In this document: piece by piece, positions 1 through 64,000 of the stretch
Layout of the letters: the number at the start of each line of letters is the position of its first letter
Position numbering within the stretch: the stretch's first letter is position 1
NCBI RefSeq assembly: GCF_003340565.1
Contig: NZ_QPLK01000003.1
Span: forward strand, 186,001-250,000
Length of the DNA: 64,000 nucleotides
DNA from: Rhodovulum sp. 12E13
GTDB lineage: Bacteria; Pseudomonadota; Alphaproteobacteria; Rhodobacterales; Rhodobacteraceae
Direction: 5' to 3'
Translations under genes and position numbers: made by a program
Notes under the pieces: generated by a model
The model's input: the letters and a program-made list of their open reading frames with translations, nothing else
The model's database searches: none
Told to the model about the DNA's origin: nothing

Positions 1-891
1 GATGCCGCGGCAGACGGCACCATCGACGCTCCCGACATCCGGCCGCGCTCGCGGCCTGGGCTGCAGGCGGGCGGGTCCGCCGCCGCGCCGGTCACCGGGA
101 TGGAGACAGGCACCGAGACGGACACGGCAACGGGCACGGAGTCCGGGGCGGGCACCGCGCTCGACGCAGCCCCCGAGGCTGGCGACACCGAGGCGGGCGA
201 CCCCGTTGCGCCGGCGGACGAAAGCGCGGCCGGGCTCGCCGCTGCGCCGGAGGCGCGGCCGCGCCCCCGCCCCGAAACGCTGGCGGACGAGGCGGCCGCG
301 CTCACCGCCGAGGCCGAGCGCGCCGCGGCGGTCGCCCGCGAGGAGGCCGCGGCCGCAGCCCGCGAGATCGCCGAGGCCGAACTCGACTCCGATTCGCCCT
401 ATGCCGTTGCCGCCGCCCCGGCCCCGCGCGCACGGCCCGCCAACATCGCGCAGATCGCGGCGCAGGCCCGCGCCAGAAGCGCGGCCGAGACCGAGCGGCA
501 GGCCACGGCGCGCGCCGCGGCGACGCCCCAGCCGTCCCCGCCATCGGTGCAGACCGCCTCCGCCGCCGCGGCCGCCCCGCCTCCCCAGGAGCCTTCACGC
601 GGACCTGCGGTGGCGCGCAGTCAGCGTGTGCAGCCCGATGTTCCCTCCTCGGCCCTCGTCGCGCGTCAGGCGACCGAACGTAACGCCCTGCGCATGAACG
701 CTGTCACCCTCATCGGCGTCTACGGCTCGGCCGGCCAGCGCCGCGCCCTCGTGCGGCTGCCCTCGGGGCGCTACGTGAAGGTGCAGGTGGGCGACCGGCT
801 CGACGGCGGGCAGGTCGCGGCCATCGACCGCGACGCCGTCCGATATGTCAAGCGCGGGCGCGACGTCTTGCTCCAGATGCCATCGGGCTGA
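1..891 (+). CDS. PilP-domain protein, C-terminal part (5' end outside window)
   Basis: The reading frame is open from the first base, so only the C-terminal 296 residues are present. Most of this is low-complexity Ala/Glu/Pro/Arg sequence, including an AEAERAAAVAREEAAAAAR stretch that looks like a charged helix. The last ~70 residues form a compact domain (LIGVYGSAGQRRALVRLPSG, then VQVGDRLDGGQVAAID) that resembles the small beta domain of PilP/GspC-type pilus or secretion proteins. Large Rhodobacterales proteins with a disordered body and such a C-terminal domain are known but not functionally characterised. The domain call rests on motif resemblance only, and the role in the cell is unknown. 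Confidence 0.6.
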   Translation, partial: DAAADGTIDAPDIRPRSRPGLQAGGSAAAPVTGMETGTETDTATGTESGAGTALDAAPEAGDTEAGDPVAPADESAAGLAAAPEARPRPRPETLADEAAALTAEAERAAAVAREEAAAAAREIAEAELDSDSPYAVAAAPAPRARPANIAQIAAQARARSAAETERQATARAAATPQPSPPSVQTASAAAAAPPPQEPSRGPAVARSQRVQPDVPSSALVARQATERNALRMNAVTLIGVYGSAGQRRALVRLPSGRYVKVQVGDRLDGGQVAAIDRDAVRYVKRGRDVLLQMPSG

Positions 892-1403
892 CGCCGCCAG
901 GCCAGGCGCCTTGGGGGTACGGCCCGACCGCCCTGCCCATGACGCCTATCCCGCGCGCCTTTCGCCCGTGCGCGCCACTGCCATCGGGCCAGATGGGGAC
1001 GACGCCCACGCAACGCGACACCCTGCCCGCGCCATCTTGCTGGGGCAAGATCCCGCCCATGTGGGGCTGTCTCAACTTCGCCGAGATCTAGCCCGCATGA
1101 GATTTCCCCTTTTCGAGGCAAGCGACAGGGAAAGAACCTTCCATAGCCGAGCCGCACCCGAGCGTGGAACTCTGGCCGCCCGGCATGCCGGTGGCGGCGA
1201 ACGAAGGCTGGATCGGCGGTGCGCGATCTTGCCACTGCGTTCGAGACGGAGCTGGCGCGCCAGTTCGACGGGTCCCGATGTGGCGCAGGGCGGGCGAAGG
1301 CGCACCAGACCTGCAAGGCCGCCGCCTCCTGCGCCCCCCGCGCGCCGACGACCGGGCAGGCCGGCGATCGGGCGGGGCGCCTGATCCCGCCGCAGGCGGG
1401 CGA

Positions 1404-1453
1404 AAGAGAATTCCTCAATTCTCTTGCAAATCCCTTCTTTCAAGGGATTTGCC
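1404..1453. repeat. double-hairpin palindromic element, copy 1
   Basis: Two perfect 9-bp stems stand side by side. AAGAGAATT (1404-1412) pairs with AATTCTCTT (1417-1425), then GC, then AAATCCCTT (1428-1436) pairs with AAGGGATTT (1442-1450), followed by GCC. The stems are AT-rich islands in GC-rich DNA. The same architecture (stem, GC linker, stem, GCC) recurs at 6496-6544 and 32347-32397 with different stem sequences, which indicates compensatory change preserving the structure. Confidence 0.85.
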
Positions 1454-1509
1454 CCCCGCGCCGGCGGGCGGCCGAGCGGCCGAGCGGCGCTCCGTAGCGC
1501 GCGGCCACG

Positions 1510-1538
1510 AAAAAGGGCCGCACCTTTCGGCACGGCCC
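1510..1538 (-). terminator. rho-independent terminator of carD
   Basis: On the minus strand, GGGCCGTGCC pairs with GGTGCGGCCC through ten pairs, two of them G-U, closed by a GAAA tetraloop and followed directly by TTTTT. It lies 30 nt beyond the carD stop codon, in the right orientation and at the right distance for an intrinsic terminator. Confidence 0.85.
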
Positions 1539-1567
1539 GTCCCTCTGCTCGGCAAGCCGAGGCGACG

Positions 1568-2080
1568 TCAGGCAGCGGCGCGGCCCACCAGCACCTCGTC
1601 GATACGCGCCTGGGCATCGGTCTCGCCTGTGCCCGAGACAGCCGCCAGTTCGCGCGTCAGCCGGTCGCGCGCGGCCTCGTAGAGCTGGCGCTCCGAGTAG
1701 CTCTGCTCGCGCTGATCGTCGGCGCGGTGCAGGTCGCGCACGACTTCGGCGATCGCGATCAGGTCGCCCGAATTGATCTTCTGCTCGTATTCCTGCGCCC
1801 GGCGCGACCACATCGCCCGCTTGACCTTGGCCTTGCCCTTGAGCGTGACCATCGCCTTCGACACGACATCGGGCGACGAAAGCGAGCGCATGCCGACCTC
1901 GGTCGCCTTGTGGGTGGGAACGCGCAGCGTCATCTTGTCCTTGTCGAAGGAGATCACGAACAGCTCCAGCGAGATGCCGGCGATCTCCTGCTCCTCGATG
2001 GAGATGATCTGCCCCACCCCGTGCGCGGGGTAGACCACGTAGTCGTTGGGGCGAAAGTCGTGCTTCTTGTTCTTGGTCAT
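1568..2080 (-). CDS. carD: CarD-family transcriptional regulator
   Basis: The 170-aa protein begins with the CarD/TRCF RNA-polymerase-interacting fold (NDYVVYPAHGVGQIISIEEQ, residues ~12-31) and continues with an all-helical C-terminal region carrying basic residues (KGKAKVKRAMWSRRAQEYEQ). CarD proteins bind the RNA polymerase beta subunit and stabilise the open promoter complex, and in Rhodobacterales they activate many promoters. The length is usual for the family. The ATG at 2080 is preceded by GAGGGGAA, a clear ribosome-binding site. It is a single gene downstream of fdxA in the same direction, with its own terminator at 1510-1538. Confidence 0.93.
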   Translation of the reverse strand: MTKNKKHDFRPNDYVVYPAHGVGQIISIEEQEIAGISLELFVISFDKDKMTLRVPTHKATEVGMRSLSSPDVVSKAMVTLKGKAKVKRAMWSRRAQEYEQKINSGDLIAIAEVVRDLHRADDQREQSYSERQLYEAARDRLTRELAAVSGTGETDAQARIDEVLVGRAAA

Positions 2081-2338
2081 GCGTTCCCCTCAAGAACCCT
2101 CACGTCCGAGCCTAGAAAACCGCCACCGGAAACGATCGCCTCCGGAGCGGCTTCGGGCGTGTGCGCAGCTTGAACCGCCGAGCAGTCAGGCAGTGCGCTC
2201 GGCGCGCGTCAGGTGTGTTACCATAGCCACGTTGATATAGCACAATGACACGGCGATTCCCAGCCTGCCGTGGCATTTCGCCCGGGCCCTCGGGATACCG
2301 GCCGGCCTGCAGGCGCTCCCCGCGCATTCCCGGCGTGC

Positions 2339-2674
2339 TCAGCCGCCCTCGCCCGGATTCTCCGAGAACAGTTCCATCTTGCCCGGCTTGCCGTCGTTGG
2401 CGTCGGCCTCCGGCAGCGGGTCCTTCTTGGTGATGATGACCGGCCACATCTCGGAATACTTGCGGTTGAACTCCACCCATTTCTCCATCTCGGGCTCGGT
2501 GTCGGGGCGGATGGCGTCGGCCGGGCATTCGGGCTCGCACACCCCGCAATCGATGCACTCGTCTGGGTGGATCACCAGCATGTTCTCGCCCTCGTAGAAG
2601 CAGTCGACGGGGCACACCTCGACGCAGTCGGTGTACTTGCAGGCGATGCAGTTCTCGGTGACGATGTAGGTCAT
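2339..2674 (-). CDS. fdxA: 7Fe ferredoxin FdxA
   Basis: The 111-aa protein is a seven-iron ferredoxin, a soluble electron carrier. The N-terminus shows the Cys pattern of the 3Fe-4S/4Fe-4S type (Cys9, 12, 17, 21 and 25 within [19 protein letters not shown]). The second cluster motif, [12 protein letters not shown], follows at residues ~40-51. The C-terminal extension ([17 protein letters not shown]) is typical of the Azotobacter-type FdxA family, whose usual length is 107-113 aa. It lies between the S4 gene and carD, all on the same strand, an order common in Rhodobacterales. The electron partner cannot be read from the sequence. Confidence 0.95.
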
Positions 2675-2738
2675 TTGGTATCTCCGAATTGCAGCTTTTC
2701 AGCTACGACAGAGAGCCGGCCGCTGCAACTGATCGAGG

Positions 2739-3089
2739 TCACGTATCGGGCAGGTTGCGACGATCTTTCTTGGTCGGACGCGGCCCGCCGGCCTTCGGCC
2801 CGCCGGGGTCGGACGGCGGCGGGGGCGGCGACAGATCGTCGTAACAGGCCTGCGCCTCGCGGGCCGGGCCGCGCCGCACGGGCAATGCCACGATCCGCAC
2901 CACGCGGACCGCGCGCCCCTGGGGAAAGGTCAGCGTGTCGCCGGGGGCGATCGCGCGCGAGGGCTTCGTGACCCGCTGGGCATTCACCCGCACCTTGCCC
3001 TCGGCCACGAGCTTCGCGGCGAGCGCCCGTGTCTTGAAGAAACGCGCCTGCCAAAGCCACTTGTCGAGTCGCAGGCTGCCCTCGGTCAA
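2739..3089 (-). CDS. S4-domain RNA-binding protein (Hsp15/RlbA-like)
   Basis: This ~116-aa basic protein starts with the S4 RNA-binding fold (LRLDKWLWQARFFKTRALAA, then GKVRVNAQRVTKPSRAIAPG), as in heat-shock protein Hsp15, which binds stalled 50S subunits. The C-terminus is a Pro- and Lys-rich tail ending KKDRRNLPDT. No ATG precedes the domain in this frame. The best start is TTG at 3089, just before TEGSLRLDKW; a start overlapping the helicase stop is also possible. It lies 83 nt downstream of the helicase and is probably co-transcribed with it. Family assignment is firm; the start is not. Confidence 0.82.
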   Translation of the reverse strand: MTEGSLRLDKWLWQARFFKTRALAAKLVAEGKVRVNAQRVTKPSRAIAPGDTLTFPQGRAVRVVRIVALPVRRGPAREAQACYDDLSPPPPPSDPGGPKAGGPRPTKKDRRNLPDT

Positions 3090-3172
3090 CGGCGCATGCG
3101 GACCTGCCCGGGGCTCGCCGCCCGTATCGACGCGCGCCGGGTCCTCCGCGCCGTCTGCCGCGCCGGCGAGTA

Positions 3173-6100
3173 TCAGGTCTTGTCCTTCAGCCCCATCAGG
3201 GCGGCAGCGAAGGGATTGTCGGGGTCGATCGCCTTCTCTCGCTTCGGCGGGCGGGCCTCGTAGCTCTTGGCCCCCTGCGGCTTGCCGCGGCCCTTGTCGC
3301 CCTTGGCGCCCTTCGGCCCGCGTTCGCCCCTGGGGCGCTCGCCCCCGGCCTGTTTCGGTGGACGGCCGCCCTTGCCCTGCCGGTCGCGGCCGCCGCGCGC
3401 GCCGCCACTCTGCCGCTTGGGCGCCCAGGTAAAGGTGTAGAAGACCTCGACCTCGGCGGACGCACCGGCGGCCTCGGCCTCCGCACTGCCGCTGCCGGCA
3501 CCGGCGTCCTGCATACCAGCCTCCGCCTGCGCGTGCGCCGGCTCGGCCGGACCCTGCAGCGCCATCTCCCCCTCCTCGGGCGGCATGCCGGTCCGGGCGG
3601 ACGGGTCGACGGTCTCTGGGACCTCGGGCGTGTCCGGCACCTCGGGCGTGGCCGGCTCCGGGGGAGTCTCGGGCGGCGCCTCCGGGACCGGGTCTGGCGT
3701 TGGCGGCACTTCCGGGCCGGGTGGCGGCGGTGTCTCGGAGGGGCCCGGCGGGATCTCCGGCGTGTCGGACGAGGAGACGCCCGACGGGTCGGCCCGTGCG
3801 GGGCTCTCGGCATCGAGCGGCGAGGGCTCCACAACCGCCTCCGCATCGGCGGCATCGCCCGCCGGCACCACCGTGACGGACGGGTCGGCCGCCACAGCAG
3901 CCGCGTCGCCCGTAGCCGTGGAGAGGCGTTCGCCCGCGCTCGTGCTCACGGCCGGATCCGGCGCGCCGAAGGCGCCGCCGTCGCGTGCCCCGCTGGCGGC
4001 GGGATCCGTCGGCCGCACCTTGGGTCTCTCGCCCTTCTCGGCGCGATAGCCCAGCCCCTGCATGAGGTCGGCGAACTGCTCCAGCGTCATGCCGGTGATC
4101 GACAGCATGTCCGGCGTCGCCTCGAAGCCGCTCCGCGTGTCCTGCGCGCGGATCTGGTCCGCCAGCCGCTCCAGCATGTCGATCCGGATGGCGCGCGCGC
4201 CGGCGGCCCGATAGCCCGACAGAGGCAGGTAGCCCTGGGGCACCCCCTGCGGCACCGGGATCGTCACGAGGCCCGGTGGCGGGCTCTCGGGGAACTCGTC
4301 GAACCCCTCCCAGAGCGACCACAGGACAAGCCGCAGCCGCGTCGGTGCCGGCTTGAGCAGGGCGGGAAGAAACACCGTGAACTGCCCGAAGCGCACCCCA
4401 TGCTTGCGCAGGGCGCCACGGGCCGTCTGGTCGAGCGCCTTGACGTCGGCCGCGACCTGCCCCTGCCGCGGCAGGATACCGAAGCCTTCGACCAGCTGGA
4501 AGGCGAAGCCGCGCGCCATGCCTTCCAGCGCCTCGTCGGCCCTGAGCGCCAGAAGCGGCTCGAACAGCGTCGCCACCTTGCGGTCGACGAAATGCTGGAG
4601 ACGGCGCGTGACCTTCTCGGCCACCTCCGCCCCCGCCTCGTCGTCGACGAAGGCCGCGACCTGGGGCTTCAGCGCGTCAGCCCCCTTCACGAGCTTGCCC
4701 ACCGCCTGGTCGCCCCACATCAGGCCACCCTGCTCGGTATAATCGATCTCCGTGTCCGGCGCGTTGTAGAAGCGGTCCGCCTTGAGGTGAAACTGCGGCT
4801 TCAGCGCGCTCGCCGCCGCCTGCCGCAGCGTCTTGGCCTCGTCGCCCGAGGCGTGCTTGTCGAGCGTGAAGCGAAACCCCTCGAGCCGGCCCGTATACTG
4901 GCCCTCGACGCTCACCTCGCCCGTTTCCGTCACCTCCGCCACGAGGCTCTCCTTCTGCTTCAGCCGGCGCATCAGAACGCTGGTGCGCCGGTCGACAAAT
5001 CGCTGCGTGAGCGCGCCGTGCAGCGCGTCGGACAGGCGATCTTCTATCGCGCGGGTCGCCTCGCGCCAATGGCTTTCGTCGTCGAGCCAGCCCGGGCGCT
5101 GCGCGACGTAGGTCCAAGTGCGAATGTAGGCCAAACGTTTCGACAGCGCGTCGATCTCGCCCTCGGTGCGGTCGATCCGCCGCACCTGCTGGGCCATCCA
5201 GTCGTCCGGCACGCGACCGTATTCGTGCAGGAAGCCGAAGAGCTTCTCGACGAGACCTGCGTGCTCTGCATGGCTGATGCCGCGAAAGTCGGGGATGCGG
5301 CAGACGTCCCACAGGAGCTGCACGTCCCTCGGCTGCACGGCCCGCTCGCGAACCTCGCGGATCTCGGCCACGGTCTTGAGCGCCGAGAGGTCGTCGGCCT
5401 CGCGCGCACGCACAAGCCGCCCGTTCGCAGCGTCGTTCTCCGGCGGAGCCGCTTCCAGCGAAGCGATCAGCCGGTCGAGCGAGCCGAACTCGAGCCGCGC
5501 GTTGCGCCACTGGAGGCGCTGCACGGGGGTGAAACGGTGCTCCTCGATCGCCTCCACAACGGCGTCGTCCAGAGGCGGCGCCTCGCCCGTCACCCCGAAC
5601 GTGCCGTCCGTCTTGTAGCGCCCCGCCCGGCCGGCGATCTGCGCCAGCTCGTTCGGCGCGAGCTGCCGCATCCGCCGCCCGTCGAACTTGCGCAGGCCCG
5701 AGAAGGCCACGTGCCGCACGTCGAGGTTGAGCCCCATCCCGATCGCGTCGGTCGCCACGAGGTAGTCGACGTCGCCGTTCTGGTAGAGCTCCACCTGCGC
5801 GTTGCGCGTGCGCGGGGAAAGCGCCCCCATCACCACCGCGCAGCCCCCCTTCGTGCGCCGGATCAGCTCGGCCATGGCATAGACGTTCTCGACCGAGAAG
5901 CCGACGATGGCCGAGCGCGGCGGCATGCGGCTGATCTTCTTCGAGCCGGCATAGGCGAGGGTCGAGAAGCGTTCGCGCCGCATCACCTGCGCGCCCGGCA
6001 CCTCGGCCGCGATGGCGCCCCGCATCGTGTCGGAGCCGAGAAACAGCGTCTCGTGCAGGCCGCGGGCATGGAGAAGGCGATCGGTGAAGACGTGGCCGCG

Positions 6101-6406
6101 CTCGGGGTCGGCGCAGAGCTGGATCTCGTCGACCGCGAGGAAGTCGGCGCCGATCTCGGTCGGCATCGCCTCGGTGGTGCAGACCCAGTAGGCGGCGCGC
6201 GGCGGCACGATCCGTTCCTCGCCGGTCACGAGCGCCACGACCGAGGGGCCGCGCAGCGCAACGCACCGGTCGTAGACCTCGCGCGCGAGCAGCCGCAGCG
6301 GCAGGCCGATCACGCCCGTCCGGTGGGCCAGCATCCGCTCGATGGCGTAATGGGTCTTGCCGGTATTCGTCGGGCCGAGGACGGCGGTGACGTGACCTCG
6401 CTGCAT
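3173..6406 (-). CDS. SUV3-like DExH RNA helicase with disordered C-terminal tail
   Basis: The 1077-aa protein opens with MQRGHVTAVLGPTNTGKTHY, where residues 11-18 form Walker A. The DEIQ box follows at 93-96 and helicase motif VI (QIAGRAGR) at 256-263. This signature matches SUV3-type RNA helicases, which unwind RNA and in mitochondria partner an exonuclease. Residues ~795-985 are an unstructured Pro/Glu/Ser/Thr region with PEVP/ETP-like repeats. Residues ~985-1055 are Gly/Arg/Lys-rich and probably bind RNA. A frame extending 50 codons upstream reads through the double-hairpin repeat at 6496-6544, so the ATG at 6406 is preferred. The S4 RNA-binding gene follows. Confidence 0.9.
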   Translation of the reverse strand: MQRGHVTAVLGPTNTGKTHYAIERMLAHRTGVIGLPLRLLAREVYDRCVALRGPSVVALVTGEERIVPPRAAYWVCTTEAMPTEIGADFLAVDEIQLCADPERGHVFTDRLLHARGLHETLFLGSDTMRGAIAAEVPGAQVMRRERFSTLAYAGSKKISRMPPRSAIVGFSVENVYAMAELIRRTKGGCAVVMGALSPRTRNAQVELYQNGDVDYLVATDAIGMGLNLDVRHVAFSGLRKFDGRRMRQLAPNELAQIAGRAGRYKTDGTFGVTGEAPPLDDAVVEAIEEHRFTPVQRLQWRNARLEFGSLDRLIASLEAAPPENDAANGRLVRAREADDLSALKTVAEIREVRERAVQPRDVQLLWDVCRIPDFRGISHAEHAGLVEKLFGFLHEYGRVPDDWMAQQVRRIDRTEGEIDALSKRLAYIRTWTYVAQRPGWLDDESHWREATRAIEDRLSDALHGALTQRFVDRRTSVLMRRLKQKESLVAEVTETGEVSVEGQYTGRLEGFRFTLDKHASGDEAKTLRQAAASALKPQFHLKADRFYNAPDTEIDYTEQGGLMWGDQAVGKLVKGADALKPQVAAFVDDEAGAEVAEKVTRRLQHFVDRKVATLFEPLLALRADEALEGMARGFAFQLVEGFGILPRQGQVAADVKALDQTARGALRKHGVRFGQFTVFLPALLKPAPTRLRLVLWSLWEGFDEFPESPPPGLVTIPVPQGVPQGYLPLSGYRAAGARAIRIDMLERLADQIRAQDTRSGFEATPDMLSITGMTLEQFADLMQGLGYRAEKGERPKVRPTDPAASGARDGGAFGAPDPAVSTSAGERLSTATGDAAAVAADPSVTVVPAGDAADAEAVVEPSPLDAESPARADPSGVSSSDTPEIPPGPSETPPPPGPEVPPTPDPVPEAPPETPPEPATPEVPDTPEVPETVDPSARTGMPPEEGEMALQGPAEPAHAQAEAGMQDAGAGSGSAEAEAAGASAEVEVFYTFTWAPKRQSGGARGGRDRQGKGGRPPKQAGGERPRGERGPKGAKGDKGRGKPQGAKSYEARPPKREKAIDPDNPFAAALMGLKDKT

Positions 6407-6495
6407 GGCCCCTCGCGCACTTCGGCTGTCGATCCGGATGTATAGACGCCGCCCGGCGGGGGCAACCGGGCGACCGGGCGGAGAGGACCGCCGCC

Positions 6496-6544
6496 AAATT
6501 CCTTGAAGAAGGAATTTGCAAAAGTCTTCGCGAAGACTTTTGCC
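6496..6544. repeat. double-hairpin palindromic element, copy 2
   Basis: AAATTCCTT (6496-6504) pairs with AAGGAATTT (6509-6517). After GC, AAAAGTCTTC pairs with GAAGACTTTT (to 6541), followed by GCC and a GCCGGCGGC-like flank. It lies between the nusB stop (6593) and the helicase start (6406), both on minus. Its structure matches copies 1 and 3. Confidence 0.88.
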
Positions 6545-6592
6545 GGCGGCGATCATGGCGCGCTCCTGTCCACGCCGGCCGGAGACGGTCGC

Positions 6593-7078
6593 TCAGAACG
6601 CCTCGGGTTTCGCCTCTCGGGCCATGTGGTCGAGCACGGCATTGACGAATCGCGGCTCGCGGCCCTCGGGGAAGAAGGCGCGGGCGACCTCGACGAACTC
6701 GACGATCACCACCCTTGGCGGCGTCTTGTCCGACAGAAGCTCGGCCCCCGCGGCGCGGAACAGGGCGCGCAGGGTAGGGTCGATCCGGTCGATGGGCCAT
6801 TTAGCCACCAGAGCCCGGTGGGTCATCTGGTCGATCCGGGCCTGCTCGTTTACCGCCCCGTCGACGAGCGCGCGGAAGAGGTCGATGTCGCCCTCCACCA
6901 TCTCTGCACCCTCGGGGGTGGTGGCACCGAAGCGGTAATCCTCGAACTCCTTTTCGACGGCCGTCGTCGTCTGGCCCGAGACCTCCATCTGGAAGAGCGC
7001 CTGCACGGCATAGAGGCGCGCGGCCGAGCGGCGGCGCCGGGCCGCCTCGCGCGCGGCGTTCCTGTCCTGCGCGGTCAT
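6593..7078 (-). CDS. nusB: transcription antitermination factor NusB
   Basis: The 161-aa all-helical protein has the NusB hallmarks: an Arg-rich N-terminus (AAREAARRRRSAARLYAVQALFQ), then WPIDRIDPTLRALFRAAGAEL and PRVVIVEFVEVARAFFPEGREPRFVNAVLDH. NusB binds boxA RNA with S10 (NusE) and suppresses termination in rRNA operons. The start at 7078 overlaps the ribH stop by four bases (ATGA), so it is translationally coupled to ribH. A ribH-nusB pairing is widespread in proteobacteria. Confidence 0.96.
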   Translation of the reverse strand: MTAQDRNAAREAARRRRSAARLYAVQALFQMEVSGQTTTAVEKEFEDYRFGATTPEGAEMVEGDIDLFRALVDGAVNEQARIDQMTHRALVAKWPIDRIDPTLRALFRAAGAELLSDKTPPRVVIVEFVEVARAFFPEGREPRFVNAVLDHMAREAKPEAF

Positions 7079-7623
7079 ACGGCGGGCGTCCCCTCGCTGC
7101 CGCCCGCCATCAGGGTATCCTCGCCCCGGGGCAGAAAGCCCACGCCGGCACGCGGCGGCCCGAAGCGGCGGGCGAGCGCGATCAGGTGAAGGCAGGCGGC
7201 CGCCGCGCCGCCGCCCTTGTCCTGCCCGGCAGGATCGGCGCGCACCCCCGCCTGCTCGGCATTCTCCACCGTCAGGATGCCGTTGCCGATGCAGGCACCT
7301 TCCAGCCCCAGAAGCATCAACCCGCGGGAACTGTCGTTGCACACGGTCTCGTAATGCGTCGTCTCCCCCCGGATCACGCAGCCCAGGGCCACGAAGCCGT
7401 CGAAGTTCGACTGCCGCCAGGCGATGCGCACCGCTGGCGGGATCTCGAGCGCGCCGGGCACCTCGATCGTCTCGTGAGTGGCGCCCGCCGCCTCGAGCTC
7501 GGACCGGGCCCCTGCCAGCAGGCCGTCGGCGATATCGCGGTAGAACGGCGCCACGACGATCAGAACCCGGACGGGCCGGTCGAACGCGGGACGGGGAAGG
7601 GTGTAGTGCTGCGCGCCTGCCAT
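7075..7623 (-). CDS. ribH: 6,7-dimethyl-8-ribityllumazine synthase
   Basis: The 182-aa protein condenses 5-amino-6-ribitylamino-uracil with dihydroxybutanone phosphate to form lumazine, the last intermediate before riboflavin. Visible family features are VAPFYRDIADGLLAGA, the substrate loop EVPGALEIP (residues ~54-62), and GCVIRGETTHYE with the catalytic His at residue 90, followed by NDSSRGLM. The start at 7623 overlaps the ribB stop, and its own stop overlaps the nusB start, giving one coupled ribB-ribH-nusB unit. The C-terminal ~25 residues (PRGEDTLMAGGSEGTPAV) are an unremarkable extension. Confidence 0.96.
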   Translation of the reverse strand: MAGAQHYTLPRPAFDRPVRVLIVVAPFYRDIADGLLAGARSELEAAGATHETIEVPGALEIPPAVRIAWRQSNFDGFVALGCVIRGETTHYETVCNDSSRGLMLLGLEGACIGNGILTVENAEQAGVRADPAGQDKGGGAAAACLHLIALARRFGPPRAGVGFLPRGEDTLMAGGSEGTPAV

Positions 7624-8735
7624 CAGCCGAGCTCCGATATCTTGCGGGTGCCGACGATCTCGAGCCCGTAGGCCTCGAGCCCGACGACCTTGGGCGTTGG
7701 GGAATTGGTGAGCAGCACCATTCGAGACAAGCCCAGCGACGACAGGATCTGCGCCCCGAGCCCGTATTGCCGCAGCGTCCCCGACGTGGCCTCGGTCTCG
7801 GCCGAGAGCTGCATGTGCAGGTCGCGCAGCAGCACCAGCACGCCCCGCCCCTCTTTCGCGATGGTCTCCATCGCCTCGGCGAATTCGCGGGCGCGCCCTT
7901 TCGGCCCCGTGCCCACGATGTCGAGCAGCGGGTCGAGCGCGTGCATTCGCACCAGCACCGGCTCGGGCCCCGAGATGTCGCCCTTGACCAGCGCGATGTG
8001 CTCGGCGCCCTGCGTGACGTCGGCATAGATGCGCATCTGCCAGCGCCCGCCGAACTCGCTCTCGATCTCGCGCTCCTCCCTGACCGACACGAGGTTGTCG
8101 TGGCGGCGCCGGTAGGCGATCAGGTCGGAGATCGTGCCGATCCGCAGGTTGTGCCGCTGCGCGAAGGCCACGAGGTCGGGCAGCCGCGCCATCGTGCCGT
8201 CCTCGTTCATGATCTCGCAGATCACGCCGGAGGGGTTCAGCCCGGCCAGCCGCGCGATGTCGACCGCGGCCTCGGTGTGTCCGGCCCGCACCAGCACGCC
8301 CCCCTCGCGGGCGCGCAACGGAAAGATGTGGCCGGGCGTGGCGATGTCGGCTGCCGTCGCCGCCCCGTCGATCGCGACCGACACGGTGTGCGCCCGGTCC
8401 GATGCCGAGATGCCCGTGGTCACCCCCTCGCGGGCCTCGATCGAGACGGTGAAGGCCGTCTCGTGACGCGACGAGTTGGTCGATGCCATCAGCGGCAGCC
8501 CCAACCGGTCGATCCGCTCGCCGGTCAGAGACAGACAGATCAGGCCGCGTCCGTAGGTTGCCATGAAGTTGATCGCGTCGGGCGTGGCCATCTGCGCGGG
8601 GATCACGAGATCGCCCTCGTTCTCGCGGTCCTCGTGGTCGACGAGGATGAACATCCGCCCGTTGCGCGCATCGGCGATGATCTCCTCGACCGGAGAGATC
8701 GCGTCGTGAAACGGGCTGTCTGGCGTATCGGGCAA
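7623..8735 (-). CDS. ribB: 3,4-dihydroxy-2-butanone-4-phosphate synthase with degenerate GTP cyclohydrolase II-like domain
   Basis: The N-terminal ~205 residues are DHBP synthase: [12 protein letters not shown] at ~33-44, and [16 protein letters not shown] for the ribulose-5-phosphate site. It makes the four-carbon precursor consumed by RibH. The C-terminal ~160 residues follow the GTP cyclohydrolase II fold ([19 protein letters not shown]) but lack the three zinc Cys of the catalytic GDVFGSxRCDCG motif, so this half is probably not a cyclohydrolase. The start is taken as TTG at 8735, with GGAGG five bases upstream; a longer frame adds a ~50-aa Arg-rich leader unlike the family. First gene of the ribB-ribH-nusB unit. 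Confidence 0.92.
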
Positions 8736-9085
8736 GGGGGCCTCCGGGGCGCGCGTCGCGGCAGTGCCGGCGGCAGATAGCCCAACGCGCCGATCTTGGC
8801 CAGAGCTCGATCGGCCCACGCACGCGCGACCCGGCGGGCGGCCGATGCGCCGCCGGATGGCCCGCCGCGGTCGCGCATCCGGCAATCCCAATGCCGACGC
8901 GCCTCAACGGGCCATGCCTGCGGGGCCCTCCAAGGAACACCGGCAGGCGCGCGGCCACCGGTCGCGGCGCCGGCACGCTCACGCCGTCATGCCCACCGCA
9001 TCCATCTGGCCGCCGGGGCCTGCTCGGCCTGCCTGCGGTCTGCATCGCACGCGCCGCCCCGCCGGCCCCGGGGCCCCGCGCCGGA
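8736..9085. other. intergenic stretch of 350 nt upstream of ribB
   Basis: This gap separates the hydrolase stop from the likely ribB start, both on minus. I looked for an FMN riboswitch upstream of ribB and did not recognise its conserved core. No gene-like frame with a domain is present. It must hold the promoter for the rib unit unless transcription reads through from upstream. Confidence 0.45.
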
Positions 9086-10039
9086 TCAGCCCGCCGCGCC
9101 CGCCTGGTCGAACATCTCCGCCGCCGCGTCGAAGAAGCGCTCCCGCACCTCTTCCCGCTCCATCATGATCTCGTGCTCGGCGCCGGGCTCGATCACCAGC
9201 CGCCCCGCCGGCCAGCTGCCCATGCGAACCCGCATGTCGGCCAGATCGACGATCCGCTCGTTCTCGCCCGCGACGCACAGCCCCGGCAGATCGGGAGCGC
9301 GCAGCCGCCTCAGCGCCCGCACCTCGCGCAGCGCCTCGTTGACCCAGGCCATCGACGGCCCCCCGAGCGCGAGCTCCGGGTGGGCGCGCAACGCCGCCTG
9401 CATCCAGTCGAACATGGCCCGGTCGGTCGTCAGCATGTTGCCTTCGAACGCCGCCGCGAGCAGATAGTTCTCGGGGCTCGAGGTGGGCACGACCCGCCCG
9501 CCGAGGCCCGCCGGCCGGGCGAGCGTCGTCACCGTCCATGCGAGCGAGCGCATGTAGGCCGAGAGCCTGATGCCCCACATCGGGCCCGAGAAGACAGCGC
9601 TCGCCACCGGCAGGCCCGAATGGACCGCGCGCAACCCGATCGCGCCCCCCATCGAATGGCCGATCAGGTGCCAGGGCCGCGGCAGCGAGAGATCGTCGGC
9701 CGCCTGCACCATGGCGGCGACATCCCGCTGGTAATCGTCGAAGCGTTCGATATGCCCCATGCGACGGTCGGGCAGGAACCGGTCGGTCAGCCCCTGGCCC
9801 CGCCAGTCGATGGCCAGCATGCCGTAGCCGCGCGCCGCCAGCGCGCGCCCCGCCGGCCCGTATTTCTCGACGAACTCGGTGCGGCCGGGAAACAGCAGCG
9901 CCGTGCCGCGCCCCCCCTCGCCCAGAAGCGCGATGCGCACGCGCGCCCCGTCTCCGGGCCGGCCCGGCGCCTCGACCCAGAAGGCGCGGGCGCCCGGGTC
10001 GGCGTCGGCGATCTCGTCGAAGAAGGGGGCGGGCTCCAC
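9086..10039 (-). CDS. alpha/beta hydrolase, lysophospholipase/monoacylglycerol lipase-like (PldB family)
   Basis: The 317-aa protein is an alpha/beta hydrolase with the nucleophile elbow GHSMGG (Ser129) and IDWRGQGLTDR just before it. It ends with AGENERIVDL (acid) and PGAEHEIMMERE (His). The pattern and length fit PldB-like lysophospholipases, which release fatty acids from lysolipids. No signal peptide was seen, so it is probably cytoplasmic. The start is GTG at 10039, lying inside the palindrome CCACGCCGGCGTGG (10036-10049). It is 13 nt downstream of the SCP2 gene stop, so the two are likely one transcript. The exact substrate is unknown. Confidence 0.82.
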   Translation of the reverse strand: MEPAPFFDEIADADPGARAFWVEAPGRPGDGARVRIALLGEGGRGTALLFPGRTEFVEKYGPAGRALAARGYGMLAIDWRGQGLTDRFLPDRRMGHIERFDDYQRDVAAMVQAADDLSLPRPWHLIGHSMGGAIGLRAVHSGLPVASAVFSGPMWGIRLSAYMRSLAWTVTTLARPAGLGGRVVPTSSPENYLLAAAFEGNMLTTDRAMFDWMQAALRAHPELALGGPSMAWVNEALREVRALRRLRAPDLPGLCVAGENERIVDLADMRVRMGSWPAGRLVIEPGAEHEIMMEREEVRERFFDAAAEMFDQAGAAG

Positions 10040-10052
10040 GCCGGCGTGGCGC

Positions 10053-10343
10053 TCAGCCGAGCACGGTGCCGAGCTTCATCGCAAGCCCCATGTCGCCGTC
10101 GACCGAGAGCTTGCCGGTCATGAACGCGGCGGTGGGGTTGGTCTCGCCGTCGAGGATCGCCCTGAACGTGTCCACGTCCGCGGTCAGCACCACGTCGGCC
10201 GCCTCGTCGGCGGCGCGCACGCCGCCGTCGTCGAGCATGATCGCGCCCTCGCCGGGGATCATGAACTTGGCCGTGCCGCCGATCTCGGCGCCGGCGAACT
10301 TCTCCTGCAGCGCGACCACAGCCTGGTCGATCACGTCGCTCAT
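10053..10343 (-). CDS. SCP2 sterol-binding domain protein
   Basis: This small 96-aa protein consists of a single SCP2-type lipid-binding domain: ALQEKFAGAEIGGTAKFMIP, VLTADVDTFRAILDGETNPT and FMTGKLSVDGDMGLAMKLGTVL. Such domains hold lipids or acyl chains in a hydrophobic tunnel. Pairing with a downstream lysophospholipase-like gene 13 nt away suggests a shared role in lipid turnover, which is an inference. The ATG at 10343 is preceded by AGGAGACAGGG; a longer frame adds only an Arg/Gly-rich leader. Confidence 0.85.
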   Translation of the reverse strand: MSDVIDQAVVALQEKFAGAEIGGTAKFMIPGEGAIMLDDGGVRAADEAADVVLTADVDTFRAILDGETNPTAAFMTGKLSVDGDMGLAMKLGTVLG

Positions 10344-10483
10344 CCCTGTCTCCTGTCGCTCGCGGCCCCGACGGCCGCCCCTCCCCGCCTGTCCCTCGCA
10401 CGCCGCGCGCGCGCCGGCAATCGTGACGGGTCTCACGGCAAGCGGCGCTTGGCAGGGCGCAATCCGGTGCTACACTCCCGCCC

Positions 10484-11098
10484 ATGCCGCCGCAACGCAC
10501 CAGTCGCCCCACTCTCCTCGTCACGGTCGTCGCCGCTGCGCTCGCGTGGTCCCCGGGCCACGCCCAGGACGGCGCCGCGCCCGGCGTGTCCCCCCCTGCC
10601 GCGACCGAACCGGGGGCCGAGGAGAGCGGCCTCGACCGCCTCTTCGCCCGGCTCGCCGAGCCAGACCAGCCCGGCTGGCAACAGATCGAGCGGGCCATCG
10701 TGGCAGAGCTGTCGAAGTCGGGCTCCCCGGCGATGGACCTGCTGCTGCAGCGCGGACGCGACGCGCTGGAAGAGGGCGATATCGACATCGCGCTCGAGCA
10801 TCTGACCGCGCTGACCGACCACGCTCCCGACTTCGCCGAAGGCTGGAACACCCGCGCCACCGCCCATTTCCAGGCGGAGCGGTACGGGCTGGCCATGCGC
10901 GACCTTTCCCGTGCGCTCGAACTCGAGCCGCGCCATTTCGGCGCGATGATCGGTCTCGCCACGATCCTGCGCGAGGTGGGCCGCGAGGAAGAGGCGCTCG
11001 ACGTGCTGCGCCGCGTGCACGCGATCAACCCGCACCGCCCCAACGTCACTCAGGGAATCGAGCAGCTCTCCGACGCCCTCGAGGGCGAGACGATCTGA
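10484..11098 (+). CDS. exported tetratricopeptide-repeat protein
   Basis: The 204-aa protein starts with a Sec-type signal peptide (TLLVTVVAAALAWSPGHAQD, cleavage likely after HAQ). After a Pro/Ala linker, residues ~95-195 contain about three TPR-like helical hairpins (LLQRGRDALEEGDIDIALEH, WNTRATAHFQAERYGLAMRD, and IGLATILREVGREEEALDVL). TPRs mediate protein-protein contacts, so a periplasmic scaffold role is plausible. It is divergent from the SCP2-hydrolase pair and convergent with the oxidoreductase gene at 11218. The partner is unknown. Confidence 0.8.
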   Translation: MPPQRTSRPTLLVTVVAAALAWSPGHAQDGAAPGVSPPAATEPGAEESGLDRLFARLAEPDQPGWQQIERAIVAELSKSGSPAMDLLLQRGRDALEEGDIDIALEHLTALTDHAPDFAEGWNTRATAHFQAERYGLAMRDLSRALELEPRHFGAMIGLATILREVGREEEALDVLRRVHAINPHRPNVTQGIEQLSDALEGETI

Positions 11099-11164
11099 CA
11101 CCGAGTCGGCCGCGCCGCCACGCCGTGTCGCGCCTCCAGCATCCTCGTCCGACTAGTCCGGGGG

Positions 11165-11186
11165 GTCGCCCGGCACGGGCGACGGG
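11165..11186 (-). repeat. partial copy of the 3'-end GC-hairpin element
   Basis: GTCGCCCG, GCA and CGGGCGAC form an 8-bp hairpin followed by GGG. All 22 bases are identical to positions 63723-63744. Read on minus it lies 32 nt beyond the stop of the oxidoreductase gene (11218). The GGGATATTTGA part of the full element is missing here. Confidence 0.7.
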
Positions 11187-11217
11187 AAGCTTCCCCTCCA
11201 TGCCCGTGGGCGTCGCC

Positions 11218-12522
11218 TCAGAGCCGGTCGCGCAAGGAAAACCACGCCATGGCCAGCGCGAGCAGCGGCGTGCGCAAGGCCCGCCCGCCGGGAAAGCGCG
11301 GCGCGGGCAGACGCCCCATCAGGTCGAAGCGCTCCGCCTGCCCCGCGATCGTCTCGGCCGCGACTTGCCCCGCGAGCGTGGCCATTCCCACGCCGTGGCC
11401 CGAATAGCCCGAAAGCGACAGCACGTTCGGCGCCACCCGCGCGAAATGCGGCATCCGCGTGCGGGTGATCGCCAGCGTGCCGCCCCAGGCGAAGTCGATC
11501 CGCGTCCCGGCCAGTTGCGGAAAGACCTTGAGCATCGGCCGGCGCACCAGCGCGGCGATGTCGCGCGGAAAGCGGTAGCCGTAGGTCTCGCCGCCGCCGA
11601 ACAGCAGGCGGTGGTCGTCGGAGAAGCGGAAGTAGTTCACCACGAACCGCGAATCGGCCACCGCCCGGTTGCCGGCGATCAGCGCCTCCTGTCCCTCGGG
11701 GCCGAGCGGCTCGGTCGCCACCACGAAGTTGTTGATCGGCATCACGTGGCGGCCGACCTCGGGGATCAGCCCCCCCAGATAGCCGTTGCAGCCCGCCACC
11801 ACCCAGTCGGCCCGCACCACGGCCCGATCGGTCGACAGCCGCACCTCCGCCCCCCGCTCGACGCGGGTCACCCGGCTCGTCTCGAACAGGCGCACGCCCG
11901 CCGCCTCGGCCAGACGCGCCAGCCCGAGCGCGTAGGCCAGCGGGTCGAGATGGCCCGCGCCCTCGTCGAGCGCGCCGCCATGGTAATCCCTGCTCGCCAC
12001 GATCTCGCGGATCCCGGATTTCGAGAGCGGGCGCATCTTCTCGTAGCCGTAGTCGCGGGCGAGCTTCTCGACATAGGCATGGGTCTCGCGCACATGCGCG
12101 CGCTTGTGATCGGCGTGGACGATACCGGGATGGAACGGCACACCCACCTCCGGGCGTTCCGCTGTCTCGCGCACGAGCCGGACCGCCTCGCGCCCCATCG
12201 CCCAGAGCGCCAGCGCGTCGTCGCGCCCGACCATCCGCTCGAGCGCGTCCTGCCCCACGCGCTGGCCGGTGCCCACCTGTCCGCCGTTGCGCCCCGAGGC
12301 GCCCGCGCCAACGCGGCTCGCCTCGAGCAGCACCACGTCGTAGCCGCGGCCCGCGAGGTGCCACGCCGCCGAGAGGCCGGTGAAGCCGCCGCCCACAACC
12401 GCCACGTCGGCGCGGATCTCGCCCTCGGCCGGCGGCCGCGCGGGCGGGATCAGGCCGGGCTTGGCGGCGTAGAACGAGTCGGGGTAGCGGCCGGGCGTGT
12501 CGTTGGCCGTCAGCAGATCCAT
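11218..12522 (-). CDS. FAD-dependent DAO-family amine oxidase (gamma-glutamylputrescine oxidase-like)
   Basis: The 434-aa flavoprotein has the Rossmann FAD motif VAVVGGGFTGLSAAWHLA near residues 38-55, and GAGASGRNGGQVG, typical of the DadA/PuuB/OrdL group. Near the C-terminus FAWGGTLAITRTRMPHFARV and SGYSGHGVGMATLAG complete the pattern. These enzymes oxidise amines or amino acids with release of hydrogen peroxide and ammonia. The ATG at 12522 overlaps the aminotransferase stop, so the two are coupled. It is clearly paralogous to the oxidase at 19580-20923. The context of polyamine uptake points to a polyamine-derived substrate; which one is inference. Confidence 0.86.
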   Translation of the reverse strand: MDLLTANDTPGRYPDSFYAAKPGLIPPARPPAEGEIRADVAVVGGGFTGLSAAWHLAGRGYDVVLLEASRVGAGASGRNGGQVGTGQRVGQDALERMVGRDDALALWAMGREAVRLVRETAERPEVGVPFHPGIVHADHKRAHVRETHAYVEKLARDYGYEKMRPLSKSGIREIVASRDYHGGALDEGAGHLDPLAYALGLARLAEAAGVRLFETSRVTRVERGAEVRLSTDRAVVRADWVVAGCNGYLGGLIPEVGRHVMPINNFVVATEPLGPEGQEALIAGNRAVADSRFVVNYFRFSDDHRLLFGGGETYGYRFPRDIAALVRRPMLKVFPQLAGTRIDFAWGGTLAITRTRMPHFARVAPNVLSLSGYSGHGVGMATLAGQVAAETIAGQAERFDLMGRLPAPRFPGGRALRTPLLALAMAWFSLRDRL

Positions 12523-13934
12523 CAGGCGGCCTTGAGCATGCCCTCGGCACGCAGCTTGTCGTGCGCCATGTCGAGTGTCCGCACCGCCCGCTCGATCAGC
12601 AGGTCGATCTCGTCGGGCGTGATCACCAGCGGCGGCGCGATGATCATGCGGTCGCCCACATGCCGCATGATCAGGTTGTTGCCGAAGCTGATCTCGCGCG
12701 TGATGAAGCCCGCCTCGCCCACGGGCCCGGCGAAGGGCGCGCGCGCCGCCTTGTCGGGCGTCAGTGCGAGCGAGGCCATCAGCCCCTTCGACACCGCCTC
12801 GCCCACCAGCGGGTGGTCGGCGAGCGCGCCCCACTTCTCGGCGAGATACGGCCCGGCCACGTCGTGCACGTGGTCGACGACACGCTCCTCCTCCATGATC
12901 CGCAGGTTCTCGGACGCGACCGCGCAGGCCACCGGGTGACCCGAATAGGTGTAGCCGTGGAAGAACTCGCCCGCCTCGTTCAGCACCTCCGCGATGCGGG
13001 TCGAGACGATCGAGCCGCCGATCGGCTGGTAGCCCGACGACAGGCCCTTGGCGATCGTCATGATGTCGGGGGCCAGCCCGTAGCCCTCGGAGCCGAACCA
13101 GTGCCCCGTCCGGCCGAAGCCGGTGATCACCTCGTCGGCAATGAACAGGATCTCGTGCTCGGCGAGGATGCGCTTCACCTCGGGCCAGTAGCTGTCGGGC
13201 GGCACGATCACGCCTCCGGCGCCCTGCACCGGCTCGGCGATGAAGGCGGCGACGTTTTCAGCGCCCACCTCGGCGATCTTCGCCTCGAGCTGGCGGGCAC
13301 GGGCGATGCCGAATTCCTCGGGGCTCATCTCGCCGCCCTCGGCGAACCATGCCGGCTGGTCGATATGCACGACGTCGGGAATGGGCAGCCCGCCCTGCCC
13401 GTGCATCGCCTGCATGCCTCCCAGAGACGCGCCGCCCAGTGTCGAGCCGTGATAGGCGTTGCGCCGCGAGATGATGACCCGCTTGCCGGGCTTGCCCATC
13501 TCGGCCCAGTAGTGCCGCACGAGGCGGATGTTGGTGTCGTTCGCCTCCGAGCCCGAGCCGGCGAAGAAGACATGGTCGAGGTCGCCCGGCGCCAGCCGCG
13601 CGACGGTCGCGGCGAGCGCGATGGCGGGCACATGCGTCGTCTGGAAGAAGGTGTTGTAGTAGGGCAGCTCCTGCATCTGGGCGTAGGCCGCCTCGGCCAG
13701 TTCGGTGCGGCCGTAGCCCACGTTGACGCACCACAGCCCAGCCATCCCGTCGAGGATCTCGTTGCCCTCGCTGTCGGTCAGCCACACGCCCTCGCCCTTC
13801 GTGACGATCCGCACGCCCTTGGCGGCGAGCTCGCCGTGATGGGTGAAGGGGTGCAGGTGGTGGGCCGCGTCGAGAGCCTGGAGCGCGGCGGTGTCGAGCC
13901 CGCCCGTGGCGGTGCGATTGGGGATGGCGGTCAT
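12522..13934 (-). CDS. class III PLP aminotransferase, polyamine:pyruvate type (SpuC-like)
   Basis: The 470-aa aminotransferase shows all class III features: [54 protein letters not shown], the Asp box [15 protein letters not shown], and the PLP lysine at ~296 in [12 protein letters not shown]. Sequence style and length match putrescine/diamine:pyruvate aminotransferases. It would deaminate putrescine or a related diamine to an aminoaldehyde. It is first in a two-gene minus-strand operon with the DAO-family oxidase and divergent from potF across a 253-nt shared promoter region. Beta-alanine:pyruvate specificity is the main alternative. Confidence 0.87.
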
Positions 13935-14187
13935 GCGTCAGTGTCCTGCATCTCGGGCCCCGCACGGGGGCCGGATTTCGGCGATGCCGGTGACATGCGC
14001 CCCCCGCCCGGCCCTGTCAATGCGCAGCCCGGCGCCGCCATGCCGCCCCGCTGCCCGCATGTCGAGCGCCATGCGAACGGCATGCGGGCGGGTGCTGTTT
14101 CCTCTGTTTCCTCCCGGCAGAATCGCCTAGCGTGCCTGTCAATCAAGACGAACGGGGCCCACCGCCCCGCCAACACGGGAGAAGGCG

Positions 14188-15276
14188 ATGACCTTGAAAA
14201 CTTCGCTGGTCGCGCTCGCAGCCGGCCTCGCGGCGACCGCCGCGGCGGCCCAGGAGCAGGTGCGCGTCTACAACTGGTCGGACTATATCGACGAGGAGCT
14301 GCTGACCGAGTTCGAGGAGGAGACGGGCTACGACCTGATCTACGACGTCTTCGACTCCAACGAGCTGCTCGAGACCAAGCTGCTCGCCGGCGGCTCGGGC
14401 TACGACGTGGTCGTGCCCACGGGCACCTTCCTGCAGCGGCAGATCTCGGCGGGCGCGTTCCAGCCGCTCGATTACGACAAGCTGCCGAACGCCGAAAACC
14501 TGTGGGACGTGATCCGCGACCGGACGGAAAAGTACGACCCCGGCCACGAGTACTCGATCAACTACATGTGGGGCACCACGGGCCTCGGCGTGAACGTCGA
14601 CGAGGTCCGCGCAATCCTCGGGGAGGACGCGCCCATCGACTCGCTCGCGCTGATCCTCGACCCCGCCAACATGGAGAAGCTCGCCGAATGCGGCGTGCAC
14701 TTCCTCGACGCGCCGACCGAACTGATCCCCGCCGCGCTCACCTACCTGGGCGAAGAGGGCGACAGCCAGGACCCCGAGGTGATCGCCAAGGCCGAACCGG
14801 TGCTGACGGCGGTGCGCCCCTACGTGACGAAATTCCACTCGTCGGAATACATCAACGCGCTGGCCAACGGCGACATCTGCGTGGCGATCGGCTGGTCGGG
14901 CGACGTGCTGCAGGCGCGCGACCGCGCCGCCGAGGCCGACAACGGCATCACCATCGAGTATCACATCCCCAAGGAAGGGGCGCTGATGTGGTTCGACCAG
15001 ATGGCGATCCCTGCCGATGCGCCGAACCCCGAGGGGGCGCATGCCTTCCTCAACTTCATCATGGATGCCGAGAACATGGCGCAGGCGTCGAACTACGTCT
15101 ATTACGCCAACGGCAACGAGGCCTCGCAGCAATTCCTCAACGAGGACGTGATCGGCGACACCGCGATCTACCCCGACGAGGAGACGCTGGAGAACACCTA
15201 CACCACCTCGCCCTGGCCGCCGCGCGTGCAGCGCGACGTCACGCGCATGTGGACGCGCATCAAGTCGGGCACCTGA
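14188..15276 (+). CDS. potF: polyamine ABC transporter periplasmic binding protein (PotF/SpuD-like)
   Basis: The 362-aa protein carries a signal peptide (residues 1-21, ending AAAA before QEQ). The mature start QVRVYNWSDYIDEELLTEFE is characteristic of PotF/PotD/SpuD polyamine-binding proteins. Downstream YDVVVPTGTFLQRQI, GTTGLGVNVDEV and ALMWFDQMAIPADAPNPE match the ligand-binding lobes. It captures putrescine or spermidine in the periplasm for PotGHI. First gene of the plus-strand operon. A perfect 10-bp GC hairpin follows its stop at 15286-15309, probably setting a higher level of this gene than of the transporter genes. Confidence 0.95.
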   Translation: MTLKTSLVALAAGLAATAAAAQEQVRVYNWSDYIDEELLTEFEEETGYDLIYDVFDSNELLETKLLAGGSGYDVVVPTGTFLQRQISAGAFQPLDYDKLPNAENLWDVIRDRTEKYDPGHEYSINYMWGTTGLGVNVDEVRAILGEDAPIDSLALILDPANMEKLAECGVHFLDAPTELIPAALTYLGEEGDSQDPEVIAKAEPVLTAVRPYVTKFHSSEYINALANGDICVAIGWSGDVLQARDRAAEADNGITIEYHIPKEGALMWFDQMAIPADAPNPEGAHAFLNFIMDAENMAQASNYVYYANGNEASQQFLNEDVIGDTAIYPDEETLENTYTTSPWPPRVQRDVTRMWTRIKSGT

Positions 15277-15285
15277 GCCCGGCCC

Positions 15286-15309
15286 GGGCCGCGCCACCCG
15301 GCGCGGCCC
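15286..15309 (+). promoter_or_regulatory. intercistronic GC hairpin between potF and potG
   Basis: GGGCCGCGCC (15286-15295) pairs perfectly with GGCGCGGCCC (15300-15309) across an ACCC loop, starting 10 nt after the potF stop. There is no T-run, so a partial terminator or a 3'-end stabiliser is more likely than a strong terminator. The aglE-aglF gap holds a comparable hairpin. Confidence 0.75.
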
Positions 15310-15331
15310 CATCCCTTCCGGACAGCGACGG

Positions 15332-16507
15332 ATGAACCAGCCCAGCTCTCCGCAGACGCCGGCCCAGCCGGCCGGCCCCGGCCCCGCTACGGCCTTCCAC
15401 CCGTGGGACGACCCCGAGGCGGTGCCGCTCATCCGTTTCCAGGGCGTCACCAAGCGCTTCGGCGACTTCACCGCCATCGACGACATCGATCTCGACATCT
15501 ATCCGCGCGAGTTCTTCGCGCTCCTCGGCCCCTCGGGCTGCGGAAAGACCACGCTCATGCGGATGCTCGCAGGCTTCGAGTCGCCAAGCCTCGGCGCGAT
15601 CACGCTCGAGGGGCGCGACATCGTGCGTGTCCCGCCGCACAAGCGCGCCGTCAACATGATGTTCCAGTCCTACGCGCTGTTCCCGCACCTGACGGTCGAG
15701 CAGAACATCGCCTTCGGGCTCAAGCGCTCCGGCATGGAGAAGGACGCGATCGAGGCCCGCGTGGCCGAGATGCTGCGCATGGTGCAGCTGCAGAAGTTCG
15801 CCACGCGCAAGCCGCACCAGATCTCGGGCGGCCAGCGCCAGCGCGTGGCGCTCGCGCGCGCACTGGCCAAGGCGCCGAAGCTGCTGCTGCTCGACGAGCC
15901 TCTTGGCGCGCTCGACAAGAAGCTCCGCCAGCAGACCCAGTTCGAGCTCGTCGACATCCAGGAAAAGACCGGCACCACCTTCGTCATCGTCACCCACGAC
16001 CAGGAAGAGGCGATGACGGTCGCATCGCGCATCGCGGTGATGAACGAGGGCCGGATCGCCCAAGTCGACACGCCGGGGCGCATTTACGAAAGTCCCGCAA
16101 GCGTTTACGTCGCAGACTTCGTGGGTGACGTGAACCTGATCGAGGGCAATGCCCGCCCCATCGGCCAGGGCATGGCCGAGATCCACTGGCGCGAGGGCGT
16201 GCCCGCCATCCGCGGTCAGGCGGCCGAGCCTCTGGCCGAGGGCGACCGGGCGACGCTGGCCATCCGACCCGAGAAGATCACGGTCAGCCGCGAGCGGCCC
16301 GAGGGCCGCAACAACGTGGTGCAGGGCCGCGTCCACGACATTGCCTACCTGGGCAACATCTCGACCTATCACGTCCTTCTGCCGGACGGCGTGATCGTGC
16401 AGGCGCTCGTGGCCAACAGCCGCCGCATCGCCCGGCGCGACTTCACCTGGGAAGACGAGGTGTGGCTGTCGTGGTCCGACACCGCCGGCGTCGTGCTGAC
16501 GCGGTAG
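15332..16507 (+). CDS. potG: polyamine ABC transporter ATP-binding protein
   Basis: The 391-aa ATPase has Walker A GPSGCGKTT at 66-74, the signature ISGGQRQRVALARAL, Walker B LLLLDEPLGALD and the switch His in FVIVTHDQEEAM. The C-terminal TOBE region (AIRPEKITVSRERPEGRNNV) is that of the PotA/PotG family. It energises polyamine import by the PotH/PotI channel on the cytoplasmic side. Four bases separate it from potH. An N-terminal Pro-rich extension of ~30 residues precedes the ABC fold, as often in alphaproteobacterial PotG. Confidence 0.95.
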   Translation: MNQPSSPQTPAQPAGPGPATAFHPWDDPEAVPLIRFQGVTKRFGDFTAIDDIDLDIYPREFFALLGPSGCGKTTLMRMLAGFESPSLGAITLEGRDIVRVPPHKRAVNMMFQSYALFPHLTVEQNIAFGLKRSGMEKDAIEARVAEMLRMVQLQKFATRKPHQISGGQRQRVALARALAKAPKLLLLDEPLGALDKKLRQQTQFELVDIQEKTGTTFVIVTHDQEEAMTVASRIAVMNEGRIAQVDTPGRIYESPASVYVADFVGDVNLIEGNARPIGQGMAEIHWREGVPAIRGQAAEPLAEGDRATLAIRPEKITVSRERPEGRNNVVQGRVHDIAYLGNISTYHVLLPDGVIVQALVANSRRIARRDFTWEDEVWLSWSDTAGVVLTR

Positions 16508-16511
16508 GCCG

Positions 16512-17393
16512 ATGGATTTCCGCCGCGTCTCGCTGATCGCCCTGCCCTATGCGTGGCTTCTGCTGCTCTTTCTCGTGCCGTTCGGCATCGTGCTGAAGAT
16601 CTCGCTCAGCGACTACGCGCTCTCGATCCCTCCCTACACGCCGACGCTCGACATCACCGGCGGCTGGCCGGCCATCCGCGACTTCCTCGGCCAGCTCGAC
16701 GTCGAGAACTACGTCTTTCTCACCGAGGACGATCTCTACTGGAAAGCGTATCTGAGCTCCCTGAGGATCGCGCTGATCTCGACCTTCGTGACGCTGCTGA
16801 TCGGCTATCCGCTCGCCTACGCCATGGCCAAGGCCCCGCGCGAATGGCAGCCGACGCTGCTGATGCTCGTCATCCTGCCCTTCTGGACGTCGTTCCTGAT
16901 CCGGGTCTATGCGTGGATCGGCATCCTGTCGTCGCAGGGCTACCTCAACCAGACGCTCGCCTTTCTGGGGCTCGAGCCGGTGACCGTGCTGAACACCAAC
17001 GTCGCGGTCTATATCGGCATCGTCTACACCTATCTGCCCTTCATGGTCCTGCCGATCTACGCCACGCTCGAGAAGATGGAGGGCGACCTGATCGAGGCCG
17101 CGCAGGACCTCGGCTGCACGCCGACGGAAGCCTTCTGGCGCGTCACCCTGCCCCTCTCGCGCCCCGGCATCATCGCGGGCTGCTTCCTCGTCTTCATCCC
17201 CGCGGTGGGCGAGTTCGTGATCCCCTCGCTGCTGGGCGGCTCGGAGACGCTGATGATCGGCAAGGTGCTGTGGGAGGAGTTCTTCAACAACCGCGACTGG
17301 CCGGTGGCCTCGGCCGTGGCTGTCGTGCTGCTGCTGATCCTCGTCATTCCGATCGTGCTGTTCCAGAAGAACCAGGAGAAGGAGCAGGAATGA
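16512..17393 (+). CDS. potH: polyamine ABC transporter permease PotH
   Basis: The 293-aa inner-membrane protein has about six hydrophobic helices, the first at residues ~8-30 (ALPYAWLLLLFLVPFGIVLK). It carries the permease EAA loop EAAQDLGCTPTEAFWRVTLPLSRPGIIAG that docks to the ATPase. The stop overlaps the potI start (ATGA), so the two half-channels are coupled. Length and motif order match PotH/PotB of polyamine importers. Confidence 0.94.
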   Translation: MDFRRVSLIALPYAWLLLLFLVPFGIVLKISLSDYALSIPPYTPTLDITGGWPAIRDFLGQLDVENYVFLTEDDLYWKAYLSSLRIALISTFVTLLIGYPLAYAMAKAPREWQPTLLMLVILPFWTSFLIRVYAWIGILSSQGYLNQTLAFLGLEPVTVLNTNVAVYIGIVYTYLPFMVLPIYATLEKMEGDLIEAAQDLGCTPTEAFWRVTLPLSRPGIIAGCFLVFIPAVGEFVIPSLLGGSETLMIGKVLWEEFFNNRDWPVASAVAVVLLLILVIPIVLFQKNQEKEQE

Positions 17394-18238
17394 GCCGCTT
17401 CACCTGGTTCAACGCCACCGCGCTGACCTTCGGCTTCGCCTTCCTCTACCTGCCGATGGTCATCCTGATCGTCTATTCCTTCAACGAGTCCCGGCTCGTC
17501 ACCGTCTGGGCCGGGTTCTCGACCAAGTGGTATGGCGAGCTGTTCCGCAACGAGCAGTTCCTCGATGCCGCCTGGGTCACGCTGCGCGTCGCCTTCTTCT
17601 CGGCCACCATCGCCACGGTGCTCGGCACGATGGCCGCCTACGTGCTGGTGCGGGGGGGCCGGTTCTTCGGGCGCACCCTGTTCTCGGGGATGATCTACGC
17701 GCCCCTCGTCATGCCCGAGGTCATCACCGGCCTGTCGCTGCTGCTGCTCTTCATCTCGATAAACCTCGACCGCGGGATCTTCACGATCATTCTCGCGCAT
17801 ACGACCTTCTGCATGGCCTACGTCTCGGTCGTCGTCTCCTCGCGCCTCGTGTCGTTCGACCGCTCGGTGGAGGAGGCCGCGCTCGACCTCGGCGCGACGC
17901 CCTTCGACGCGTTCCGCTCGGTCACGCTGCCGATCATCATGCCGGCGGTCGTCTCGGGGTGGCTGCTGGGCTTCACGCTCTCGCTCGACGATCTCGTGAT
18001 CGCGTCGTTCACCGCCGGGCCGGCGGCGACGACCCTGCCGATCCAGATCTTCTCGTCGGTGCGCCTGGGTGTCAGCCCCGAGATCAACGCGCTCTCGACC
18101 ATCCTGATCGGCATCGTCGCGCTCGGGGTCGTCACCGCCTCGCTGATCTCCAAGCGCAATCTCGTCCGCCAGGCCCGCGACGCGCGCCGCGCCATCCAGG
18201 CCGGGGCGGAGGACGCGCGGGAGGCACGTGCAACATGA
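17390..18238 (+). CDS. potI: polyamine ABC transporter permease PotI
   Basis: The 282-aa membrane protein starts MSRFTWFNATALTFGFAF and has about six transmembrane helices. Its EAA loop (EEAALDLGATPFDAFRSVTL) and FTLSLDDLVIASFTAGP are diagnostic of PotC/PotI permeases. It forms the channel with PotH. The start overlaps the potH stop and the stop overlaps the glutamine-synthetase-like gene start, placing transport and catabolism in one translationally coupled operon. The C-terminus is basic (RNLVRQARDARRAIQAG). Confidence 0.94.
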   Translation: MSRFTWFNATALTFGFAFLYLPMVILIVYSFNESRLVTVWAGFSTKWYGELFRNEQFLDAAWVTLRVAFFSATIATVLGTMAAYVLVRGGRFFGRTLFSGMIYAPLVMPEVITGLSLLLLFISINLDRGIFTIILAHTTFCMAYVSVVVSSRLVSFDRSVEEAALDLGATPFDAFRSVTLPIIMPAVVSGWLLGFTLSLDDLVIASFTAGPAATTLPIQIFSSVRLGVSPEINALSTILIGIVALGVVTASLISKRNLVRQARDARRAIQAGAEDAREARAT

Positions 18239-19575
18239 GCGACTTCCTGAGCGAATACGAGGCTCATGTCGCGGCACACGGCACCCCCGAGCGCATCGAG
18301 TGCATGCTGTGCGACATGAACGGCATCCTGCGCGGCAAGTGGATTCCCGCCGCCGCGGTCGACAAGCTTGCCGGCGGCCATGTGCGCCTGCCGCTGTCGA
18401 CCTATGCGCCCAACATCCTCGGCGAGGAGGTGCCCGAATCGGGCCTCGGCATCGTCGTGGGCGACCCCGACGGGCGGCTGGTGCCGGTGCCGGGCACGCT
18501 CAAGCCCGTACCGTGGACGGCCTCCCCCGCCGTGCAGGTGCTGGTCGAGATGACCGAGCTCGACGGCACGTCTTCGCCCTATTCCCCGCGCGAGGTGCTC
18601 GGCGCGGTGCTCGCCCGCTACGCCGCTCGCGGCTGGCGCCCGGTCGTGGCCACCGAGCTCGAGTTCTACGTCGTCCAGAGCCGCGAGCGGCCCGACACGC
18701 CCCCCCAGCCGCCCGAGCCCAACTTCGCCGCGCAGAACTACGACCTCGAGACGCTCTCGCAGCACGACGCGATGCTGACAGAGATCCTCGCCGCCTGCGC
18801 CGCGCAGGGCATCGACACCGACACGCTGGTGGCCGAGTACGGCCCCGGACAGTTCGAGATCAATTTCCACCACACCGACGACGTGTTCGCCGCCGCCGAG
18901 ATGGCGCTGATCTTCCGCCGTCTGGTGCGCGAGGTGGTCGAGGATCACGGGCTGGAGGCCACCTTCATGGCCAAGCCCTACGCCGACAGCCCCGGCAACG
19001 GGATGCACGCCCATGTCTCGGTGCTCGACTCGCGCGGCGACAACGTGTTCTCGGCGCCCGGAGGCGTCGGCCCGACGCTCGGCCACGCCATCGCCGGGGT
19101 GCTGGCGACGATGCCCGATTGCCAGGCTATCTTCGCGCCGCATCTCAACAGCTACCGCCGCTTCCAGCCGATGTCCTTCGCGCCCTGCGCGCCCGACTGG
19201 GCGCTCGACAACCGCGCTGCGGGCGTGCGGGTGCCGGCGACGACGGGAGAGGGCGCGCGGCTCGAGCACCGCATCGCGGGCGCCGACGTGAACCCCTACC
19301 TCGCCCTCGCCGCCATCCTGGGCGGAATGCTCTGGGGGATCGACCGTGAGACTCCCTTGCCGCCGCCCTGCGATTCGCCCGACCACGCGCCGCCCGACCG
19401 GCTGACCGCCGACTGGGTGACGGCGGTCGACCGCTTCGCCGCCTCCGACATCGCCGCCGACATCTTCGGCACCCGCTATCGCGACGCCTACGCCGCCGTG
19501 CGCCGCGACGAGATTTCCAAGCTGACGACGCAGATCACGCGGCTGGAATACCGCACTTACCTCACGAGGCTGTAG
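18235..19575 (+). CDS. puuA: glutamine synthetase-family enzyme, probable gamma-glutamylputrescine synthetase
   Basis: The 446-aa protein belongs to the glutamine-synthetase fold: VATELEFYVV with the metal Glu, VAEYGPGQFEINFHHTDD, GNGMHAHVSVLD and RLEHRIAGADVNPYLALAA. It opens with RIECMLCDMNGILRGKWIP, a form shared with PuuA-like enzymes rather than GlnA. PuuA joins glutamate to putrescine with ATP as the first step of the Puu pathway. Placement directly behind potFGHI and before a PuuB-like oxidase supports this assignment. The start overlaps the potI stop (ATGA). Other gamma-glutamylamine ligases of the family remain possible. Confidence 0.88.
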   Translation: MSDFLSEYEAHVAAHGTPERIECMLCDMNGILRGKWIPAAAVDKLAGGHVRLPLSTYAPNILGEEVPESGLGIVVGDPDGRLVPVPGTLKPVPWTASPAVQVLVEMTELDGTSSPYSPREVLGAVLARYAARGWRPVVATELEFYVVQSRERPDTPPQPPEPNFAAQNYDLETLSQHDAMLTEILAACAAQGIDTDTLVAEYGPGQFEINFHHTDDVFAAAEMALIFRRLVREVVEDHGLEATFMAKPYADSPGNGMHAHVSVLDSRGDNVFSAPGGVGPTLGHAIAGVLATMPDCQAIFAPHLNSYRRFQPMSFAPCAPDWALDNRAAGVRVPATTGEGARLEHRIAGADVNPYLALAAILGGMLWGIDRETPLPPPCDSPDHAPPDRLTADWVTAVDRFAASDIAADIFGTRYRDAYAAVRRDEISKLTTQITRLEYRTYLTRL

Positions 19576-19579
19576 AGCG

Positions 19580-20923
19580 ATGCCCCTCGACCGGATCGTG
19601 GAGCCCGTGGCCTACGGCCCCCTGCCCGACCGCGACAATTACTGGCGCACGACCGCCGAGCCGCCTGCCGTCCCCCGCCTCGAAGGGGCGCAGGAGGCCG
19701 AGTTCGCCGTGCTCGGCGCGGGGTTCACCGGGCTGTCGGCGGCGCTGCGGCTGGCCGAGGCGGGCGCCGACGTGGCCGTGGTCGACGCGCACGGGCCGGG
19801 CTGGGGCGCCTCGGGGCGCAACGGCGGGTTCTGCTGCCTCGGCGGCGCGGTGCTCGGAAGCGCTACCATCGCCCGCCGCTACGGGCGGTCGGCCGCGCGG
19901 GACTGGGCCAACGCCGAGCGTGCGGCGGTCGACCTCGTGGCCGAGACGCTCGAGACCCGCGGCATCGACGCCGACCGCCATTCCGACGGCGAGACACTGC
20001 TCGCCCACGCCGCCTCGCGCCGGCCCGACCTCAAGGAGCGGGGGGAAGAGATCCGCGCGCTCTACGGCCTCGACGCGACCCTTCACGGGAAGGACGAGCT
20101 CGCCCAACTGGGCATGGCCTCGCCCGAGTTCCATGGCGCGGTGACGGTGCCCATCGGCTTCGCCCTGAACCCGCTGAAATACGCCACAGGCCTCGCCGGG
20201 AGTGCGCGCACCGCCGGCGCCCGCCTCTACGGCGACAGCCCGGTGACGAGGATCGCCCGCGAGACCGGCGCCTTCGTGCTGAAGACGTCGACTGGAGAGC
20301 TCCGCGCCCGCAAGCTGCTGATCGCCACCAACGGCTATTCGAGCGAGGACGTGCCCGCATGGCTGCGCGGCCGCTACCTGCCGACGCAGTCGAACATCCT
20401 CGTCACCCGCCCGCTGACGGGCGACGAGCTGGCCGCGCAGGGCTGGACGAGCCGGCAGATGTGTTACGACACCCGCTATCACCTGCACTACTTTCGCCTG
20501 ATGCCGGACAACCGGATGCTCTTCGGCGTGCGCGGCCGCGTCCGCTCGACCCGCGAGGTATGGGCGCAGACCCGCCGGCAGGCGCGCGCCGATTTCGACC
20601 GGATCTTTCCCGCCTGGGCCCATGTCGAGACGCCGCATTTCTGGCAGGGTCTCTTGTGCCTGTCGCCCAAGCTGGCGCCCTACGTCGGTCCTGGGGGGGC
20701 TCACGGCGCCTATGCCGCGCTCGCCTACCACGGCAACGGCGTGGCGATGGCGAGCCTTTCGGGCCGCCTGATGGCCGATCTCGCCCTCGACCGCGCGCCG
20801 GCGATCCCGCGCGTCATGTCGGCACCGATGGGCCGCTTCCCGCTCGGCCGGCATCGCCGCTGGCTGCTCTGGGGCATGTGGCATCTCCACCGCCTGCAGG
20901 ACATGGCGCGAGGCCGGGCATGA
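19580..20923 (+). CDS. puuB: FAD-dependent oxidoreductase, gamma-glutamylputrescine oxidase-like
   Basis: The 447-aa DAO-family protein has the FAD motif FAVLGAGFTGLSAALRLAEA (~44-63), GWGASGRNGGFCCLGG, and a C-terminal GAYAALAYHGNGVAMASLSG that closes the FAD site. In the Puu pathway this enzyme oxidises gamma-glutamylputrescine to the aldehyde. It starts four bases after puuA and overlaps the acyl-CoA ligase start. It is paralogous to the oxidase at 11218-12522, so the locus holds two such enzymes, presumably with different substrates. Confidence 0.87.
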   Translation: MPLDRIVEPVAYGPLPDRDNYWRTTAEPPAVPRLEGAQEAEFAVLGAGFTGLSAALRLAEAGADVAVVDAHGPGWGASGRNGGFCCLGGAVLGSATIARRYGRSAARDWANAERAAVDLVAETLETRGIDADRHSDGETLLAHAASRRPDLKERGEEIRALYGLDATLHGKDELAQLGMASPEFHGAVTVPIGFALNPLKYATGLAGSARTAGARLYGDSPVTRIARETGAFVLKTSTGELRARKLLIATNGYSSEDVPAWLRGRYLPTQSNILVTRPLTGDELAAQGWTSRQMCYDTRYHLHYFRLMPDNRMLFGVRGRVRSTREVWAQTRRQARADFDRIFPAWAHVETPHFWQGLLCLSPKLAPYVGPGGAHGAYAALAYHGNGVAMASLSGRLMADLALDRAPAIPRVMSAPMGRFPLGRHRRWLLWGMWHLHRLQDMARGRA

Positions 20924-22425
20924 CCCTGTCGGTCGTCGAGAGCCGGTTTGCCCCGCCGCCCGAGAGTTTCAATCTCGCGGCCTACGTGCTCGGCCGGGCG
21001 GAGGCGCTGGCCGACAAGACCGCGCTCGCCGTGATCTCGCCCGAAGGCGCGGCGCGCTGGCACTACGGCACGCTCCTGCAGGCCGTGCAGGGCATCGCCA
21101 CGGGCCTGCGCGCGCAGGGCCTCGCCCCGGGAGACCGCGTGCTGATGCGGCTGGGCAACGAGGTGGAGTTCCCGCTCTGCTTTCTCGGGGCGATCTGGGC
21201 GGGGCTGATCCCCATTCCGGCCTCCGCCGCGCTCACGGTGCCCGAGATCACCCGCCTCGCCAACGACCTGAAGCCGGCGTTGATCGTCGCCGCGCCCGAC
21301 GTCAGCCTGCCCGACCCCGCGCCCTGCCCCGTTCTGCCCGCGCTCGCCCTGCGCGAGATGGAGACGGAGCCGCCGGCCGCGCCCGAACTCGGGTCGCCCG
21401 ACCGGCCTGCCTTCATCGTCTATACCTCCGGCACCTCCGGGCGACCGCGCGGCGTGATCCACGCCCACCGCGCCGTCTGGGCGCGGCGCATGATGTGGGA
21501 CGGCTGGTATGGCCTGCACGAGTGCGACCGCCTGCTCCATGCCGGCGCCTTCAACTGGACCTACACGCTCGGCACCGGCCTGCTCGACCCGTGGGCTGCC
21601 GGCGCCACCTCCCTGATCCCGCGCGAAGGGGTGGACCCGGCGCAGCTGCCGCTGCTGCTCAAGCGGTTCGATGCCACGATCTTTGCAGCTGCACCAGGAG
21701 TTTACCGCCGCCTTCTCGCGCAACACACGAAGATCGACGCGCCGAAGCTGCGCCACGGCCTCTCGGCCGGTGAAAAGCTGCCGGACCGCACTCGCGCGGC
21801 CTGGGCGGCGGCCACGGGCACCGGGGTGCACGAGGCGCTCGGGATGTCGGAATGCTCGACCTTCGTCTCGGGCAGCCCCGCGCGCCCCGCGCCCCCCGGC
21901 GCCACGGGCTACCCGCAGGCGGGGCGCACCCTGGCCGTGCTGGGCGAGGACGGCCGCCCCGTGCCCCGCGGCACGTCCGGCACGCTCGCCGTCCACGCCG
22001 CCGATCCCGGCCTGATGCTGGGCTATCTCGACGCGCCGGAGGAGACCGAGGCGCGCTTTTCGGCCGACTGGTTCCTGACCGGCGACACGGTGACGATGGC
22101 CACGGACGGCGCCATCACCTATCTCGGCCGCAGCGACGACATGATGAACGCGGGCGGCGTGCGCGTCTCGCCGCTCGAGGTCGAGGCGGTGCTGGCCGAG
22201 CACCCCGGCATCGCCGAGGTGGCCTGCGCCGAGGTAGAGGTGAAGGCCGACACGACCGTCATCGCCGCCTTCTATACCGGCCCCGCCCCCCTGCCCGAGG
22301 CCGAGCTTGCCGCCTTCGCCGCCGCCCGGCTCGCCCGATACAAGCAGCCGCGCCTCTACGAGCACCGCGAAAGCCTGCCGACATCGGGCAACGGCAAGCT
22401 CGACCGCCGGGCGCTGCGCGGCTGA
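20920..22425 (+). CDS. AMP-forming acyl-CoA ligase
   Basis: The 501-aa enzyme has the adenylate-forming motifs FIVYTSGTSGRPRGVI (A3), GMSECSTFVSGSP, WFLTGDTVTMATDG, YLGRSDDMMNAGGVRVSPLE and the terminal lysine in TSGNGKLDRRAL. It converts a carboxylic acid, ATP and CoA to an acyl-CoA. The closest style is benzoate/short- or medium-chain acyl-CoA ligases. Its start overlaps the puuB-like stop, so it is coupled to polyamine genes, where such an enzyme is not part of the standard pathway. A carboxylate end product of polyamine oxidation is a candidate substrate; this is inference. Confidence 0.85.
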   Translation: MTLSVVESRFAPPPESFNLAAYVLGRAEALADKTALAVISPEGAARWHYGTLLQAVQGIATGLRAQGLAPGDRVLMRLGNEVEFPLCFLGAIWAGLIPIPASAALTVPEITRLANDLKPALIVAAPDVSLPDPAPCPVLPALALREMETEPPAAPELGSPDRPAFIVYTSGTSGRPRGVIHAHRAVWARRMMWDGWYGLHECDRLLHAGAFNWTYTLGTGLLDPWAAGATSLIPREGVDPAQLPLLLKRFDATIFAAAPGVYRRLLAQHTKIDAPKLRHGLSAGEKLPDRTRAAWAAATGTGVHEALGMSECSTFVSGSPARPAPPGATGYPQAGRTLAVLGEDGRPVPRGTSGTLAVHAADPGLMLGYLDAPEETEARFSADWFLTGDTVTMATDGAITYLGRSDDMMNAGGVRVSPLEVEAVLAEHPGIAEVACAEVEVKADTTVIAAFYTGPAPLPEAELAAFAAARLARYKQPRLYEHRESLPTSGNGKLDRRALRG

Positions 22426-22431
22426 TCAGCC
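22420..22431. other. 12-bp palindrome spanning two convergent stop codons
   Basis: GGCTGATCAGCC is a perfect palindrome. It contains the TGA of the acyl-CoA ligase (22423-22425) and, immediately adjacent, the TCA complement of the DUF6456 stop (22426-22428). The convergent genes therefore meet with no spacer. Confidence 0.8.
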
Positions 22432-23559
22432 GATCAGCCCGCCGCCCGGCCCGTATGTCTCCTGGTAGTGGCGGTGGAGCCGCTGCAGCGCGATGCGCAG
22501 CACGATCTTGCCGGAGCGGGCCGACCAGCCCATCCGCTTCTCGGTCGCCTCGAGACCCTCGAGATAGCAGCAGACGCGCAGCGCCGTGTCGCCGAGGCCG
22601 GGCCCGAGATCGCGCAGGGCGGCAGCCACGCGGGCGCGCGCACCTTCGGGGCCACGCAACGGGTCGGAGCCGGAAAAGCCGCCGCGACCGCCGCCGGTCA
22701 GAAACCTCTCCCAGTTCTGCGCGACCTTGGGGCCCATCTGGGCCAGCTCGAAATCCTCGCGCAAGCGTTCGGCCGCCGCGACGAGCTCGGGTGCGAGGAA
22801 GGGCGTGCCGTCCTTCTCGCGGCGGCGCGCGAGGGAGGTGACCGGGCTCTCGGCCATGTTGTAGCGCATCCGGCGGGGCTGGGTGCGCCCGTCCTCGGCC
22901 ACGTCGCGCTCGCCCCAGTCGCGGTGCTGCTCGGCGAAGGGCGCGGCCCCTTCCGCCATGCCCTGCCGCCGCGCCGTTTCTTCGGCCAGCAGCCGGCGCA
23001 GCGCCGTGCGCCCCGTCGCGGTGATGCGGTAGCGGGCCACCCGACCGGAGGTGGAGCAGGCGATCCATTCGTTGAGCGCGAAGGCCTGCGCCACCGCGCG
23101 GTCCAGCACCGCCGTCCGCACGGTCTGGCCCCCCTCGGTCTCGCGCAGCACGGCGGCCTTGTCCATGTCGGGGGCGACGGCGAGCAGCGCGCCCGGCTCC
23201 GACAGGCGGCGCAGCACGCGGCGCGCCTCGCGGTTCAGGGTCTCCTCGTCGCATAGGCGGGCGGTCGGTGTGAACTGGGCCGTCATTCTGTCCGTCTCCT
23301 CGTGAGTCTCGGGAGCGGAGCGCGCGAGCGCGGCGTGACACTGGCCGAGCCGGGCGAGCGCCTCGTCGACCAGCGGGTCGTCGCGGCGGCTCTCGAGCCG
23401 GCGGATCTGGCGGAGGATCGTGGAGGCGTGGCAGCCCTCGTGCCGGGCCACTTCCCGAATAGAGAGCCCCCCTTCGGTGTGGCGCAGGTAATGGCGCGCA
23501 GCGGCAGGCACCCAGCCGGGCACGTCACCCGCCGCGGACCCGCTTCCGTCACGCTTCAT
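22426..23559 (-). CDS. DUF6456-family protein with N-terminal helix-turn-helix
   Basis: The 377-aa protein has an N-terminal HTH-like segment (GGLSIREVARHEGCHASTIL, then RQIRRLESRRDDPLVDEAL). A middle winged-helix-like part follows (RVARYRITATGRTALRRLLA). The C-terminal domain (RYNMAESPVTSLARRREKDG, later YLEGLEATEKRMGWSARSGK) matches Rhodobacterales DUF6456 proteins as I remember them. The DNA-binding style suggests a regulator; no target is known to me. The ATG at 23559 follows AGGGGGAAGGG, which is why it is chosen over an ATG 48 nt upstream. It is divergent from the DUF6477 gene. Confidence 0.78.
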   Translation of the reverse strand: MKRDGSGSAAGDVPGWVPAAARHYLRHTEGGLSIREVARHEGCHASTILRQIRRLESRRDDPLVDEALARLGQCHAALARSAPETHEETDRMTAQFTPTARLCDEETLNREARRVLRRLSEPGALLAVAPDMDKAAVLRETEGGQTVRTAVLDRAVAQAFALNEWIACSTSGRVARYRITATGRTALRRLLAEETARRQGMAEGAAPFAEQHRDWGERDVAEDGRTQPRRMRYNMAESPVTSLARRREKDGTPFLAPELVAAAERLREDFELAQMGPKVAQNWERFLTGGGRGGFSGSDPLRGPEGARARVAAALRDLGPGLGDTALRVCCYLEGLEATEKRMGWSARSGKIVLRIALQRLHRHYQETYGPGGGLIG

Positions 23560-23620
23560 CAGCCCTTCCCCCTTCACTGGTCCCGTCCCCCAGACCTGAC
23601 CTGTCACGCGGCGCGGATTA

Positions 23621-23734
23621 AACCGTGGGTTGTATTGGTTACCCCATGGTTAACGCGGCACCGCCTGTGGACAGAATTGTTGAAAAGTATCTAACAATCC
23701 TCGCTGCACCGTGCGGTTTTATCCCCAGACCGCA
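23621..23734. promoter_or_regulatory. symmetry-rich divergent promoter region (DUF6456/DUF6477)
   Basis: The shared upstream region of the two DUF genes is AT-richer than its surroundings. It holds AACC-GTG-GGTT (23621-23631), GGTTA..GGTTAAC repeats (23637-23654) and an inverted repeat TGCGGT...ACCGCA (23712-23734). The loop of the inverted repeat contains TTATCCCCA, one base from a DnaA box. The symmetry is seen directly; binding by any protein is inference. Confidence 0.4.
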
Positions 23735-23784
23735 ACACCCGCATAGGTTGTGTAGCTTGTCGGCATCGCTCAAGGAGACTGCCG

Positions 23785-24078
23785 ATGACCGCTATCCTGG
23801 AAACGCTCGCCGTTACCCGCCGCCCCCGCCTGCTGGTGCGCGCGGCCCGCTTTGGCATCGAGGAATACAATCGAAACAGGGATTTGCGCCGCATCCTTCG
23901 GGGCGAAACCCTGCCCGGCCCGAGCGACGCGCTGCCGCGTCTGATCGACATGGAGGCGGCGCAGGAGGACACGCGCAAGCGAGGCGACGCGGCATACTCG
24001 ATCGCCCGCCATCTCGAGATCCTGATTGCGCTGATGGCCGAATCGCGGCTGGTCCGCGGCACTGCGCCGCAGGCCTGA
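23785..24078 (+). CDS. DUF6477-family small protein
   Basis: The 97-aa basic, helical protein (TRRPRLLVRAARFGIEEYNR, RDLRRILRGETLPG, and GDAAYSIARHLEILIALMAE) matches the short DUF6477 proteins found next to DUF6456 genes in Rhodobacterales. Its function is not known to me. The repeated Arg-rich N-terminus could contact nucleic acid, but no catalytic motif is visible. It is divergent from the DUF6456 gene with a 225-nt shared upstream region. Confidence 0.75.
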   Translation: MTAILETLAVTRRPRLLVRAARFGIEEYNRNRDLRRILRGETLPGPSDALPRLIDMEAAQEDTRKRGDAAYSIARHLEILIALMAESRLVRGTAPQA

Positions 24079-24170
24079 GTGCCGCAACGGGAACCATTCT
24101 GTAATCCCGGCCACCGCCCCGGCCCTGGCCCCGAGGGGGGGCCTGTCGGCCGGGGCGAGGCGCCGTTCTC

Positions 24171-25763
24171 TCAGATGAACGCGTCGGGCTGCGACGCCTT
24201 GCGCTCGGCGACGAAGGCTTCGAGGGCCTCGCGCACGCCCGGATCGAGCGGCGGCGCCTCGTAGTCGCCGAGCAGGCGACTCACCCGCGCTTCGGCGAGC
24301 GCCTCGGTATCGCGCGCACCCTCGTCTTCCCACGTCTCGAAAGGCTTGTAGTCGAGCACGTCCGACTTCCAGAACGCGTCCTTGAAATGGGCCTGGGTAT
24401 GGGCACAGCCGAGGTAGTGCCCCCCCGGGCCCACTTCGCGGATCGCGTCCATCGCCTGCGCCGCCTCGCCCGCGTCGACGCCCGCGGCGAGCCGGTGCAG
24501 CACGCCGAGCTGGTCGGCATCCATCACGAACTTCTCGTAGGAGGCGACGAGCCCGCCCTCGAGCCAGCCGGCCGCGTGCAGCATGAAGTTGACGCCCGCG
24601 AGCAGGCCCGCATTGAGCGAATTGGCGCTCTCGTAGGCGGCCTGCGCGTCGGGCAGCTTGGATCCGTTGAAGGCGCCGGCCGAACGGTAGGGCAGCCCGA
24701 GCCGCCGCGCGAGCTGCCCCGCGCCGTAGGTGATCTGCGCCGCCTCCGGCGTGCCGAAGGTGGGCGCGCCCGAGTTCATGTCGATCGAGGTGACGAAGGT
24801 GCCGAAGATCACCGGCGCGCCGGGACGGACGAGCTGGGAATAGGCCACCCCCGCCATCACCTCGGCCAGCACCTGCGTCAGCGTGCCCGCGACCGAGACC
24901 GGCGCCATCGCGCCGCCCACGACGAAGGGCGAGACGATGCAGGCCTGGTTCGCCTCGGCATAGGCCTCGAGCGCCCCCATCATCACGTTGTCGAAGGTGA
25001 GCGGCGAGTTGATGTTGACGAGCGAGGTCATCACCGTCCGGCCGTCGAGGCCCCCGCCCTCGTGCCTGCCGAACAGGATGTCGGCCATCTCGATGCTGTC
25101 GCGGGCGCGGGACGGCTCGGTCACCGAGCCCATGAACGGCTTGTCCGAGAGCGTCATGTGCGCCAGCAGCATGTCGTAGTGGCGCTTGTTCACCGGAACG
25201 TCGGTCGGCTCGCACACGGTGCCGCCCGAATGGTGCAACCATTTCGACATGTAGGTCAGTTTCACGAAGTTGCGGAAGTCCTCGAGCGTCGCGTAGCGCC
25301 GCCCGCCGGCGCGGTCCCGCACGAAGGGCGGGCCGTAGACGGGCGCGAGCACGAGGTTGCGCCCGCCGATGGTCACGTTCCGCTCGGGGTTGCGCGCATG
25401 CTGCTCGAAATGCGCGGGCGCAGTGGCGCAGAGCTGCCGTGCAAGGCCCTTCGGCAGGCGCACACGATCTCCCGAGACATCGGCGCCCGCCTCCTTCCAG
25501 CGGGCGAGCGCACCGGGATTGTCGGGAAAGGCGACGCCGATCTCCTGCAGCACCGTCTCGGCATTGGCCTCGATGATCTCGATCGCCTCCGCCGTCAGCA
25601 CCTCGAAGTCGGGGATGTTGCGCTCGATGAAGCGCGCCGCTTCGATCCGCAGGGCCGAGCGTTCGGCCCGGCGGGCCGCGCCGCCCCCGCTGCCGCGCGA
25701 TCGGCGCCGCCCGCCGCGTGCCGCGCCTCCATCTTCGCCGAGGTTCTCCGCCGCGTCCGACAT
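24171..25763 (-). CDS. MttB-superfamily methyltransferase, non-pyrrolysine type
   Basis: The 530-aa protein belongs to the trimethylamine methyltransferase (MttB) superfamily: RNPERNVTIGGRNLVLAPVY, FVKLTYMSKWLHHSGGTVCE, TSLVNINSPLTFDNVMMGAL and the terminal PGGHYLGCAHTQAHFKDAFW. No amber codon interrupts the frame, so it is of the pyrrolysine-free type, known to demethylate quaternary amines such as glycine betaine or carnitine via a corrinoid protein. The first ~35 residues are a Gly/Arg-rich, probably disordered tail (GGAARGGRRRSRGSGGGAAR). No corrinoid protein or activase gene lies nearby. It is 141 nt downstream of purQ on the same strand; substrate unknown. Confidence 0.85.
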   Translation of the reverse strand: MSDAAENLGEDGGAARGGRRRSRGSGGGAARRAERSALRIEAARFIERNIPDFEVLTAEAIEIIEANAETVLQEIGVAFPDNPGALARWKEAGADVSGDRVRLPKGLARQLCATAPAHFEQHARNPERNVTIGGRNLVLAPVYGPPFVRDRAGGRRYATLEDFRNFVKLTYMSKWLHHSGGTVCEPTDVPVNKRHYDMLLAHMTLSDKPFMGSVTEPSRARDSIEMADILFGRHEGGGLDGRTVMTSLVNINSPLTFDNVMMGALEAYAEANQACIVSPFVVGGAMAPVSVAGTLTQVLAEVMAGVAYSQLVRPGAPVIFGTFVTSIDMNSGAPTFGTPEAAQITYGAGQLARRLGLPYRSAGAFNGSKLPDAQAAYESANSLNAGLLAGVNFMLHAAGWLEGGLVASYEKFVMDADQLGVLHRLAAGVDAGEAAQAMDAIREVGPGGHYLGCAHTQAHFKDAFWKSDVLDYKPFETWEDEGARDTEALAEARVSRLLGDYEAPPLDPGVREALEAFVAERKASQPDAFI

Positions 25764-25904
25764 GCCCGATCCTCCCGTGCTCGCCCGAGTGTGTGCGAAA
25801 TAGCGCCCCGACCCGTCAAGACGATGCGCCGCAGCGCCCCCTCATGGCGGAAAACCGACATGGGGCACCCCACGCGCCCCGGAAGGGCGCCTGACCTGCC
25901 GCGC

Positions 25905-26579
25905 TCAGGCGGCGGCGAAGGCCCCGGCGAGCCCGGCGAAGACGGCCGCGCCCTGCTCGGAGCCCGTGGCCGCGTCGACCGCCCTCTCGGGATGCGGCAT
26001 CATCCCGAGCACGCGCCCGTTCTGCGACAGCACGCCGGCGATGCGGCGGGCCGAGCCGTTGGCCGCGTCGGTTTCGTAGCGGAGCGCCACCCGCCCCTCG
26101 CCCTCCAGCCGGTCGAGGGTGGCGGTATCCGCCTGGTAGTTTCCGTCATGGTGGGCGATGGGCAACGCGATCCGAGCCCCCGCGCCCCAGCCCCGCGTGA
26201 AGGCGGTCTCGCCATTCTCCACGATCAGCGGCTCGGCCGGGCGGCAGACGAAGCGCAGGCCGGCGTTGCGCATCAGCGCGCCCGGCAGCAGCCCCGCCTC
26301 GGTCAGCACCTGAAAGCCGTTGCAGATGCCCAGCACGTGACCGCCCCGCCCGGCGAAATCCTTCACGGCGCGCACCACCGGCGAATGCGCCGCGATCGCC
26401 CCGCAGCGCAGGTAGTCGCCGTAGGAAAAGCCGCCGGGCAGGCCGACCACGTCGACCGGCTCCGGCAGCGCGGTATCCTTGTGCCAGACGGCGCTCACGC
26501 GAAAGCCGGCCTTGCGGAACGCCTCGTGCAGGTCGCGGTCGCAGTTGGAGCCGGGAAAGGTGATGACGGCGGCGTGCAT
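25905..26579 (-). CDS. purQ: phosphoribosylformylglycinamidine synthase subunit PurQ
   Basis: The 224-aa class I glutamine amidotransferase supplies ammonia to PurL in the fourth step of purine synthesis. Visible are the start [17 protein letters not shown], the nucleophile Cys86 in [19 protein letters not shown], and the His196/Glu198 pair in MMPHPERA. The length is right for the small-subunit type that needs PurS. purS lies upstream on the same strand, but an alcohol dehydrogenase gene sits between them, 10 nt before purQ. purL is not in the window. Confidence 0.96.
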
Positions 26580-26589
26580 GGGCGCTCCC

Positions 26590-27633
26590 TCAGGCGGCGA
26601 AATTGGTGATGACGGCCACGCCAGGTGGCGCGGGCCCGTCGAATCGGGCGAGCTCGGCCGTGGCCTCGGACAGGGCCACGCGCCGGGCGATCAGAGGCGA
26701 CAGGTCCACCCCGCGGGCGGCGACGAGAGAGAAGAGCGAGGGGAATCGATGCGCCGGCATACCCCGCGTGCCGTAGACCGCAAGCTGGCCGGAATAGACC
26801 GCATCCCACGGCAGCGCCATCGTGGCATGCGAGCCCGCGGGCATCCCCACCTGCACCATCCGGCCGAGTTTCCTCAGCGACCTCAGCGCATTGGCCGTGG
26901 TCTCGACCACGCCAAGCGCCTCGAGCGCCACATGCGCCCCGCCGCCGGTGATCTCGCGCACGGCGGCCACCGGATCGCCCTCTGCCGCGTTCACCACCGC
27001 CTCCGCCCCCTGCGCGCGCGCGTGATCGAGCCTTGCCGCCACCACGTCGACCACCACCACCCGCGCGCCCATGGCCCGGGCAAGCATCAGCGCCGACAGC
27101 CCCACGCCACCCGCGCCCCAGACCGCCAGCCACTCGCCCGGGGCGAGGGCCGCCCGCCCCGTCAGGGCCTGCCACGCGGTCGTCACCCGGCAGCCCATCG
27201 CGGCGGCCAGAGCAGGGTCGAGCCCCTCGGGCAGCGCGGCGAGGTTGGCGTCGGCATGATCGACGGCGACGTATTCGGCGAAGGCCCCGTCGACCGTGAA
27301 GCCCGGCAGCACCTGGCCGGCGCAGGTCGTCTGCTGGCCGGCGGCGCAGGCCGGGCAAGCCCCGCACGAGAGGATGAACGGCGCGATCGCCCGATCGCCC
27401 ACGCGCCAGCGCGTCACGCCCGGGCCGACGGCCACCACCTCGCCGCAGAACTCGTGGCCGGGCGTGTGCGGCAGCCTCACGTCGGGGTCGGACCCCGTCC
27501 AGGCATGCCAATCCGACCGGCAGATGCCGCATGCAAGCACCCGGAGCACGACACCGCCCGGCGGCGGTGCGGGGTCGGGCGCGGCCCCGATCTCCAGCGG
27601 CGCCCGCCAGGCCCACAGGCGCGCCGCCCTCAT
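26590..27633 (-). CDS. zinc-dependent alcohol dehydrogenase (MDR family)
   Basis: The 347-aa enzyme has the catalytic zinc ligands (Cys35 in [21 protein letters not shown] at ~59-66), the four-Cys structural zinc lobe ([16 protein letters not shown]) and the NAD(P) motif [20 protein letters not shown]. It oxidises an alcohol or polyol reversibly; substrate not readable. The ATG at 27633 begins right before [13 protein letters not shown], and a longer frame adds only basic low-complexity residues. It lies between purS and purQ on the same strand with a 10-nt gap to purQ, an unusual place for a dehydrogenase. Confidence 0.88.
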
Positions 27634-27751
27634 GCCGGCGCTCCCGCCCCGGCAGGGCGTCGGGCGCCCTTTCGCCCGCGCGGCCCGATGCACCGAAAGC
27701 GAGGTGCAGGCCCCTCTCCGGCCAGAGAGCCCTGCCTGCGGGCGCTGCGCG

Positions 27752-27991
27752 TCACGACAGCTCGACCCGGTAGCTCTCGATCACGGTGTTGGCGAGCAGT
27801 TCCTCGCACATGCGCCGCACCTCGGCCTCGGCGGCGGCCCGGTCGGTCGCCGCGAGATCGAGCTCGATCACCTTGCCCTGGCGCACGCCCTCGACGCCCG
27901 CGAACCCGAGCGTGCCAAGTGCCGAGCGCACCGCCTCGCCCTGCGGATCGAGCACGCCATCCTTCAGCATGACCGTGACCGTCGCCTTCAT
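27752..27991 (-). CDS. purS: phosphoribosylformylglycinamidine synthase subunit PurS
   Basis: The 79-aa protein matches PurS, the small structural subunit that bridges PurL and PurQ: KATVTVMLKDGVLDPQGEAV, ALGTLGFAGVEGVRQGKVIE and RRMCEELLANTVIESYRVEL. Length is typical (78-90 aa). It is divergent from guaA across 184 nt, so two purine genes may share a control region, although I did not recognise an operator. purQ follows after the inserted dehydrogenase gene. Confidence 0.95.
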   Translation of the reverse strand: MKATVTVMLKDGVLDPQGEAVRSALGTLGFAGVEGVRQGKVIELDLAATDRAAAEAEVRRMCEELLANTVIESYRVELS

Positions 27992-28175
27992 GACCGTCTC
28001 CCTGCTCTGGCCTGCCCTGCTCTATCCCGCCCGCCGGCGCAGGGAAAGGGCGTGCCGTGCCTGTCCCTTCCCGCGCCGTATCGTCCCGGTCCGGGTATTC
28101 CGGGGCAGACGCGGGAGCCGATGGGAGGGGACGCGCCCCCTTGCGCGCCCGCAGGGCCGGGCCTAAGCGGGAGCC

Positions 28176-29777
28176 ATGTCCGCGCCCGAGACGGCCGATG
28201 TGGCCCCGCATGTCCACCACCAGCGCCTGCTGATCGTCGATTTCGGCAGCCAGGTGACCCAGCTTATCGCCCGCCGCCTGCGCGAGCTCGGCGTCTATTG
28301 CGAGATCCATCCCTACCAGAAGGTTGACCACGCCTTCCTCGCCGCCTTCGCGCCGCGCGCCGTGATCCTGTCGGGCGGACCCGACAGCGTGACGCGCGAG
28401 GGCGCACCGCGTCCGCCGGAGCGGCTCTGGGAGATGGGCGTGCCGGTGCTCGGCATCTGCTACGGCCAGCAGGCGATGATGGACGCGCTCGGCGGACGGG
28501 TCGAGGCGGGCGCGCCGGGCAAGGGCGGCACCGCCGAGTTCGGTCGCGCCTCCGTCACGCCGGCCGAGACGCCCCTGCCCCTGCTCGCGGGCTGGTTCGA
28601 AGGCGGGGCAGAGCCCGTCTGGATGAGCCACGGCGACCATGTGGCCGAGCTCGCCCCCGGCTTTCGCGTTTACGGCACCTCGCCGGGTGCGCCCTTCGCC
28701 ATCACCGGCGACCCCGAGCGGCATTTCTACGCCGTGCAGTTCCATCCCGAGGTGCACCACACGCCGAAGGGCCGGGTACTCCTGCAGAACTTCGTGCGCG
28801 AGGCGGGCTTCACCGGCGACTGGACGATGGGCGCCTACCGTGACGAGGCCATCGCGCAGATCCGCGCGCAGGTGGGCGATGCCCGGGTGATCTGCGGCCT
28901 TTCGGGCGGGGTCGATTCGGCCGTCACAGCCGTGCTGATCCACGAGGCGATCGGCGACCAGCTCACCTGCGTCTTCGTCGATCACGGCCTGCTGCGCAAG
29001 AACGAGGCGGAAGAGGTCGTGGGCGTGTTCCGCGACGCCTACAACATCCCGCTGATCCACGCCGATGAATCCGACCTCTTCCTCGACGCGCTCGAAGGCA
29101 CGACCGACCCCGAAGCGAAGCGCAAGACGATCGGCCGCCTCTTCGTCGAGGTGTTCCAGAAACACGCGGCCGAGGCCGGCGGCGCCGAGTTCCTTGCCCA
29201 GGGCACGCTCTATCCCGACGTGATCGAGAGCGTCAGCTTCGCGGGGGGCCCCTCCGTCACCATCAAGTCGCACCACAACGTGGGCGGGCTGCCCGAGAAG
29301 ATGGGGATGAAGCTGGTCGAGCCCCTGCGCGAGCTGTTCAAGGACGAGGTGCGCGCCCTCGGCCGCGAGCTCGGCCTGCCCGACAGCTTCATCGGCCGCC
29401 ACCCCTTCCCCGGCCCCGGCCTCGCCATCCGCTGCCCCGGCGAGGTGACGCGCGACAAGCTCGCGATCCTGCGCGAGGCGGACGCCGTCTTCATCGACCA
29501 GATCCGCCGTCACGGCCTCTACGACGAGATCTGGCAGGCCTTCGCCGCGCTTCTGCCCGTGCGCACCGTGGGCGTCATGGGCGACGGGCGCACCTACGAC
29601 TACGCCTGCCTCCTGCGCGCGGTGACGAGCGTCGACGGGATGACAGCCGACTACTATCCCTTCTCCCACGACTTCCTCGGCGAGACGGCCACGCGCATCA
29701 TCAACGAGGTGCGCGGGATCAACAGGGTGAGCTACGACATCACGTCGAAGCCTCCCGGCACGATCGAGCTCGAATGA
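28176..29777 (+). CDS. guaA: GMP synthase (glutamine-hydrolysing)
   Basis: The 533-aa protein makes GMP from XMP, ATP and glutamine. The N-terminal amidotransferase has [20 protein letters not shown], the nucleophile Cys95 in [13 protein letters not shown], and FHPEVHHT. The ATP pyrophosphatase P-loop SGGVDSAV lies at ~243-250. The C-terminal dimer domain ends [20 protein letters not shown], the family-typical tail. Length is normal for alphaproteobacteria. The start is preceded by GGGAG. Confidence 0.97.
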
Positions 29778-30047
29778 CCGGCCCCCGATGACCGATGGCC
29801 CGGCGGGGAACGACGCGCCTGAAATCCTTCCTTTCCATGCCGCGGCACGGGCCGCGGTCAGGTGCGTCTCGCTCCCGACGGCCGAGATCGCACCGCGCCT
29901 CCGACCCGCCCCGCGCGAGCCCGGCCGGCCCACGATGCTCAGCGAGGCACCCGCCCGCGGCGCCAAGGCTGCGGTGATCGTCCGCACGGCCATGGCCCCG
30001 GGGGCAAATACGGGCACGGCGCGCGGCGGCCGCGTCCGGCAGGACCG

Positions 30048-30944
30048 ATGACGGACGCGCGCGCCCCGTCCCGCCCCCCCGTCACGGCCGAGCCGGCATC
30101 GCGCCCGCTCGTCGCGGCTGCCTGGATGACGGGGGCCATCGCCTCCTTCTCGGCCATGGCGGTTGCCGGCCGCGCCGTCTCGCTCGACCACGACACGTTC
30201 GAGATCATGCTCTACCGCTCGCTGATCGGCCTGGCGATCGTGCTGGCCGTGGCCGGCGCCTGGGGGCGGCTCGGCGAGATCACGACGCGGCACATGGGGC
30301 TGCACGCGATCCGCAACTGCGCCCACTTCGCGGGGCAGAACCTGTGGTTCTTCGCCCTTCCCCTGATCCCGCTCGCACAGCTTTTCTCGGTCGAGTTCAC
30401 CGCGCCGATCTGGGCCACCCTGCTCGCGCCGCTGGTGCTGGGCGAGCGGCTGACGCGGGCACGCGTGCTCGCCGCGCTGCTCGGCTTCGCCGGCGTGCTG
30501 GTGGTGGCCCGCCCCGATTTCGGCACGCTCGAGCCGGGCATTCTCGCCGCGGCGGGCGCGGCGCTCGGCTTCGCCGGCTCGGCGCTGTTCACCCGCAGGC
30601 TCACCCGCTCCGAGACGGTGGTCTGCATCCTGTTCTGGCTCTCGGCAATGCAGGCCGTGCTCGGCCTCGCCTTCGCCGGGGCCGACGGCGACATCGCGCT
30701 CCCCTCGGCCACCGGCCTGCCCTGGCTCGCGCTGATCGCGCTGTCGGGCCTGTGCGCCCATTACTGCCTGACCACGGCACTCTCCCTCGCGCCGGCCGGC
30801 GTGGTGATGACGATGGACTTCCTCCGCCTGCCTGTCATCGCCGTGATCGGCATGGTCTTCTACGGCGAGCCGCTGGAACTCGCCGTCGCCCTCGGCGCGG
30901 CGCTGATCCTCGGGGCGAACTGGGTCAACATCCGCCGCGGCTGA
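30048..30944 (+). CDS. EamA/DMT-family membrane transporter
   Basis: The 298-aa hydrophobic protein has about ten transmembrane helices in two EamA repeats: MTGAIASFSAMAVAGRAVSL starts the first, and SALFTRRLTRSETVVCILFW begins the second. FTAPIWATLLAPLVLGERLT is a classic DMT signature. Members export metabolites such as amino acids. The ATG at 30048 follows GGCAGGACCG; upstream in-frame sequence is low-complexity. It lies 270 nt after guaA; the gap holds no clear gene. Confidence 0.85.
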   Translation: MTDARAPSRPPVTAEPASRPLVAAAWMTGAIASFSAMAVAGRAVSLDHDTFEIMLYRSLIGLAIVLAVAGAWGRLGEITTRHMGLHAIRNCAHFAGQNLWFFALPLIPLAQLFSVEFTAPIWATLLAPLVLGERLTRARVLAALLGFAGVLVVARPDFGTLEPGILAAAGAALGFAGSALFTRRLTRSETVVCILFWLSAMQAVLGLAFAGADGDIALPSATGLPWLALIALSGLCAHYCLTTALSLAPAGVVMTMDFLRLPVIAVIGMVFYGEPLELAVALGAALILGANWVNIRRG

Positions 30945-31041
30945 GCCCGCGCGCCCGCTACAGCCCCAGGTTGTGGCAGCCCTGCCGCAGACGACTCGCT
31001 TGCGGCGGGCTGACGCAGCGTTCGAATTGCTCCTGCAACCG

Positions 31042-31059
31042 CCGGACGGAAAAGTCCGG
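31042..31059. other. small hairpin upstream of the FadL-like gene
   Basis: CCGGAC (31042-31047) and GTCCGG (31054-31059) form a perfect 6-bp stem with loop GGAAAA, 60 nt before the ATG at 31120. No T-run follows. It may be a leader hairpin or the 3' end of the upstream transcript. Confidence 0.4.
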
Positions 31060-31119
31060 GGATCGGATGAAAAAGGCGCCGCCTCTGCCCATCGGCGCGG
31101 CACCGCACGGAGGAGGAGC

Positions 31120-32325
31120 ATGATCCGTACCTTTCTGGGAGCCGCGCTGGTGATCGGCGCATCCCCCCTCGCCGCTTTCGCCGGCGGGCTCGACCGCACG
31201 GGACAGCCCGTCGGCATCCTGTTCGAGCCGGGCAACTACGCCGAGCTGTCCTTCGCGCGCACGATGCCGTCTTTCTCGGGCAGGGGCACGGGCCTGGTAT
31301 CGGCCTGGCCTCTCAATCCCACCGGGCGCATCCCCGCCGGCACGGCCTATTCCGGCGTCGCGCTCGACTTCAGCAATCTCTCGGCCGGCGTGAAAGTCGA
31401 CGTGACCGAGCGGCTCTCGGCAGCGATCCTCTTCTCGCAGCCCTTCGGCGCCGATATCGAATACAACGGCGACAGCGACACGACCGAGCTGGGCGGCACC
31501 GAAGCGGTGGCCGACAGCGACCAGCTGACCGCGATGCTGCGCTGGCGGTTCGACGACAACTGGTCGGTCCACGGCGGCCTGCGGATCGATCGCGGCTCGG
31601 GCGAGATCACCCTGTCGGGCCTCGCCTACGGCATCCCCCAGGCGGCGGTGCCGCCGGGCGCGCCGCCCTTCGCCGGGGGCTTCAACGGCTATTCGGTCGA
31701 GCTCGACCAGCGCACCGACGTGGGCTGGCTGGCGGGCGTCGCCTACGAGATCCCCGAGATCGCGCTGCGGGTGGCACTGACCTACAACTCGCCCATCGTG
31801 CACGATTTCGAGACGACCGAGTTCTACCTGGGGCGGAAGATCGGCAAGAGCACGACCGAGGTGGAGCTGCCGCGCTCGGTCAACATCGACTTCCAGACCG
31901 GCATCGCCGAGGACACGTTGCTGTTCGGCTCCTTCCGATGGGCGGAATGGTCGGAGTTCCGGATCGACCCAGAGCTGTTCACCGCCGCCTCTCGCGGCGG
32001 CCTCGTGAGCCTGCAGGACAGCCGGACCTGGACGCTCGGCCTGGGCCGCCGCTTCACCGACGCCTTCGCGGGACAGGTCTCGATCGCCTGGGAGGAGACC
32101 GACGAGAACGACCTCATCTCGCCGCTGGCGCCCGACAACGGGTATTTCGCGCTCGGGCTCGGCGGCTCCTACGACGTGGCCGAGAATGTCACCCTGTCGG
32201 CGGGCGCGCGGTATACCTGGGTCGGCAATTCGCGGCCCGAGACGGGCACGCCCGACACGCCACGGGCGACCTTCGACGACAACTCGGCCCTGACGCTCGG
32301 CGTCTCGATCGGCTACCGCTTCTGA
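31120..32325 (+). CDS. OmpP1/FadL/TodX-family outer-membrane protein
   Basis: The 401-aa protein begins with a signal peptide (IRTFLGAALVIGASPLAAFA). Its remaining sequence alternates in the manner of beta strands, ending in LGVSIGYRF, with a C-terminal Phe as required for outer-membrane insertion. Segments such as GVALDFSNLSAGVKVDVTER, YNSPIVHDFETTEFYL and LPRSVNIDFQTGIAEDTLLF match FadL-type transporters for long-chain fatty acids or hydrophobic compounds. The ATG at 31120 has a strong GGAGGAGGAG site. The double-hairpin copy 3 follows 21 nt after its stop. Substrate unknown. Confidence 0.85.
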   Translation: MIRTFLGAALVIGASPLAAFAGGLDRTGQPVGILFEPGNYAELSFARTMPSFSGRGTGLVSAWPLNPTGRIPAGTAYSGVALDFSNLSAGVKVDVTERLSAAILFSQPFGADIEYNGDSDTTELGGTEAVADSDQLTAMLRWRFDDNWSVHGGLRIDRGSGEITLSGLAYGIPQAAVPPGAPPFAGGFNGYSVELDQRTDVGWLAGVAYEIPEIALRVALTYNSPIVHDFETTEFYLGRKIGKSTTEVELPRSVNIDFQTGIAEDTLLFGSFRWAEWSEFRIDPELFTAASRGGLVSLQDSRTWTLGLGRRFTDAFAGQVSIAWEETDENDLISPLAPDNGYFALGLGGSYDVAENVTLSAGARYTWVGNSRPETGTPDTPRATFDDNSALTLGVSIGYRF

Positions 32326-32346
32326 CCGACGGCCGGGGCCGGGCGC

Positions 32347-32397
32347 AAATTCCTTGTCGAAAGGAATTTGCCAAAAGCCTTCTGAAAGGCTTTTGCC
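32347..32397. repeat. double-hairpin palindromic element, copy 3
   Basis: AAATTCCTT (32347-32355) pairs with AAGGAATTT (32361-32369); after GCC, AAAAGCCTT pairs with AAGGCTTTT (to 32394), followed by GCC and GCCGG. It lies 21 nt downstream of the FadL-like gene. Compared with copy 2, the first stem is identical and one base pair in the second stem has changed on both sides. Confidence 0.88.
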
Positions 32398-32512
32398 GCC
32401 GGCCCCGACGCGGTCGCGCCGACGGGGAGGGGGCGGAGCGGAGGCCGGCGCGGGAGCGGCGGCCGGCGAAACGGCTGGCGCGCGCGCGCCGGGGGCGTTA
32501 GAGCGCGGAGCG

Positions 32513-33394
32513 ATGCGACATGCGCCCCTTCTCTACGACAGCCCCGCCGCGTGGGAGGCGGCGCCCTCCCGACGCGTGGCCCTGTTCGGCATGTCGGGCC
32601 TCGGCAAGACGCACCTCGCCTCGCTCTTGCGCGAGGCGGGCGGCTGGTTCCACTACTCGGTCGATTACCGGATCGGCACCCGCTACATGGGCGAATTGAT
32701 CGCCGACAGCTTCAAGCGCGAGGCGATGAAGGTGCCGCATCTCGCGCACCTGCTGCGCTCGGACTCGATCTACATCGCCTCGAACATCACGTTCCACAAC
32801 CTGGCGCCGCTCTCGACCTATCTCGGCAAGCCGGGCGATCCCGAAAAGGGCGGCCTGCCCATCGCCGAATACCGCCGCCGCCAGGCCGAGCACGAGGAGT
32901 CGGAGATCTCGGCCCTTCTGGATGCGCCGAAATTCATCGCGAAGGCAGAGGAGATCTACGGCTATCCCCATTTCGTCTGCGACACCGGCGGCTCGATCTG
33001 CGAAGTGGTCGACCCGCACGATCCGGACGACCGCGTGTTGCAGGCGCTGGCGGGCGCGATGCTGCTCGTCTGGATCGAGGGGAGCGAGGCGCACCGCGAG
33101 GAGCTGACCCGCCGCTTCCGCCGCGCGCCCAAGCCCATGGCCTACCAGCCGGCCTTCCTGACCGAGACGTGGCAGGCCTATCTCGCCGAGACGGGCTGCG
33201 CCGAGGCGCAGGTCGACCCCGACGCCTTCGCCGTCTATGCCTACGGTCGTGCCCTCGCCCACCGCCAGCCGCGCTACGCCGCGATGGCGCGGCACTGGGG
33301 CGTGACCGTCACCGCCGAGGAGGCGGCCGGCGTGACCGACGAGGCGGCGTTCGTCGCGCTGGTCGCCCGCGCGCTTGAACGCGCGCAGCCTTAG
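32513..33394 (+). CDS. P-loop ATPase of unknown function
   Basis: The 293-aa protein has a Walker A motif GMSGLGKTH at residues 26-34 in the strand VALFGMSGLGKTHLASLLRE. Later features are VDYRIGTRYMGELIADSFKR, a Glu/Arg-rich region (EYRRRQAEHEESEISALLDA), and YPHFVCDTGGSICEVVDPHD followed by LLVWIEGSEAHREEL. This looks like a small nucleotide kinase or ATPase fold, but I cannot name the family. The ATG at 32513 follows CGGAG. It lies 34 nt upstream of metA on the same strand. The Tyr/Asp-rich motif after the P-loop could be the acceptor site of a kinase, which is speculative. Confidence 0.72.
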   Translation: MRHAPLLYDSPAAWEAAPSRRVALFGMSGLGKTHLASLLREAGGWFHYSVDYRIGTRYMGELIADSFKREAMKVPHLAHLLRSDSIYIASNITFHNLAPLSTYLGKPGDPEKGGLPIAEYRRRQAEHEESEISALLDAPKFIAKAEEIYGYPHFVCDTGGSICEVVDPHDPDDRVLQALAGAMLLVWIEGSEAHREELTRRFRRAPKPMAYQPAFLTETWQAYLAETGCAEAQVDPDAFAVYAYGRALAHRQPRYAAMARHWGVTVTAEEAAGVTDEAAFVALVARALERAQP

Positions 33395-33428
33395 GCGTAT
33401 CTGCCTCGCTCTCCCGTGGACGTAACCG

Positions 33429-34376
33429 ATGCCGATCAAGCTGCCCGAAGACCTGCCCGCCTATTCCGTCCTCAGCCGCGAGGGCGTCATGGTCATGGGC
33501 GAGGACCGCGCCGCCCGGCAGGACATCCGCCCCCTGCGCATCGGCCTGCTCAACCTGATGCCCAGGAAGATCCAGACCGAGACGCAGTTCGCCCGCCTGA
33601 TCGGCGCGACGCCCCTTCAGATCGACCTGCAGCTGATCCGGATGACCGAGCACCAGACGCGCAACACCGCCGCCGAGCACATGCAGGCGTTCTACCGCCC
33701 GTTCCAGGAGGTCAGGCACGAGCGGTTCGACGGCCTCATCATCACCGGCGCACCGATCGAGCACCTGCCCTACGAGGAGGTGACCTACTGGGACGAGCTG
33801 CGCGAGGTCTTCGACTGGACGCAGACCAACGTGCATTCGACCTTCGGGGTGTGCTGGGGCGGCATGGCGATGGCCTATCACTTCCACGGCACGCCAAAGC
33901 ACATGCTGCCGGCCAAGGCCTTCGGCTGCTTCCGCCACGCCAACCGCGCTCCCGCCTCGCCCTATCTCAACGGCTTCTCCGACGACTGCATCGTGCCCGT
34001 CTCGCGCTGGACAGAGATGAAGCGCGACGAGATGCAGGCGGCGGGCCTGTCGGTGCTGCTCGACAGCTGGGAGGTGGGCCCGTGCCTCGTGGAAGACGTG
34101 GCGCACCGCGCGCTCTACATCTTCAATCACCTCGAATACGACAGCACGACGCTGGGCGAGGAATACGAACGCGACGTGGAGGCGGGCAAGGACATCGCGG
34201 TTCCGGTCAACTACTTCCCCGGCGACGATCCGCGCCTGCCGCCGCTGAACCGCTGGCGGAGCCACGCCCACCTTCTATATGGCAACTGGATCAACCAGAT
34301 ATACCAGACAACGCCATTCGACCCCGATGACATCGGAAAAGGCCCCGCCGAAGCGGCGCGCGCCGCCGCGCGCTAG
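33429..34376 (+). CDS. metA: homoserine O-acetyltransferase, MetA family
   Basis: The 315-aa protein is of the MetA family: ALLNLMP-type start ([20 protein letters not shown]), the nucleophile Cys142 in [16 protein letters not shown], and [15 protein letters not shown] containing the catalytic His/Glu near 234-236. Residue 111 is Glu ([14 protein letters not shown]), where succinyl-specific enzymes such as E. coli MetA have Gly; by established family knowledge Glu predicts acetyl-CoA as donor. It activates homoserine for methionine synthesis. The last 50 nt overlap the start region of the following hydrolase gene. I did not find a SAM-II-type riboswitch upstream. Confidence 0.93.
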
Positions 34377-35307
34377 CGCGCCAGACGCACCCGGCCCCCT
34401 GTCGGGCGCGACGCCTCCGCCGCCCCGCATCGCCACCTCGCCCGACGCCTACCCGCCCACGGGGCGCTTCGTCGAGGCAGGCGGCCGGCGCGTGCACGCC
34501 CATGTCTCGGGGCCGGAGGGCGCGCCGGCGGTCGTCCTGATACACGGAGCGTCGGGCAGCGGGCGCGACTACACGTTCGACCTCGCTCCCCGCCTCGCCC
34601 TGCGCTACCGCGTGGTGGCGTTCGATCGCCCCGGCCTCGGCCACACCCCCGCCCTGCACGCACGCGGCGAAAGCCCGGCCGAGCAGGCAGCCCTGCTCGA
34701 CGATGCGACGGCGGCGCTCGGGATCGGGGGCGCGGTGATCGTCGGCCATTCCTACGGCGCGGCGGTCGCGATGGCCTGGGCACTGGAGCGGCCCGCCCGC
34801 GCAGCCGGCATCGTCTCGCTCGCGGGCGCCACCATGCCATGGCCCGGCGGGCTGGGGCCCTGGTATGCCATCGCCTCGTCGGGCCTCGGCGGGGCGACGG
34901 TGGTGCCGCTCGTCTCGCGCCTGGCCACGCCCGCGCTGATCCACCGCTCCATCGCGGCCGTGTTCGCGCCGCAGGCGCCGCCGCCGGGCTATGCCGCTCA
35001 TATCGGCGTGGGCCTCACCCTGCGGCCGGCCACGCTGCGCGCGAACGCCCGGCAGGTGAACACGCTGCGCCCCCACATCGTCGACATGGCGGCGCGCTAC
35101 GGCGGCCTCGACCTGCCGGTCGAGGTGGTCCACGGCACCGCCGACGAGATCGTGCCCGTGCGCATCCACGGCGCGCGCATGGTCGAGCGTATCGCCGGCG
35201 CCCGCCTCACGCTGCTTCCGGGCGTGGGCCATATGCCCCACCATTCCGACCCGGACGCCGCGATCGCCGCCATCGACCGCGTCGCCGCCCGCGCCGGGCT
35301 GACCTGA
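34327..35307 (+). CDS. alpha/beta hydrolase
   Basis: The 326-aa protein has a standard alpha/beta hydrolase core: [20 protein letters not shown] (oxyanion loop), the nucleophile elbow VGHSYGAA (Ser142), [20 protein letters not shown] (acid) and [15 protein letters not shown] (His). The core begins only at ~45; before that is a Pro/Ala-rich linker. With the ATG at 34327 the gene overlaps metA by 50 nt in another frame; no ATG, GTG or TTG start nearer the core was noticed. Substrate unknown. Confidence 0.83.
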
Positions 35308-35392
35308 CACGACACCGGGGCCGCCGTTGCGCCGCCCCCGCCGCGCGGCCATAGTGACGGCCCATCGGGCGCGGGCGGAGAGCCGGGAGACC

Positions 35393-36289
35393 ATGCAGAA
35401 ACGTGTGCCGAGCAAGACGCTCCCCAGGCCGTTCGACGGCGCCATCTCGCGCTTCTACGAGAATGAGGCGCCCGAAGAGGTGCGCGAGGCCGTCCGCGCG
35501 GCGGAGGGCAAGACGATCCTCGTGCCCCCCTACCCCTATGCCGAACGCATGGACAAGGACGCCTACGCGCGCGACCTCGAGGCGCTCCAGGTCGAGCTCG
35601 CCAAGCTGCAGGCCTGGGTCAAGGCGACGGGCGCGCGCCTGTGCATCCTGTTCGAGGGGCGCGACGCCGCCGGCAAGGGCGGCACGATCAAGCGCTTCCG
35701 CGAAAACCTCAACCCCCGCGTCGCCCGCGTCGCCGCGCTGCCTGCGCCGTCCGACCGCGAGCGCAGCCAGTGGTATTTCCAGCGCTACATCGCCCACCTG
35801 CCCGCGGCCGGCGAAATCGTGCTGTTCGACCGCTCGTGGTACAATCGCGGCGTGGTCGAGAAGGTCTTCGGCTTCTGCACCGACGAGGAGCGGGCGCGCT
35901 TTTTCCGACAGGTGACGCCCTTCGAGCGGGCGCTGGTGCAGGAGGGGATCGTGCTGGTGAAGCTCTGGCTCAACGTGGGCCGGGCCGAGCAGCTCGGCCG
36001 GATGCTCGCGCGCGAGGGCGACCCGCTCAAGCAGTGGAAGCTCAGCCGCATCGACGTCGAGGGCCTGCACCTGTGGGACGCCTACACCGCGGCGATCGGC
36101 GAGACGCTCACCTACACCCACGAGCCCGACATGCCCTGGACCCTGATCCGCTCCGACGACAAGCGCCGCGCCCGCCTCGCCGCCATCCGCACCGTGCTGG
36201 GCCGGGTGGACTACCACGGCAAGGAGCCGGATGTCGTCGGCACGCTCGACCCGGCGATCTGCGGCGGCCCCACCCCGTGGCATGGCTAA
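35393..36289 (+). CDS. ppk2: polyphosphate kinase 2
   Basis: The 298-aa PPK2 family enzyme has Walker [15 protein letters not shown] at ~89-102, [19 protein letters not shown] at 145-163 (Walker B and lid), and [23 protein letters not shown]2 transfers phosphate between polyphosphate and nucleoside di- or monophosphates. Length and motifs fit the single-domain class. The ATG at 35393 follows GGGAGA. Its last eight bases overlap the start of the TetR gene, so the regulator is coupled to it. Whether ADP or GDP is preferred is not readable by eye. Confidence 0.93.
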
Positions 36290-36899
36290 GCGCGGCTATC
36301 ACCACGGCAATCTTCGCCAGGCTCTCGTCGACGCCGCTCTGCAGCTCATCGAGGAGAAGGGTCCGCAGGGCTTTACCCTCACCGAGGCGGCCAAGGCGGC
36401 GGGGGTGACGCCGGCGGCCGTCTACCGCCATTTCGAGGGGCGCGACGACCTGATCGCCGAATGCGCGCTGCAGGGTTACGAGATCTTCGCCGAGGTGATG
36501 GACTACGCCTATGCCACCGGCGGCCCCTCGGCACTTGCGAAGTTCGAGGCGACGGGGAGGGCCTATCTCGCGTTCGCCGCCAAGCACCCCGGCCATTACC
36601 AGGCGATGTTCGAGTCCGGCGTGTCGGTCAACCGCACGCCCGAGCTGGCGCGCGCGGCCGAGGCGGCGCGCGGCGTGCTCGAGCGCGCCGCGGAGGAGCT
36701 GTCGCAGCACATCCCCGCAGAGCGGCGCCCGCCGCCGCAGATGTTCTCGGCCCATGTCTGGGCGATGTCGCACGGGGTGGTCGAGCTCTACATGCGCGGC
36801 GCGCCGGGCGGGCGGGCGCCCTTCCCGCCCGAGGATCTGCTCGAGACCGGCATCGGCATCTACCTGCGCGGCCTCGGCCTGATCCCGGCCGATACCTGA
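36282..36899 (+). CDS. TetR-family transcriptional regulator
   Basis: The 205-aa protein has an N-terminal Tet[44 protein letters not shown] and [20 protein letters not shown]. The C-terminal ligand domain ([20 protein letters not shown], later [20 protein letters not shown]) is of the WHG type. Its start overlaps the ppk2 stop by eight bases, so it is expressed with ppk2. It probably represses its own operon or a neighbour; no operator was recognised. Confidence 0.9.
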
Positions 36900-37017
36900 T
36901 CCGTTCCGCCCGCCGGCATCGGTGCCGCCGCGTCGCATCTTGCGCGCCCGCAGCGGCCTGTTGGCCTTCCCGGGCCGCGACGCTAGACAGGGCGCAGGGG
37001 GACCAGCGGGGAGACAG

Positions 37018-37995
37018 ATGCGGGTAGCAGTGGGCGCGATCACGCGGCGGCGGCCGCACATGTTCGCCGATCTTCTCGCGAGCTTCGTCGAGATGCGCCG
37101 GCCCGGGGGCTGCGAGGTGATCTTTCTCTTCGCCGAGAACGACGACGCGCTCTCGGTCGGCCCGCAGGTCGACGACTTCCGCGAGAACGTGCCCGAGGAG
37201 GTGCGGCTCGAGCTCGAGCCTCGCGCAGGCATTCCCCATGCCCGCAACCGCGTCCTCGACATGGCGCTCGCCGCAGATGCCGACCTGCTCACCTTCGTCG
37301 ACGACGACGAGGTGGTCACGCGCGACTGGCTGGTGGAACTCGTGGAGGGGATGGAGCGGCGGCGCCTCGATCTCGGCGGTGGCCCCGTGCGCCTGACCGC
37401 TGCGTCCGAGACGATGACCGCCTGGAACGCCGCCGTCTTTCGACACCTGACTCACCGCGCCCGGCGCCGCAACGGCGACCGGGCGAAGGCAGCCGCTTCG
37501 GGCCGCGACCATCTGATCAACATCTACACCAACAACTGGGCGCTGCGCCTGTCGACCCAGCAGCGACTCGGCCTGCGGTTCGACGAACGGCTCGAGGTCT
37601 CGGGCGGCTCGGACACCCGCTTCAGCCTCCAGATGAAGCGCGCCGGCGCCCGCATCGGCTGGATTCCCGATGCATGGGTGGAAGAGCCGACGCCGCTCAA
37701 GCGACTGACCCTGCGCTACCATTTCAGCCGGGCGCGCGACCAGTCGACCAACGCGGTCCGCCTGAGCCGCAAGGGCCCGCTCCGCGCGCTCTGGCATGCG
37801 GTGGCGCGCGGCGTCGACGCGCTGCTGTTCCTGCTCGCAACGCCCGTCGGCGGACGGTTCGCCGTGGCGCGTGCGGTGCACAAGCTCGGCGCCGCCACGG
37901 GCGCGCTGCGCGGCGCCGTGGGCGGGCGGTCGCGCCACTATGCCCCGGCGGCCGCCGAGTTCCACGCCGAGGCCGAGAGCACGGCCGGGCGCTGA
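37018..37995 (+). CDS. family 2 glycosyltransferase
   Basis: The 325-aa protein is a GT-A fold glycosyltransferase: AVGAITRRRPHMFADLLASF, the sugar-nucleotide loop GIPHARNRVLDMALAADADL and the metal-binding LLTFVDDDEVV (Asp95-97). YTNNWALRLSTQQRLGLRFD and GGSDTRFSLQMKRAGARIGW follow as the acceptor part. The C-terminus has a hydrophobic segment (AVARGVDALLFLLATPVGGR) suggesting membrane contact. Related genes decorate exopolysaccharide or lipids; the sugar is unknown. No other polysaccharide gene lies nearby. Confidence 0.85.
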   Translation: MRVAVGAITRRRPHMFADLLASFVEMRRPGGCEVIFLFAENDDALSVGPQVDDFRENVPEEVRLELEPRAGIPHARNRVLDMALAADADLLTFVDDDEVVTRDWLVELVEGMERRRLDLGGGPVRLTAASETMTAWNAAVFRHLTHRARRRNGDRAKAAASGRDHLINIYTNNWALRLSTQQRLGLRFDERLEVSGGSDTRFSLQMKRAGARIGWIPDAWVEEPTPLKRLTLRYHFSRARDQSTNAVRLSRKGPLRALWHAVARGVDALLFLLATPVGGRFAVARAVHKLGAATGALRGAVGGRSRHYAPAAAEFHAEAESTAGR

Positions 37996-38195
37996 CCGGC
38001 GGATGCGGTCGGACCGGGCGGGACGGGCCATCGTGTGCACTGCCTGTGCAGGAAACGGGCCGGTGCGGGGCATGGCTGCACGGAGGCGGGCCCGGCGCGG
38101 CGCGGGTGGCCTCGCCGATTCGTCGCTTGACGCAAGGTCGAGGTGCGCGCCTCAAGGGACGGTATCGCGAACAGGGCACGCGCAGGGAGGGGAGA

Positions 38196-38735
38196 ATGGA
38201 TCTCGCCGATGGAGCCGGCGGCAGGGAGCGCGAGATCGTCGATCTCTTCGCCACCACCTTCACCGCCTCGGAGGGGGCCGAGGAAGGCGCGCTGATCGGC
38301 CGGCTCGTGCGCGACCTCCTCGACCGGACGCCGCCGGACGAGCTCCGCGTCTTCACCGCATCCGACGAGGGCGCGCTGGCCGGCGCCGTGATCTTCACCC
38401 GGCTGCGTTACGCGGGCGACGCGCGCAGGGTCGTCCTGCTGTCACCCATGGCGGTCGGGCCAGGATGGCAGGGCCGGGGAACAGGGCAGGCGCTGATCCG
38501 CCACGCGCTCGACACGCTGCGGGCCGAGGGCGCCGACGTGGCGCTGACCTATGGTGACCCCGCCTTCTACGGCAAGGTCGGCTTCGGCCCCGTGACAGAA
38601 GCCACGGCCCCGCCCCCGCAGCCGCTGTCGCAGCCAGAGGGCTGGATGGGGCAGGCGCTGGACGGGGGCGATATTGCCCCGCTCACGGGCCCCGCGACCT
38701 GCGCCGCGGCGCTCGACGATGCCGCCTACTGGTAA
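38196..38735 (+). CDS. GNAT-family N-acetyltransferase
   Basis: The 179-aa protein has the acetyl-CoA loop SPMAVGPGWQGRGTGQALIRHAL (the RGTGQ segment is the Q/RxxGxG/A motif) and GDPAFYGKVGFGPVTEATAP, typical of YhbS-like acetyltransferases. The ATG at 38196 follows GGGAGGGGAGA. Substrate unknown. It is convergent with the aldolase gene at 38870. Confidence 0.85.
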   Translation: MDLADGAGGREREIVDLFATTFTASEGAEEGALIGRLVRDLLDRTPPDELRVFTASDEGALAGAVIFTRLRYAGDARRVVLLSPMAVGPGWQGRGTGQALIRHALDTLRAEGADVALTYGDPAFYGKVGFGPVTEATAPPPQPLSQPEGWMGQALDGGDIAPLTGPATCAAALDDAAYW

Positions 38736-38869
38736 GGTCCGCCCGAAAGCCGGCTTGGCGAGATGACCCTCGCCCAAGGCGCGCCGACGGCCTCCGCCGC
38801 CGCTGACGACACCCGACGCGAGGCCACCCATCGCGGTCGGCGCGCGGGATCGTCTCGGGCCGGGGCGCC

Positions 38870-39649
38870 TCAGCGCGCGAGGCCGTCGCGCGCCTCCGTC
38901 GCAAGCTGCCCGAGAGTGGCGGCAAGCGCCGAGGCGTCGGCTCCCACCCCGAGGAAGCGTGCGCCGAGGCGGGCGAAGTCCATCGCCTCCTGCATGTCGA
39001 AGGCCACGATGCCGGGCGCCTTGCCCGCCCGACGGGTCGCGTCGAGCGCCCCCTCGATCGCGCGGCGCACTTCCGGGTGGCCGGGGGCACCGAGATGCCC
39101 CATGTCGGCCGACAGGTCCGCCGGGCCGACGAACACCCCGTCGATCCCCTCGACGGCGGCGATGGCGCCGGCGCTGTCGACGGCGCGGCGGCTCTCGACC
39201 TGCACCATCACGCAGATCTCGGCATCGGCGGCCGTGGCGTAGTCGGCGACCGCCCCCCAGCGCGAGGCGCGCCCCACCATCGCGCCCACGCCCCGCATAC
39301 CGCGCGGCGGGTAGCGGCAGGCTGCGACGGCGGCGGCCGCCTCCTCCGCCGTTTCGACCATCGGCACCAGCACCGTCTGCGCCCCGAGATCGAGCGCCTG
39401 CTTGAGCAGAACCGGGTCGTTGGCCGCCACCCGCACCACCGCCGGGCAACCCGCTGCCTCGAGCGCCTGCAATTGCGCCTGCACGGTGGTGACGGTGTTG
39501 GGCCCGTGCTCGCCGTCGATCAGACACCAGTCGAAACCCGCGCGCCCGGCAATCTCGGCCACGCCCGCATCGGCGAGCGTCAGCCACAGCCCGGTCTGCA
39601 CCTCGCCGCGCGCCAGCGCCGCCTTCAGACGGTTCGGCGGCAGCACCAT
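38870..39649 (-). CDS. HpcH/HpaI-family class II aldolase
   Basis: The 259-aa enzyme has LWLTLADAGVAEIAGRAGFD, the DGEHGPN signature at ~45-51, the metal ligand Glu in CVMVQVESRRAVDSAGAI, and VFVGPADLSADMGHLGAPGH. Members cleave 2-keto-3-deoxy sugar acids or 4-hydroxy-2-oxo acids to pyruvate or similar plus an aldehyde. Its ATG overlaps the aglK stop (ATGA), so it is coupled to the alpha-glucoside transport operon, an unusual partner. It might act in sugar-acid breakdown; KDPG aldolase activity would be a guess. Confidence 0.86.
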   Translation of the reverse strand: MVLPPNRLKAALARGEVQTGLWLTLADAGVAEIAGRAGFDWCLIDGEHGPNTVTTVQAQLQALEAAGCPAVVRVAANDPVLLKQALDLGAQTVLVPMVETAEEAAAAVAACRYPPRGMRGVGAMVGRASRWGAVADYATAADAEICVMVQVESRRAVDSAGAIAAVEGIDGVFVGPADLSADMGHLGAPGHPEVRRAIEGALDATRRAGKAPGIVAFDMQEAMDFARLGARFLGVGADASALAATLGQLATEARDGLAR

Positions 39650-40746
39650 CAGCGGTAGAGCAGCGACAGGCCGTCGGCGAACAGGTGAACCTTGGCCGGG
39701 TCGGCCGACATGTGCACCGTCCGGCCCCGCATGTCGGAGTGGATGCCGTTGAGCTTGGCGATCACCTGCTCCTGCTGGCCGATCGCGTCCTTCTGGAAGT
39801 AGAGCACCGTCACCTCGCCGAGGCTTTCGGCGATGTCGACGGTACCCGAAAACGCCCAGTCGTCGCCGTCGACCGGGTGGAAATCCTCCGGCCGGATGCC
39901 GACCTTCACCTTCCGTCCCTTGTCGTCGTCGCGCGACGGGTAATTCGACAGGACAGCGCCCTTGCCGCCATCGATGTGCACCTTCGTCTGGTTGCCGGTC
40001 TCGACGATCTCGCCCGGCAGCAGGTTCATCGCGGGCGAGCCGATGAACTGGGCGACGAACTCGTTCTGCGGCTTCTCGTAGAGCTCGAGCGGCGCCCCGA
40101 CCTGGCTGATGCCGCCACCCGCGAGCACCACGATGCGGGTCGCGAGCGTCATCGCCTCGACCTGGTCGTGGGTCACGTAGATCATCGTCGAGTCGGGCAT
40201 CGACTCCTTGAGCTGCGCGATCTCGATCCGCGTGGCCACCCGGAGCGCCGCGTCGAGGTTCGAGAGCGGTTCGTCGAAGAGATACACCTTCGGGTCGCGC
40301 ACGATGGCCCGCCCGATCGCCACCCGCTGCCGCTGGCCACCCGACAGCGCCTTGGGCAGACGGTCGAGATAGGGCTCGAGCTGGAGGATGCGGGCCGCCT
40401 TGTTCACCGCCTCGTCGATCTCGGCCTTCGACTTGCCGGCGAGCTTGAGCGAGAACGACATGTTGTCCCGCACGGTCATGTGCGGATAGAGCGCGTAGGA
40501 CTGGAACACCATCGCGATGCCGCGCTGCGCGGGCGGCATGTCGTTGACGCGCACGCCGTCGATGGTCAGGTCACCACCCGTGATCTTCTCGAGCCCCGCC
40601 ACCATCCGCAGAAGGGTGGACTTGCCGCAGCCCGACGGCCCGACGAAAACGATCAGCTCGCCCTGCTTGATGTCGAGATTGATGTCGGAGAGGACCTTCA
40701 CGTCGCCGTAGGCCTTCTCCACGTCGGTCATTGTCAATCCGGCCAT
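39649..40746 (-). CDS. aglK: alpha-glucoside ABC transporter ATP-binding protein AglK
   Basis: The 365-aa ATPase is of the MalK/UgpC type: Walker A GPSGCGKST at 36-44, signature ALSGGQRQRVAIGRAIVRDP, Walker B VYLFDEPLSNLD and switch His in YVTHDQVEAMTLATRIVVLA. The C-terminal TOBE domain follows (VGIRPEDFHPVDGDD). Position at the end of aglEFGA identifies it as AglK, which powers alpha-glucoside import. Related ATPases can serve more than one sugar importer. The stop overlaps the aldolase start. Confidence 0.94.
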   Translation of the reverse strand: MAGLTMTDVEKAYGDVKVLSDINLDIKQGELIVFVGPSGCGKSTLLRMVAGLEKITGGDLTIDGVRVNDMPPAQRGIAMVFQSYALYPHMTVRDNMSFSLKLAGKSKAEIDEAVNKAARILQLEPYLDRLPKALSGGQRQRVAIGRAIVRDPKVYLFDEPLSNLDAALRVATRIEIAQLKESMPDSTMIYVTHDQVEAMTLATRIVVLAGGGISQVGAPLELYEKPQNEFVAQFIGSPAMNLLPGEIVETGNQTKVHIDGGKGAVLSNYPSRDDDKGRKVKVGIRPEDFHPVDGDDWAFSGTVDIAESLGEVTVLYFQKDAIGQQEQVIAKLNGIHSDMRGRTVHMSADPAKVHLFADGLSLLYR

Positions 40747-40776
40747 GCCGATCGTCCTCCCTCGTGTTCTTCTTGG

Positions 40777-42444
40777 TCAGCCGCTCTCGGCCAGCGCGAA
40801 ACAGGCCTGCCAGGGCGGCAGCACCGTTCCGCGGTCGTCGGTCTTGCACTTGAAGGGCGCCCCCCGGTCGATGCGCCATTCACCGGGCGGGAAATCGACC
40901 GGCCGCGCACCATTGGACAGGTTGAAGGCGCAGAACAGCCGCACGCCCTCGTGCTCGCGGATCAGCGAGAGATAGCTGTCCTCGGCGTCGATGATCTGCA
41001 TGTCGCCCTTCTGCAGAACCCGGTGCGCCTTCCGGAAGGCGATCATCTGGCGGTAGAAGGCGAGCGTGCTGCCCGGCTCTCGGTCCTGCACCGAGACAGC
41101 CCGCTCGAGATGCTCCATCGCCACGGGCAGCCACGGCCGCGCATCCGAGAAGCCGCCGTTCTGCTGGTCGGCGACCCACGGCATCGGCGTGCGCGACCCG
41201 TCGCGGCCCTTGAACTTCGGCCAGAAGCGCTTGCCGTAGGGATCCTGCAGGTCCTCGTAGGCGACGTAGGCCTCGGTGAGCCCGAGCTCCTCGCCCTGGT
41301 AGAGGCAGACCGAGCCCTGGATCGCCATGAGCAGCGCCGCGTAGCTGCGCCGCGCCTCTTCGGAGAGAGTCCAGCGAGTGGCGTGCCGCACCACGTCGTG
41401 GTTGGAATAGGCCCAGCACGCCCAGCCATCGGTCACGATCTGCTGGTAACGGGTCAGCACCGCGGCGACCTGCGTGCCTGCGGGATAGGTGTTCGACAGG
41501 AAGTCGAAGTCGTAGCACATGTGCAGCAGGTCATCGCCCGCCGTATAGGCCGCCTGCACCTGCATCCCCCGCTGGCTCTCGCCCACCTCGCCCACGCTGG
41601 TCGCCGCCGGGTATTCGTCCATCACCGCGCGCAACCGGCGCAGGAAGTCGATGTTCTCGGGCTGGGTCTTGTCGTGCAGGTGATCCTGAAAGTTGTAGGG
41701 GTTCACCGCGGGTGCGGTGTTGTCGTTGCGGTGCGCCGGGTCGAGCGGCGGGTTGTCGCGCAGCTCCTTGTCGTGGAAATAGAAGTTGACCGTGTCGAGG
41801 CGAAAGCCGTCGACCCCGCGATCCAGCCAGAAGCGCGCGGTGTCGAGCAGTTCGTCCTGCACGTCCGGGTTGTGAAAGTTGAGATCCGGCTGCTCGGCGA
41901 GAAAGTTGTGCAGGTAATACTGCATCCGCTCGCCGTCCCACTGCCACGCCGAGCCGCCGAAGATCGACAGCCAGTTGTTGGGCGGCGTGCCGTCGAGCTT
42001 GGCGTCGGCCCAGACATACCAGTCGGCCTTGGGGTTGTGCCGCGACGATCGGCTCTCGCGGAACCACGGATGCTCCGACGAGGTGTGCGACAGCACGAGG
42101 TCGATCAGCACCTTCAGCCCCAGCTCGTGCGCCCGCTGGATCAGCGCGTCGAAATCGCCGAGCGTGCCGAAGAGCGGATCGACGTCGCGGTAGTCCGAGA
42201 CGTCGTAGCCGTAGTCGAGCATCGGCGAGCGGAAGAACGGCGAGATCCAGATCGCGTCGACGCCCAGCGACGCGACATGCGGCAGGCGGTGGATGATCCC
42301 CGCGAGATCGCCCACGCCGTCGCTGTTCGAGTCCTGGAACGACCGCGGATAGATCTGGTAGATCACGGCGCCGCGCCACCAGTCGCGGTCGATACCGGTC
42401 TGCGCCTGGCGCGCGGGCGCCGTCGAGGGATCGAGGAAGCTCAC
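40777..42444 (-). CDS. aglA: GH13 alpha-glucosidase AglA
   Basis: The 555-aa enzyme is an oligo-1,6-glucosidase-like GH13 protein. Catalytic residues are visible: nucleophile Asp217 (GFRLDTVNFYFHD), acid/base Glu286 (TSVGEVGES) and transition-state Asp350 (YSNHDVVRH). The N-terminus DWWRGAVIYQIYPRSFQDSN and DLVLSHTSSEHPWFRESR are standard. There is no signal peptide, so it cleaves imported sucrose, maltose, trehalose or similar sugars in the cytoplasm. It lies between the permease genes and aglK, as in Sinorhizobium-type agl operons. Confidence 0.95.
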   Translation of the reverse strand: MSFLDPSTAPARQAQTGIDRDWWRGAVIYQIYPRSFQDSNSDGVGDLAGIIHRLPHVASLGVDAIWISPFFRSPMLDYGYDVSDYRDVDPLFGTLGDFDALIQRAHELGLKVLIDLVLSHTSSEHPWFRESRSSRHNPKADWYVWADAKLDGTPPNNWLSIFGGSAWQWDGERMQYYLHNFLAEQPDLNFHNPDVQDELLDTARFWLDRGVDGFRLDTVNFYFHDKELRDNPPLDPAHRNDNTAPAVNPYNFQDHLHDKTQPENIDFLRRLRAVMDEYPAATSVGEVGESQRGMQVQAAYTAGDDLLHMCYDFDFLSNTYPAGTQVAAVLTRYQQIVTDGWACWAYSNHDVVRHATRWTLSEEARRSYAALLMAIQGSVCLYQGEELGLTEAYVAYEDLQDPYGKRFWPKFKGRDGSRTPMPWVADQQNGGFSDARPWLPVAMEHLERAVSVQDREPGSTLAFYRQMIAFRKAHRVLQKGDMQIIDAEDSYLSLIREHEGVRLFCAFNLSNGARPVDFPPGEWRIDRGAPFKCKTDDRGTVLPPWQACFALAESG

Positions 42445-42453
42445 GAAATCTCC

Positions 42454-43683
42454 TTACTTGACCGAGCCCGCGAGCAGGCCGCGCACGAGGAAGCGCTGCA
42501 TCGAGAAGAACACGATCAGCGGCACCGCGATCATCACGAAGGCCGCCGCGGCGAGGATATGCCACTCGCCCCCGCGCGAGCCGAGCAGGTTGGTCACCAC
42601 GAAGCGGGTCATCACCGTGCTCTCGGTATCGGCGGGCAGGAAGACCGAGGCCACGAGCAGGTCGTTCCATGTCCACAGGAACTGGAAGATGGCGAAGCTG
42701 GCCAGGGCGGGGAACGACAGCGGAAGCACGATCTTCCAGAAGATCTCGAAGTCGGTGGCGCCGTCGACGCGGGCGTTCTCGATGATGTCGCGCGGCAGGC
42801 CGACCATGTAGTTGCGCAACAGATAGACCGCAAGCGGCAACCCGAAGCCCGTATGCGCCAGCCAGATGCCGAGGAAGCTCTTCCCGATACCGAACCATTC
42901 GTGAATGATCGTCAGCGGCACGAAGGCGAGCTGCAGCGGCACGACGAGCAGGCCGACCACGATGGCGATCAGCAGGCCGCGGCCCGGAAAGTCCATCCAG
43001 GCCAGCGCGTAGGCCGCGAACGCGGCGATGACGATCGGGATGACGGTCGCGGGGATCGAGACGGTCAGCGTGTTCACGAACGGGCCGAACAGCGCCTCCT
43101 CCGAGAACAGCAGGTCGTCGAGGCTGCGCCCCTGCTCGAGTGCCTCGGCCCGGTCCTCGGCGTCCATGTCGGTCAGGACCTCGGCGTAGTTCTCCAGCGT
43201 GATCTGCGGCGGCGCGATGAGCGCCATGGGCAGGTTGAGCGCCCCCTCCATCTGCTCGGGCGATCTGGCGATCAGCGTGCCGTCACGCTCCACCGTGACC
43301 GCGACGCCGTCGCGGGTCTCGGCGGTCTCGCCGGGGGCGAGGTTGGCCCCCCGCAGGCGCGACACCCCGAAGGCGTCGACGGTGGCGCGGCCCACCACGT
43401 CGTCGGGCAGCGCCGCGCCCGACTCGCCCTCGAACACGTTGGTCTCGAGCAGCCACCCGCCGCCCTCGCCCTCCTGCTGGTCGTCGACCGGAACCTCGAC
43501 GACGAAGGTCAGCGGGGCGCCCTGCAGCGCCATCCACCACCCGGTCTCGGATATCGCGTCCTGGTCGCGCAGCGAGGTGACGAGCAGCCCCACCGTCGGC
43601 ACGATCCAGACGATCACGAGAAGCAGCGTCGCCAGGTGCGTGGCGATCCCGAGGCCCGATTTCTGGCCGGCGATATTGTCCAT
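42454..43683 (-). CDS. aglG: alpha-glucoside ABC transporter permease AglG
   Basis: The 409-aa permease has an N-terminal helix (LATLLLVIVWIVPTVGLLVT), a large periplasmic insertion of ~170 residues (including DDQQEGEGGGWLLETNVFEG), and then five helices with the EAA-like loop ENARVDGATDFEIFWKIVLPLS. It ends SMQRFLVRGLLAGSVK. The big extracytoplasmic insertion is characteristic of AglG/ThuG-type permeases. It forms the channel with AglF. Confidence 0.92.
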   Translation of the reverse strand: MDNIAGQKSGLGIATHLATLLLVIVWIVPTVGLLVTSLRDQDAISETGWWMALQGAPLTFVVEVPVDDQQEGEGGGWLLETNVFEGESGAALPDDVVGRATVDAFGVSRLRGANLAPGETAETRDGVAVTVERDGTLIARSPEQMEGALNLPMALIAPPQITLENYAEVLTDMDAEDRAEALEQGRSLDDLLFSEEALFGPFVNTLTVSIPATVIPIVIAAFAAYALAWMDFPGRGLLIAIVVGLLVVPLQLAFVPLTIIHEWFGIGKSFLGIWLAHTGFGLPLAVYLLRNYMVGLPRDIIENARVDGATDFEIFWKIVLPLSFPALASFAIFQFLWTWNDLLVASVFLPADTESTVMTRFVVTNLLGSRGGEWHILAAAAFVMIAVPLIVFFSMQRFLVRGLLAGSVK

Positions 43684-43698
43684 GACGCTCCCCTCCCC

Positions 43699-44688
43699 TC
43701 AGCGCAGTTCCGCGCGGGCCTGGCGGATGTTCCAGACCATCACCGGCAGCACGAGCACCATGATCACGATCGAGATCGCCGTGGCGAAGCCGTAATTGCC
43801 GCTGTCGAAGTAGCGCATCATCTGAGTCGGCAGGATCTCGAGATTGCGATACTGGTTCCCCATCGCCGCGACGATGTCATAGACCTTGAGCACCAGGATG
43901 GTGATCGTCGTCCAGACCACCACGATCGTGCCCATGATCTGCGGCACCTTGATCTTGAAGAAGATCTGGAAGGGGTTGGCCCCGTCGAGGATTGCGGCCT
44001 CGATCGTCTCCTCGGGCACGCCGCGCAACGCCGCCGAAAGGATCACCATGGCGAAGCCGGTCTGGATCCAGATCAGCACGACCATAAGCAGGAAACTGTC
44101 GATGATCTGCCCGTCGACCAGCGTCACGCCCTCCTCGGCGCCGAACAGGCCGCGCAGGGCGTTGATCACGCCGATGTCGATGTCGGGGTGATAGACGAAG
44201 CTCCAGATCAGCGAGGCGCCGACGAAGCTGATCGCCATGGGCATGAACACCAGCGATTTCGCCAGGTTGCCCCACGACAGCCGGTCGGTCAGCTGGGCCG
44301 CGAGCAGGCCGAAGGCGGTCGAGGCCGCCGGCACGACGAGCACCCAGAGCATGTTGTTGAGCAGCGAGACGCGGAAGGTCTCGTTGGCGAAGATCTCGGT
44401 ATAGTTGCGATACCAGCCACCGTCCTCGGCGACGCCCGACGTGACCGACAGCCACGCCGAATAGAACACCGGCACCACGAGGTAGAGCCCGAGCGCGAAC
44501 ATCGCCGGAAAGAGAAAGAGCCACGGCCGGATCGCGTTGGCGCGGTTGATGTTGCGCCCGATATTCTCGCCCCGTGGCGGGTAGACCACGTTGTCGAGCA
44601 CCCAGTTGGATGCCCAGAAATAGGCGAACATGCCGCCCACGCCGATCAGGATCGTGAAGATCCCCGACAGGATCACCGAGTCGAGCAT
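43699..44688 (-). CDS. aglF: alpha-glucoside ABC transporter permease AglF
   Basis: The 329-aa protein has about seven hydrophobic helices. The first (ILSGIFTILIGVGGMFAYFW) lies before a cytoplasmic loop, and the MalF-like body starts at ~55 (PWLFLFPAMFALGLYLVVPV). The EAA loop ETIEAAILDGANPFQIFFKI contacts AglK. It is the first permease after the hairpin that follows aglE; the aglF-aglG gap is 15 nt. Confidence 0.93.
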   Translation of the reverse strand: MLDSVILSGIFTILIGVGGMFAYFWASNWVLDNVVYPPRGENIGRNINRANAIRPWLFLFPAMFALGLYLVVPVFYSAWLSVTSGVAEDGGWYRNYTEIFANETFRVSLLNNMLWVLVVPAASTAFGLLAAQLTDRLSWGNLAKSLVFMPMAISFVGASLIWSFVYHPDIDIGVINALRGLFGAEEGVTLVDGQIIDSFLLMVVLIWIQTGFAMVILSAALRGVPEETIEAAILDGANPFQIFFKIKVPQIMGTIVVVWTTITILVLKVYDIVAAMGNQYRNLEILPTQMMRYFDSGNYGFATAISIVIMVLVLPVMVWNIRQARAELR

Positions 44689-44768
44689 CCGCCCCTCCCT
44701 TTCGTTCGACCGCCGGATTCCATGGCCCGCCGTCGTGGCGCACCCGTTCCGGTCTGTGTGTCGGTGTA

Positions 44769-44803
44769 GCGCGCGCGGCCGGCCGGCGCCGGGCCGCGCG
44801 CGC
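44769..44803 (-). promoter_or_regulatory. intercistronic GC hairpin between aglE and aglF
   Basis: GCGCGCGCGGCC (44769-44780) and GGCCGCGCGCGC (44792-44803) form a perfect 12-bp stem with an 11-nt loop, beginning 13 nt after the aglE stop. No T-run follows on minus. As with potF, a binding-protein gene heads the operon and is followed by a very stable hairpin, which would raise its expression relative to the permeases. Confidence 0.78.
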
Positions 44804-44816
44804 CGGAGCCGTCAGC

Positions 44817-46160
44817 TCACTTGATGGCGTCCCAGGCGGCCTGGATGCTCTCGGCCTCGGCCTGGGCGTCGCCCGAGCGCATGTACTCGACCATCCCGGT
44901 CCAGAAGGCGCCGGCACCGATCTCGGAGGGCATCAGGTCGGAGGCGTCGAAGCGGAACGAGGTGGCCGACAGCAGGATCTCGCCCATCCCCTTGAGCGTG
45001 TCGTTGGCGTAGAGGTCGGTGTTCACGCCCGAATGCGGCGTGAGGAAGCCCGACTGCGCCATCCACAGCTCGTGCGCGATCGGCGTCTTGAGGAACTCGA
45101 TGAACCCGCGGGTCGCGTCGGAATCATCGGTGATCGCCCACGCCGTGCCCGCGCCCAGCACAGGGCTGCCAAGATCTTCGGCCTCGAAGGGCGGGAAGTA
45201 GAAGAAGTCGAATTCCGCGTCCTCGGGGAAGAAGGTCGGGATGAACGATGCCTGCTTGTGCATCAGGCAGTCGGGCGGGAACTGGAACAGACCGTCCGGC
45301 GCGTTGCGGAAGTCGTTGGCGACGATTTCGGCCGGCGACATGCCCGTCCATTCCTCGTTACGCGCGAAGGAGCCGAAAAGCTCGATGGCGTTGACGACCG
45401 GCTCGGACGAGAACGGGATGTCGTTGGCGACCCACGCGTCGTAGGTCTCCAGCGGCTGGGTGCGCAGCATGATGTCCTCGACCCAGTCGGTCGCGGGCCA
45501 GCCCGTCGCCCCCTCCGACCCGATGCCGATGCACCAGGGCGTGAAGCCGTCGGCGAGCGCCTGCTCGCTCAGGCCCACGAGCTCTTCCATCGTGGTGGGT
45601 ATCTCGTAGCCCAGTTCGTCGAAGATCGGCGGCGAATACCAGACGAGCGATTTCACGTCGACCTTGTAGAAGAAGCCGTTGAGCGCCTCGCCCCCCGCCT
45701 GTTCGTTGGCCGAGGTGGCGAGGTCGACCCAGCTCTGGCCGGCCGCGTAGTTGTCGCGGATCCAGCTCGCCGTCTCCTCGCCGAGCGGCGCGACATGGCC
45801 GGCGGCCGCGAGGTCGGCCAGCAGGCCGGGCTGCGGGATCACCGCGAGATTGGGAAGGCCGCCGGTCTGGGAGGCGCGGCGAATCTCGCTTTCGAAGCTG
45901 TCGGAGCCGGAATACGCGACCGTCGCGCCGGTCGCCGCCTCGAAATAGTCGATCACGCTCGTGACGAGGTCGAGGTCGTCTCCGATCCACGGGCCGGAGA
46001 TGGTGATCTCGGCGCCGTCGAAATCATTCTCCGCGGCGAAGCTCTCGTAGCTCGCCCAGTTGAAATCGCCCTCGCCGACGGGAAAGACGAGATCCTGCGC
46101 CGCCGCGGATCCCGCGCAGAGAGCCAGGCCGGCGGCACCGGCCATAAGACGGTTCTTCAT
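44817..46160 (-). CDS. aglE: alpha-glucoside periplasmic binding protein AglE
   Basis: The 447-aa protein has a signal peptide (KNRLMAGAAGLALCAGSAAA, cleaved before QDL). The mature part is a family 1-type sugar-binding protein: GAEITISGPWIGDDLDLVTS, YSGSDSFESEIRRASQTGGL and a Trp-rich ligand region (GWPATDWVEDIMLRTQPLET). It binds alpha-glucosides such as sucrose, maltose or trehalose. First gene of the operon. The upstream region with operator-like dyads separates it from aglR. Confidence 0.94.
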   Translation of the reverse strand: MKNRLMAGAAGLALCAGSAAAQDLVFPVGEGDFNWASYESFAAENDFDGAEITISGPWIGDDLDLVTSVIDYFEAATGATVAYSGSDSFESEIRRASQTGGLPNLAVIPQPGLLADLAAAGHVAPLGEETASWIRDNYAAGQSWVDLATSANEQAGGEALNGFFYKVDVKSLVWYSPPIFDELGYEIPTTMEELVGLSEQALADGFTPWCIGIGSEGATGWPATDWVEDIMLRTQPLETYDAWVANDIPFSSEPVVNAIELFGSFARNEEWTGMSPAEIVANDFRNAPDGLFQFPPDCLMHKQASFIPTFFPEDAEFDFFYFPPFEAEDLGSPVLGAGTAWAITDDSDATRGFIEFLKTPIAHELWMAQSGFLTPHSGVNTDLYANDTLKGMGEILLSATSFRFDASDLMPSEIGAGAFWTGMVEYMRSGDAQAEAESIQAAWDAIK

Positions 46161-46208
46161 GGTTAACCTCCCGTGTTCGCGCCCGAGCCACCGGGCCTGG
46201 CGCTTTAT

Positions 46209-46221
46209 TGGAGCGGCTCCA
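46209..46221. promoter_or_regulatory. candidate AglR operator, odd-centred dyad
   Basis: TGGAGC-G-GCTCCA is a perfect 6-1-6 dyad 49-61 nt upstream of the aglE start. LacI-family sugar regulators bind dyads of this size, and the position suits repression of aglE. The odd centre differs from the usual CG-centred LacI-family site. Confidence 0.5.
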
Positions 46222-46230
46222 GGCGCGCAC

Positions 46231-46244
46231 CCAAACCGCTTTGG
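46231..46244. promoter_or_regulatory. candidate AglR operator, CG-centred dyad
   Basis: CCAAA-C-CG-C-TTTGG has the CG-centred arms typical of LacI-family operators (AAnCGnTT core). It lies 71-84 nt upstream of aglE and about 240 nt upstream of aglR, ten bases from the first dyad. Confidence 0.55.
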
Positions 46245-46483
46245 ATGACCGGCACGATACCCGCGCCGGTGAGGGTGTCAATGCAGGACAGGGAGCGAAT
46301 CGCCCTGAATTTCCGCGACTGTCAGCGCTAACTGCCCTGCATCGGGCGCAGCGCGAACCGCCGCTTTGACCGGGGCGCGACGCTGCGCTAACGGTGTGGG
46401 ATCGCCAGACCGCGGCATCCGGGCCGGCCGCGCATCGCCCGCGGCGACAGTCAGACCCGCAGACTGGCCATTTTCATGCGACC

Positions 46484-47512
46484 ATGACTCTCCGAACCCT
46501 CGCCGAAAGCCTCGGGCTCAGCCCCACTACCGTCAGTCGCGCGCTGAACGGCTATGGCGACGTGGCTCCGGCGACGCGCGCGCGGGTCCAGGCGGCGGCA
46601 CGGGCACAGGGCTACGCGCCGAACCCGCGCGCCCGGTCGCTCGCCACGGGCCGGGCGATGGCGATCGGGCATGTCATCCCGGCCACATCGCGGCACGAGA
46701 TCGTCAATCCTGTCTTTGCCGACTTCATCGCCGGCGCAAGCGAGACCTATGCCGCCGCGGGCTACGAGATCGTGCTGTCGGTCATGCCCGAAGGCGACGA
46801 GGCGGAGGGCTATCGCCGCCTTGCCCGGTCGCGGCGGATCGACGGGCTGCTGCTGCAGGCGCCCCGGCCCGACGATCGGCGGATCGCCCTGCTTGCGGGG
46901 CTCGGCCTGCCCTATGTCGTGCACGGCCGCGCCTCGCAGGAGGCGGCCCCCTACGGATGGCTCGACATGGACAACCGCCGCGCCTTCGCCCGGGCGACGC
47001 GCCACCTGACCGGGCTCGGCCACCGCCGCATCGCGCTGCTGAACGGGCCCGCGGGGATGGACTTCGCCACCCGCCGCGCCGCCGGCCACGCCGCCGCGCT
47101 GGACGAGGCGGGCATCGCTCTCGATCCGGCGCTGGTGCGCCACGAGCCGATGACGGAGTTCTACGGCTACACCGCAGCGCGCGCGTTGACGGGCCTCGCG
47201 GTGCCGCCGACCGCCTACCTGACCTCGTCGCTGCTGATCGCGATGGGCGTGCGCCGCGCGATCGAGGAGGCCGGGCTGCGCCTCGGCCACGACGTCTCGC
47301 TCGTCACCCACGACGACGGGCTGAGCTACCTGCCGAACGGCGCGCCGGGCCGGCCGCTCTTCACCGCGACGCGGGCGCCGGTGCGCGAGATGGGGCGCGA
47401 AGCGGCGGCGATGCTGCTTTCGGCCATCGCCGAGCCCCGGCGCGCCCCGCGCACCCGGCTGATCGAGGCCGAGTGGGTCGAGGGGCCATCGACCGGTGCG
47501 GCCCCTCGCTGA
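46484..47512 (+). CDS. aglR: LacI-family regulator of alpha-glucoside genes
   Basis: The 342-aa protein begins with a LacI HTH and hinge (TLRTLAESLGLSPTTVSRAL, NGYGDVAPATRARVQAAARA). The sugar-binding domain follows (GHVIPATSRHEIVNPVFADF, ending VREMGREAAAMLLSAIAEP). Location divergent from aglE identifies it as AglR, which represses agl genes until an alpha-glucoside or derivative binds. The ATG at 46484 is taken because the HTH starts immediately; no good ribosome-binding site is visible. A 3'-end hairpin element lies 59 nt after its stop. Confidence 0.91.
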   Translation: MTLRTLAESLGLSPTTVSRALNGYGDVAPATRARVQAAARAQGYAPNPRARSLATGRAMAIGHVIPATSRHEIVNPVFADFIAGASETYAAAGYEIVLSVMPEGDEAEGYRRLARSRRIDGLLLQAPRPDDRRIALLAGLGLPYVVHGRASQEAAPYGWLDMDNRRAFARATRHLTGLGHRRIALLNGPAGMDFATRRAAGHAAALDEAGIALDPALVRHEPMTEFYGYTAARALTGLAVPPTAYLTSSLLIAMGVRRAIEEAGLRLGHDVSLVTHDDGLSYLPNGAPGRPLFTATRAPVREMGREAAAMLLSAIAEPRRAPRTRLIEAEWVEGPSTGAAPR

Positions 47513-47570
47513 GGCGCAGCCTTCGCCCCGCCCGACCGGGGCGCCGAGAGCGGCGGCGCGCCACGGGGAC

Positions 47571-47629
47571 GCTGCCCCCGGTCGCCCGGTCCGGGCGACT
47601 CCCCCGGGATATTTGAAGCAAGAAGAAGC
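47571..47629 (+). repeat. 3'-end GC-hairpin + GGGATATTTGA element, full copy 1
   Basis: GCTGCCCCCG is followed by the hairpin GTCGCCCG-GTC-CGGGCGAC, then TCCCCCGGGATATTTGAAG and CAAGAAGAAG. Nearly the same string occurs reversed at 63694-63750 (one indel and two or three base differences). It lies 59 nt downstream of aglR, in the direction of transcription. Confidence 0.88.
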
Positions 47630-47691
47630 AGGGCCGCCGGGGCCGCGGCGCGCGGCACAAAGCAATGGCGAGGGCGCGGCGGCCGGCGGCC

Positions 47692-47714
47692 GGTGGGCGG
47701 TGGGCGGTGGGCGG
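47692..47714 (+). repeat. GGTGGGC tandem repeat, three units
   Basis: The 7-bp unit GGTGGGC is repeated three times head to tail and followed by GG. It provides three GGG runs and several GG runs on the plus strand, 120 nt upstream of the beta-glucosidase start. Confidence 0.75.
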
Positions 47715-47833
47715 TTTCCCGGGAGCGACGGGCGGTCTCCGGTGGGCCGGGTTGCATCTCACCCTTGCCCCCCCCTAGACCGGGCCGGCGGCCGCGTTGG
47801 CGCCACCACCCATCCGCTGCCCGGAGGAGCCCC

Positions 47834-49159
47834 ATGCAGCACCGCCGATCCGACTTTCCGACAGGCTTCCTCTTCGGCGCCGCCACGTCGTCCTACCAGA
47901 TCGAGGGGCACGCGCACGGGGGCGCCGGCCGCACCCACTGGGACGATTTCGCCGAGACGCCGGGCAACGTGGCGGGCGCGGAAACGGGGGCGCTGGCCTG
48001 CGATCACTACCATCGCTACGGTGCGGATCTCGATCTCGTGGCCGGCGCGGGGCTCGACGTCTACCGCTTTTCGACCTCCTGGGCGCGGGTGCTGCCCGAG
48101 GGACGGGGGGCGCCGAACCCCGACGGCCTCGATTTCTACGACCGGCTGGTCGACGCCTGCCTCGAGCGGGGGCTGAAGCCGGCGCTGACGCTCTATCACT
48201 GGGAGCTGCCCTCGGCGCTGGCCGATCTCGGCGGCTGGCGCAACCGCGACGTGGCCGACTGGTTCGCCGACTTCGCCGACGTCGTGGCCGCGCGTATCGG
48301 CGACCGCGTCTGGTCGGCCGCGCCGATCAACGAGCCGTGGTGCGTGGGGTGGCTGTCGCATTTCGCCGGTGTGCACGCGCCGGGGCTGCGCGACATCCGC
48401 GCGACGGCCCGCGCGATGCACCACGTGCTGCTGGCCCACGGCCGGGCGGTGCAGGCGCTGCGGGTGCGCGGCGTGGGCAACGTGGGCGGCGTGTTCAACT
48501 GCGAATACGCCGACGCTGCCGACCAGAGCCCCGAGACCGCCCGCGCCGCCGAGACCTACGACGCGATCTACAACCGTTTCTTCCTGGGCGGCATCTTCCG
48601 CAGGGAATACCCCGAACCGGTGCTCGCCGGCCTCGCCCCCCACCTGCCCGGGGGCTGGGAGCGGGATTTCGACACCATCGCCCAGCCGCTCGACTGGGTG
48701 GGCCTGAACTACTACACGCGCAAGCGCATCGCCGCGGCCCCCGGCGCCTGGCCCGCCCTTGCCGAGCAGGACGGCCCCTTGCCGAAAACGCAGGTCGGGT
48801 GGGAGATCTACCCCCAGGGCCTCGGGCATTTCCTGCGCATGATCCACCACGACTACGCCGGCGGGCTGCCGATCTACGTCACCGAAAACGGCATGGCGCG
48901 TGACGACACGATCGGCCCCGACGGTTCGGTGGCCGACCCCGAGCGCACCGCCTATCTCGACGCGCATCTGGCCGAGGTGCGGGGGGCGATCGACGCCGGC
49001 GTGCCGGTGCGCGGCTATTTCGTCTGGTCGCTGATCGACAATTTCGAGTGGGCGCTGGGCTACGGGCCGCGCTTCGGCCTCGTGCACGTAGACTACGCCG
49101 ACTTGAAGCGCAGGCCCAAGGCATCCTACCACGCCCTGGCCGCGGCACTGAGTTCCTGA
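47834..49159 (+). CDS. GH1 beta-glucosidase
   Basis: The 441-aa enzyme is glycoside hydrolase family 1: FPTGFLFGAATSSYQIEGHA, TLYHWELPSALADLGGW, acid/base Glu167 in PINEPWC, and nucleophile Glu351 in YVTENGM. The end VWSLIDNFEWALGYGPRFGL is diagnostic. No signal peptide, so it acts on beta-glucosides in the cytoplasm. The ATG at 47834 has the site GGAGGAGC. It lies between aglR and glucokinase, 23 nt before the latter, so its glucose product can be phosphorylated at once. Confidence 0.95.
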   Translation: MQHRRSDFPTGFLFGAATSSYQIEGHAHGGAGRTHWDDFAETPGNVAGAETGALACDHYHRYGADLDLVAGAGLDVYRFSTSWARVLPEGRGAPNPDGLDFYDRLVDACLERGLKPALTLYHWELPSALADLGGWRNRDVADWFADFADVVAARIGDRVWSAAPINEPWCVGWLSHFAGVHAPGLRDIRATARAMHHVLLAHGRAVQALRVRGVGNVGGVFNCEYADAADQSPETARAAETYDAIYNRFFLGGIFRREYPEPVLAGLAPHLPGGWERDFDTIAQPLDWVGLNYYTRKRIAAAPGAWPALAEQDGPLPKTQVGWEIYPQGLGHFLRMIHHDYAGGLPIYVTENGMARDDTIGPDGSVADPERTAYLDAHLAEVRGAIDAGVPVRGYFVWSLIDNFEWALGYGPRFGLVHVDYADLKRRPKASYHALAAALSS

Positions 49160-49182
49160 GAGCGGCCGAGGGAGGACGAGGG

Positions 49183-50196
49183 ATGGCCGACCAGACCGAG
49201 CGCAGGATCGAGGCGGCGACCGGGCGCGTCCTGGTGGCGGATATCGGCGGGACGAACACGCGCGTTGCGCTGGCCGAGGGCGGCCGGCTCGTGCCGGGCA
49301 GCGTCCGGCGCTACCGCAACGCGCAGTTCGGCGGCCTTGAGGCGGTGCTCGGCCGCTTCCTCGAAGAGACCGGCGCCGCCCGTCCCGCGGCCGCCTGCCT
49401 CGCCATGGCGGGGCCTGTGCACGAGGGGCGCGGGCGGCTGACCAACCTCGCATGGACGCTCGATACCGAGGTTCTGGCCGCGGCGACCGGGGCCGAGACG
49501 GTCGACCTGCTGAACGACCTGCAGGCCCAGGGCCACGCGATCGGGCATCTCTCGCAGGAAGCGATGCAGGTCGTCCTGCCGGGTCCGCCGCCGCGGCTCG
49601 ACGCGCCGCAGCTCGTGGTGGGGATCGGCACCGGCTTCAACGCCGCGCCGGTCTACAACACGCCGCGCGGGCGGCTGGTGCCGGCCTCGGAGGCAGGTCA
49701 CGCCACGCTGCCCGTGCGTACCGAGCAGGATCTCGAGCTTGCGCGCTGGATCACCGCGCGCCACGGCTTCTGCTCGATCGAGGACGCGCTGTCCGGGCGC
49801 GGCCTGCCCTGGATCCACGACTTTCTCTGCGAGCGCGACGGCGTGCCGGGAGGGGCCGACTCGGCCGGCGTGCTGAAGCGGGCGGCCGAGGGCGAGGGCG
49901 ACGAGGCCGCCCGCGCGCGAGCGGCGGTGGCCAGCTTCGTGCGGCTTGCGGGCGGGGTCTGCGGCGATCTCGCGCTCACGCTCCTGCCCTTCGGCGGCGT
50001 CTTTCTGGTAGGCGGGATGGCGCGGGCGATGGCGCCGCATATGGGGCTCGGCTTCGCCGAGGCGTTCCGCGACAAGGGGCGCTTCGGCCCGTTCATGGAG
50101 CGGTTCGCCGTCACGCTGGTGCGCGACGACGACGCGGCGCTGATCGGCTCGGCGGTGCATCTCGATGCGCTGCTCGCAGCCCGGGCGCGGAGCTAG
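49183..50196 (+). CDS. glk: glucokinase
   Basis: The 337-aa kinase has the ASKHA phosphate motif VLVADIGGTNTRVAL (~17-30), LNDLQAQGHAIGHLSQEAMQ, VGIGTGFNAAPVY and ASEAGHATLPVRTEQDLELA. This is the E. coli-type glucokinase family (not ROK). It phosphorylates the glucose released by AglA and the beta-glucosidase. The ATG follows GGGAGGACGAGGG and lies 23 nt after the beta-glucosidase stop, implying one transcript. Confidence 0.92.
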   Translation: MADQTERRIEAATGRVLVADIGGTNTRVALAEGGRLVPGSVRRYRNAQFGGLEAVLGRFLEETGAARPAAACLAMAGPVHEGRGRLTNLAWTLDTEVLAAATGAETVDLLNDLQAQGHAIGHLSQEAMQVVLPGPPPRLDAPQLVVGIGTGFNAAPVYNTPRGRLVPASEAGHATLPVRTEQDLELARWITARHGFCSIEDALSGRGLPWIHDFLCERDGVPGGADSAGVLKRAAEGEGDEAARARAAVASFVRLAGGVCGDLALTLLPFGGVFLVGGMARAMAPHMGLGFAEAFRDKGRFGPFMERFAVTLVRDDDAALIGSAVHLDALLAARARS

Positions 50197-50229
50197 CCAG
50201 GGCTGGGCCGCCAGACGCGGGGCCGGCAA

Positions 50230-50253
50230 GGGCGCGCAGGGGCCTGCCCGCCC
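50230..50253 (+). terminator. possible hairpin terminator after glk
   Basis: GGGCGCGCAGG and CCTGCCCGCCC can pair with one mismatch, with a tight loop, 33 nt after the glk stop. No T-run follows, so an intrinsic terminator is only possible, not shown. Confidence 0.3.
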
Positions 50254-50264
50254 GTAAGGCGATC

Positions 50265-50279
50265 TTAACGGCTGCAACC
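50265..50279 (+). promoter_or_regulatory. CtrA-like half-site upstream of the chemotaxis operon
   Basis: TTAA-CGGCTGC-AACC lies 110 nt before the STAS gene. It shares the TTAA and CGGCTG core with a better match upstream of cheB (57805-57819). Alphaproteobacterial CtrA recognises TTAA-N7-TTAA, and only the first half is intact here. Confidence 0.25.
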
Positions 50280-50388
50280 CTACACCCCTCGGGCGACGTG
50301 AACCGAGAGAAGGGTGCCCCGTGTTTTCCGCGAGACCGCCGATGCCAGCCCGTTCCGCGCCCGTCGCGCGCGGCGAGCGGGGTGCGCC

Positions 50389-51036
50389 ATGAGCGCGCCC
50401 GCCACCTTTCCCCTGCCAGCGCGGCTCGATCTCTCCACCGCCGCGATGCTGGCCGAGGGGCTGCGCGCGCACCGGGGGGCCGATCTCGCGCTCGACGCGG
50501 GTGATCTCACGCATCTCGGCACGCCGGGCCTGCAGGTGCTCCTGTCGGCTCGCAGGAGCTGGGGGGCTGCCGGCCACGCGCTCAGCATCGAGAATGCGCC
50601 CGAAACGCTGGCCGAGCAGCTGGCGCAGTTTGGCCTGCGCGAGGACGACCTCGTCACCGCCGGCGCCACGGCTCGGGCGGCGGGTGACCCGCACCCGCCG
50701 CCCGAGCCGCCCCCTGCCCCACCGGCTCTCGGCGCCCCCGATGCCGCCGCGGGCTCCGAGGCCGCGCCGGAGGTGAGCGCCGCGCCCGACACGACCGCCG
50801 AAATCGCGTCGCCGAATGACGGTGACGGGCAGCAGACGGCCGATCCCGGGATGGTCACCTACGCGGGGCCCGACCTGCCCGCGCCGGGCGAGGCGCCGGC
50901 AGCCGCCGCGGCCGACCTCCCCGATCTATCCGACCTATCCGACCTGTCCGCGCCCGATCTCGCCTCCCCGGCGGGCGACGACGGAAGGGACGCGGCCACG
51001 ACAGACGGCGACACCACCGAGGGAGACCGCTCATGA
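50389..51036 (+). CDS. STAS-domain protein with acidic disordered tail
   Basis: The 215-aa protein has an N-terminal STAS fold of ~88 residues (FPLPARLDLSTAAMLAEGLR, LALDAGDLTHLGTPGLQVLL, and GHALSIENAPETLAEQLAQF). The remaining ~125 residues are a Pro/Ala/Asp tail with the repeat LPDLSDLSDLS. STAS domains act as switch partners; heading a chemotaxis operon suggests a role linked to CheA or CheY. A similar LPDLSDL string occurs in the CheA linker. The ATG at 50389 is used because the STAS fold starts at once. It overlaps cheY. Confidence 0.8.
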   Translation: MSAPATFPLPARLDLSTAAMLAEGLRAHRGADLALDAGDLTHLGTPGLQVLLSARRSWGAAGHALSIENAPETLAEQLAQFGLREDDLVTAGATARAAGDPHPPPEPPPAPPALGAPDAAAGSEAAPEVSAAPDTTAEIASPNDGDGQQTADPGMVTYAGPDLPAPGEAPAAAAADLPDLSDLSDLSAPDLASPAGDDGRDAATTDGDTTEGDRS

Positions 51037-51410
51037 GCCTGCAAATCCTCGCGGTGGACGACAGCCGCACCATCCGCGACATGCTCAAGATGGCGCTGAC
51101 CCAGGCGGGCTTCGAGACCAGCCTCGCCGAGGACGGCATGCACGGCCTCGAGGTGCTCGACGGAATGGCGCCCGACGCGATCATCACCGACATCAACATG
51201 CCCCGTATGGACGGGTTCGGCTTCATCGAGGCGGTCCGCGCGCAAGACAAGCACCGCGCGACGCCGATCCTCGTGCTGACGACGGAAAGCGCGCCGGAAC
51301 TCAAGGCGCGCGCCCGGGCGGCGGGGGCCACGGGCTGGATCGTCAAACCCTTCGACCCAGAAAAACTGGTGCGCGCGCTGCGCACCGTCGCCGGACCGGG
51401 AGGCGCGTGA
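51033..51410 (+). CDS. cheY: CheY response regulator (first)
   Basis: The 125-aa single-domain receiver has the acid pair Asp9-Asp10 (ILAVDDSRTIRDMLKMAL), the phosphorylation site Asp53 (IITDINMPRMDGFGF), the switch Thr83 in LVLTTES and Lys105 in WIVKPFDPEKL. It is a target of CheA phosphorylation. Start and stop both overlap neighbours, so it is coupled to the STAS gene and cheA. Its closeness to PilG/CheY-type sink or motor regulators cannot be decided by eye. Confidence 0.93.
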   Translation: MSLQILAVDDSRTIRDMLKMALTQAGFETSLAEDGMHGLEVLDGMAPDAIITDINMPRMDGFGFIEAVRAQDKHRATPILVLTTESAPELKARARAAGATGWIVKPFDPEKLVRALRTVAGPGGA

Positions 51411-53689
51411 TGTCCGACCCGATGGCCGAAATCCGTGCCTCCTTCTTCATCGAGTGCGAGGAACTGCTCGAGGCGCTGCAGGACGGTCTCGCCGCGATGG
51501 ATGGCGGCGACACCGACGCCGAGACCATCAATATCTGCTTCAGGGCCGTCCACTCGATGAAGGGCGGCGCCGGTGCCTTCGGCCTCGAATCGCTGGTGCG
51601 CTTCGCCCATCGCTACGAGACGGTGATGGACGAGATCCGCGCCGGCCGGCTGGCGCCCGACCGCGACGCGATGATGCTGTTCTTCCGCGCGGCCGACGTG
51701 CTCTCCGACATCGTGCGCACAAGCCGCGACGGCGAGCACATCGACGAGGCCGAGGTCGAATCGGTGCTCGGCCAGCTCGAGGCGCTGGCCGGCGGGGCGC
51801 CCGAGGAAGAGGAGGAAGAGGTCGCCGATTTCCAGCCGATGGGCCTTGCCATAGACCTCGACGGCACGCCCGAGCTGCCCGCCGACGCACCCTGGACGAT
51901 CCGCTTCGCCCCGCATGCCGAACTGTTCCGCTCCGGAAACGAGCCGCAGCATCTGCTGCGCGCCCTCGCCGCCCTCGGCGAGGCGCAGATCGTCTGCCGG
52001 CAGGACGATCTGCCGCCTCTCGACGAGATCGAGCCCGAAGCGCCGTATCTTGCGTGGGAGATCACGCTCGACACCGATAAGGGCGAGGAAGAGATCCGCG
52101 AGATCTTCGACTTCGTCGACGGCATCTGCACCCTCGAGGTGTCGGGCGGGCCGAGCGGCCCGGCCTTGCCGCCCCTGCCCGACCTGTCGGACCTGCCCGG
52201 CACGATCGACGACGGCGAGGCGCCCGTGGTGCCGCAGGCCGAGGCGCCCGTGCCAGACGGCACGGCGCGGCGCATCACCCTCAGCGAACCTGCCGGCGAC
52301 ACCTCCGGGGACGGGCCCGGCACGCCGCTGCCGTCTGCGGGCGGCGAGGCGCCAGAGCCCGCCGGCCCTCCCGCGGCGCCGCCTACCCGGTCTGCCGCCT
52401 CGGCCGACCCCGCGGGCGGGAGCGGCGCAGGCGGTGGCGCCGGCAACGGCGAGGCGCGCCAGTCCCAGGCTGCCGCGCAGACCAAGCCCACGGTGCGGGT
52501 CGACCTCGAGCGCATCGACCGCCTCGTGAATCTCGTGGGCGAACTCGTGATCAACCAGGCGATGCTCAGCCAGAGCGTGCAGGAAGCCGGCATTCCCTCG
52601 AACTCACCCGTCTCACAGGGCCTCGAGGAGTTCATGCAGCTCACGCGCGACATCCAGGACAGCGTGATGATGATCCGCGCCCAGCCTGTGAAGTCGCTGT
52701 TCCAGCGCATGTCGCGAATCGTGCGCGAGGCCTCCGCCGCCGTCGACAAGCGCGTGCGTCTCAAGACCGAGGGCGAAGCGACCGAGGTCGACAAGACCGT
52801 GATCGAGCGTCTCGCCGATCCGCTGACGCACATGATCCGCAATGCTGTCGACCACGGCCTCGAAAGCGGCGAGAAACGCCGCGCGGCGGGCAAGTCCGAG
52901 GAAGGCGTCGTCACCCTCACGGCGGCGCACCGCTCCGGGCGCGTCGTCATCGAGGTGGCCGACGACGGCGGCGGCATCAACCGACCGCGCGTGCGCCAGA
53001 TCGCGGAGGAAAAGGGCCTCATCCCCGAAGGCCTGTCGATGACCGACTCGGAGATCGACAACCTGCTCTTCATGCCCGGTTTCTCCACCGCCTCGCAGAT
53101 TTCCGACCTGTCGGGCCGCGGGGTAGGCATGGACGTGGTGCGCTCCTCGATCCAGGAGCTCGGCGGCCGCATCACCATCGCCTCCGAGCCGGGCGTCGGC
53201 ACGACCTTCTCGATCTCGCTGCCGCTGACGCTGGCGGTGCTCGACGGCATGGTCGTTCGCGCGGGCGGCGAGACGCTGGTGGTGCCCCTCGGCGCCATCG
53301 TCGAGACCCTGTCGCTCGCCGACGAGGAGATCCGCTCGATCGGGCCGGGCCGGAACGTGCTGCATATCCGCGACACCTTCGTGCCGCTGCTCGATCTCGC
53401 AGTCGAGCTGGACTATCGCGGCCCGCTCGAGAGCTATGATGGCTCCGTCGTTCTCCTGATCCAGCAGGAAGACGGGGCGCGCGCCGCTCTCGTCGTCGAC
53501 TCGATCGAGGAGCAGCGACAGGTCGTCATCAAGGGTCTTCAGGACAGTTACGGTCACGTGCCCGGGATCGCCGCCGCCACGATCCTTGGCGACGGCCAGA
53601 TCGCGCTGATCCTGGACCCTGTCGACCTGATGTCGAACGTCGCGGGGCGCAGCCGCGGCGCCGTGCCCTCCCTCGATCTCGCAGGATGA
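51410..53689 (+). CDS. cheA: chemotaxis histidine kinase CheA
   Basis: The 759-aa kinase has an HPt domain with phospho-His48 (AVHSMKGGAGAFG). A domain at ~155-250 (WTIRFAPHAELFRSGNEPQH) is in the P2 position. A low-complexity linker with LPDLSDLPG near residue 255 follows. The dimerisation helices (VRVDLERIDRLVNLVGELVI) start near 360. The ATPase has DPLTHMIRNAVDHGLE, ADDGGGIN and SGRGVGMDVV, and the CheW-like domain ends the protein. It phosphorylates CheY and CheB in receptor arrays. Length is within the family range. Confidence 0.96.
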   Translation: MSDPMAEIRASFFIECEELLEALQDGLAAMDGGDTDAETINICFRAVHSMKGGAGAFGLESLVRFAHRYETVMDEIRAGRLAPDRDAMMLFFRAADVLSDIVRTSRDGEHIDEAEVESVLGQLEALAGGAPEEEEEEVADFQPMGLAIDLDGTPELPADAPWTIRFAPHAELFRSGNEPQHLLRALAALGEAQIVCRQDDLPPLDEIEPEAPYLAWEITLDTDKGEEEIREIFDFVDGICTLEVSGGPSGPALPPLPDLSDLPGTIDDGEAPVVPQAEAPVPDGTARRITLSEPAGDTSGDGPGTPLPSAGGEAPEPAGPPAAPPTRSAASADPAGGSGAGGGAGNGEARQSQAAAQTKPTVRVDLERIDRLVNLVGELVINQAMLSQSVQEAGIPSNSPVSQGLEEFMQLTRDIQDSVMMIRAQPVKSLFQRMSRIVREASAAVDKRVRLKTEGEATEVDKTVIERLADPLTHMIRNAVDHGLESGEKRRAAGKSEEGVVTLTAAHRSGRVVIEVADDGGGINRPRVRQIAEEKGLIPEGLSMTDSEIDNLLFMPGFSTASQISDLSGRGVGMDVVRSSIQELGGRITIASEPGVGTTFSISLPLTLAVLDGMVVRAGGETLVVPLGAIVETLSLADEEIRSIGPGRNVLHIRDTFVPLLDLAVELDYRGPLESYDGSVVLLIQQEDGARAALVVDSIEEQRQVVIKGLQDSYGHVPGIAAATILGDGQIALILDPVDLMSNVAGRSRGAVPSLDLAG

Positions 53690-54165
53690 CGCTCATGACC
53701 GATCACGCCGTCTCCCCCGACGACCGCTCCGAGCTCGAGCTGCTCTCGTTCCGCGTGGGCGAGCAGGAATACTCCGTCGACATCATGTCGGTGCGCGAGA
53801 TCCGTGGCTGGACGAGGGCCACACCGCTGCCCCATTCAGAGCCCTTCGTGCGCGGCGTCATCAACCTCCGCGGCGCCGTTCTGCCGATCATCGACCTCTC
53901 CTGCCGCCTCGGCATCGGCGCCACCGAGACGACCGAGCGCAACGTCATCATCGTGGTTCAGATGGAGGGGCAGTCGATCGGCCTGCTTGTCGATGCCGTC
54001 TCCGACATCCTGTCGATCCCGCGCAGCGACCTGCAGGCGCCGCCCGACATGCTGGCCGACGCCGCGCACAGCTTCGTGCGCGCCCTCACGGTCGTCGAGG
54101 GGCGCATGCTGCGCATCCTCGATTTGCATTCCGTCTATCCCCAGCGCGAAGGCAACGCCGCGTGA
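53686..54165 (+). CDS. cheW: chemotaxis coupling protein CheW
   Basis: The 159-aa protein is a single CheW domain: LLSFRVGEQEYSVDIMSVRE, IRGWTRATPLPHSEPFVRGV and INLRGAVLPIIDLSCRLG, then GLLVDAVSDILSI. It links CheA to chemoreceptors. Its start overlaps the cheA stop; a second ATG three codons on is equally possible. The stop overlaps the cheR start. Confidence 0.95.
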   Translation: MTLMTDHAVSPDDRSELELLSFRVGEQEYSVDIMSVREIRGWTRATPLPHSEPFVRGVINLRGAVLPIIDLSCRLGIGATETTERNVIIVVQMEGQSIGLLVDAVSDILSIPRSDLQAPPDMLADAAHSFVRALTVVEGRMLRILDLHSVYPQREGNAA

Positions 54166-55064
54166 CCGGTGCACCCGCCCTCTCGCCCGCGCCGAGCGCC
54201 GGCCGCCTCGACGGGCCGGACCTGGCGCATTTCGATACGATCGCGGCGCGCGCGCATCGAGAGGCCGGGCTTGTCCTGCCGCGCGACAAGGCGCCGATGG
54301 TGCTGGCCAGGATCGGCAAGCGCCTGCGCGCGTCGGGCCACGCCACGCTCGCCGAGTATTGCGCGTTCCTCGACAGCGAGGCCGGCGTGGAGGAGCGGCG
54401 CGAACTCATCTATACCCTGACGACCAACGTCACGAGCTTCTTCCGCGAGCAGCACCATTTCGACGGCCTGCGCGAGCGCATCCTCCCCGGGCTCGTCGAG
54501 CGGGCGCGGGCGGGCGGCCGCGTCCGGCTCTGGTCGGCAGGCTGTTCCTCCGGGCAGGAGCCCTACAGCCTCGCCATGGTCGTTCTCGACGCGCTGCCCG
54601 AGGCCGCCCGCTGCGATCTGCGCATCCTCGCGACAGACATCGACCCCTACGTGCTCGCCGAGGCGCGCAAGGCCGTCTACCCCGAGGCGCAGGTCGAGCC
54701 GGTGCCCGAGGCCATGCGCCGCCGCTTCCTCGAGCCGGCACCGGGGCGCGACGGCACACGGGCCTGGCGCGTGGCCGAGCCGGCACGCAGCCTCGTGGCC
54801 TTCCGCGAGCTCAACCTGCTCAAGGAGTGGCCGATGCGCGGCCGCTTCGATGCAATCTTCTGCCGGAACGTCGTGATCTACTTCGACCGCGAGACGCAGC
54901 GCTGCCTTTGGGAGCGGTTCGCCGCGGCGCTGGCGCCGGGAGGGCATCTCTTTCTCGGCCATTCCGAGCGGATCGATACCGCCGCCACCGACGCCTTCCG
55001 CGTGGTGGGGACGACCATGTACCAGCGCGCCGCGCCCGGCGCGCAGAACCAGACGAGGGGCTGA
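54162..55064 (+). CDS. cheR: chemotaxis protein methyltransferase CheR
   Basis: The 300-aa enzyme has the N-terminal helical domain (LVLPRDKAPMVLARIGKRLR), TTNVTSFFREQHHFDGLRER, the SAM-binding loop RLWSAGCSSGQEPYSLAMVV, and IFCRNVVIYFDRETQ. It methylates receptor glutamates for adaptation. The start is GTG at 54162 overlapping the cheW stop; the receptor-binding C-terminal pentapeptide question concerns receptors, not this gene. Confidence 0.95.
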   Translation: MTGAPALSPAPSAGRLDGPDLAHFDTIAARAHREAGLVLPRDKAPMVLARIGKRLRASGHATLAEYCAFLDSEAGVEERRELIYTLTTNVTSFFREQHHFDGLRERILPGLVERARAGGRVRLWSAGCSSGQEPYSLAMVVLDALPEAARCDLRILATDIDPYVLAEARKAVYPEAQVEPVPEAMRRRFLEPAPGRDGTRAWRVAEPARSLVAFRELNLLKEWPMRGRFDAIFCRNVVIYFDRETQRCLWERFAAALAPGGHLFLGHSERIDTAATDAFRVVGTTMYQRAAPGAQNQTRG

Positions 55065-55067
55065 GGC

Positions 55068-55454
55068 ATGGCTTTGCGCGATCAATTGCACGTCATGGTG
55101 GTCGACGACATGTCGACCAGCCGGGGCCTGATCCTGCAGGCGCTGGACAGTTTCGGTGTCCGCAACGTCCAGTACGCGGCCGACGGGCCGTCGGCACTGC
55201 AGGCGCTCGGCAAGCAACCTGCCCACCTCGTCCTGTCCGACTACAACATGCCGGGCATGGACGGGCTGCACCTGCTGCACGCCCTGCGCAGCGACGCCAG
55301 GCTCAAGGGCGTCGGCTTCATCCTGATCACCGGCAAGGCCGACCGGCAGATCATCGAGGCCGGCAAGAAGCTCGGAATGAACAACTTCATCAAGAAGCCG
55401 TTCCAGCCAAAGGATCTGCTCGCATCGATCGAAGCTGTTGTCGGCAGGCTGTGA
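55068..55454 (+). CDS. cheY2: CheY response regulator (second)
   Basis: The 128-aa receiver differs clearly from the first CheY. It has Asp13-Asp14 (MVVDDMSTSRGLILQALDSF), phosphorylation site Asp58 (LVLSDYNMPGMDGLHLL), Thr88 in ILITGKAD and Lys109/110 in NNFIKKPFQPKDL. The style is nearer to alphaproteobacterial CheY with NMPGMDG. One of the two CheYs probably drives the motor and the other serves as phosphate sink. The stop overlaps the next gene. Confidence 0.93.
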   Translation: MALRDQLHVMVVDDMSTSRGLILQALDSFGVRNVQYAADGPSALQALGKQPAHLVLSDYNMPGMDGLHLLHALRSDARLKGVGFILITGKADRQIIEAGKKLGMNNFIKKPFQPKDLLASIEAVVGRL

Positions 55455-55858
55455 TGGCGGACGGGATGCAGGAGACGCCCGACGCCGCGCGGGGCCGGAG
55501 CGAGGACGGCCTGCTGTCGGCCGCCCAGTTGAAGGCGCGCCTCGCGGACGAACTCGCCACCCTCGCGCGCGACATGGCCGCGTTCCAGCACACGCTCTCG
55601 GTCGTGCTCGAGGCGGGGCGCCTGTCAGCGGACCAACTGCGCCAATTGCAGGATCTCGACCGCGCCACGCAGATGCTCGACAACCTGCACCGGGTCGCAA
55701 TCGCGCTCGCCGCCGCCCATCCACACCCTGTGGCAGCCACCGAGCTCGACTCGCTCGTCACGCTGGCCGAACTCAAGAGCCGGCTTGCCGGCGCTCCCAC
55801 CGCCCCAGCCTCGACCGACCGCAGGGATCCCTCCGACGACGAGGTCGCCTGGCTCTGA
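55454..55858 (+). CDS. small helical chemotaxis-operon protein, candidate CheZ/CheT-like CheY phosphatase
   Basis: The 134-aa protein is mainly helical, with two long amphipathic segments (LKARLADELATLARDMAAFQ and LRQLQDLDRATQMLDNLHRV). The second contains DRATQ (Asp69-Gln73), which fits the DxxxQ motif used by CheZ-type CheY phosphatases and sits in a helix as in CheZ. Its start overlaps the cheY2 stop. A small CheZ-like protein, CheT, is reported in Sinorhizobium from what I recall. The disordered C-terminus ends DDEVAWL, reminiscent of a peptide that could bind CheY. Function is inferred from motif and context only. Confidence 0.72.
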   Translation: MADGMQETPDAARGRSEDGLLSAAQLKARLADELATLARDMAAFQHTLSVVLEAGRLSADQLRQLQDLDRATQMLDNLHRVAIALAAAHPHPVAATELDSLVTLAELKSRLAGAPTAPASTDRRDPSDDEVAWL

Positions 55859-56124
55859 CATGCAGGCACCCTGCACTTAGCCTCCGAGCGATGGACGGGC
55901 TCCCGCTCGGCCGCCCCTGTCGCGACCGGTGACCGCCCGCGGGCTCAGCCGTGCCCCCGATATCCCCGCCCCGTGATACCCCCGCAGTGTCTCGGCGGAG
56001 ACCGATGATGTCGCGACGAGGCCAACGCAGGCGCGTGTGGGGTGACGCCAAGCCGCGGCACGGGACTTCACCCGTCCCGTCGGCACGAGTCCGAGCTGCC
56101 GGGATCGGCTGCGCCAGGCCCCGC

Positions 56125-56664
56125 TCAGAACAGCTCGATGTCGTTGCCCGGTGCAGCGGGAAGGCGGGGCGGCACGATCTCTTCCTGCGGGACGTGGGAC
56201 CCCTCGATCAGCAACTGCCGGGCGCGCCCCGTGAAGGGCCAGAACTGCACCCGGCGGCCCTGCGTGCCGCCGAGGCTGGCCGAGAGACACGGAATCCCCT
56301 CGCGCTCGAGAAAACCGCGGGCGAACTCGGCGTTGCGCGCGCCCACGTCCGACAGGCCCGCGATCATCCGCGCCCCGCCGAAGAGCTTGGCCTGCAGCCG
56401 GTCGCGCGCTCCGCCCGCGCGGAGGATCCCGTTGATCAGTAGCTCCATCGCGTTGACCCCGGCCGAGGCGCGCTGCAGGTCGGCATCGGGCGCGTCGGGC
56501 AGAACGATATGGTTCATCCCCCCCACGCGCGACTGCGGATCCCAGATGCAGGCCGCCACGCACGAGCCCAGGATGGTGGTAAGCAGCGCATCGGGCGTGG
56601 CGGCAACCACATGCTCCCCCTGCCCGACATGGATCCTGGTCTCGACCGGCTGGGGGCGCGTCAT
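56125..56664 (-). CDS. cheD: chemoreceptor glutamine deamidase CheD
   Basis: The 179-aa protein has the CheD catalytic core: Cys35 in TILGSCVAACIWD and His52 in GGMNHIVLP, then NAMELLINGILRAGGARDRL and LFGGARMIAGLSDVGARNAE. CheD deamidates receptor glutamines and in some species interacts with a CheY-phosphatase (CheC). Its ATG overlaps the cheB stop. It faces the plus-strand che operon tail to tail across 266 nt. Confidence 0.94.
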   Translation of the reverse strand: MTRPQPVETRIHVGQGEHVVAATPDALLTTILGSCVAACIWDPQSRVGGMNHIVLPDAPDADLQRASAGVNAMELLINGILRAGGARDRLQAKLFGGARMIAGLSDVGARNAEFARGFLEREGIPCLSASLGGTQGRRVQFWPFTGRARQLLIEGSHVPQEEIVPPRLPAAPGNDIELF

Positions 56665-57722
56665 GCCGCGCCCGCCCGGCCGGCAGGCCTGGCCCGCGAT
56701 CCGCGCCCCGTCGCGCGCAGGATGCTGCCCGCGATGGCGTCGAGCCGGCATACCTCCGCCACGCCACCCAGCTCGGCGGCGACGCGCGGCATGCCGTAGA
56801 CGACGCAACTGGCCGCGTCCTGCCCGATCGTGCGGGCCCCGGCCGCGCGCAGCGCGGCCATGCCTTCTGCCCCGTCGCGGCCCATTCCGGTCAGGATCAC
56901 CGCCACGACATGGTCGGCATGGCAAAGCCCCGAGCGGAACAGCACATCGACCGACGGGCGATGCCCGCTCACCTTGTCGCCGGCTTCGAGCCCGCAGCGG
57001 AAGCGACCGGGCGCGCCCTCGAGCACGAGGTGCGTCTCGCCCCCCGGGGCGAGATAGACGCGCCCCGGCCCGACCGGCGCGCCGGGGCGCGCGAGCGCGA
57101 CCTCGGGGCAGACCTGCCCCTGCAGGCGCTCGGCGAAGCTGGCGAGAAAGCTCTCGGGCATGTGCTGGGTGATCAGCACGGGCGGCCCCCCGGCGGGCAG
57201 GCCGCCGAGAACCCGCTCGAGCGCGTCGACCCCACCGGTAGAAGCGCCGATCAGCACGACCCGCCCGTTCCAGACATACGGTGAGGCATCCGCGGCCGGC
57301 GCCGGACGGCGCGGCGCGGGCGGTCTGCCCACCGAGGCGCCAGCGGCGACGAAGACCCGCTCGGCGAGGGCGGCGAGCGCCTCTGGTGCGGCAAGCGTCG
57401 GCTTGCCGAGGGCGTCGACGGCGCCGAGCGAAAGCGCTTCGACCGCCGAGCGGCTGCCCTTGTGCGTCTCGGACGAGAACATCACGACCGGCATCGGCCG
57501 CAGGCGCATGATCTTTTCGAGGAACGAGATGCCGTCCATGCGGGGCATCTCGACGTCGAGAGTGATCACGTCGGGGTCGGTGCCCTTGATGACCTCCCGG
57601 GCTTCATAGGGGTCGCCCGCCTCGCCCACGACGTCGAACCGCCCGTCGTCGCGCAGCACCTTGCCGATCATCGCCCGCATGGTGGGGGAATCGTCGACGA
57701 CCACGACACGCTTGCGCTGCAT
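56661..57722 (-). CDS. cheB: protein-glutamate methylesterase CheB
   Basis: The 353-aa protein has an N-terminal receiver (VVVVDDSPTMRAMIGKVLRD, phosphorylation site Asp56 in ITLDVEMPRMDG) and a methylesterase domain. Catalytic Ser161 lies in LIGASTGGVDALERVL, His187 in ITQHMPESFLASF, and the Asp in GMGRDGAEGM. CheA-dependent phosphorylation turns on receptor demethylation and deamidation. The ATG at 57722 follows GGATGGAG. A CtrA-like site lies 83 nt upstream. cheB and cheD form their own transcript separate from cheAWR. Confidence 0.95.
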   Translation of the reverse strand: MQRKRVVVVDDSPTMRAMIGKVLRDDGRFDVVGEAGDPYEAREVIKGTDPDVITLDVEMPRMDGISFLEKIMRLRPMPVVMFSSETHKGSRSAVEALSLGAVDALGKPTLAAPEALAALAERVFVAAGASVGRPPAPRRPAPAADASPYVWNGRVVLIGASTGGVDALERVLGGLPAGGPPVLITQHMPESFLASFAERLQGQVCPEVALARPGAPVGPGRVYLAPGGETHLVLEGAPGRFRCGLEAGDKVSGHRPSVDVLFRSGLCHADHVVAVILTGMGRDGAEGMAALRAAGARTIGQDAASCVVYGMPRVAAELGGVAEVCRLDAIAGSILRATGRGSRARPAGRAGAA

Positions 57723-57804
57723 GCACACTCCATCCGCGGCGCCCTTGCAGGGCAGGGGCGCGACGGGGCCCGGTCCCGTCGGGTGACGTTGTGGCACCGA
57801 TCCC

Positions 57805-57819
57805 TGAACAGCCGCTTAA
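57805..57819 (-). promoter_or_regulatory. CtrA-like site upstream of cheB
   Basis: On minus the sequence reads TTAA-GCGGCTG-TTCA, one base short of the CtrA consensus TTAA-N7-TTAA, 83 nt before the cheB ATG. CtrA is known to control motility and chemotaxis genes in Rhodobacterales, which makes the position meaningful. Confidence 0.4.
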
Positions 57820-57986
57820 CGCGCGCCGGCGGCGCCACTGGCCGCCAGCGCCCGCGGATCGGCGCTCCCCGGAACGACAGGGAGCGCCGCCAGCCCGTGC
57901 GCCCCGTCGTGGGTCGCTGGCACGTCGCAGCGGGCCGGCGGAGACGCGGCGGCGGCAGCGGGGCTGCGCCCGGAACGCCCGGGATC

Positions 57987-58020
57987 GGGGCCGGAGCGGG
58001 GCCGGAGCGGGGGGCGGAGC
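57987..58020 (+). repeat. GGGGCCGGAGC tandem repeat
   Basis: GGGGCCGGAGC occurs twice in succession, followed by a third unit changed to GGGGGGCGGAGC. It lies 55 nt upstream of the AbrB-type gene start. Confidence 0.7.
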
Positions 58021-58075
58021 AGCGGCGAGGGCGATCCGGCTTGCCCCCTCCGCACGCCCGTGCAACGAGCAGAGC

Positions 58076-59173
58076 ATGGTCTCTTCCCGACTGATGCCGC
58101 TGCTGCCCCCGCCGGCAGACCGGCCGCGCGTGGTCTTCGCGCTCGCGCTCGGCCTCGCCGGGGGTGGTCTCGCCACGCTCGTCGGCCTGCCCCTGCCCTG
58201 GATGCTGGGGCCGATGCTGGTCTGCGCCGCCGCTGCGCTCGGCGGGCTGCCGGTGGTGGGGCCGGTGGCGGCACGGCCCGTCGTGATACCGGTGATCGGG
58301 GTGATGCTGGGGGCGGGATTCTCGCCCGGCATCCTGGGCGAGCTGGGCGGATGGGCCGGCACGTTCGTGCTGCTGCCGCCCTTCCTGATCGCGGGCGGAC
58401 TCTCCTCGTGGCTCTGGTTCCGCACGGTCGGCGGCTACGACGCGCGCACGGCCTTCTTCTGCGCCGCGCCGGGAGGGCTGAACGAGATGATCATCCTCGG
58501 CGCCGAGGCGGGCGCCGACGAGCGCCGCATCGCGCTGGCCCATGCGCTGCGGATCTTCGTGGCGATCACCGCCGTCGCGCTCGGCTTCGCCCTGCTCGGC
58601 GGAACGACGACCGCTGGGCTCGACGCGGCGCATACCGGGTTCGCCGACCTCGGCCCCCTCGACGCGGTGATGCTGCTCGCCTGCGCCGTGGCCGGCGTGC
58701 CGATGGCGCGGGTGCTGCGGCTGCCGGCGCCCGCGCTCTTCGGGCCGATGACGCTGTCGGCGGCGCTGCATCTCACCGGGCTGGTCACGGTGCCGCCGCC
58801 CACCGTGCTCGTCGGCGTCGCGCAGCTCGTGATCGGGACGGTGCTCGGCTGCCGCTTCGTCGGCGCGAGCCTGCGCGAGACCGGACGCGACATGCTGCTC
58901 GGCGCCGGGGCGACCCTCCTGCTGCTGATGGTGACGCTGGTCTTCGCCAGCCTCGTCGCCGCGCTGACGCCTGCGCCGTGGAGCCAGGTGGTGCTCGCCT
59001 ATTCTCCCGGCGGTCTGGCCGAGATGAGCCTTCTGGCGCTCGCCAAGAACCAGGACGTGGCCTATGTCGCGACGGCCCATATTGCGCGCATCGTGCTCAT
59101 TCTGCTCGCGATCCAGCCTCTTCTGCGCCTGCTCGGCGAGCGGCTGCCACCACCCCCACCCCCGCGCGGCTGA
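58076..59173 (+). CDS. AbrB-family membrane protein (PF05145 type)
   Basis: The 365-aa hydrophobic protein has ~10 transmembrane helices and an internal duplication. LGLAGGGLATLVGLPLPWML and AAPGGLNEMIILGAEAGADE in the first half correspond to RVLRLPAPALFGPMTLSAAL and SPGGLAEMSLLALAKNQDVA in the second. This is the AbrB/ammonia-monooxygenase-regulator-like membrane family (not the DNA-binding AbrB), of poorly known function, sometimes linked to transport. The ATG at 58076 has only a weak ribosome-binding site (GAGCAGAG). Confidence 0.85.
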   Translation: MVSSRLMPLLPPPADRPRVVFALALGLAGGGLATLVGLPLPWMLGPMLVCAAAALGGLPVVGPVAARPVVIPVIGVMLGAGFSPGILGELGGWAGTFVLLPPFLIAGGLSSWLWFRTVGGYDARTAFFCAAPGGLNEMIILGAEAGADERRIALAHALRIFVAITAVALGFALLGGTTTAGLDAAHTGFADLGPLDAVMLLACAVAGVPMARVLRLPAPALFGPMTLSAALHLTGLVTVPPPTVLVGVAQLVIGTVLGCRFVGASLRETGRDMLLGAGATLLLLMVTLVFASLVAALTPAPWSQVVLAYSPGGLAEMSLLALAKNQDVAYVATAHIARIVLILLAIQPLLRLLGERLPPPPPPRG

Positions 59174-59319
59174 TCGATCTGCAACAGGCCCCGCCCGAAA
59201 GGTCCGGGGCCGACCGGACCCGTTGCGGCGGGAGGGCGCGCATGCGCCACTCTCGGGCAGGACGGCGAAGACTGTCCCGCATATCACACCGCCCCGAGCA
59301 GACGACAGGACCAGGCGAC

Positions 59320-59466
59320 ATGCCCTCTCCCACCACCGATCAGCCGGCGCCCGCGCCCCGGCGGCCCAGCACCCGCCAGGAGGCCGACCGCCGCGAGTCG
59401 CACCTGAAGACCTCCGAGGCCGAGCCCGCGCCGAAGCCCGCCATCAACGACTGGGCCAGCCTCTGA
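59320..59466 (+). CDS. 48-aa protein upstream of ndk terminator
   Basis: This very short frame codes a polar, Pro/Glu/Arg-rich peptide that ends KPAINDWASL. The ATG at 59320 is preceded by GACAGGACCAGG, a good ribosome-binding site, and the stop is followed after 12 nt by a strong terminator. These context signs, more than the sequence itself, suggest a real gene. Function unknown; probably disordered apart from the conserved-looking C-terminus. Confidence 0.5.
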   Translation: MPSPTTDQPAPAPRRPSTRQEADRRESHLKTSEAEPAPKPAINDWASL

Positions 59467-59478
59467 GCTGACGGCACG

Positions 59479-59514
59479 AAAAAGGCCGCCAAAGCATGGG
59501 CTTGGCGGCCTTTT
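59479..59514. terminator. bidirectional rho-independent terminator
   Basis: AAAAGGCCGCCAA and TTGGCGGCCTTTT form a perfect 13-bp stem with a 9-nt loop. A-runs on the left and T-runs on the right allow termination of both the 48-aa gene (plus, stop 59466) and ndk (minus, stop 59534). Confidence 0.93.
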
Positions 59515-59533
59515 CATACGTGGCGATCCGGGA

Positions 59534-59956
59534 TCAGCCGACGATCTCGGTCTGCGCGAAGAAGAACGCGATCTCCTCCGCCGCCGTCTCGGGCGCGTCG
59601 GAGCCGTGCACCGAGTTCTCGCCGACCGACTGGGCGAACTCCGCCCGGATCGTGCCCGGCGCGGCGTCGGCGGGGTTGGTCGCGCCCATCACCTCGCGGT
59701 TCTTGGCGATCGCGCCCTCGCCCTCGAGGACCTGCAGCACGACCGGGCCCGAGGCCATGAACTCGCACAGCTCTCCGTAGAACGGGCGCTCGGCATGGAC
59801 CTTGTAGAATTCCTGCGCCTGCTCGAGCGTGAGCTTCACCCGCTTCTGGGCGACGATGCGCAGGCCCGCCTCCTCGAACTTGGCGTTGATCCGGCCGGTG
59901 AGGTTGCGGGCGGTCGCGTCGGGCTTGATGATGCTGAAGGTGCGTTCGGTCGCCAT
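59534..59956 (-). CDS. ndk: nucleoside diphosphate kinase
   Basis: The 140-aa enzyme equalises nucleoside triphosphate pools by ping-pong phosphate transfer. It begins [40 protein letters not shown] and the phospho-His117 in [20 protein letters not shown] are all present. Length is exactly that of bacterial Ndk. The ATG at 59956 follows AGGAGAGAGAA. Single gene with its own terminator at 59479-59514. Confidence 0.97.
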
Positions 59957-60153
59957 TGTTCTCTCTCCTGTCCGGGGGCGTGCGGGCGCCCCTGTCGAAA
60001 ACCGGCGCCCCGGTAGCATGGGGCATGGGCGGGGGAAAGGCGCTTTCCCGCGGGGCCGGGCGCGGGCATTGCGCTGCGTGGATCGGCCCGCCCCCGCGCG
60101 CCCCTCGCCTGCGCCCGCTTGCACCGTGTCGCGCGGGCGGGTAGCTCGCGGCC

Positions 60154-62016
60154 ATGGCGCGCGCTCCCCTGATGCAACTCACCGACGTCTCCCTCGGCCT
60201 CGGGGCCGACCGGCTGTTCGACGGCCTCGATCTCGTGATCCAGCCGGGCGACCGGGTGGCGCTGGTGGGCCGCAACGGTTCCGGCAAGTCGACGCTGCTT
60301 CGGGTGATGGCGGGGCTGGTCGAGCCCGATGCCGGGGCCCGCGTCGTGCCCGCCGGCGTGTCGGTGGGCTACATGGAGCAGGAGCCCGACCTGACCGGCT
60401 TCGCCACCCTCGGCGATTTCGCGAGCGCCGGGCTGGAGCCGGGCGAGGCGTGGCGGGTGGAGGCGGCCGCCGAGGGGCTGGGGCTGGCGCTCGCGGCTGA
60501 CCCTGCGCGCGCCTCGGGCGGCGAACGGCGCCGGGCGGCGCTCGCGCGCCTGCTCGCCGCCGAGGCCGACCTGATGCTCCTCGACGAGCCCACCAACCAC
60601 CTCGACATCGGCGCGATCCAGTGGCTCGAGGAGCGGCTGGCCGCGACCAGGGCCGCCTACGTGCTGATCTCGCACGACCGCGCCTTCCTCAGCCGCCTTA
60701 CCCGCGCCACGCTCTGGCTCGACCGCGGCACGGTGCGTCGGCAGGAGGCGGGGTTCGAGGCGTTCGAGGCATGGCGCGAGAAGGTGTGGGCCGAGGAAGA
60801 CGCCGCCGCCCACAAGCTTGACCGCCGGATCAGGTCGGAGGCGCGCTGGGCCGTCGAGGGAATCAGCGCGCGGCGCAAGCGCAACCAGGGCCGCGTGCGA
60901 CGCCTGCAGGAGATGCGCGCCGAGCGGGCCGCGCAGATCAGGCGGCAGGGCACGGCGGCGATGGAATTCGGCTCGTCCGGCAAGACCGGCAAGCTGGTGG
61001 TCGAGGCGCGCGGCATCTCCAAGAGCTACGGCGACCGCCCGGTCGTGCGCGATTTCTCGATCCGGGTGGGCCGGGGCGAGCGGCTGGCGCTGGTGGGGCC
61101 GAACGGCGCGGGCAAGACGACGCTCCTGAAGATGATGATCGGGCAGCTCGCCCCCGACACGGGCGAGGTGCGGATGGGCACGAATATCGAGCTTGCCGTG
61201 TTCGACCAGGCCCGAGCGGCGCTCGCCCCCGACGCGACGCTGTGGGAGAGCCTGACGGGCGACCCGGCCATGCGCATCTCGGGCCGCGCCGACCAGGTGA
61301 TGGTGCGGGGCGAGCCCCGCCACGTCGTGAGCTACCTCAACGACTTTCTCTTCACCGACGAGCAGGCCCGCGCGCCCGTCCGGGCGCTGTCGGGCGGCGA
61401 GAAGGCGCGGCTCCTGCTGGCGCGGCTCATGGCGCACCCCGCGAACCTGCTGGTGCTCGACGAGCCCACGAACGACCTCGACATCGAGACGCTCGATCTG
61501 CTGCAGGAGCTCGTCTCGGAGTTCGACGGCACGGTGATCCTCGTCAGCCACGACCGCGACTTCCTCGACCGGACGGCGACGACGACCGTGGCGATGGAGG
61601 GCGACGGGCACGCGGTCGTCTATGCCGGCGGCTGGTCGGACATGCAGGCGCAGCGGGCGGCGGGCGGGGCCGGGCCGGCCTCTGTGGGACCGGCGGGAAA
61701 GGCGAAGCCGGCACGAACGGCGACGCGCAGCAAGGCGCCCGCCGCCCCCGCGCCAGACCGCGGGCCCGCTGGCCCTGCGCCGGCGCTCAGCTTCACCGAA
61801 AGGCACCGGCTCGAGGCGCTGCCGGGCGAGATCGAACGTCTGGAAGCCGAGATCGGCAAGCTCGAGGCGCTGCTGTCGGATTCGGGCCTCTACACCCGCG
61901 AACCGGTCAAGTTCGCCAAGGCGACGGAGGCACTGTCAGAGCGTCAGGCCCGACTGTCGGCCGCCGAGGAGGAGTGGCTGGCGCTGGAGGAGAAGGCGGA
62001 AGCGGCGGGCGGCTGA
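60154..62016 (+). CDS. ABC-F family ATPase (Uup-like)
   Basis: The 620-aa soluble protein has two ABC domains: Walker [10 protein letters not shown] at 39-47 and GPNGAGKTT near 318; signatures [15 protein letters not shown] and [15 protein letters not shown]; Walker [13 protein letters not shown] and [12 protein letters not shown]. The linker ([20 protein letters not shown]) is the P-site-tRNA-interaction motif region. The C-terminal ~60 residues form a coiled coil ([20 protein letters not shown]). This matches Uup-type ABC-F proteins that act on ribosomes or DNA. No membrane partner is adjacent. Confidence 0.93.
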
Positions 62017-62192
62017 CGCCAACCGCCTTGCGAGTCGGCCTGCTTTCCGCCCCCGGTCGGGCCGGTCGGGCCGGGCGCCCCGACTTCGGTCGGGCCGGGC
62101 GCCTGCCGACCGGCCTCGGGCGAGAGGCGTCGATCCGGTGGGCTTGCTCACCCGCGCCCGATCCTGCCGGAACGCGCGACCCGCAGGGGCCG

Positions 62193-62783
62193 TCAGCGCA
62201 CCAGCGTCAGGGCGCCGCCCCCGATGCGCACCTCGCTGAAGCGATCGAGATAGGTCATGCCAAGCAGCGAGCCGGTCATCTCGCCGCCATTGACGACCGC
62301 CGGCACGCCCGTGTCGGCGATGCCGCCAAGGCGCACCTCGTCGAGCCAGACGCGGGCGGTCGAGACCATGCCGTTGGCCGTGCGCGCCGCGCCCACGAAG
62401 GCGAGTTCGCTCGGGTCGAGGCCGACGCGGCGGGCGTCGTCGGCCGAGAGCACGATGTCGGTCGCGCCGGTATCCACCACGAAGCGGACAGGCGTGCCGT
62501 TGACCTCGAGGACCATGCGGTAGTGCCCGTCGGCCGAGCGCGGCACGACCACGCGCCCCTCGTCGGTGAACACCGATTGCTGCGGGGTCACCGTCCCCTG
62601 CAGATCCGACCACAATCCATAGCCCGCGATCACGCCGATGAAGATCAGCGCCCACAGGCCCGCCTGCCGCAACCCCTGCCCGAGGCTCTGCCGGTGCGAG
62701 AGGAAAAAGTAGCCGGCCAGCACCGAGCCGAGCAGCACGAGGTAAAGAAGCGAGGCGGTCTGTTCGCCGGTCATCTCGGGCAT
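62193..62783 (-). CDS. membrane-anchored retropepsin-like aspartic protease
   Basis: The 196-aa protein has two N-terminal transmembrane helices (SLLYLVLLGSVLAGYFFLSH and LWALIFIGVIAGYGLWSD) and then a single retropepsin-like domain with the catalytic Asp-Thr-Gly at 104-106 (FVVDTGATDIVLS) and LLGMTYLDRFSEVRIG near the end. It belongs to the clan AA proteases of the TIGR02281 type, which probably work as dimers in the periplasm. The ATG at 62783 is chosen because upstream residues are non-family low complexity. Substrate unknown. Confidence 0.87.
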   Translation of the reverse strand: MPEMTGEQTASLLYLVLLGSVLAGYFFLSHRQSLGQGLRQAGLWALIFIGVIAGYGLWSDLQGTVTPQQSVFTDEGRVVVPRSADGHYRMVLEVNGTPVRFVVDTGATDIVLSADDARRVGLDPSELAFVGAARTANGMVSTARVWLDEVRLGGIADTGVPAVVNGGEMTGSLLGMTYLDRFSEVRIGGGALTLVR

Positions 62784-62947
62784 GGTGGCCTTTCTCGTCG
62801 TGGCCGGGCGCGGTCGCCGCCCCGGTCTCACAGATAGGGCGGCCTGCGACAGGCTGCCAGAGCCGGCATGCATGGGCGCGGCGCATGGGCCGCCGTGCAC
62901 CGAGACACCGGGCGGCGGGCACGCGGCTCCGGTCAAGATCGGCCCGC

Positions 62948-63580
62948 TCAGGCCGGGATGAGCCCCGCGCCCTCGATCCCGTCGAGCACGAACTGCACCG
63001 ACAGCGCGGCCAGCAGCATGCCCAGGAGTCGCGTGACCACCAGGATGCCGGTCGCCCCCAGCGCCCGCTCGATCAGGCCCGAGGCGAGGAACAACAGCAG
63101 CACCAGCGCCAGCACCGCCGCCATGACGAGGTGCACGCCGACAAGGTGCAGCGCGCGCCCGTCCGCCGGGGCCTGCCCGGCCAGCAGGATCATCGAGGCG
63201 ATGGCGCCCGGCCCCGCGATCAGCGGGATGGCGAGCGGAAAGACCGAGGGATCGGGACGATCGTCGTCGTCCTCCGCGCTCTGCTGGCGCCGGCGCGTGC
63301 GCCGGTCGAACAGCATGTCGAGCGCAGTGAGGAACAAAAGGATCCCGCCGGCAATCCGGAAGGCGGGCATCGAGATGCCGACGAAGCCCAGAACCGCCTC
63401 GCCCGCCAGCCCGAACAGTGTCAGCAGCCCCAGCGCGATCAGGCAGGCCCGCAGGGCGATCGCCCGCCGCCGCGCGCCCGTCTCGCCCGCGGTGAGCGCC
63501 ACGAAGAGCGGGGCCATGCCTATGGGGTCGATCACGACGAAGAGCGTGACGAAGGCCGAGAGGAGGAAGGTCGGGTCCAT
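62948..63580 (-). CDS. MarC-family integral membrane protein
   Basis: The 210-aa protein has six hydrophobic helices and the family signature VIDPIGMAPLFVALTAGE at the N-terminus, then IAGGILLFLTALDMLF and PLAIPLIAGPGAIASMILLA. MarC proteins are inner-membrane proteins of unresolved function. The ATG at 63580 starts directly before PTFLLSAFVTLF; an upstream extension is Arg-rich and not membrane-like. It is 110 nt downstream of the 3'-end element. Confidence 0.9.
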   Translation of the reverse strand: MDPTFLLSAFVTLFVVIDPIGMAPLFVALTAGETGARRRAIALRACLIALGLLTLFGLAGEAVLGFVGISMPAFRIAGGILLFLTALDMLFDRRTRRRQQSAEDDDDRPDPSVFPLAIPLIAGPGAIASMILLAGQAPADGRALHLVGVHLVMAAVLALVLLLFLASGLIERALGATGILVVTRLLGMLLAALSVQFVLDGIEGAGLIPA

Positions 63581-63693
63581 GCCGAAGACCGCCCTAGACC
63601 GACCTCCGTGCCGGCTCAAGCGCTCTCTCCCCTCCCGCTCCGCACCCGCGACCGCGTCCTCGCCGGCGGGCCGCGGCGACGCGCCCGGCCCTC

Positions 63694-63750
63694 CTTCTTC
63701 TTGCCTCAAATATCCCGGGGGAGTCGCCCGGCACGGGCGACGGGGGCAGC
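63694..63750 (-). repeat. 3'-end GC-hairpin + GGGATATTTGA element, full copy 2
   Basis: On minus it reads GCTGCCCCCG, hairpin GTCGCCCG-TGC-CGGGCGAC, then TCCCCCGGGATATTTGAGG and CAAGAAGAAG, nearly identical to 47571-47629. It lies 47 nt beyond the stop of the gene ending at 63798, in the direction of transcription. Confidence 0.88.
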
Positions 63751-63797
63751 GCCCCCCGATCGCGGCTGCCGCCCGCGCGAGGCGCGCCGCCCTTGCG

Positions 63798-64000
63798 TCA
63801 GGCCGCTTCCTCGGCCGCCTCCAGCCGTTCGGCGGCGCGCATCCAGAGCGCCTCGGCCTTGTCGATCGCCTCCATTACCTCGGCGTACTTCGCCTGCCAC
63901 GCCTCGCGCCGGGCCTCCATCCCCTCCTCGTAGGCGGACGGGTCGCCGAGGCGGCGGGCAAGCTCGTCGCGCATTTCCTCGAGCTTTTCCATCCGCGCCT
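63798..64000 (-). CDS. C-terminal end of a coiled-coil protein, probably ABC-F ATPase (truncated by window edge)
   Basis: The frame is open to the window edge, giving the last 67 residues. They form a charged coiled coil (KLEEMRDELARRLGDPSAYE, then AKYAEVMEAIDKAEALWMRA). The pattern of a Glu/Arg-rich helix pair with ..DP..Y.. resembles the C-terminal domain of ABC-F ATPases such as the one at 60154-62016. No ATPase motif is within the window, so the call is provisional. Confidence 0.5.
   Translation of the reverse strand, partial: ARMEKLEEMRDELARRLGDPSAYEEGMEARREAWQAKYAEVMEAIDKAEALWMRAAERLEAAEEAA

Follow-up and report, generated by a model that had tools for sequence, protein, structure and literature searches.

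A putative CheT-type CheY-P phosphatase encoded at the end of the chemotaxis operon in Rhodobacteraceae

The last gene of a chemotaxis operon in Rhodovulum sp. 12E13 encodes a 134-residue protein that is, with good confidence, the Rhodobacteraceae orthologue of CheT and as such a putative CheY-P phosphatase, whose preferred substrate by orthology would be CheY1-P. The gene lies in a 64,000-nucleotide stretch of contig NZ_QPLK01000003.1 (hereafter the window). Rhodobacteraceae, which are without CheZ, very probably have in this protein a putative signal-terminating phosphatase that has never been annotated. Accounts of chemotaxis in the family have so far included no dedicated, CheZ-like CheY phosphatase; for Rhodobacter sphaeroides, PMC6829392 and PMC2924250 describe as the phosphatase the bifunctional CheA3, which acts on CheY6. 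No report of CheT in Rhodobacteraceae was found in the literature searched, and in Ruegeria and Phaeobacter the gene carries a hypothetical annotation. The finding provides a putative, testable phosphatase for a large and mostly marine group, and shows that CheT occurs broadly among the Alphaproteobacteria and is not confined to rhizobia. For sink systems with CheY1 and CheY2, the way in which the signal is ended becomes a simple in vitro question across many species.

The gene and its relationship to CheT

The open reading frame (ORF) carries DRATQ at residues 69–73 and ends in DPSDDEVAWL. Its ATG overlaps the stop codon of cheY2 by one base (TGATG), which bears out the coupling to cheY2 claimed in the original prediction. 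The operon reads cheS-cheY1-cheA-cheW-cheR-cheY2-ORF, and cheD and cheB lie on the opposite strand, convergent to the ORF (Table 1). The CheS-like STAS protein of the window is extended at its C-terminus by about 110 residues, which are rich in Pro, Ala and Asp and contain DLSDLSDLS repeats. The STAS proteins found at the cheS place in Sinorhizobium meliloti, Ruegeria and Phaeobacter are shorter than 100 residues.

Table 1 Features of the chemotaxis region in the window, and receptor genes of the same genome
Feature	Position	Strand	Basis
cheT-like gene, 134 aa	55454..55858	+	ORF; AlphaFold2 model; profile match to S. meliloti CheT
Q66-D-L-D69-R-A-T-Q73 (codons 66-73): DxxxQ motif and preceding invariant Q	55649..55672	+	Invariant in 65/65; face opposite hydrophobic moment
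C-terminal tail DDEVAWL (codons 128-134), variant of the family G[D/E][V/I]xxF-like ending	55835..55855	+	C-terminal pattern, 65 members
cheY2; product 41% identical to its S. meliloti orthologue CheY2	55068..55454	+	Pfam Response_reg; tree
cheR	54162..55064	+	Pfam CheR, CheR_N
cheW	53686..54165	+	Pfam CheW
cheA	51407..53689	+	Pfam Hpt, H-kinase_dim, HATPase_c, CheW
cheY1; product 67% identical to its S. meliloti orthologue, the sink CheY1, and predicted substrate	51033..51410	+	Pfam Response_reg; blastp, tree
cheS-like STAS gene, long acidic low-complexity C-terminal extension	50389..51036	+	Pfam STAS_2 E 7e-11; position as in S. meliloti
cheD, convergent to cheT, terminus GNDIELF	56125..56664	-	Pfam CheD; tail
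cheB	56661..57722	-	Pfam CheB_methylest, Response_reg
Receptor genes	G000:C41:28225-28692 and four others (L280-L284)		

Searches of the ORF against Pfam and NCBIfam gave no meaningful family match; a weak match to NIR_SIR_ferr, covering 23 residues in 2 of 31 family members, was dropped as chance. The family profile, run against the sequences of the PDB, returned coiled-coil matches only. Homologues were found behind cheW-cheR-cheY2 in a first search of 41 genomes (the organism's own and relatives), and a profile built from seven of them was run on 150 Rhodobacteraceae genomes. This yielded 48 matches, nearly all directly 3' of a cheY2 among the 30 that were read. In the resulting family alignment (A2, 31 rows) four columns are invariant, corresponding to Q66, D69, Q73 and L104.

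When the A2 profile was compared with a 3.7-Mb S. meliloti replicon, CheT was the only match (E 1e-11, positions 3–123 of 124). The same profile matches Shinella CheT (E 2.6e-14), the genes annotated as hypothetical in Ruegeria sp. TM1040 (WP_011536822.1) and Phaeobacter (E about 1e-16) and, in a further alphaproteobacterial family, a gene 3' of cheD (E 1.6e-12). In the reverse direction, four proteins that occupy the CheT position in other families were combined into a profile, which recovered the ORF in its own genome with E 2.9e-4. Based on hhalign, the family matches rhizobial CheT with 95.8% probability (E 7e-9) and the four CheT-position proteins with 97.7% (E 2e-12). The S. meliloti stretch is arranged as a globin-coupled sensor gene (icpA) followed by cheS-Y1-A-W-R-B-Y2-D-cheT-fliF; its CheT (UIJ95574.1, L205:8561-8935), likewise annotated as hypothetical, has the motif LQGIDLAVQ and the terminus GDFEAF. 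The features of CheT that are found in the ORF are homology over the full length, a conserved DxxxQ predicted to be exposed on a long helix, and the position at the end of the operon.

Two other arrangements were seen in che clusters. In the alphaproteobacterial cluster L145 a cheT homologue with the tail EEDVTFF sits between cheY2 and cheD on the opposite strand (7815-8369, -), and in the che operon of L127 (genome G288) cheY2 and cheD are separated by a gene for a 398-residue pentapeptide-repeat protein (8261-9454, +).

Conservation, predicted exposure and relation to CheZ

DxxxQ taken alone is unremarkable, and therefore weak evidence, because 39% of shuffled family sequences carry one; the longer pattern Q..D...Q occurs in 2.3% of them. 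Conservation, as judged from the alignments, settles the question. Homologues were collected with CheY2 as an anchor, so that they were not chosen by their own motif. A CheY2 match was present in 62 of the 150 Rhodobacteraceae genomes, and in 57 of these the next gene downstream on the same strand is a family member with Q..D...Q. At three further loci (L243, L246, L272) cheY2 is followed by cheB or cheD, and the profile locates cheT elsewhere in the genome; the remaining two (L274, L276) hold distant CheYs without an adjoining cheR. By these profile matches CheT is nearly constant in the chemotaxis operons of Rhodobacteraceae, yet unannotated there. In a set of 65 members, comprising those from Rhodobacteraceae together with rhizobial, sphingomonad and other members, Q66, D69 and Q73 are present in every sequence, at identities down to approximately 20%. 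Thus D69 and Q73, on which the original prediction was built, are invariant. An origin of DxxxQ by chance in an Ala/Leu-rich helical protein with some other function, as its frequency in the shuffled sequences might suggest, is contradicted by this invariance and by the profile homology to CheT, and we give that explanation almost no credence.

The AlphaFold2 model, computed on A2, is a helical hairpin (residues 23–54 and 59–88) followed by two short helices (95–101 and 105–112), with the N-terminus (1–20) and the C-terminal tail disordered. Its confidence is medium, with pLDDT of 83–88 in the core blocks, a mean pLDDT of 75.6 and a pTM of 0.58. Residues 69–73 fall inside the second long helix, consistent with the helix originally predicted for DRATQ. 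The hydrophobic moment of this helix is 143–177 degrees from Q66, D69 and Q73; these residues point away from the hydrophobic face and are therefore predicted to be solvent-exposed, as an active face needs, rather than buried. Foldseek and VIA searches with the monomer model returned generic helical hairpins only. CheZ was not listed among them, a result that decides neither way on an architecture like the dimeric four-helix bundle of CheZ.

The original prediction placed the protein in a CheZ/CheT type, and only the second half of that name has stood. The CheT assignment is upheld by profile searches in both directions, whereas Pfam CheZ (PF04344) matches none of the 31 family members and the hhalign probability against alphaproteobacterial CheZ is 0.4%. 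A CheZ profile search found none in the window's genome and none above the cut-off in the family relatives, although the same search readily finds CheZ in other alphaproteobacterial families. The protein shares DxxxQ with CheZ, likewise on the second helix of a hairpin, as would be expected of a distant relative within the CheZ family itself; given the failed profile comparisons and the differences in length and C-terminus described below, we consider such membership very unlikely and rejected it. The CheT-family protein would be CheZ-like only through convergent chemistry, which we infer, or through a relationship too old to see. Profiles for CheC and CheX (PF04509, PF13690) matched neither the ORF protein nor anything else in the window's genome.

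Substrate and C-terminal tail

The position next to cheY2 does not establish CheY2 as the substrate; by orthology, CheY1-P would be more likely than the neighbouring CheY2-P. This expectation follows from the orthology of CheY1 to the S. meliloti sink protein, with which it groups in the tree (CheY2 groups with S. meliloti CheY2), and from the sphingomonad-type clusters. In those clusters (L143, L209), ordered cheA-cheR-cheB-cheD-cheY-cheW-cheT, the sole CheY is of the CheY1 type, and CheT is therefore independent of a CheY2 in the cluster. The work of Agbekudzi et al. 2024 reportedly identified the substrate of S. meliloti CheT as the sink CheY1-P, not CheY2-P.

According to the review PMC12654446, S. 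meliloti CheT has DXXXQ and a predicted CheZ-like structure, accelerates the loss of phosphate from just one of the two CheYs, and forms a complex with CheR. An action on the adjacent motor regulator CheY2-P, which would make the Rhodobacteraceae protein a direct functional stand-in for CheZ, is possible but on balance doubtful. The gene lies directly 3' of cheY2 in 57 of 62 genomes and the stop and start codons often overlap, which might just as well mark CheY2 as the partner, but the genes are closely packed throughout the operon. Moreover, cheT of S. meliloti is 3' of cheD and not of cheY2, its product acts on a single CheY (PMC12654446), and the sphingomonad clusters again pair CheT with a CheY1-type CheY only.

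The Asp of CheZ bridges to a conserved lysine of CheY. By analogy, the hairpin of the CheT orthologue would dock on phosphorylated CheY as CheZ does, D69 would touch the CheY active site and Q73 would position the attacking water, resulting in faster decay of CheY-P. If the substrate is CheY1-P, its drainage would keep the sink open, CheA would take phosphate back from CheY2-P, and the motor signal would end. In the sink scheme of PMC4214558 and PMC8429497, an emptier CheY1 sink would mean a shorter CheY2-P signal.

Phosphatase activity may not be the sole or main function of CheT, given the reported binding of CheR in S. meliloti. A purely non-catalytic role, in which the conserved face serves only as a scaffold that holds CheY-P or CheR and links signal termination to adaptation, draws on that binding (PMC12654446) and on a conserved tail resembling that of CheD. 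We regard it as improbable; it is precisely the Asp and Gln of DxxxQ, predicted to be exposed, that do not vary in 65 divergent sequences, which fits catalysis better, and phosphatase activity is reported for S. meliloti CheT in the same source.

The C-terminal tail is itself a conserved feature. The pattern [VILMFAP]x[LFWMIVA][FWLY] closes 49 of the 65 members, compared with 3% at internal positions, and 46 of the 65 end in Phe. The acidic tail of the ORF, which had been likened to a CheY-binding tail, is real and is a variant of the family ending, but this ending is nearer to the tail of CheD than to that of CheZ. A G[D/E][V/I]ELF-like ending closes most alphaproteobacterial CheD proteins, with GNDIELF in the window, based on tails read there (56125-56664, -) and in L127, L128, L143, L145 and L155-L204. 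Since CheD carries this tail with or without a neighbouring CheT, the tail was rejected as a pairing signal between the two proteins. The disordered tail of CheT would probably dock it on a partner, possibly CheR.

CheT and CheD could carry docking peptides of one kind at their C-termini ([D/E/N]-hydrophobic-x-hydrophobic-F, as in GEVDLF of CheT and GDIELF of CheD), similar to the receptor pentapeptide xWxxF, for example GWEEF, that recruits CheR. The putative phosphatase and the deamidase CheD might then mimic the receptor tail, or vie with it, in binding to CheR or to some other partner common to them. Because S. meliloti CheT binds CheR this is a reasonable hypothesis to put forward, if a speculative one that we think unlikely. 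Five receptor genes were matched in the genome, and GWEEF, a pentapeptide of the CheR-binding type, was seen at the end of just one. If the hypothesis is true, signal termination would be physically coupled to adaptation throughout the Alphaproteobacteria.

Comparison with known systems

The closest known counterpart is CheT of S. meliloti and other Rhizobiaceae. Both proteins have the LQxxDxxxQ motif, both are short (124 residues in S. meliloti and 134 here) and both have a terminal tail resembling G-D-x-x-x-F; both genes stand at the end of a cheS-Y1-A-W-R operon. Identity is 26% over the aligned part. The gene orders also differ. In Rhodobacteraceae cheT is directly 3' of cheY2, whereas in S. 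meliloti cheD lies between cheY2 and cheT, and cheB precedes cheY2; the window has both cheB and cheD on the opposite strand.

The setting is analogous to the CheY1/CheS system of S. meliloti, for which a phosphate-sink function has been described (PMC4214558, PMC8429497). The window has the full set of cheS, cheY1, cheA and cheY2, ordered as in S. meliloti, but the CheS-like protein of the window has the long acidic extension, and the sink role in Rhodobacteraceae is putative.

The likeness to CheZ consists of the DxxxQ motif on a long helix, and the chemistry would be alike. The two have no detectable sequence relation and differ in length (approximately 125 residues for CheT, approximately 200 for CheZ), and the alphaproteobacterial form of CheZ ends in SQDDIDALF where the CheT family ends in G[D/E][V/I]xxF. 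The phosphatases CheC, CheX and FliY would also serve the removal of CheY-P; they have an ExxN motif and a different fold.
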